IMG/VR virus record: IMGVR_UViG_3300021471_000026
Coordinates: 1 to 22,419 of that record
Length of the DNA stretch: 22,419 nt
From: a virus
Reading direction: 5' to 3' (one strand)
Positions 1-22,419 of this stretch are shown here, piece by piece. Position numbers and translations under genes: made by a program. The notes below the pieces were generated by a model. That model was not told where the DNA came from, did not search any database, and worked only from the letters and a program-made list of their open reading frames with translations. The first letter of the stretch is position 1; each line of letters begins with the position of its first letter.

Positions 1-2
1 AA

Positions 3-536
3 GGTTGGTGGACACAAAATATTGGTTTTAGAGACATCGGTAAATATGCAGTTCAAAGAAGAAAAGAATTGGGCAAAGATGATTTGGTATATTTGGGATA
101 TTTAGAGAGAGATATTTTAATAAAACACCCAGAGACGGGCAAAACTGCTTCAATAAGACTTGCTCATCCTGGTGGTGGAAGTGCTTATGCTATAAGCTAT
201 ACTCCGCAGAAGATAATTGAGAGTTATATAAATGACAAACCAAATGTTCTTTTGTTGGGGCATTTTCACAAAGCACTTCAAGGTTTCTACAGGAATGTCT
301 ATTATGTTCTTGTAGGAACTACACAAGATCAAACAACATTTATGAGAAAGAAAAAACTTCAGGCTGCTCTTGGTGGTTGGATTGTAGAAGTTGGTCAAGC
401 TCCAGATGGAGCAGTCAACAAGTTTAGGGCTCAATTCTTCCCATTCTTCGATAAGAAGTATTACATCATTAAGAAGTATTACTCAAATCCAGAGGCGGAG
501 GAATTACATAGAAAACCTGTGGAGGTAGAGTATTGA
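3..536 (+). CDS. Metallophosphoesterase, C-terminal part (5' end outside window)
   Basis: The reading frame is open from the left window edge (frame of base 3) to TGA at 534-536, so the gene starts upstream; the in-frame TTG at 69 has no ribosome binding site. The visible 177 residues fit the C-terminal half of a calcineurin-like phosphoesterase: a beta-strand ending in GHFHK (bases 258-272) is the family's last metal-binding motif GHxH, and an earlier AHPGGGSAY segment resembles the histidine-containing strand before it. The N-terminal DxH and GNHD motifs would lie outside the window. Family members hydrolyse phosphodiesters with two metal ions; the phage version, beside a helicase and a nuclease-like gene, may process DNA, which is inference. 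Its stop overlaps the next start. Confidence 0.7.
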   Translation, partial: GWWTQNIGFRDIGKYAVQRRKELGKDDLVYLGYLERDILIKHPETGKTASIRLAHPGGGSAYAISYTPQKIIESYINDKPNVLLLGHFHKALQGFYRNVYYVLVGTTQDQTTFMRKKKLQAALGGWIVEVGQAPDGAVNKFRAQFFPFFDKKYYIIKKYYSNPEAEELHRKPVEVEY

Positions 537-982
537 AGCTTACATGGGATAAGGTAGAAAAGATTATAATTGAGAATTTTAATGCAATCTATTATGGTTT
601 GGAGCCAGATGGAGAAAGTAAAATTACCCCAGAACAGGCAGAAATGATTTCAATATTCTTACAGAATGAGAGTCTCAAGTTGAGCAAAGAATTAGAAAAA
701 GATTATGCCAAACTTGGTTTACTCAAGAAAGGATATACATTAAGAAAGAGAAAAGTTAGAAAAAGGGTAGTTGAAGAGTATGGTTTATACGATGCTTCGG
801 AGAAGAAGATAGACCAGATCTGTTTGGAGGAAGATGATGAACTTGCGGAACTTTATTCAGAAATCCAAGAACTTGAAACTGCTATTAAAGGAAAACAGGA
901 ATTTATCAAGCAGATTGGGTATTTTTCAAAAAAGTGGGAACTCATTATTCCTCACATAAAGAGGGAGTTCTTTACCGAATGA
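533..982 (+). CDS. Hypothetical charged helical protein
   Basis: 149 residues, not recognised. Start TTG at 533 overlaps the previous stop (TTGA) and has GGAGG at 521-525. The sequence is predicted to be mostly helical, with a basic patch (KKGYTLRKRKVRKRVV, around residues 65-81) followed by an acidic coiled-coil-like stretch (EEDDELAELYSEIQELE). The basic/acidic pattern could suit nucleic acid or partner binding, but no motif supports a specific role. It sits in the early operon between the phosphoesterase and the YlqD-like gene. Confidence 0.6.
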   Translation: MKLTWDKVEKIIIENFNAIYYGLEPDGESKITPEQAEMISIFLQNESLKLSKELEKDYAKLGLLKKGYTLRKRKVRKRVVEEYGLYDASEKKIDQICLEEDDELAELYSEIQELETAIKGKQEFIKQIGYFSKKWELIIPHIKREFFTE

Positions 983-995
983 AAGGAGGTGAGAA

Positions 996-1403
996 GTGAA
1001 TATTTTAATTAAGGTGCCGATTTTTGTCAAAATAACCAAGAAATCTAAAAAGAAGATTATTAAGGAAATCAAGGAGCAGCAGGAAGAAGTGAATAAGATA
1101 GTTGAGCAGGTTAAGTCTGAAAAAAGAACTTTCCTTCTAAAAACTCTGACTCCTGACAATCCACAAGTAAAAGCAAAGTTGCAGCAGTATGATATAACTA
1201 TTAAAAATCTCCAGAAGCAGAGTGCTGATATGAAAGGAATGATAGATACAATACAGAACTCTGAAGAAGGAAGTTTGTATCCTATAGGTCAACTGGATGC
1301 GGTTGTTGAAATCAAAAAAGGAGATAATCTGGACGAAAAAATCTCTGATTTTAAGATAATTGTAAACGAGAATAGAGATATTATAGAAATAATAGGAGAT
1401 TAA
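996..1403 (+). CDS. YlqD-like protein
   Basis: 135 residues from GTG at 996, after AAAGGAGGT at 982-990. The layout matches the Bacillota YlqD family: an N-terminal beta-strand (VPIFVKITKKSKKKI), a long central coiled coil (about residues 18-90), then a C-terminal beta domain with LYPIGQLDAVVEIKKGDNLD and a closing strand IIVNENRDIIEI. Family members are about 130 residues and in hosts sit near ribosome-maturation genes (rimM, trmD); their function is not established. A copy in a phage replication operon is unusual. The assignment is from remembered family pattern only; a generic coiled-coil protein is the alternative. Confidence 0.5.
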   Translation: MNILIKVPIFVKITKKSKKKIIKEIKEQQEEVNKIVEQVKSEKRTFLLKTLTPDNPQVKAKLQQYDITIKNLQKQSADMKGMIDTIQNSEEGSLYPIGQLDAVVEIKKGDNLDEKISDFKIIVNENRDIIEIIGD

Positions 1404-1404
1404 T

Positions 1405-1746
1405 ATGGGACTTAACTGGAAAGAGGCTGAAAGGGAAATTGGGCGTTTTTTATGGGAACATGACAAACCTGACGATTGGCAAATTAAACCACGCACAGGG
1501 GAAATTCATGGTGTTGGTGCTGATGCAGAAAGTAAACATTTTATAGCTGAAGCAAAATTTACGAGAAACAAAAAAGGATTTAGAATCACTCTTGATATAA
1601 TGGATAAAATAAAAGAAAGAGCAGCCTCTAAAGGAAAACTCCCACTGGTGTATGTGAGGATGCCTTATGGAAAGTTTGTTGTTTTGGATCTTGAAACTTT
1701 TGGGATTTTAATAGAAGCTTACAAGGAGGTGAAAAATGGAGATTAA
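1405..1746 (+). CDS. Small PD-(D/E)XK-type nuclease, Holliday-junction resolvase-like
   Basis: 113 residues, ATG at 1405 one base after the previous stop, with an AGGAG-like site at 1395. The fold signature is an N-terminal helix with E9 and E11 (WKEAEREIGRFLW), then GAD (D40), then a strand carrying E49-A-K51 (FIAEAKF), which gives the D-(x)n-E-x-K catalytic set of restriction-endonuclease-like nucleases. A helix (IMDKIKERAASKGKLP) and strand (PLVYVRMPYGKFVVLDLE) follow, as in small phage and archaeal resolvase-like enzymes. Cutting branched or replicating DNA during phage replication is the likely role. The 3' end overlaps the next gene by 11 bases. Confidence 0.6.
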   Translation: MGLNWKEAEREIGRFLWEHDKPDDWQIKPRTGEIHGVGADAESKHFIAEAKFTRNKKGFRITLDIMDKIKERAASKGKLPLVYVRMPYGKFVVLDLETFGILIEAYKEVKNGD

Positions 1747-1945
1747 AGGACTATCGCTTGAACAAATTGAGAATAAGATATTTGAGAATGGGATTCCATT
1801 TTTGTTAAATTTTGAGCCTCTTTCCCCGAATCCCTTTGTGGTTTATTTTCCATCAACCGATTTAGACGAATTATACTTCGGCACACTTGAAGCTGCATTT
1901 AATGCCATTTTAAAGATAGGAGAAGCGGAGGGCAGAATTGATTGA
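1736..1945 (+). CDS. Hypothetical small protein
   Basis: 69 residues, not recognised. ATG at 1736 follows AAGGAGGT at 1724-1731; the gene overlaps the nuclease-like gene upstream by 11 bases and the helicase start downstream by 8 bases. Mixed alpha/beta composition with a hydrophobic central part (NPFVVYFPSTDLDELYFGTL). No membrane segment and no motif. The position just before a DnaB-type helicase is compatible with a replication accessory protein, but nothing in the sequence shows that. Confidence 0.55.
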   Translation: MEIKGLSLEQIENKIFENGIPFLLNFEPLSPNPFVVYFPSTDLDELYFGTLEAAFNAILKIGEAEGRID

Positions 1946-3236
1946 TGAAGAAGCAATTTTAAATTCTGGTTTACTTGATACAACAACTGAACAGGCTTAT
2001 CTGGGGGCAATTTTAATTGAGCCTGAACTAATACATGATGCAGAACTTAAGCCAGAAGACTTCTATAGTGCTGCCCATCAAGTTATATTTAAGGTCATGA
2101 AGAAACTTGCTAACAAAGAAATCCAGCCAGATTTGATTGCCCTCAACGATGAGCTTAAGAAAGAAGGGTTATTAGAGGAAGTTGGAGGATTCGGCTACCT
2201 TGCTTCTCTCTCATCCCTAACTCCAACTGCACTTAATTTCAAGACCTACGAAAAGATACTTAAAGACAAAGCAAGAAAGAGAAGGCTTCTGGAATCTATT
2301 ATGCAATCTTACGATGTTCTTGTAAAAGAACAGGATTTGGGGAAAGCTTATTCAATTCTTGACAGAGCTTTCTCTTTGGATGATGAGAAAAGAACTTTAA
2401 TGACTATGCGGGAAGCGATAATGGATTTCTCAAGAAGCTTGGAAAAGCAAGAGAATAAAGTTATTCTTCCTTCTGGTATTGATGAGATTGACAGAATAAT
2501 AGGAGGATTCGAGAGACAATCTCTTAATCTTATTGCGTGCAGACCTTCTGTTGGTAAGTCAACTACAGCTACGCAGATGATCGCTAATCAGCTGCTAAAC
2601 AGCGGGGAAGGTTTTTCAATCTTATTCTTCTCTCTTGAAATGAGTATTCAATCTGTTATGGAAAGAATGGTTAGTCAGATAACAAAAATTCCCCACAGAA
2701 AGATAAGATCAAGGAATTTAAGCAATGAAGATATGGAAAAGATAATCAACACTTTAAACACTCTTTACGACAAAAAATTAATTATCGACAACACTCCAAA
2801 TATTAGGACAGCTGACATTAGGAGAATTGCAAAGAAGGTAAAGAAGAAATATGGGTTAGACTATATCTATGTGGATTACATTCAAAGAATGCCTTATCCT
2901 GCAAAAAAAACTGTAGTCGAAGCTGTAACTGAAATATCAAGAGATTTGAAAAGTATTGCAGTAGAACTTGATGTTCCTGTAGTTGCTCTTTCACAGCTTA
3001 ATAGGAACTCTGAAGCAAGGGAAGAGCAAAGACCACAGATTTTTGATTTGCGAGATAGTGGAGCACTTGAGCAAGATGCGGATGTAGTAATTCTAATTTG
3101 GAGACCAACAGATAAAAATGGAATAAGACAAAGCAATGGAGAGTTTATTGTTGCGAAAAACAGAAACGGTGCAATAGGTGTTGTCAAGTTTGTATTTGAC
3201 GATGAGATTCTGTGGTTTGACACCAAAAGCGTATGA
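1938..3236 (+). CDS. dnaB: Replicative DNA helicase, DnaB family
   Basis: 432 residues, close to the usual bacterial DnaB length of about 450. Start TTG at 1938 has GGAGGG at 1928-1933. The N-terminal domain (about residues 15-120) shows the DnaB pattern EQAYLGAILIEPELI and FYSAAHQVIF. The RecA-like core carries Walker A in CRPSVGKST (around residues 199-208), motif H1a FFSLEMS (about 231), Walker B with VDYIQRM (about 313), H3 LSQLNRN (about 351), H4 RDSGALEQDADVV (about 372) and a basic C-terminal strand KNRNGAIG. It unwinds DNA at the phage fork as a hexamer. No DnaC/DnaI-type loader or primase is recognisable in the window, so those would be outside it or host-supplied. Confidence 0.95.
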   Translation: MIDEEAILNSGLLDTTTEQAYLGAILIEPELIHDAELKPEDFYSAAHQVIFKVMKKLANKEIQPDLIALNDELKKEGLLEEVGGFGYLASLSSLTPTALNFKTYEKILKDKARKRRLLESIMQSYDVLVKEQDLGKAYSILDRAFSLDDEKRTLMTMREAIMDFSRSLEKQENKVILPSGIDEIDRIIGGFERQSLNLIACRPSVGKSTTATQMIANQLLNSGEGFSILFFSLEMSIQSVMERMVSQITKIPHRKIRSRNLSNEDMEKIINTLNTLYDKKLIIDNTPNIRTADIRRIAKKVKKKYGLDYIYVDYIQRMPYPAKKTVVEAVTEISRDLKSIAVELDVPVVALSQLNRNSEAREEQRPQIFDLRDSGALEQDADVVILIWRPTDKNGIRQSNGEFIVAKNRNGAIGVVKFVFDDEILWFDTKSV

Positions 3237-3547
3237 GAGACGAGAAGATTATAAATATAGATATACTCCCAGAAAATGGAAAAGATAGAATTGAGTATGA
3301 GTCAAAAATTTACCAAGCGTCTCTTGGGTCTCCTATTTCTCAAATTTCTGTGTGGTCTTTAAAAATTCTAAAACAAGAAATAGAAAAATTACCAGAAGAC
3401 GAGAGAGAATTAATTTACTTGCACTTTTATGAAGGTATGGGTTATAGGCGAATGGCAAGAATTTTAAGAATGAGTAAAAATGGTGTTAAAAAGAAGATTA
3501 AGAGGATTCTTGAGAAACTTCGTTCCAGAATGGAAAGTGCCCTATAG
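3233..3547 (+). CDS. Sigma-70 region 4-like HTH transcription regulator
   Basis: 104 residues; ATG at 3233 overlaps the helicase stop as ATGA. The C-terminal half fits sigma-70 region 4: IEKLPEDERELIYLHFYEG, then GYRRMARILRMSKNGVKKK as helix-turn-helix, ending KRILEKLRSRM. There is no region 2, so it cannot be a complete sigma factor. The size and layout recall ArpU-type phage late-transcription regulators and other region-4-only proteins. At the end of the replication cluster, it is a plausible candidate for switching on the late operon of the opposite strand; that role is inference. Confidence 0.65.
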   Translation: MRDEKIINIDILPENGKDRIEYESKIYQASLGSPISQISVWSLKILKQEIEKLPEDERELIYLHFYEGMGYRRMARILRMSKNGVKKKIKRILEKLRSRMESAL

Positions 3548-3572
3548 GTTTATAATTAAAATGGAGGGTGAT

Positions 3573-3776
3573 ATGCTTGTTAAGTTTAACTGGGATTCAG
3601 AAGAAGATAGTCTTATAATTGAAGAATGTGAAGATACTACCTTTGAAGGTAGAAAAGTTATTGTTTCTACTTTTGGGGTATTTGATTTATCTGCTTATTA
3701 TGAATTAGAAGACAGCGGTGTTTTTTATGATACAAAAACTGGGAATCCGATAGGAGTGATCGATGAAATTGCCTAA
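3573..3776 (+). CDS. Hypothetical acidic protein
   Basis: 67 residues from ATG at 3573, chosen because GGAGGG at 3563-3568 lies just upstream. Longer in-frame starts at 3480 or 3561 run into the preceding gene or lack such a site. The protein is acidic with alternating beta-type strands (MLVKFNWDSEEDSLIIEE, KVIVSTFGVFDLS). It is not recognised, and overlaps the following metallopeptidase-like gene by 14 bases. Confidence 0.5.
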   Translation: MLVKFNWDSEEDSLIIEECEDTTFEGRKVIVSTFGVFDLSAYYELEDSGVFYDTKTGNPIGVIDEIA

Positions 3777-4095
3777 AATTGTAAAAGTAGGTTATCATGT
3801 TTATGAAGTAAGAGAAGTTGAAGATTTGGAGAAAATTGCTCCAAAAAACTTGGAAGTAAGTGGAATTTGGGGCTTTGTTGATTTTGAAAAAGCTATTATA
3901 TGGATAAAGAAAGATATTGAAGACAGGTGGAAGAAAACAACCTTTATCCATGAATTACTGCACACTATTCTGGAAGAAGCTGGGATGCCACAAGATTCAA
4001 AAGCCGAAAAACTCATTCTGTCTATTCAGAATGTGTTTGCACAGGTTTTTGAGGATAACGATTTTTCTTTCTTAAGAGATAAAACAGGGGAGTGA
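3763..4095 (+). CDS. ImmA/IrrE-like zinc metallopeptidase domain protein
   Basis: 110 residues, ATG at 3763 with TAGGAG just upstream. The zincin motif HELLH is present (FIHELLHTILEEAGM; H63, E64, H67), preceded by a strand (AIIWIKKDIEDRW) and followed by a helix, which is the compact layout of ImmA/IrrE-type (DUF955-like) phage peptidases. Those family members cleave repressors (ImmA) or regulators such as DdrO (IrrE), but many phage copies have unknown targets, and no cognate repressor is visible here. The last ten bases, including TGA at 4093-4095, lie inside the 5' end of the tRNA-Gln gene. Confidence 0.65.
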   Translation: MKLPKIVKVGYHVYEVREVEDLEKIAPKNLEVSGIWGFVDFEKAIIWIKKDIEDRWKKTTFIHELLHTILEEAGMPQDSKAEKLILSIQNVFAQVFEDNDFSFLRDKTGE

Positions 4096-4159
4096 TCTAA
4101 TGGTAGGATACCAGACTTTGGATCTGGTAGTTGAGGTTCGAGTCCTCGCTCCCCTGCCA
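4086..4159 (+). tRNA. tRNA-Gln (anticodon UUG)
   Basis: A full cloverleaf can be drawn by hand. Acceptor AGGGGAG (4086-4092) pairs with CTCCCCT (4149-4155), then discriminator G and an encoded CCA (4157-4159). The D arm has an ATC/GAT stem and GG in its loop. Anticodon stem CCAGA/TCTGG encloses loop CTTTGGA, anticodon TTG. The T arm is TGAGG/CCTCG around TTCGAGT. The weak A1-U72 pair is typical of tRNA-Gln. The 5' end overlaps the stop of the upstream gene, so the tRNA must be cut out of the operon transcript or have its own promoter. Confidence 0.93.
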
Positions 4160-4173
4160 AGAAAGGAGGAAAT

Positions 4174-4203
4174 ATGTTTTTAGGAGATAAAAGCGGAGGT
4201 TAA
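4174..4203 (+). CDS. Nine-codon leader-like micro-ORF
   Basis: After the tRNA comes a very strong ribosome binding site (AAAGGAGG, about 4163-4170), then ATG at 4174 opening a nine-codon frame (peptide MFLGDKSGG) that ends at TAA 4201-4203, one base before the ATG of the next gene. The ribosome binding site of that next gene (GGAGGT, 4195-4200) lies inside the micro-ORF. This geometry suits translational coupling: ribosomes ending on the micro-ORF would re-start at 4205. Whether the peptide itself does anything cannot be seen. Alternatively the first site is simply a spare ribosome binding site. Confidence 0.4.
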   Translation: MFLGDKSGG

Positions 4204-4204
4204 G

Positions 4205-4561
4205 ATGGAAAAGGATTGTCATTGCATTAATTTACTATATGCTCTGGTTGAGATAATGAAAGATATGACTCCAGAGCAAAGAAAAGAGTTTATGGACTTC
4301 GTATTGAAATACTTGGCAATTGTCAAGAAAGCAGAAGATGCGGAGCCAAGATACCCAATGGATCCATACCCTTATCCTGGTTTTCCTTATGAGCTACCTC
4401 ATGAACCATATACTATAACTTGGGGTTCCGATTCAACAGCAGAAGCTCCAGATAATTCACCGCCACCTTCTACGACTCCAAGAGATCCACATAAAATTAT
4501 TTTTGAAGACGACACAACTTGGGATAATTTGATAGACAGGTTTCTCTTCACATGCGAATGA
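4205..4561 (+). CDS. Hypothetical protein with Pro/Tyr-rich middle
   Basis: 118 residues, not recognised. ATG at 4205, with GGAGGT at 4195-4200. The N-terminal part is helical (CINLLYALVEIMKDMTPEQ); the middle is rich in Pro and Tyr (YPMDPYPYPGFPYELPHEPY) and then in Ser, Pro and Thr, probably disordered; the C-terminus is acidic. Cys5 and Cys7 flank a His (CHC). The low-complexity linker between two short folded ends suggests an adaptor, but that is only a guess. Confidence 0.55.
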   Translation: MEKDCHCINLLYALVEIMKDMTPEQRKEFMDFVLKYLAIVKKAEDAEPRYPMDPYPYPGFPYELPHEPYTITWGSDSTAEAPDNSPPPSTTPRDPHKIIFEDDTTWDNLIDRFLFTCE

Positions 4562-4854
4562 GCTACCAGAGTAGCACTAACCTTGTAAATAAGCGTTCAC
4601 AGGTGTTTAAAAAGGAATATAGAGCTTGGGGAAGAGTTTTTCACGGATATATTGTTAGACTTTCAGATGTGCAGAAGCATTTAGGTTTATTTAAGGATTT
4701 GGATCCTGTAGCTGGATATATGTGTTGGATTATGCCTGATCATATAACTGTGTTCTCACGAGAAGATCCAGAAGTTGAGTATAAAAACATCACCCCAAAA
4801 CAATTTAGGACTATTAAGAAGTATAAATTAAAAACATATACAATGATTGACTAA
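4552..4854 (+). CDS. Hypothetical protein
   Basis: 100 residues from ATG at 4552; ATG at 4558, which makes an ATGA overlap with the previous stop, is an equally good start giving 98 residues. No clear ribosome binding site precedes either, so translation is probably coupled to the upstream gene. Rich in aromatic residues (YRAWGRVFHGYIVRL, YMCWIMPDHITVF), with a basic C-terminus. No known motif. It ends just before the tRNA-like element. Confidence 0.5.
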   Translation: MRMSYQSSTNLVNKRSQVFKKEYRAWGRVFHGYIVRLSDVQKHLGLFKDLDPVAGYMCWIMPDHITVFSREDPEVEYKNITPKQFRTIKKYKLKTYTMID

Positions 4855-4855
4855 T

Positions 4856-4931
4856 GGGGCAGTCAGGGTTTCGCCTTGTTGGGGGATTTTTCCCCCAGCA
4901 AGTAACAGGGGTTCAATTCCCCTCTGCTCCA
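4856..4931 (+). ncRNA. tRNA-like element with a rod hairpin in place of the D/anticodon arms
   Basis: The ends are those of a tRNA. Acceptor GGGGCAG (4856-4862) pairs with CTGCTCC (4924-4930) over seven pairs including one G.U, followed by discriminator-like A. A perfect T arm AGGGG/CCCCT encloses TTCAATT (4907-4923). Total length is 76, as in a normal tRNA. Between them no normal D or anticodon arm forms. Instead CTTGTTGGGGG (4875-4885) pairs with CCCCCAGCAAG (4892-4902), eleven pairs with one G.U, around a six-base loop ATTTTT. CCA is not encoded. It could be a decayed tRNA, a tRNA mimic, or a processing signal. Confidence 0.55.
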
Positions 4932-4949
4932 TCAAGAAAGGAGGTTAAT

Positions 4950-5177
4950 GTGAGTGAGTTAGAAGAGAGAATAGAAGATTTGGAGATTAGAGTAGAAGAT
5001 ATTGAAAATGTTTTAAACACAGAAGAATTGATTGAGTATATCGCCTATGTTATAAGGGAACCAAGAGATACTATAAAACTAAATAGTTATATGATTAATC
5101 TTCTTGTTGCTATAATTGACTGGCTTGCTGAACATGAAGAAGTTAAGAAAAGATTGAAGGAGGTTTTGAATAAATAA
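4950..5177 (+). CDS. Coiled-coil protein
   Basis: 75 residues from GTG at 4950, after AAAGGAGG at 4937-4944. An upstream in-frame ATG at 4854 was rejected because it would translate the tRNA-like element. The first 28 residues are a clear heptad coiled coil (SELEERIEDLEIRVEDIENV); the rest is helical with a hydrophobic stretch (YMINLLVAIIDWLAEHEE) that is too charged at its ends to be a confident membrane segment. Probably oligomeric. Function unknown. Confidence 0.6.
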   Translation: MSELEERIEDLEIRVEDIENVLNTEELIEYIAYVIREPRDTIKLNSYMINLLVAIIDWLAEHEEVKKRLKEVLNK

Positions 5178-5210
5178 ACTTGCGATAGTGGACAAAAGTG
5201 TCCACCAAGT
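5178..5210 (+). promoter_or_regulatory. Palindrome/hairpin between two early genes
   Basis: GTGGACA (5188-5194), loop AAAG, TGTCCAC (5199-5205) is a perfect seven-pair inverted repeat. Outside it ACTTG (5178-5182) pairs with CAAGT (5206-5210). It lies in the 61-base gap between two early genes. As DNA it could be an operator for a dimeric repressor (GGAC-N6-GTCC); as RNA it could be a stability or processing hairpin. No U-run follows, so it is not an intrinsic terminator. Confidence 0.45.
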
Positions 5211-5238
5211 CAAGTAAAATTGAGAAAAGGAGGTTTGT

Positions 5239-5592
5239 ATGGATTTTAACATTGTATCTTTAGTAATCGTAGTGGTAGGTATCATAGGTTATGCTCTTTA
5301 TAAAGCATATATGAGCCTACCGCCAAAGGAAAAGAAGAATGTTCAAGAGATTCTTAAGAATCTTAAAAAAGGAGTGAAAGCGTATCCCTATCTTGTAACT
5401 ATCCTAAAGCTCTGGGGAATTGATGTTGATGAAGGTTGGGAAAAAGCTTTTGATTTGCTCAAAAAGACCGCCGAAAAGAAAGGGATTGTGCTTACTGATG
5501 ACGAATGGAAAAAGATAGGGACAGAGATTAAAAAGCAATGGTATAAGCTCTACAAGGAGATTACAGGAGAAGAGTGGGAAGATTCTGAATAA
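5239..5592 (+). CDS. Membrane-anchored hypothetical protein
   Basis: 117 residues; ATG at 5239 after AAAGGAGGT. One N-terminal membrane segment (about residues 6-24, IVSLVIVVVGIIGYALYKAY), with no cleavage site seen, followed by a basic, helical soluble domain (PPKEKKNVQEILKNLKKGVK) and an acidic, Trp-containing tail (TGEEWEDSE). Positive residues after the segment predict the C-terminal part is cytoplasmic. It is the last + strand gene before the structured RNA. A single-TM phage protein of this size could be involved in superinfection exclusion or lysis timing, but nothing proves it. Confidence 0.55.
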   Translation: MDFNIVSLVIVVVGIIGYALYKAYMSLPPKEKKNVQEILKNLKKGVKAYPYLVTILKLWGIDVDEGWEKAFDLLKKTAEKKGIVLTDDEWKKIGTEIKKQWYKLYKEITGEEWEDSE

Positions 5593-5603
5593 ATTTTATT
5601 CAG
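5585..5603. repeat. 19-bp near-perfect palindrome over a stop codon
   Basis: CTGAATAAA, one central T, then TTTATTCAG: nine-base arms overlapping the TAA stop of the membrane protein gene. GAATAA occurs again at 5609-5614, so a second hairpin TTATTC/GAATAA (5596-5601 with 5609-5614) competes with it. It may protect the 3' end of the mRNA or mark an operator. It is not followed by a T-run. Confidence 0.4.
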
Positions 5604-5636
5604 TTTGTGAATAATCTTGCGTTGTAAACTTTTGGG

Positions 5637-6066
5637 TAGGTTTTACCTATGCTAAAAGGACGAAGACGGGTTGTGGGTTGGAGGGAAGCAGACTTTTTTG
5701 GGAGAGTTTACTGCGTAGCGGTGGCTCTCCTATCTGAAGACTGAACCTCTGTAAGGGGGTGTAAGCCTTCAGCAGAGTTCGCTTGAGGCGAACAAGGTTT
5801 CGGGGAGAAAGTGCGGGGCAGGAGCCTTCTCCCCTGTGGGTAGATGGGAGCCATATAAACCCATCCAAGAAGAGGACGGAAGGTCGCCACCTGCCCTGGA
5901 GTTTTTAGGGAGCGGTAAGTCCTGTGGTAAAGGGGTCTGCGGAATGCGGGAAATAAAGCCCTCACAGGGTCGCTCCCTCTCATGGAGGGGTTTGGGTTGT
6001 CGGAATGACAATCCTCTCCCTCCGCCATTACAAATAAAAATGCCCGCCATTTGTGCGGGCTTTTTG
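5637..6066 (+). ncRNA. Large GC-rich structured non-coding RNA, possibly GOLLD/ROOL-like class
   Basis: About 430 bases with no credible gene, 57-58% GC in two lines counted against about 33-42% in nearby genes. Helices found by eye: 5637-5641/5645-5649; 5701-5706/5725-5730; 5734-5739/5767-5772; 5777-5782/5788-5793; 5802-5809/5827-5834; 5843-5848/5858-5863 region; 5908-5914/5971-5977 enclosing 5921-5926/5963-5968, 5931-5934/5959-5962 and 5937-5940/5946-5949; 5984-5989/6018-6023 enclosing 5994-6001/6007-6014. GGGCAGG at 5816-5822, inside a hairpin loop, can pair with 5890-5896, a pseudoknot. A long-range alternative pairs 5680-5686 with 6017-6023. Several pairs are G.U on the + strand only, and the terminator is at the + strand 3' end, so the RNA reads rightward. 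The 5' end is uncertain; no good promoter was seen. Family membership is inference. Confidence 0.7.
6036..6066 (+). terminator. Bidirectional intrinsic terminator
   Basis: GCCCGC (6042-6047), loop CATTTGT, GCGGGC (6055-6060), then TTTTT (6061-6065) on the + strand. On the other strand the same hairpin is followed by ATTTTTATTT, so it also ends the late operon arriving from the right. It separates the two convergent transcription blocks and defines the 3' end of the structured RNA. Confidence 0.9.
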
Positions 6067-6080
6067 TATTTTATACGACA

Positions 6081-6114
6081 GTATCATATACAATTTTCCA
6101 AATTTGTATGATAC
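6081..6114. repeat. 34-bp inverted repeat, lox-like geometry
   Basis: Arms GTATCATATACAA (6081-6093) and ATTTGTATGATAC (6102-6114) flank the eight-base centre TTTTCCAA. The outer eight bases are perfectly inverted and ten of thirteen arm positions match. The 13-8-13 geometry is that of tyrosine-recombinase sites such as loxP; a dif-like or attachment site, or a plain operator, are alternatives. It stands in the convergent intergenic gap. No recombinase gene is in the window. Confidence 0.35.
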
Positions 6115-6152
6115 CATTAGTCAATTTTGGGACAATTTTGTCAGTTAGATGC

Positions 6153-6173
6153 ACATATTTTATTAAAATATGT
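6153..6173. repeat. AT-rich palindrome between late operon end and terminator
   Basis: ACATATTTT and AAAATATGT are perfect nine-base arms around ATT. It lies about 12 bases past the stop of the last late gene. Hairpin stability is low (seven of nine pairs are A-T), so an mRNA 3'-end or protein-binding role is more plausible than termination. Just to its left CAATTTTG occurs twice (6122-6129 and 6133-6140). Confidence 0.4.
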
Positions 6174-6184
6174 TTATTTGTTCT

Positions 6185-6358
6185 TTAGTCATCTCTTATT
6201 CCTGTAACAGCTTCTAAAGATAATCTTAGAGCTCCTTCTGTTTCTTCTTCAAGTTCTTTTAATTCCTTATCTGTAAGCTTTTTTAATTTCTTTCTTTTCT
6301 CTCTAAATTCTTCTATAATCTTTTTTAATTTTTTAAGTTGCTCTTTAGTAAAATTCAT
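6185..6358 (-). CDS. 57-residue charged helical protein, last gene of late operon
   Basis: Read on the minus strand, ATG at 6358-6356 follows the holin stop by one base (TGA-A-ATG), with AAAGG about seven bases upstream. The frame runs 57 codons to TAA at 6187-6185. The protein begins MNFTKEQLKKLKKIIEEF and is almost wholly charged helix with heptad-like spacing (KRKKLKKLTDKELKELEEET). The stop-start spacing, the ribosome binding site and the codon pattern support a real gene. Position right after the holin suggests a lysis-associated or late regulatory role, but the sequence matches nothing I recognise. Confidence 0.6.
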   Translation of the reverse strand: MNFTKEQLKKLKKIIEEFREKRKKLKKLTDKELKELEEETEGALRLSLEAVTGIRDD

Positions 6359-6359
6359 T

Positions 6360-6653
6360 TCATACCTTTGACTTCAATTTAGTAGCCTTATAGACATAAT
6401 CATAAAACTTTGCGAAACTTGAACTTATAACACCTGTGATCAAAATGGAACTCAAATCAGGAATATCCCATGCAAGCTGATATTTTATACTTTGGTGAAG
6501 CGTTAAAACTGAAAACAATATCCCGAACCCGATTGCGAACAAGAGAACCCAGCCACCTTTCAGGCTCCACATCTTTTTTACCAACTCTGTAAGGATTTCC
6601 ACAAAAAAACCAGCAATAATGAAGTATGACAAGTCAAGAGTTATCTCATTCAT
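6360..6653 (-). CDS. Holin
   Basis: 97 residues with three hydrophobic segments: about residues 9-26 (SYFIIAGFFVEILTELV), 33-52 (GGWVLLFAIGFGILFSVLTL) and 68-88 (LSSILITGVISSSFAKFYDY), and a basic C-terminus (KATKLKSKV). Size, three TM helices, charged tail and place in the endolysin cluster fit a class I-type holin, which makes membrane holes and releases the endolysin at a set time. ATG at 6653 overlaps the previous gene by eight bases. The exact holin family is not recognised. Confidence 0.75.
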   Translation of the reverse strand: MNEITLDLSYFIIAGFFVEILTELVKKMWSLKGGWVLLFAIGFGILFSVLTLHQSIKYQLAWDIPDLSSILITGVISSSFAKFYDYVYKATKLKSKV

Positions 6654-6972
6654 TTTTATCTCCGTTGAGCTTTCCTTTAATAAAAGCTACCTGCTCTATA
6701 ATCTTGACCAAATTATCACTATTATGGTTAACTGCTGTGCCAACTCTTTTCATTGTTTCTCGTAGGTCATTAACACTTAAATCAAGACTTATCAAATCAT
6801 CCGAAAGATTTTCTATTGTATCTGAAATCTTCTGCATGGTTTTAACATACTCTCTATAGGTTTCTATGATTTTTGGAGTATATTTAATAAGTAAAAAAAG
6901 GAACACACCGATTATTACCAGAGATACACCATATTTATCCATAATAGTGAGGAAATGTTCTAACCCGTTCAT
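6646..6972 (-). CDS. TM plus coiled-coil lysis-region protein (BhlA/XhlA-like layout)
   Basis: 108 residues. One membrane segment near the N-terminus (about residues 14-31, YGVSLVIIGVFLFLLIKY) is followed by a long coiled coil (TMQKISDTIENLSDDLISLD, then LSVNDLRETMKRVGTA). Start ATG at 6972 lies directly after the endolysin stop, with CGGAGG upstream. Similar layouts occur in BhlA/UviB-type holin-like proteins (N-terminal TM) and XhlA (coiled coil plus TM). It may act with the holin as a second holin or an antiholin; which one cannot be told from sequence. Confidence 0.6.
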   Translation of the reverse strand: MNGLEHFLTIMDKYGVSLVIIGVFLFLLIKYTPKIIETYREYVKTMQKISDTIENLSDDLISLDLSVNDLRETMKRVGTAVNHNSDNLVKIIEQVAFIKGKLNGDKNE

Positions 6973-7641
6973 TTATAAACCTCCGTTTTTTTTAAGTTCA
7001 TTTAATATTGTGTGAGCAAGAGTCTCTGCGAGATTAATTAGAGACACATTGTTCACTTTTTCTATATTCAAAAGAATTGCACACAAGGTTCCCATATCAA
7101 CAGGTTCATCTGGGGTATGATCTGATATAATCCAACCTTTTTCTTTTGCTTTGTTGACTGCATCAATTTTCCATTGAGGTATTCCCATAGATTCAACCTC
7201 CTTTCTTATTTGTGGGAGCATTTGATAAAGATAATCTCCAGGGCATTCTGTCCAATCATCTCCCACATCTCTATGACCTAAAATGTTCTTGACTGGAATT
7301 TTATATTTTTTGGTAAGTTTTTTAAGTAGAGCTATTAAACTCCTTATCTGTGCTTCTGTGGGTTTTCTTTTTGATAAATTTCCCCACAAACATAGAGAGA
7401 CAGAGGTATCGTTTACCTCATTGTTGTTAGCATGCCAGACCACTACATCTTCGGGGTTTCCTTTTAATATTTCTCCATTAGTAAGGATCACATAGTGATA
7501 GTGGTATTCAGGATATTTCTGGAAGTGGTTTTTGACTGCTTTTTTCTGCCAGAGAACACTATCATAATAAGCATCTACACCAAAATTATGAACAATAATA
7601 TCAAGGGTTTTTTCTCTTTTAACTCCATAAGGAAGTGCCAT
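6973..7641 (-). CDS. Endolysin: N-acetylmuramoyl-L-alanine amidase (Amidase_2/PGRP)
   Basis: 222 residues; ATG at 7641 with GGAGAT upstream. Residues 10-150 are an Amidase_2 domain: zinc ligands H18 (IIVHNF), H123 (LGHRDVGDDWTECPGDYLY) and C133 correspond to the H/H/C set of T7 lysozyme; HYHYVI (47-52) and VVWHANNN (68-74) are family landmarks. The enzyme cuts the amide bond between MurNAc and L-Ala. The C-terminal 65 residues (from WKIDAVNKAKEKGWI) form a small helical domain, likely cell-wall binding. There is no signal peptide, so export depends on the holin next door. Confidence 0.93.
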   Translation of the reverse strand: MALPYGVKREKTLDIIVHNFGVDAYYDSVLWQKKAVKNHFQKYPEYHYHYVILTNGEILKGNPEDVVVWHANNNEVNDTSVSLCLWGNLSKRKPTEAQIRSLIALLKKLTKKYKIPVKNILGHRDVGDDWTECPGDYLYQMLPQIRKEVESMGIPQWKIDAVNKAKEKGWIISDHTPDEPVDMGTLCAILLNIEKVNNVSLINLAETLAHTILNELKKNGGL

Positions 7642-7644
7642 TCT

Positions 7645-8208
7645 TTATCTCCAAAAAGCCTCGCAAGTTCCTATACCATATCTCTTGCCATAAACTGTTG
7701 ATAATCCGTTACTGTTTTTGATTGACCATCTTACTTTGATAATGTTTGTAGTATCATCAAATATAGTAGGTGAAAGAATGAAATAATCTTGATGTGTGCT
7801 ATAAGAACTTGAAGTAGTAGAGTATGTAGTGAGTGTAGTCCAACTTGAAGGAGACGACCCAAAACCTACTTCCCATTTTCCATAACAGGTGTGAGTTCCG
7901 TCTGATTTTATTTGAAGTCCAAGATTTAGTTTTATGTAATCCCAGCCAGAAGTTGGAGTTTGGTTGAATGTGAATGTTATGGTTTCCTTTACGGAGTAAG
8001 AATCAGAGGTAGTTGCGTATTCGGTAAAAGTATCTCCAGTTCCCCATTTTGTGATAACCTGATGTCCTACAGTTTTATTGTAAATCTTCAGCAAGGCTTC
8101 AAAAAGCGAGTCCCAGCTTCCACTTGAAGGATTTGCATCTCCTATTTTTTCATCTATTGTTAATATTTTTGGAATTAATACAATTCCATCTAAATCTTCA
8201 AAAGCCAT
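7645..8208 (-). CDS. Tail fibre/tail-tip protein, beta-rich
   Basis: 187 residues from ATG at 8208, chosen because GGAGGGC sits just upstream and the stop of the preceding gene overlaps it (TAATG); the longer open frame to 8349 runs into that gene. Residues about 15-45 (ILTIDEKIGDANPSSGSW, then SLFEALLKIY) match the N-terminus of the preceding gene's protein. The rest is a Ser/Thr-rich beta-sandwich-like domain with aromatic strands, typical of receptor-contacting fibre tips. The role is inferred from position between tail genes and lysis genes. Confidence 0.6.
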   Translation of the reverse strand: MAFEDLDGIVLIPKILTIDEKIGDANPSSGSWDSLFEALLKIYNKTVGHQVITKWGTGDTFTEYATTSDSYSVKETITFTFNQTPTSGWDYIKLNLGLQIKSDGTHTCYGKWEVGFGSSPSSWTTLTTYSTTSSSYSTHQDYFILSPTIFDDTTNIIKVRWSIKNSNGLSTVYGKRYGIGTCEAFWR

Positions 8209-8825
8209 TATGCCCTCCTTATATAAAAAGTAATTACACCGCCATCGGTGTGTTCTCTTGCATACGCTGTTGATGAAGCAGGTGGTGGTGAATAATGAGG
8301 TGGACCGGAAGTTATATATGTTCCCTTGGCAGTCCATTGGACATACCATTTTATGTCAACACTTGTAATGGGTGAACTTGGGGTAAATTGTTTCCTTTCT
8401 CCATTAAAAGTCATTTGATCCCACGATGTAGATGTAGTTCCATATTCTCCGAGATCTTCTGTAATTGTATTCCCATTATCAAGATGATATACAATTTCAA
8501 ATTTTACATTAGCTGCTCTATCACTATCAGTTGTATATGCTTCCATATTGAACCACCATACGAGTTTGTCAAGATAACAAGCAAAAGGCATATTAATAGT
8601 ATGTGTTTCTCCGAGAACCCAGTCAACATCAGGAGCTGAATGTGTTGTGGGTGTTTCTCCTACACCCCACAAAGCCTTACCGAAATACTGTGTATCTAAT
8701 TTTTCATTTGCATATACTTTTGCAATAGCATTAAATAATGTTGTCCAGTCCTGCGTAGATGGGTTTGTATTTCCGATTTTTCTGTTAATCTCAATAAGTT
8801 TTTGCAGGGATAAGATTTTATCCAT
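8208..8825 (-). CDS. Tail fibre protein, beta-rich
   Basis: 205 residues; ATG at 8825 overlaps the preceding stop. The N-terminal 36 residues carry a helix module (LIEINRKIGNTNPSTQDW, then TLFNAIAKVY) shared with the next gene's protein. The remainder is beta-rich with a Pro/Ser/Gly segment (GPPHYSPPPASS) before a last strand (HTDGGVITFYIRRA). Likely a virion adhesion protein. No catalytic motif seen. Confidence 0.6.
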   Translation of the reverse strand: MDKILSLQKLIEINRKIGNTNPSTQDWTTLFNAIAKVYANEKLDTQYFGKALWGVGETPTTHSAPDVDWVLGETHTINMPFACYLDKLVWWFNMEAYTTDSDRAANVKFEIVYHLDNGNTITEDLGEYGTTSTSWDQMTFNGERKQFTPSSPITSVDIKWYVQWTAKGTYITSGPPHYSPPPASSTAYAREHTDGGVITFYIRRA

Positions 8826-9331
8826 TACGAGACACTCCTTGTTACTTGAGAGATATTCCCATTTGCATCATAAGTAATTGAAATTGTTACTGTTCTTAAA
8901 TGCCTAAAACTTGCCCTCACAACATCGGAAGAAGTAAGAGCAGATGAAAAAGTAACTTTCCCGTTTGTATAATCTACTGTATAACCAGATGTTTGTAAAG
9001 TTCCATTCACATACACTTCAGCAGTATAAGAAGAATCCCAGGGAGAGTAATTTGATGTGTATTCTGTATAGCTGCCATCTGGGGTTAATTTTTCAAGATA
9101 AAAGTATTCTTTATGTGTTATAGTAATAGAGGAAATATCATCCCCAGAATATGTTATACTTACAGTTTTCTCAATATCTCCCGTTGTTTCTATCTGTGTG
9201 AGATTCCCGTTTGCGTCATAGGTATAAGTGGTGGTTGTGGCTATGTCTCCTCTGTTGGTCTGTATGAGGGCATTAAACCAGTCTTTTATTGCTACATCAC
9301 TTTCTTTTAATCTCTGATATTTTAAAGCCAT
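8825..9331 (-). CDS. Tail protein with YD-repeat-like motifs
   Basis: 168 residues; ATG at 9331 with an AGGAGG-type site upstream. After a short helix (LKESDVAIKDWFNALIQ) it has TYTYDANGNLTQIETTGD around residue 38 and ITYDANGNISQVTRSVS at the C-terminus, both matching the YD-repeat core (YDxxGN/RL) of Rhs and wall-associated proteins. Between them lies a beta domain (EVYVNGTLQTSGYTVDYTNG, then KVTFSSALTSSD) of a type common in phage tail proteins. Probably a fibre or tip component; two YD units are too few for an Rhs cage. Confidence 0.6.
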   Translation of the reverse strand: MALKYQRLKESDVAIKDWFNALIQTNRGDIATTTTYTYDANGNLTQIETTGDIEKTVSITYSGDDISSITITHKEYFYLEKLTPDGSYTEYTSNYSPWDSSYTAEVYVNGTLQTSGYTVDYTNGKVTFSSALTSSDVVRASFRHLRTVTISITYDANGNISQVTRSVS

Positions 9332-9340
9332 TTATTCCTC

Positions 9341-9796
9341 CTAATTACTCAATGTTATTGTATATGTTACAGTCTTAACTTCACTTGAGGATTTGCTTTC
9401 TGTAATATTGACATGTGTCAAGAGGGTTCCGTCTGACAAAATTAAACCTAAATTTCCCCAGTTTCCTACTGCTTCATCCTGTGCGAAGTAGAATGTAAGC
9501 ACGAGTGAAGGAATAGAATAGGAATGAGAAGTAATTAATTGCCTGTAAATCTCATTTTCTATTTCAGTATCAGAAGCTGTAACGGTTGTTGTGCCTGTTC
9601 CTACGCCAAGCCATCTTATATACTCTCCGCTATCTTCTGCCATGTATTTTTTTAAAAGAATTTCCATACCATCTGTGGTAGTTAAATTTTCATATTCATT
9701 TACCCTATCTGGGGGTCTATGTTTCCAATCCCCATTATTTAAATCCCAAGTTTTAATTACAACCTTGCCTTTCAATTTAATTGTTGAGTTGCTCAC
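9341..9796 (-). CDS. Tail fibre/tip protein
   Basis: 151 residues; ATG at 9796, overlapping the tail-hub gene by 20 bases. Beta-rich, with the segment IRWLGVGTGTTTVTASDTEI followed by ENEIYR, a pattern I associate with phage tail-tip proteins (GxGTGxT...sDTxLxxExxR). No enzymatic motif. Likely assembled on the tip together with the neighbouring gene products. Confidence 0.55.
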   Translation of the reverse strand: MSNSTIKLKGKVVIKTWDLNNGDWKHRPPDRVNEYENLTTTDGMEILLKKYMAEDSGEYIRWLGVGTGTTTVTASDTEIENEIYRQLITSHSYSIPSLVLTFYFAQDEAVGNWGNLGLILSDGTLLTHVNITESKSSSEVKTVTYTITLSN

Positions 9797-11924
9797 TTGT
9801 AGCCTCCACTTCTACTAAACCTATATTTTCATCAAAATCTTCTATATAGTAAGGTAATGATGGGGTCTCAATGGTTGCCGAATCTGAAAGTGTTAATGTG
9901 TCTGTAACCGATTTAGTTGTCTGTAATACTTGCGAACCTTCCATCTGGTTGAGTCTTAAATCGTGGGATTCTATTTTATCAAAAATATCCGCCAGAGTTC
10001 TATATAAGTCCCTTTGTGGTCTTTGGAGAATCTGCAATTCATGTTTTGTAGGAGTTATTGTGTGTATTATTTTATCAATCTGTATTGTTCCTGTGTAGTA
10101 TCTTGAGAGGTCAACATCTATGTAATTCCCTGCATATATCATTTTGGAAAGTTGTGTGTCTCTGACAACAATTTTTCCAACCACTTTCGGGTCTTTATGT
10201 GTATCAACAAAAACCTTACCAATGTATTTTAAAGTATTTACATCGGTAACAGAAGGTTGAGTTATTGGTTCTGCTTCTAAAATTCCCCACTTTTCTATAC
10301 TTTCCTGATCTTCGTAAGTATAAACAGGTGTGTAGATAAACTGATACCAGACTTCTATATGATCTGACGAAGACGGTGCTGTTTCAAATATGATTTCTTT
10401 TGTATCTGTGTCAAGAAGATACTCTTTAGTTGAAAAATCATCTTTCCCATAAAATCCGCCCGCAAGTGGTATGCCATTCATTTTAACAAGTAAATTTTCA
10501 AATTCTATATACGATACCTTAAATCTTGTTGTAGAACCATCACCATACCAGTCCTTGTATTGAAGTTCCGATAATGCTTGTCCGCCTTTGACCACAACTT
10601 TGTTGAACAACTGTGAGTAATCGTATTTTGTAAAACCTTCTGCTGCTATAAAATGCTCATCATCTATTGTAACACCAGAATGAGACTGGTTAACAAGGTC
10701 AACAAAATGAACTATTTTATTATCGTCTATCCAGAAATTCCATTGAACCAGACTTGCTACTGTATCTATGCAGTCATAGAGAGTTTGACGGTCAAATGTC
10801 AGATGTAGAACTGTTGTATTGTTGTCTACATATTCAGTTGAAAAATCTGGGGCATATTCTTCCACCAAAGCTTTAACAATCTGACTTGCGGTATAACCAT
10901 CAAATGTTTTTGTAACTCTTATTCTTTTGAATTTATCAAGCCAAGAGAGTGCTTTAAAGGTATATATGTTGTTTAACACATTATGTTTTGGAGTTTTGTC
11001 TGGTGGATAAAAATATCCCGCAAAAAGCAAGTCTGCGTTTGAATACCAGACTTCTATTTCATTTATTGCGTCTGTGTTAATGTAGGATGGTAGTTCTTCA
11101 AGAGATTTTGTCTCAACCACACATTCATCTATCTCATTAAACCTATTATCTGTAATTGTGATAACTCTTACAATATCTCTTGCATCTGTGCCATTTATTT
11201 TAACTAAAATCGGGGTATATTTTTGGAAATCTTCTAAACCAAAATCAGTTTCTCTGGCTTCACTTGCTATAATGGAAAGTCCATAATCACCTTCTCTGTA
11301 TATATTAGGTGTTAATCCAAAGTCTCCTTCTCTTGATTCAGAAGCAGTAACTACATAGGTAATTTCAAGGATAGGGTAACTTCTAGAGTCTGCGCTCGAA
11401 AACCAAATGTATTCATCATCGGTTGGAGCTATGCTGTCTATGTCTTTTCTACTGCGAAGACAGAATTTAGTTTCTCCGCCCTTGTTTATCCAAGAGATTC
11501 CAGTTGAATTTAGTGGTATATCAAGATATGAACCGACAGATGCTGAACTTGTGTTTACAGAACCCCCGTCTCCAGAATAATACCCATAATAGAAATCAGT
11601 ATTATCTGGTGGGTCTTGAGGTCTATTAGGTTGTCCATTCTGTATTACAACATCAAAGTCCGTGTCAGAAGAATCGGTATATACACGCAGAGATAATCTT
11701 GCTGAAGTAATAACCGCACCAACTGGAATAGAAGATGTATCAAAGTAGATATAGGAACGATAAATATAGAAGTATGTTGAGTCGGTATATTGCCCAACTT
11801 TTATATAATTTGAACTACCTATCGTTCCATAAGCACTTGTATCATCATGAACAGCCGAATAAGCGGTATTCCTTTGGTATCCGTAAGCGTCAGATGTAGA
11901 ACCATATATAGTTACCGTTGGCAT
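9777..11924 (-). CDS. Tail hub/tip protein with N-terminal DNRLRE-like beta-sandwich
   Basis: 715 residues; ATG at 11924 overlaps the preceding stop (TAATG), GAGGTG upstream. Residues 1-190 resemble a DNRLRE/CBM96-type beta-sandwich (YIYFDTSSIPVGAVITSARL is the landmark), a fold often involved in surface or carbohydrate binding. Residues about 193-230 have three short repeats (REGDFGL, REGDYGL, RETDFGL). From about 235 to 480 the pattern (VKINGTDARDIVRVITITD, LSWLDKFKRIRVTKTFDGYT, VASLVQWNFWIDDNKIVHF) is that of a baseplate-hub (gpD/gp27-like) domain. Then beta segments and a C-terminal helix/linker. It probably closes the tail tube and carries the fibres. Confidence 0.65.
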   Translation of the reverse strand: MPTVTIYGSTSDAYGYQRNTAYSAVHDDTSAYGTIGSSNYIKVGQYTDSTYFYIYRSYIYFDTSSIPVGAVITSARLSLRVYTDSSDTDFDVVIQNGQPNRPQDPPDNTDFYYGYYSGDGGSVNTSSASVGSYLDIPLNSTGISWINKGGETKFCLRSRKDIDSIAPTDDEYIWFSSADSRSYPILEITYVVTASESREGDFGLTPNIYREGDYGLSIIASEARETDFGLEDFQKYTPILVKINGTDARDIVRVITITDNRFNEIDECVVETKSLEELPSYINTDAINEIEVWYSNADLLFAGYFYPPDKTPKHNVLNNIYTFKALSWLDKFKRIRVTKTFDGYTASQIVKALVEEYAPDFSTEYVDNNTTVLHLTFDRQTLYDCIDTVASLVQWNFWIDDNKIVHFVDLVNQSHSGVTIDDEHFIAAEGFTKYDYSQLFNKVVVKGGQALSELQYKDWYGDGSTTRFKVSYIEFENLLVKMNGIPLAGGFYGKDDFSTKEYLLDTDTKEIIFETAPSSSDHIEVWYQFIYTPVYTYEDQESIEKWGILEAEPITQPSVTDVNTLKYIGKVFVDTHKDPKVVGKIVVRDTQLSKMIYAGNYIDVDLSRYYTGTIQIDKIIHTITPTKHELQILQRPQRDLYRTLADIFDKIESHDLRLNQMEGSQVLQTTKSVTDTLTLSDSATIETPSLPYYIEDFDENIGLVEVEATSEQLNN

Positions 11925-12220
11925 TATTTCACCTCTTTAAAACTCAAGTTCCATATTATTTGCGGTTGTTCGTTTTTTTTGAGAAATACCCACGAAAGTT
12001 TATCATCTCTGAACCATACAATGTGATAGCCAATTATTTCAAATTTCTGCTCTGGATAAACTCTCCATTTTCCTTGTGTCCCGATGTAGAATTTAGCACC
12101 AGAGGGAATCTCAAAAACCCAATCATCTATGTAAATTATTACTTTATCACAAGAAGGAGGGAGGGCATCCAAATTGTCAGCCTCTCCCTCTTGTTCATTG
12201 ACCCAATATTTTATTCTCAT
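11924..12220 (-). CDS. Small tail protein, beta-rich
   Basis: 98 residues; ATG at 12220 lies one base past the stop of the preceding gene. Rich in Trp and Tyr with alternating strands (KVIIYIDDWVFEIPSGAKFY, GYHIVWFRDDKLSWVFL). Not recognised. Position between a tail protein and the hub suggests a tip or adaptor part. Confidence 0.5.
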   Translation of the reverse strand: MRIKYWVNEQEGEADNLDALPPSCDKVIIYIDDWVFEIPSGAKFYIGTQGKWRVYPEQKFEIIGYHIVWFRDDKLSWVFLKKNEQPQIIWNLSFKEVK

Positions 12221-12221
12221 A

Positions 12222-12833
12222 TTACCCCACTCTATATTCTGGTGCTATAATAGTCCCACTTGTAGGTCTGATAATACTCTTGATTTCCGTTGTTGAAGAA
12301 CCTGATGCACAAGGATAAAGTTTCATAGTGTTGAGCCATTCTGTCCACACGGGGGAGGTTTCTGACCCACCCGCTGTGGCATCATTAAAATAGAAATAAA
12401 TATTAGGAGCAGTTCCGCTATATGTTGCGACTACTTCTAATGTGAATTGATGATCTGAAGTTCCGATACCACCCAATGTAGCGTCAGATGGGACCTCTAA
12501 AGCTAAATTGAAATACTGCGTCTGGTTTGTATTTGGAAATAGCAAATACGCATCATCGCCTTTTAGTCTGTTTGGAGAAGCTCCGCCAGAAGTTTGAGAT
12601 ACACTTGAAGCCCAGTTTGAGGAAGGAGCACCAGATGTGGTTTCTATTGCTACTACCATAGAAACATTACCATTACCTGTAGTTCCTGCTAAAACTTCGT
12701 GAGAAGTAGAGTTTGTTGAAGAATCATCCCACGCTTTTAATTTAGGCGCAGAGTCTATTGTTTGGTCAAAATAGATTTTGAATACATACTGATACGCATT
12801 GTTTCCTGCACCAAAAACCTTGTTATATGCCAT
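12222..12833 (-). CDS. Tail protein downstream of tape measure
   Basis: 203 residues, ATG at 12833 with GAGGTGAG upstream. Ser/Thr/Asn-rich, beta-type sequence with no Cys cluster and one Cys near the C-terminus (YPCASGSSTTEI). In siphophages the gene after the tape measure usually encodes the distal tail protein, so it could be the structural equivalent, but no Dit signature is visible. Immunoglobulin- or jelly-roll-like strands are likely. Confidence 0.55.
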   Translation of the reverse strand: MAYNKVFGAGNNAYQYVFKIYFDQTIDSAPKLKAWDDSSTNSTSHEVLAGTTGNGNVSMVVAIETTSGAPSSNWASSVSQTSGGASPNRLKGDDAYLLFPNTNQTQYFNLALEVPSDATLGGIGTSDHQFTLEVVATYSGTAPNIYFYFNDATAGGSETSPVWTEWLNTMKLYPCASGSSTTEIKSIIRPTSGTIIAPEYRVG

Positions 12834-12846
12834 TATCTCACCTCAC

Positions 12847-15800
12847 TTATACTATATATTTAGAAAGTTCACTCATTAATTCATCAGAAACCATTTTGGC
12901 GAAATCCTTTATATTAATATCATTGACCTCATCTATATTGAATATAAGATTTATCATAATACCAGCACCACCCATTTGAGGCACATATTCGGAAGGAATT
13001 GATCCCGTTCCGTATTGAGAAGTAGATGTGCCAGAACCACCACTCCATTGTCCGTATGGTTGACCCCAGGGGATTTGAGCCATCCAGTATGCTGATACAT
13101 CTCGTCCAAAGAGACTATAACCATATTGTCCTGTCTTAAGCTTTTCCCATAAATCTGGGAAGTTTTGTTTTATTCCCTGTTCTCCAAAGTAAGAGAGCAT
13201 CCACGCAAGCATAGCTGGAGAGAAGTTTGCTTTTTTATTGGTAAGATATTGGTTGATATATGATTGACTCCATGTTTCGGGATGCTGCTTCAATCGATCA
13301 ATCCATTGTTGTTCTGAAATAGTTAACCTATTTCCCCTTGCAACCAGCATTTCAAAAACTTTCCCCACCCATTGTTTGAATTCTTCCTCTGTAATTTTTC
13401 CAACTTCTTTTGCCTTCAGCAAAAATCTTATTGCTTTAGTCCAATTCTGTCCATGAGTGCCAACATATTTGGATAGTAGTTCTTCAGTAGTAAATAAACC
13501 AAGCATGTGTCTCTCTTTATCTGTCATACCTTGTTTAGTTATATCAAATGAACGAATAAACCTTAAAAATTGCTGGATAGTTTCGACAGTTTCATATTCA
13601 TCTCCATAAAGAACCAGACCTCGTCTGTAAGATCCTATACCAACCTGGTGTTCCTTCGTTCTCCACTCTTTCAGCATAGCTTGGAGAGCATCTGCGGATT
13701 TTTTGGAAAGTGCCATAATTTCATTAACTTCTAACCCACCAAATTGATGTAAAAGTGCTTCTATAAATCTACTTCTCTCTTCTCCAGTTAGTTGTTGAAG
13801 TTTCATAGCATTTTGTATGTTTGTTACCATTCTTCTGGCTGCTTGCAGTTCTTTCCGTCCCTTGCTTCTATATATTGAAAGTAAAGCACCTATGTTCGCT
13901 GGATGTTCTGCGAGGAATTTTTCCATATCTTCAAGAGACATACCCGGAAGGATTGGCTCAAGTGTTTTGCCTGACTTGAAAAATTCTCCCCAATGTCTCA
14001 AATACCACGGGTGATTTATTCTGGTTAGTCTGTCGTAGAAGTTATAAAATATATGTTCTGGAGAAACAGGAGCAAAAACATAGCTAATTGATTGAACAAG
14101 GTATGGAATACCTCTCATCATGCTTTCTATAAACATTTTGATAAATCTATATCCATACTCATCTGAATCAGACAGAGGTCCCTCTTCTGGTGGTGAATGG
14201 AATTTAATGAACCTTGCTATTGTCTGGGCTATTTGAACAGCATCTTCTTCTACTCCTTCATTAAATCCTTTAATGTATGCCTTTCCAGAAGCATATCCTG
14301 TTTCATACCAAGAAGGAGCCCCCAAAATATTTTGTGTGGCTTGTTTGAACAAATCTAAAATAGTTTCTTTTATTTCCTTTTCTATAGCTTCTTTTGCAGC
14401 TTTTGCTTCTTCTTCTATCTCTTTTGTTCTTTCTGCAAACCAATTATCAATAAGATCTTTATATGCGTTTAGTGTGCTTACAACACTCTCAATTGCCTGC
14501 TGCCATTCTTGTGTCGAAAGTGTAACATCTTTGACTTTATCATTCAGCTCTTCTAAATCTGGTTTGACTGGCTTCAGTTTCGCTAACTCATCTGGTAGAT
14601 TAAATTTAGGTGGATGTTGTAATTGCTGGAAGAATTTTTGGAGTTCAGCTTGAGCTTCCATAAATCCCTGTAAACCTTCTGTGATGCCTTCATGTTGGAA
14701 GTAGAGAGGAACATTACTGATAATCTCCTGAATCATCTGTTTTGCTTTTTCTGGAGTTTCCGAATAAGCTTCCCAAATTCCTTTTATGAGATCTTTTATG
14801 TCTCTGACAGCACTCTCTATTCTTGCTTGTTCTTCAAGTCCTTGTGCACGAAGAATAAATTGTCTATATCTATAAAAAGCAGATTCCTGGGCTTCCTGTT
14901 TTCTTCTTTCCTTCTCTTTAAAGGCTTCAACTTCCTGTTCCCAGATCTTTAGTTTTTCATTGTAAAGCCACTCTGCTATAGTTCTCTCGCTTAAGCCTTC
15001 TTCTTTATATTTTTCTGCTTGAAGTTCAAGAGTATGAATTTTATATTCATACTCATCCATAGTGAGTTCTTTTATCCTTTCTTTAAGATTTTCTTCAGAA
15101 TCAATTATTTTTTGTTGAAGCTGCTTTCTTTTTTCTACTTCTTGATCAAAAATTTGCCCCAGATGTGTGTCATACCACTTCTTTGCACCTTCTGGATCTC
15201 CAGTTTCCTCAAGAAATTCCTGATACTGCTCATATACATCTGCAATGGCTTTTTGGAGATCTGTCATCCCAGCTCTGGCTATATCTGAATACATACGCTC
15301 TCTGGCTTCTCTCATATCTTCCAGAGCCTTAATCTGGGCGTCTCTTTCTTCTTCTATGGCATTAATCTTTTCTTTTTTCTCTTGTCTGACTAAATCTTCT
15401 ATTCTCTTGTGAACATATTGTTCTATCTGTTCAATAGAAGCTCCAGCTTCTCTGTATGCTTTTACTTCTTCTCTTAAGGTCTTGACTAATTTTTCTTCGT
15501 CTGTAGCAAAAAGTTCCCACCTTTTCTGATGGAGTTCTTGGATAATTTTTAACTTCTCCTCTTCTCTTTTTCTTGCTTCCTCAACAAGTTTCCACTCTTC
15601 TTCTTCTTTCTTAAAAGCAGCTTCAATTTCTTTCTGGCGTTGCTCTTCTTCAAACTTTCTTCTTTCTAAAGCGATTCTCTCTGCAATATCTTTTTCAGCA
15701 ATCTTGGCTTCACGCCATTCCTCAATCTCTTGTTGTAAATCTATCTCAAAAGCTTTTCTTTCATTTCCTCTTAATCTCGCAAGTTCTTTGTAGAAGTTAT

Positions 15801-16995
15801 TTACTACAGAAGTGAAATCCCTTACTTTCTCTTCAGTTTCTTTTAATTTAGTATCAAAAAGGTCTATAGGGGCAATTATTCCTATCTTTGCTAAATACTG
15901 TTCGTAGGCAGCACCACGCTTCTGTATGATGTCAAATAGATAATTAAGATCCCCCACAATTCTGGTGATATATCTATCATAGTCTTCCAGTAGCTGATTA
16001 GTAAATTTCTGTATTGAGTTACCTTCTTTTTTTACTTCGTTTATTTCTTCTAAAACCTCGGTTATTATTCTTGCTTTTTCTTCCGCAGTTAGGGCTTCAC
16101 CAGTAATACCTTCTTCATATTCTGCAAAAGCGGCAGCTATTGGATCTTTTGCTGTAAATTCCTCTCTCATTTTCTTTAATCGTTCTTGAACTTGGGGAAG
16201 AGTTGAAAGCAGCGTCCACAGAGCATCCTGTTGGGCTTTTGTCATATTCTTCCAGTCGTTCAGATATTCGTCTATATTACCACCAGCTGAAATGAACTTG
16301 AGAAGATTTTGTGCTCCTTCTGTTCCTAACTTTTTGGATAATTGTGCAAGAGCACCAAGAGCTTCTATTGTTGTTTTAGATTCAAGGAATTTATCTATTG
16401 TAGAACGGATATTAGCAAAATCATCAAGCATCTGGGCTGCTGCTTCTTGGGATTTTTTACGGAGATTTATTAAGTAAGGAATAATAGAAGCCACAGCGAA
16501 ACCAATAGCAACCCAACCAGAAACTGCTGCAGCGGCTGCCTGTTTCTGCATCAGCATAGACATTTCTTGTTCCATCATTGTCTGTGTTATTTCGCCTCTG
16601 GCTAACTTTGTCTGTAGGATACGGAGTTTTTCAAGTTTAATAGATTTGTAAAGGGAATTGATGTAGTCTTTGAGCATCTTGTCCATAACTTTCCAACCGA
16701 GAACAGCATTCATGATTCCCTGCGACATAAAGTTAAGCTGTGTCTGTAGCATCTTGTTACCAGCACCAAATGTCTGAAGTGATTGTGTTACTGTTCTTAT
16801 AGCTTGACGGAGGTAAAATAAAGAAATGAATACTCTTTCAAAACTTTGCCCACGAGCAGGTTTGTTGAGCTCCTTTTGGAGTCTTTTTATTTCTGCTGTT
16901 ACAGCAGAAATATTACTTTTGGCGCTCCCTTCATCAATTGCTCTAACTCTTAAAGTTATTACTAATTCGGCTTCCGCTCTATCAATATCAGCCAT
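12847..16995 (-). CDS. Tape measure protein
   Basis: 1382 residues, the longest gene; ATG at 16995 with AGGAG seven bases upstream. Evidence: position after the tail chaperone frameshift pair; very long helical, Glu/Lys/Gln-rich coiled coils (about residues 330-880); a hydrophobic segment at about 155-177 (GWVAIGFAVASIIPYLINL) as in many tape measures; and the C-terminal signature FHSPPEEGPLSDSDEYG (about residue 935), common in siphophage tape measures. The last ~440 residues are a separate helical domain ending with a Gly/Ser linker and a hydrophobic beta segment (AGIMINLIFNIDEVNDINI). If about 1.5 A per residue holds, the tail would be near 200 nm. Confidence 0.9.
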   Translation of the reverse strand: MADIDRAEAELVITLRVRAIDEGSAKSNISAVTAEIKRLQKELNKPARGQSFERVFISLFYLRQAIRTVTQSLQTFGAGNKMLQTQLNFMSQGIMNAVLGWKVMDKMLKDYINSLYKSIKLEKLRILQTKLARGEITQTMMEQEMSMLMQKQAAAAAVSGWVAIGFAVASIIPYLINLRKKSQEAAAQMLDDFANIRSTIDKFLESKTTIEALGALAQLSKKLGTEGAQNLLKFISAGGNIDEYLNDWKNMTKAQQDALWTLLSTLPQVQERLKKMREEFTAKDPIAAAFAEYEEGITGEALTAEEKARIITEVLEEINEVKKEGNSIQKFTNQLLEDYDRYITRIVGDLNYLFDIIQKRGAAYEQYLAKIGIIAPIDLFDTKLKETEEKVRDFTSVVNNFYKELARLRGNERKAFEIDLQQEIEEWREAKIAEKDIAERIALERRKFEEEQRQKEIEAAFKKEEEEWKLVEEARKREEEKLKIIQELHQKRWELFATDEEKLVKTLREEVKAYREAGASIEQIEQYVHKRIEDLVRQEKKEKINAIEEERDAQIKALEDMREARERMYSDIARAGMTDLQKAIADVYEQYQEFLEETGDPEGAKKWYDTHLGQIFDQEVEKRKQLQQKIIDSEENLKERIKELTMDEYEYKIHTLELQAEKYKEEGLSERTIAEWLYNEKLKIWEQEVEAFKEKERRKQEAQESAFYRYRQFILRAQGLEEQARIESAVRDIKDLIKGIWEAYSETPEKAKQMIQEIISNVPLYFQHEGITEGLQGFMEAQAELQKFFQQLQHPPKFNLPDELAKLKPVKPDLEELNDKVKDVTLSTQEWQQAIESVVSTLNAYKDLIDNWFAERTKEIEEEAKAAKEAIEKEIKETILDLFKQATQNILGAPSWYETGYASGKAYIKGFNEGVEEDAVQIAQTIARFIKFHSPPEEGPLSDSDEYGYRFIKMFIESMMRGIPYLVQSISYVFAPVSPEHIFYNFYDRLTRINHPWYLRHWGEFFKSGKTLEPILPGMSLEDMEKFLAEHPANIGALLSIYRSKGRKELQAARRMVTNIQNAMKLQQLTGEERSRFIEALLHQFGGLEVNEIMALSKKSADALQAMLKEWRTKEHQVGIGSYRRGLVLYGDEYETVETIQQFLRFIRSFDITKQGMTDKERHMLGLFTTEELLSKYVGTHGQNWTKAIRFLLKAKEVGKITEEEFKQWVGKVFEMLVARGNRLTISEQQWIDRLKQHPETWSQSYINQYLTNKKANFSPAMLAWMLSYFGEQGIKQNFPDLWEKLKTGQYGYSLFGRDVSAYWMAQIPWGQPYGQWSGGSGTSTSQYGTGSIPSEYVPQMGGAGIMINLIFNIDEVNDINIKDFAKMVSDELMSELSKYIV

Positions 16996-16997
16996 TA

Positions 16998-17254
16998 TTA
17001 CGCTCCTGATATTTGAATATTAACATCATACTTTTTAAGCTCTCCTATTAAATTATTACCCTGTGATTGTTCCTTGAGATTCTCCATTTGTCTCTCTTTG
17101 AGTTCAAAAACAAATTGCCAAAAAAGAAATGGTTGATCTTGTGAACCGCCTACGGAGGGGAGGGTTTGCGTGTGGATAAATAGCTCTGCTTGTTTTATGT
17201 ATGGTAAATAAAACAAATCTATTTCCTCCCCCCCCTCGTAGGCGTCTATAAGTT
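16998..17254 (-). CDS. Tail assembly chaperone frameshift extension (gpT-like part)
   Basis: This frame has no credible start. The only candidate, a TTG at 17216, lacks a ribosome binding site. It is open without a stop from the A AAA AAC site at 17258-17252 to TAA at 17000-16998 and gives 84 residues when entered by a -1 slip. The product would be 159 residues of the upstream protein plus these 84, 243 in all, equivalent to lambda gpGT. The segment begins LIDAYEGGEEIDLFYLPYIK and has a charged helical end. In lambda the T domain binds tail tube protein while G coats the tape measure. Confidence 0.75.
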
Positions 17255-17258
17255 TTTT
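17147..17258 (-). promoter_or_regulatory. -1 programmed frameshift signal (slippery heptamer plus stem)
   Basis: Slippery sequence A AAA AAC in the zero frame (17258-17252), two codons before the TAG of the short protein. After a seven-base spacer, CGCCTACG (17244-17237) pairs perfectly with CGTAGGCG (17154-17147). The helix continues with AGGGGGGGG (17236-17228) against 17164-17156 (nine pairs, one G.U) after one bulged base. The 63-base loop is large. Spacer length and stem strength are those of known stimulators. Confidence 0.8.
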
Positions 17259-17728
17259 AATTCTTCTTTGTCTATAGGTTGGTTTATGAAACTAATTATC
17301 TCAAACAAAGCTTGAGTTACTTTGCTTGGAAGTTTGAGGATATTTTCTTCAGTTACGGGAACATCTTTTCCTTCTCCGTCCTTAATGTTCCAACTATCAA
17401 TACCATAAAGAATAGACTTAAGTCTATATTTACGATACAAGGTATTTCTGGTTTTTACATCTTTAGTTTCTGTGGCTCCTATTTCCATAAAAATATCTGT
17501 AATCTCAAGCCTCTCTGCTTCTGTATATACCTTGAGACGCACAACAAGAGATTCCTTCATGTGTTTGGTTAAAGGAGATGCTTCAAAACCAAAACCACCA
17601 TCAAGGGGAAAAGTAAAGACTCTTTTCTTCTTATCTATAGGAACATCTGGAATTATCTCAATCTTTTTCCCGTCTTCTGTTTCCCCATATTCAATTTTCT
17701 CTAATACTTCATTGTCCACTTCACCCAT
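17246..17728 (-). CDS. Tail assembly chaperone (gpG-like)
   Basis: 160 residues; ATG at 17728 with TAAGGAGG upstream. Located between tail tube and tape measure genes, the fixed place of the gpG-type chaperone. The protein is mostly alpha with a short N-terminal beta part (KKRVFTFPLDGGFGFEAS) and ends KEELKNL just past the slippery site. Most ribosomes would stop at TAG 17248-17246 and make this form; a minority would slip to give the longer GT-type protein. It keeps the tape measure soluble during tail assembly and is absent from the finished virion in known systems. Confidence 0.8.
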   Translation of the reverse strand: MGEVDNEVLEKIEYGETEDGKKIEIIPDVPIDKKKRVFTFPLDGGFGFEASPLTKHMKESLVVRLKVYTEAERLEITDIFMEIGATETKDVKTRNTLYRKYRLKSILYGIDSWNIKDGEGKDVPVTEENILKLPSKVTQALFEIISFINQPIDKEELKNL

Positions 17729-17737
17729 AAAGCCTCC

Positions 17738-18742
17738 TTATGATGTATATGAAGTTGTCTTATTTATTAAAACAGCCTGTGCAGATTTTGCTGAAGTTTT
17801 ATCATAAATTGCCTGAATGTCAAATGACACATCGATAGGTCCTGGCCTCTCAAGCATTCCACCACTTCTGTTTGTCAAAAGAACATTGTAGAGAGTAAGG
17901 TCAAGAGTGTAATAGTATGTGGCTTCAATAAGTTCTCCTGTGGTAATTATTTCAAGAGATATTCCATCAAGAGTATCCTGTGGAGATGTTGCTGAAGAAG
18001 ATCCCCAAAATTCTTTCCAGAGATCCATATTGTCAAAACGAAGTTTAATTGATCCTGTTATGTTTGTTGCTTGAGGAACAGGTTGTTCAATAAATCTTCC
18101 AGATGTGAGTGTCTTTGCATCTTCTGTGTCTGGATTTCTGTCAATTGTCAAGTTTATACTCCTAATTCCTGCGGAAATTTCACTTCCATCAACCTTAATA
18201 GTGGTGTTGTGAACACCAAAAGCCTTGATTGTTGGAATTGTTACAGCTGGTAATGAGGCGGTTGATGTGGAAATTGTTTTTGAAAGAACATTCATATTTG
18301 CCTGAATATATGGCGGTGTTCTTGACCAGTTAAGTGCCATAGATGTAATAACAGAACCTACAAGCTCAAATTGTTCACTTACAGCATCTACTGCTATTGT
18401 AATTGATGGTTGTGTGTTTCCAAATGTGAATGTGTGCTGATATGTGTTAGGAGCACCAGTTCCATCTGGCTGTTCTGTGGATATAGAACCAAAGAGATAA
18501 TATAAGAAATATCCAAGCTCTTCTACATAAGCAGGCATATTAAGAGGTCCTGATATAGTAAAATCTCCAGGATACCCTTCCTTATACTCTATATTATCAG
18601 CAATTAGGTCAACTATTTCTATGTTATTACTTGCAGTAGGATTAAATGAGTTAATGGGAACTGATAGAGAAAATGACCCAGGACTTGTTCCGTAGGTTGT
18701 CTCAACAGCCCAAGCTATCTTACCAAGTTTTGCGTTTGGCAT
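17738..18742 (-). CDS. Major tail tube protein
   Basis: 334 residues; ATG at 18742 shares a base with the preceding stop (TAATG). The N-terminus GKIAWAVETTYGTSPGSF and overall beta pattern (repeated strands such as ITSMALNWSRTPPYIQANM and SINLTIDRNPDTEDAKTLT) are those of large siphophage tail tube proteins of about 300 residues. Its place between the neck genes and the tail chaperone confirms the assignment. Hexameric rings stack to form the tube. Confidence 0.85.
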   Translation of the reverse strand: MPNAKLGKIAWAVETTYGTSPGSFSLSVPINSFNPTASNNIEIVDLIADNIEYKEGYPGDFTISGPLNMPAYVEELGYFLYYLFGSISTEQPDGTGAPNTYQHTFTFGNTQPSITIAVDAVSEQFELVGSVITSMALNWSRTPPYIQANMNVLSKTISTSTASLPAVTIPTIKAFGVHNTTIKVDGSEISAGIRSINLTIDRNPDTEDAKTLTSGRFIEQPVPQATNITGSIKLRFDNMDLWKEFWGSSSATSPQDTLDGISLEIITTGELIEATYYYTLDLTLYNVLLTNRSGGMLERPGPIDVSFDIQAIYDKTSAKSAQAVLINKTTSYTS

Positions 18743-18915
18743 TATTTATCCTCCTTCTTTCTTTCTTTTTCATGCACCAACTTAATTGTTGGTGTCCCTT
18801 TTAAAATCTCCCACTCTTCATCTGTTACTGTTCTGGGGACATCTTTTTTAAAAACCCCTGCAACACCAACAAAATAAACCTCGTCCATGTTTCCTTTATA
18901 AACAACTTTCTTCAC
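18742..18915 (-). CDS. Small neck/tail protein
   Basis: 57 residues from GTG at 18915-18913, with AAGGAGG upstream, to TAA 18744-18742. It fills the only otherwise empty stretch of the late operon. Sequence begins MKKVVYKGNMDEVYFVGVAG and has GVFKKDVPRTVTDEEWEIL, a small beta-barrel-like pattern with a Lys/Glu tail. Small proteins of this kind often lie between tail terminator and tail tube genes, and their role is unknown. Confidence 0.65.
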   Translation of the reverse strand: MKKVVYKGNMDEVYFVGVAGVFKKDVPRTVTDEEWEILKGTPTIKLVHEKERKKEDK

Positions 18916-18926
18916 ATATAACCTCC

Positions 18927-19337
18927 TTAATTATAATCTATTATTATTATTTGTATAGGCAAAATTACCAAATCCATTCCTTCGGTAACATACGGAGTTA
19001 TAGCATTTTTGACAGACACTGAAGTAATATCTGATACATAACCATCAAGAGTAGGATTATTGAGCAGTAATTCTGTTATCTGTTCTGCCACAACACCAAG
19101 CTCTTCTACCATCTCTTGCACTCCAAGAATCCCTGGTTGATCTACGAGATAGGCATTAAACTCAAATCTCCTTGATTTTATATTTATACCATCATATATA
19201 ACATTGAAATTTCCTTCGTCTATCCATAGTGATGGAAAAACAGCCGCCGAAAGTGGGTGATCTGTGGATTTTATGTCTGTAATGTTATCCTTTATATATT
19301 GAATCAATTTATTTCTTATTTGCTCTATTGTTGCCAT
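18927..19337 (-). CDS. Tail terminator-like protein
   Basis: 136 residues; ATG at 19337, overlapping the upstream gene by 13 bases. Pattern: N-terminal helix (IEQIRNKLIQYIKDNI), strands (AVFPSLWIDEGNFNVIYDG), a helix (VQEMVEELGVVAEQITELL) and a final strand (LVILPIQIIIIDY). This alpha/beta order and the place just before tail tube suit a gpU-type tail terminator, which caps the tube and joins the head. Assignment rests mainly on gene order. Confidence 0.6.
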   Translation of the reverse strand: MATIEQIRNKLIQYIKDNITDIKSTDHPLSAAVFPSLWIDEGNFNVIYDGINIKSRRFEFNAYLVDQPGILGVQEMVEELGVVAEQITELLLNNPTLDGYVSDITSVSVKNAITPYVTEGMDLVILPIQIIIIDYN

Positions 19338-20014
19338 CCCGACATCTCCTGACTTGTTCGTCTATTAACTCCAGCAGTAATGATATTTTTAATAGCTTGA
19401 ATCCACGATTTATCATCAACAACAAACGGCATCCAACTTTTGGCTTTTTCCCACATCTCTTCTTGAGCGTCATAGGCAGACTTTATTACAGCTTTTCTTC
19501 CCCATGATAGAAGAAAAACAGCTGGTATTCTTTTGAAATTTCTTCTTGGCATTTTTGAAGTTCCTGTTATGTGAAATATACCATAATATGGAATATTAGA
19601 TTGGGTGATTTGTATAGTATCATTCCATATCCGAAGGCGTGGCTCTGTCTCAACCCAAGCTTGTTTGAGCTTTCCTGTAAGTATCAATATTTCATCACCT
19701 GTTCCTTTTTTTCCATGTGATTTCTTCCATTTTAAATAAGATGGTTTTAGTGGAGCCCATTCTGGAAAAGTTCCTACAGCTCCTTTGTGCCAAAAAACAT
19801 TGCTTTTTCTTCCATACCAAGATGCTTTATTGAATGTCTCGACAAGAGTATTGAGAAACTCTGGTGTGCTCCCTATTCTATACACGAAATTCCACAGAAA
19901 TGCAAATTCTGGAGTAGGGGCATCTATAAGATCTACCCTCAAACCAAAAAGGTTATACATTACATGTTCTGGATTGATGTTGAACTCGGAGCGTGGGAAG
20001 TTAGGAATTTCCAT
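19325..20014 (-). CDS. Tail completion/neck protein (gpS/HK97 gp10-like)
   Basis: 229 residues from ATG at 20014, which shares a base with the preceding stop (TAATG); GGAGG lies ten bases upstream, and the longer TTG start at 20032 is less likely. The central part (FPEWAPLKPSYLKWKKSHGK, ILILTGKLKQAWVE) matches the phage virion morphogenesis/tail completion family (WxxLsxxyxxxK...iLxxTGxLxxs). These proteins form a ring at the neck where tail meets connector. Confidence 0.65.
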   Translation of the reverse strand: MEIPNFPRSEFNINPEHVMYNLFGLRVDLIDAPTPEFAFLWNFVYRIGSTPEFLNTLVETFNKASWYGRKSNVFWHKGAVGTFPEWAPLKPSYLKWKKSHGKKGTGDEILILTGKLKQAWVETEPRLRIWNDTIQITQSNIPYYGIFHITGTSKMPRRNFKRIPAVFLLSWGRKAVIKSAYDAQEEMWEKAKSWMPFVVDDKSWIQAIKNIITAGVNRRTSQEMSGWQQ

Positions 20015-20439
20015 TAACTCTGATCCTCCCAATCATCTTCTTCTTCATCTTCAGGATAATAGTAGCTTAAGAGTGATTTCTCTTTAAGATTGTGAGATAT
20101 TGTTACAATGTCAGAGTATTCAACTTCTATTATTTCAAGCCTTCTCTTAAATTCCGCCGCAAGTCTTTGAGTAAGTGTGGGATAATTTTTCTCTGTAATC
20201 TCCATCATACCTCTACCGTAGTAATCCAGAGTGTAAATTGCAGCAAGTAGAGCTTCTGTTTGAGTTACTATATCAGGGGTGGATGTCCATGTGGAATCAT
20301 CCACCCCAAGAACTGCCAACATGTAAGCATGTGCAAGATCTATTTTATCCCCAATTACTGTATCGGAGATATTTGTGGTATCTTCAGATAATTTTTTAGG
20401 AAGCCATTTTCTTACATCTGTTGCAGTAGCAAATGCCAT
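20014..20439 (-). CDS. Head-tail connector protein
   Basis: 141 residues; ATG at 20439. All-helical: MAFATATDVRKWLPKKLSE, then IGDKIDLAHAYMLAVLG and a long helix (YPTLTQRLAAEFKRRLEI), with a very acidic C-terminus (PEDEEEDDWEDQS). This matches the small helical gp6/gp15-like adaptors that bind beneath the portal. Position after the capsid genes supports it. Confidence 0.65.
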   Translation of the reverse strand: MAFATATDVRKWLPKKLSEDTTNISDTVIGDKIDLAHAYMLAVLGVDDSTWTSTPDIVTQTEALLAAIYTLDYYGRGMMEITEKNYPTLTQRLAAEFKRRLEIIEVEYSDIVTISHNLKEKSLLSYYYPEDEEEDDWEDQS

Positions 20440-20449
20440 CGTCTATCTT

Positions 20450-20698
20450 CTATTTTTCTTTCTTTGGCGGCTGTGGTTCAGGTGGGGGGATTTTTCCCTT
20501 TTTAGGCTCTTCTTTCTTCTTCTCCACATTAATTGCAGAAAACCAAATGGCACCGTGTGGTTTCTTAAATTCTTCTTCCACTCTCTTTAAAACTTCTTTA
20601 GGAAGCGGAGGAGAAGAAATTATAGAGCCTTTAGGGAATTGATAAAGTTTCCCACCGACCATCACATTGAATGAACCCAGATTAACTTTATATTTCAT
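20450..20698 (-). CDS. Small head-region protein with Pro/Lys tail
   Basis: 82 residues; ATG at 20698 with AGAGGTGAT upstream. The first 55 residues look folded (VNLGSFNVMVGGKLYQFPKG); the rest is a disordered Lys/Glu/Pro tail (KKEEPKKGKIPPPEPQPPKK). Small proteins with such an N-terminal pattern are often found between the capsid and connector genes; function unknown. Confidence 0.55.
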   Translation of the reverse strand: MKYKVNLGSFNVMVGGKLYQFPKGSIISSPPLPKEVLKRVEEEFKKPHGAIWFSAINVEKKKEEPKKGKIPPPEPQPPKKEK

Positions 20699-20713
20699 AA
20701 AGTATCACCTCTA

Positions 20714-21694
20714 TTAAGTTACTGTTGCAAGAACAACCCAGCTTGGGAATGTGATTGCAGGAGCACCCTTAAATCCACCGACAATCTCTACGCTATAAGG
20801 ATCTTCCTCATGCTCAATTACTCTTGTCCAGAAACCAGCTTTTGGTTTCTTTGAGAATGTTGCTGTGTTAGGATCTGTTACAAGAACAAAGTTTCCAAGA
20901 GGATAGGGTCCTTCTCCGATCATAAAGACTTTCTTATCAGGAATGAAATAATTAAAGCTTCCAGATGAATCGTAATATCCGCCATCATATACTATCACAT
21001 CAAGCCCTTCGTCAGAGAATACATTAGAGATGACCTTGTTTGCAGCTTCTTTTCCAGAATTTTGAACTATGTTTGTGAAGTAATCATTCTTCTTAATATA
21101 ATTATATGTATTTGTGTTGAGTATGATCTTCTTTGGTGTAGCTCCTTTTCCTACATAAAGAGCCTTCATTGCCCTAATATCAGCAAGAATGTCAGTTGAG
21201 GCTGTTGACCATGTTCCTCCACTATAGGTTTGAATAGAATACGATTGAGAAAACACCACACCATTTTCAGAGATTGAAATAGAACCCGCAAGAGCATCCC
21301 AGACAAGTTTTTCCATTCTTGTGAAGGCTCTTGTTTTAAGCCAAGAAAGTCTATCAAGTAAGTAATTCTGTCTTATTGTCTTCTCTGATTGCTGCAAGAA
21401 TGCAAGATCTTCAACATCTATTGTGGTTTTTTCTTTGAAAGGTATTCCCTCCATTACTTTAACTGTCATACCTTTTACTGCGATCTTGGGAGCTGGTTCT
21501 CCTGGAAGTGCTGGTTGCATAAGCCCTGTTGCAGATTCATATTCTGCCCATTTGACATTATGCCTGGGGACAGTTTTTGTCTTAAGAATATCTCTAATTC
21601 CTATAAAGTTATCTATTGGTTGTTTTATAAGCTTAAACGCTTCATCAACTACTTGTTGACGCAGTTCTGGTAAATTGTTAATAAGGTTTCCCAT
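20714..21694 (-). CDS. Major capsid protein, lambda gpE family
   Basis: 326 residues; ATG at 21694 with AAAGGAGGG upstream; lambda E is 341. Landmarks of the gpE branch of HK97-fold capsid proteins: VKWAEYESATGLMQPALPGE and VKGMTVKVMEGIPFKEKTTI in the N-terminal part, a central helix with many charged residues, and FWTRVIEHEEDPYSVEIVGG near the C-terminus. The preceding gene is a gpD-like decoration protein, the usual partner of this family. It builds the icosahedral shell. Confidence 0.88.
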   Translation of the reverse strand: MGNLINNLPELRQQVVDEAFKLIKQPIDNFIGIRDILKTKTVPRHNVKWAEYESATGLMQPALPGEPAPKIAVKGMTVKVMEGIPFKEKTTIDVEDLAFLQQSEKTIRQNYLLDRLSWLKTRAFTRMEKLVWDALAGSISISENGVVFSQSYSIQTYSGGTWSTASTDILADIRAMKALYVGKGATPKKIILNTNTYNYIKKNDYFTNIVQNSGKEAANKVISNVFSDEGLDVIVYDGGYYDSSGSFNYFIPDKKVFMIGEGPYPLGNFVLVTDPNTATFSKKPKAGFWTRVIEHEEDPYSVEIVGGFKGAPAITFPSWVVLATVT

Positions 21695-21707
21695 TCTTTA
21701 CCCTCCT

Positions 21708-22100
21708 TTAAAATGAAAGAATCTCCACAGACCCTTTCTTAACGACTTTACCGTTAAGGTCTGCGAGAGCAGCAGCATCGTATCCTGTAATCTTTGATTT
21801 ATAGAAATCACCGTGAATTGCTATTACTGCATTATACTCTTCTCCAGCTGCAAGAGCAGGGACATCTTCAATAACTATACCAACAGCAGTCTCTGTTCCG
21901 TCTGATGCACTATCATCATATACCTGATATGTGCTATTAGCTGTTACGGTTCCAACAAGTGTCCCTGCATCAATAGCTGAATCTCCACCTGTTCTTCCTT
22001 TAAATGTTACACCTACAAGAACAAGGTTTTGATCATCATATATAAGCTCTTCGGTATCAGAATAAGTTGTAGTTGATAAAAGTGCCTTTTCGTATCCCAT
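21708..22100 (-). CDS. Head decoration protein, lambda gpD-like
   Basis: 130 residues (lambda D is 110); ATG at 22100 shares a base with the preceding stop. Beta-rich with Gly/Asp/Thr content. Landmarks of the gpD family: LVLVGVTFKGRTGGDSAIDA near residue 27, then AVGIVIEDVPALAAGEEYNA and VIAIHGDFYKSKITGYDAAA. The extra N-terminal strand region is common in larger members. Trimers bind the expanded capsid and stabilise it. Confidence 0.85.
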   Translation of the reverse strand: MGYEKALLSTTTYSDTEELIYDDQNLVLVGVTFKGRTGGDSAIDAGTLVGTVTANSTYQVYDDSASDGTETAVGIVIEDVPALAAGEEYNAVIAIHGDFYKSKITGYDAAALADLNGKVVKKGSVEILSF

Positions 22101-22419
22101 TATTTACCTCCTTCTATTAGTTTCTTAATATCTTCTAAAGTCTCTTTGACTTCTTTATCTGTATCAGTCTCTCCCCCTTTGCCTTCTGTATTGAGACCAG
22201 CTTCACTTAATTCAAGTGCTGGTCTGGATTTCAGAAGCTCTATTAAGAGTTCTTTTATCTCTGGGGGAACTGAAAGAAAGATTTTCTCCCACTTTTCTTT
22301 TTCGCTTGGGAGAATATAAGCTTTTCCACCTTCAGAGAACATAAGGCTCTCAACTTCCTTCTCAACTTCAGAAAGCCTTATTTTCTCTTCCTTTTTTTTC
22401 AACTCCTCCTCAAGCTTGG
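22100..22419 (-). CDS. Head maturation protease/scaffold, C-terminal part (5' end outside window)
   Basis: The frame is open to the right window edge; a TTG at 22402 could be read as a start but the upstream codons (KLEEELKKK) continue the same coiled coil. The visible ~105 residues have the layout of the scaffold tail of phage prohead proteases (Mu gpI and S49/U35-type): a helix EEKIRLSEVEKEVESLMF, then EGGKAYILPSEKEKWEKIF, a hydrophobic helix, a disordered Gly/Glu part and a final helix (LEDIKKLIEGGK). Position before gpD and gpE fits. The catalytic domain would be upstream. Confidence 0.65.
   Translation of the reverse strand, partial: KLEEELKKKEEKIRLSEVEKEVESLMFSEGGKAYILPSEKEKWEKIFLSVPPEIKELLIELLKSRPALELSEAGLNTEGKGGETDTDKEVKETLEDIKKLIEGGK

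What the first reader, a model, noticed from the sequence alone, without database searches (positions are those of the whole stretch)
5637..6066. Candidate new large structured RNA at the junction of two convergent phage gene blocks
Some 430 bases hold no credible gene, are far richer in GC than the flanking genes, and contain at least nine perfect or near-perfect helices, several nested (5908-5977 encloses three further stems). One hairpin loop (GGGCAGG, 5816-5822) can pair with 5890-5896 to make a pseudoknot. G.U pairs exist on the + strand only, and the 3' end is an intrinsic terminator. GOLLD and ROOL RNAs are known giant RNAs found in phages near tRNA genes; this one is near two tRNA or tRNA-like genes. 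It could be a member, a divergent relative, or a new class. Its function in the lytic cycle would be unknown.
Basis: partly seen in the sequence, partly recalled or inferred. Interest (0 to 1): 0.85.

Follow-up and report, generated by a model that had tools for sequence, protein, structure and literature searches.

The report
Orphan large structured phage RNA candidate
A phage DNA fragment, possibly from a heat-loving bacterium's virus, carries between two converging gene blocks about 345-430 bases that look like a gene for a large folded RNA belonging to no catalogued family; only one copy could be found, so its structure and function remain unproven.

Summary
The gap 5593-6184 is the only long intergenic gap in a tightly packed 36.6% GC phage fragment. 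Its core (5660-6030) is 55% GC, has no credible gene (negative codon scores, no Shine-Dalgarno, no Pfam match) and ends in a bidirectional intrinsic terminator (6042-6060). It folds more stably than every dinucleotide shuffle (z about -3 to -5) and holds the five most stable of 297 windows. The window's other leading short GC peaks fall on its two recognisable RNA genes (tRNA-Gln; a tmRNA-like element), so the GC peak itself points to an RNA gene.

The + strand G.U asymmetry is what base composition predicts. The pseudoknot helix is well supported (P 0.99), but the nested fold already contains it.

No Rfam family matches (GOLLD, ROOL, OLE, group I, RNase P also tested singly). No homologue was found in phages, plasmids, IMG/VR probes or 398 Bacillota genomes, and the phage has no close relative found. 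Covariation is therefore untested.

Best reading: a terminator-ended structured RNA, probably cut from the left operon's transcript and acting in trans, of the GOLLD/ROOL kind but not a detectable member. Its specific function is inference only.

The parts
5593..5679 (+). AT-rich 5' leader after the stop codon, with two hairpins (5595-5614 and 5629-5659); likely processing region; no sigma-70-like promoter found
   Evidence: folds, promoter scan; processing is inference
5680..6023 (+). GC-rich structured core, a multibranch domain closed by 5680-5686/6017-6023 (P 0.87 at 37 C, 0.82 at 65 C)
5689..5743 (+). arm 1 (5699-5707/5724-5732 and 5709-5714/5718-5723, P above 0.9)
5748..5776 (+). arm 2, hairpin capped by GUAA (GNRA type); P about 0.7, not kept at 65 C
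5777..5793 (+). arm 3, short hairpin GUUCGC/GCGAAC (P about 0.5-0.65)
5907..5978 (+). arm 5, outer helix 5907-5915/5970-5978 enclosing three further stems; apical loop C(GGAAU)G
5994..6014 (+). arm 6, hairpin with the same apical loop C(GGAAU)G
6042..6066 (.). bidirectional intrinsic terminator (6 G-C pairs, T-runs on both sides), 3' end of the RNA

Best explanation
The gap between the converging gene blocks encodes a large structured non-coding RNA on the + strand (core 5680-6023, 3' end about 6066). It is most likely made as the last part of the left (replication) operon's transcript, because no promoter is visible in front of it. It would be released by cutting between the stop codon at 5592 and about 5680, ended by the terminator, and kept intact by its compact GC-rich multibranch fold. 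It then most likely accumulates and acts in trans during infection, as a scaffold, an RNA assembly or a decoy for a host or phage factor, in the manner supposed for phage RNAs such as ROOL and GOLLD. Shown by computation: a non-coding, unusually stable, terminator-ended segment. Inferred: transcription, processing, accumulation and trans action.
For: Only long gap in the window, and GC-rich like the window's two recognised RNA genes; MFE below all shuffles, z -3.0 to -5.0; the five most stable of 297 windows; excess of well-defined helices; main helices keep their probability at 65 C; no coding signal; terminator at the 3' end. Long GC-rich gaps in AT-rich genomes are the standard signature of structured ncRNAs (PMC11109978).
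Against: A single sequence: no homologue, so no covariation. Both strands fold equally well relative to shuffles. Ensemble entropy and diversity are lower than the shuffle mean, but not significantly (15-16% of shuffles). No promoter and no expression data. Several other windows reach similar z-scores.
Confidence: 0.55

Rival explanations
1. The structured segment is a long 3' UTR and insulator of the left operon. It protects the upstream mRNA from 3' decay and, with the bidirectional terminator, separates the two converging transcription units; it has no trans-acting product.
For: It directly follows the stop codon at 5592, has no promoter of its own, and lies at the convergence point with a bidirectional terminator.
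Against: Protection or insulation needs only a short hairpin; 345 nt with many well-defined helices is far more than needed in so compact a genome.
Confidence: 0.22
2. It is a DNA-level element (origin, packaging or recombination site, or single-strand hairpins) whose stems act in DNA.
For: The two strands have equal z-scores; it lies where cumulative GC skew peaks.
Against: No iterons and only three weak two-copy repeats; the skew turn is explained by the change in gene direction; the GC peak matches the RNA genes of the window.
Confidence: 0.1
3. It is decayed or foreign DNA of higher GC (for example a remnant gene on the - strand) that folds well only by composition.
For: The 106-aa - strand ORF is longer than in 98% of shuffles.
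Against: Codon scores are negative and there is no Shine-Dalgarno, no Pfam match and no similar DNA found; folding exceeds dinucleotide shuffles, which keep composition.
Confidence: 0.08
4. It is a diverged member of a known large RNA family (ROOL, GOLLD, OLE, RNase P, group I intron) beyond the reach of the models.
For: Size, phage setting and nearby tRNA-type genes resemble ROOL and GOLLD (PMC12286853).
Against: No match in cmscan with relaxed filters at E<=10 nor in single-family scans; RNase P only at 6 bits.
Confidence: 0.05

Closest known systems
ROOL RNA (RF03087)
   Same: Large structured RNA of phages and prophages, often near tRNA genes, function unknown (PMC12286853)
   Different: No match to the 574-position model; the core here is about 345 nt; oligomer state unknown
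GOLLD RNA (RF02032)
   Same: Large ornate phage/prophage RNA, often near tRNA islands (PMC12286853)
   Different: No match to the 416-position model; many GOLLDs exceed 800 nt; no tRNA lies inside the RNA here
OLE RNA (RF01071)
   Same: Large RNA of extremophilic bacteria (own knowledge)
   Different: No match to the 616-position model; OLE is a chromosomal RNA (own knowledge)

Membership tests
ROOL | match to covariance model RF03087 | tested here: not met
   no match at E<=10; no positive control among the 14 control genomes
ROOL | phage or prophage setting near tRNA genes | tested here: met
   phage genes; tRNA-Gln and tmRNA-like element 1.5 and 0.75 kb upstream
ROOL / GOLLD | assembly into a homo-oligomeric RNA cage | not testable with these tools
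   needs cryo-EM, native gels or mass photometry
GOLLD | match to the conserved 3' region (model RF02032) | tested here: not met
   no match at E<=10
OLE | match to covariance model RF01071 | tested here: not met
   no match at E<=10; no positive control
Group I intron | match to RF00028 and interruption of a gene | tested here: not met
   no match; lies between complete convergent genes
RNase P RNA | match to RF00010 | tested here: not met
   best 6 bits against a cut-off of 100
New structured RNA class | several homologues with covarying helices | not testable with these tools
New structured RNA class | non-coding, GC-rich gap that folds better than shuffles | tested here: met

The most novel reading that the evidence does not exclude
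A new class of large, trans-acting phage RNA, expressed from the same operon as a tRNA and a free-standing tmRNA tRNA-like domain, and acting with them on the host's translation or ribosome-rescue machinery.
Probability: 0.12. Interest if true: 0.85.

Novelty: new variant of a known kind. Interest (0 to 1): 0.5.

Why it matters
Large structured phage RNAs are few and their functions are poorly understood; ROOL and GOLLD were reported only in 2025 to form RNA-only cages (PMC12286853). A further, apparently unrelated and compact candidate of about 345 nt, whose main helices are predicted to hold at 65 C, would be a tractable object for structure and function work and would suggest that more such RNA classes remain uncatalogued in phages.

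Tried and rejected
Homologue hunts that found nothing: blastn with words of 11 in phages and plasmids, only terminator-sized or chance matches; two translated frames of the region as degenerate probes in IMG/VR; an exact 18-mer, four contigs of higher GC with no similarity beyond the probe; 398 Bacillota genomes. Protein routes to related phages: amidase, DnaB, major capsid protein, tail tube and a tail protein gave only relatives at about 35% identity or less. A GC island downstream of DnaB in L003 looked like a syntenic RNA but is a collagen-like repeat gene. Group I and RNase P resemblances seen by eye were rejected by covariance models. Accession RF01998 was tried for GOLLD by mistake; it is a group II intron domain, and GOLLD is RF02032. 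A first sliding-window folding run timed out.

Full report
Setting. The window is a whole 22,419-base IMG/VR virus record, possibly a fragment. It encodes a leftward structural and lysis block (major head protein, tail tube, a long protein that I take for the tape measure, amidase) and a rightward block with a Holliday-junction resolvase, a DnaB-type helicase and a sigma-region-4 protein. The blocks converge at about 6066. A YlqD-family protein, to my knowledge mainly a Bacillota family, and a distant match to a Thermoanaerobacterium phage hint at a thermophilic Bacillota host; this is inference. High GC in the RNA genes of an AT-rich genome would fit a thermophile, since the GC of structural RNAs rises with growth temperature (PMC8827189, abstract).

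The observation. Between the stop codon at 5592 and the gene at 6185 lies the only intergenic gap longer than 110 nt. GC at 5660-6030 is 55.3% against 36.6% overall. The best non-overlapping 74-nt GC peaks are three in this region, then 4857-4930 (the tmRNA-like element), a fourth in this region, then 4085-4158 (tRNA-Gln), level with a coding site at 12307-12380. The GC peaks thus pick out the recognisable RNA genes of this phage, which makes an RNA gene the natural reading. This is the logic of GC-rich intergenic-region searches for ncRNAs (PMC11109978).

Not coding. Four ORFs of 73-106 aa lie in the region. Codon scores trained on 32 phage genes are negative and equal to shuffles, Shine-Dalgarno sequences are absent although most genes here have strong ones, and Pfam finds nothing. 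The 106-aa ORF is longer than in 98% of shuffles; this is the one discordant point.

Folding. The 478-nt stretch folds at -194.3 kcal/mol against -162.2 +/- 6.5 for shuffles, z -5.0; the core without the terminator has z -3.0 to -3.5. Of 297 windows of 150 nt the five most stable lie here, though several other windows reach comparable z-scores. Nine helices of at least 6 bp with P>0.7 compare with 4.3 +/- 2.2 in shuffles; ensemble entropy is lower than average but not significantly so. The model is a multibranch domain closed by 5680-5686/6017-6023 with six arms; the closing helix and the main helices of arms 1, 4, 5 and 6 keep a probability of 0.6 or more, mostly above 0.8, at 65 C. Two arms carry the identical loop C(GGAAU)G, and that heptamer occurs nowhere else in the window, although two copies in the window are not rarer than chance (29 of 100 shuffles).

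The preference for the + strand is a composition effect: observed strand difference -32.1 kcal/mol, shuffles -30.7 +/- 6.0. The - strand has as strong a z-score. Strand assignment therefore rests on gene order and on the terminator, which is itself bidirectional. The pseudoknot helix 5814-5822/5890-5898 is among the most certain of all, but the nested fold contains it. The competing arrangement scores no better once a pseudoknot penalty is charged, and 6.7% of shuffles contain a comparable configuration.

Families. cmscan of the region against all 4227 Rfam families, E<=10, gave matches mainly at the terminator, all far below their gathering scores. Single-family scans for ROOL, GOLLD, OLE, group I intron and RNase P were negative or trivial. 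Those for ROOL and OLE had no positive control, and that for GOLLD none above the cut-off.

Homologues. None was found by any route. No close relatives of the phage's proteins were found either, so the orphan status probably reflects sparse sampling of this lineage and says little about the age or spread of the RNA. Covariation, the decisive test, was not possible.

How it most likely works. No sigma-70-like promoter was found before the core, so I infer co-transcription with the left operon, cutting near the hairpins at 5595-5659, termination at about 6066 and survival of the compact core as a stable RNA. Size, phage setting, tRNA neighbours and an elaborate fold are traits of ROOL and GOLLD (PMC12286853), so action in trans as a scaffold or assembly is the leading guess. 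A structured 3' UTR is the main rival. I put 'real structured RNA' at about 0.8 and 'stable trans-acting RNA' at about 0.55.

Noticed in passing
window 4856-4934 (+): Rfam tmRNA match above the gathering score (51.3 bits, E 9.7e-18) with no tag or mRNA-like part: acceptor GGGGCAG/CTGCTCC with a G3.U70 pair, tmRNA-like D-loop, an 11-bp P2 closed directly by a 6-nt loop, T-arm. A free-standing tmRNA tRNA-like domain; it could be charged with alanine and compete in trans-translation (inference). It folds with z -4.5; an exact 18-mer of its 5' end is absent from IMG/VR. This may deserve its own study.
   Followed up: partly
window 5188-5205 (+): Perfect 7-bp hairpin GTGGACA-AAAG-TGTCCAC between two genes of the left operon; the 150-nt window around it (5176-5325) has the most extreme folding z-score of the whole record (-6.2). 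Possible processing or regulatory site.
   Followed up: no
window 5937-5949 and 5994-6014 (+): Two arms of the RNA end in the identical loop C(GGAAU)G, within an imperfect 14-nt repeat; possible shared protein-binding or tertiary-contact site.
   Followed up: partly
window 996-1403 (+): A YlqD-family protein (PF11068, E 1.8e-12) in a phage replication block; unusual to my knowledge.
   Followed up: no
window 3233-3547 (+): A 104-aa protein consisting mainly of sigma-70 region 4; a possible phage transcription switch between the two blocks.
   Followed up: no
L003 12522-13901 (-): A gene with a long collagen-like GPT-type repeat in an AT-rich viral contig that also holds a group II intron.
   Followed up: no
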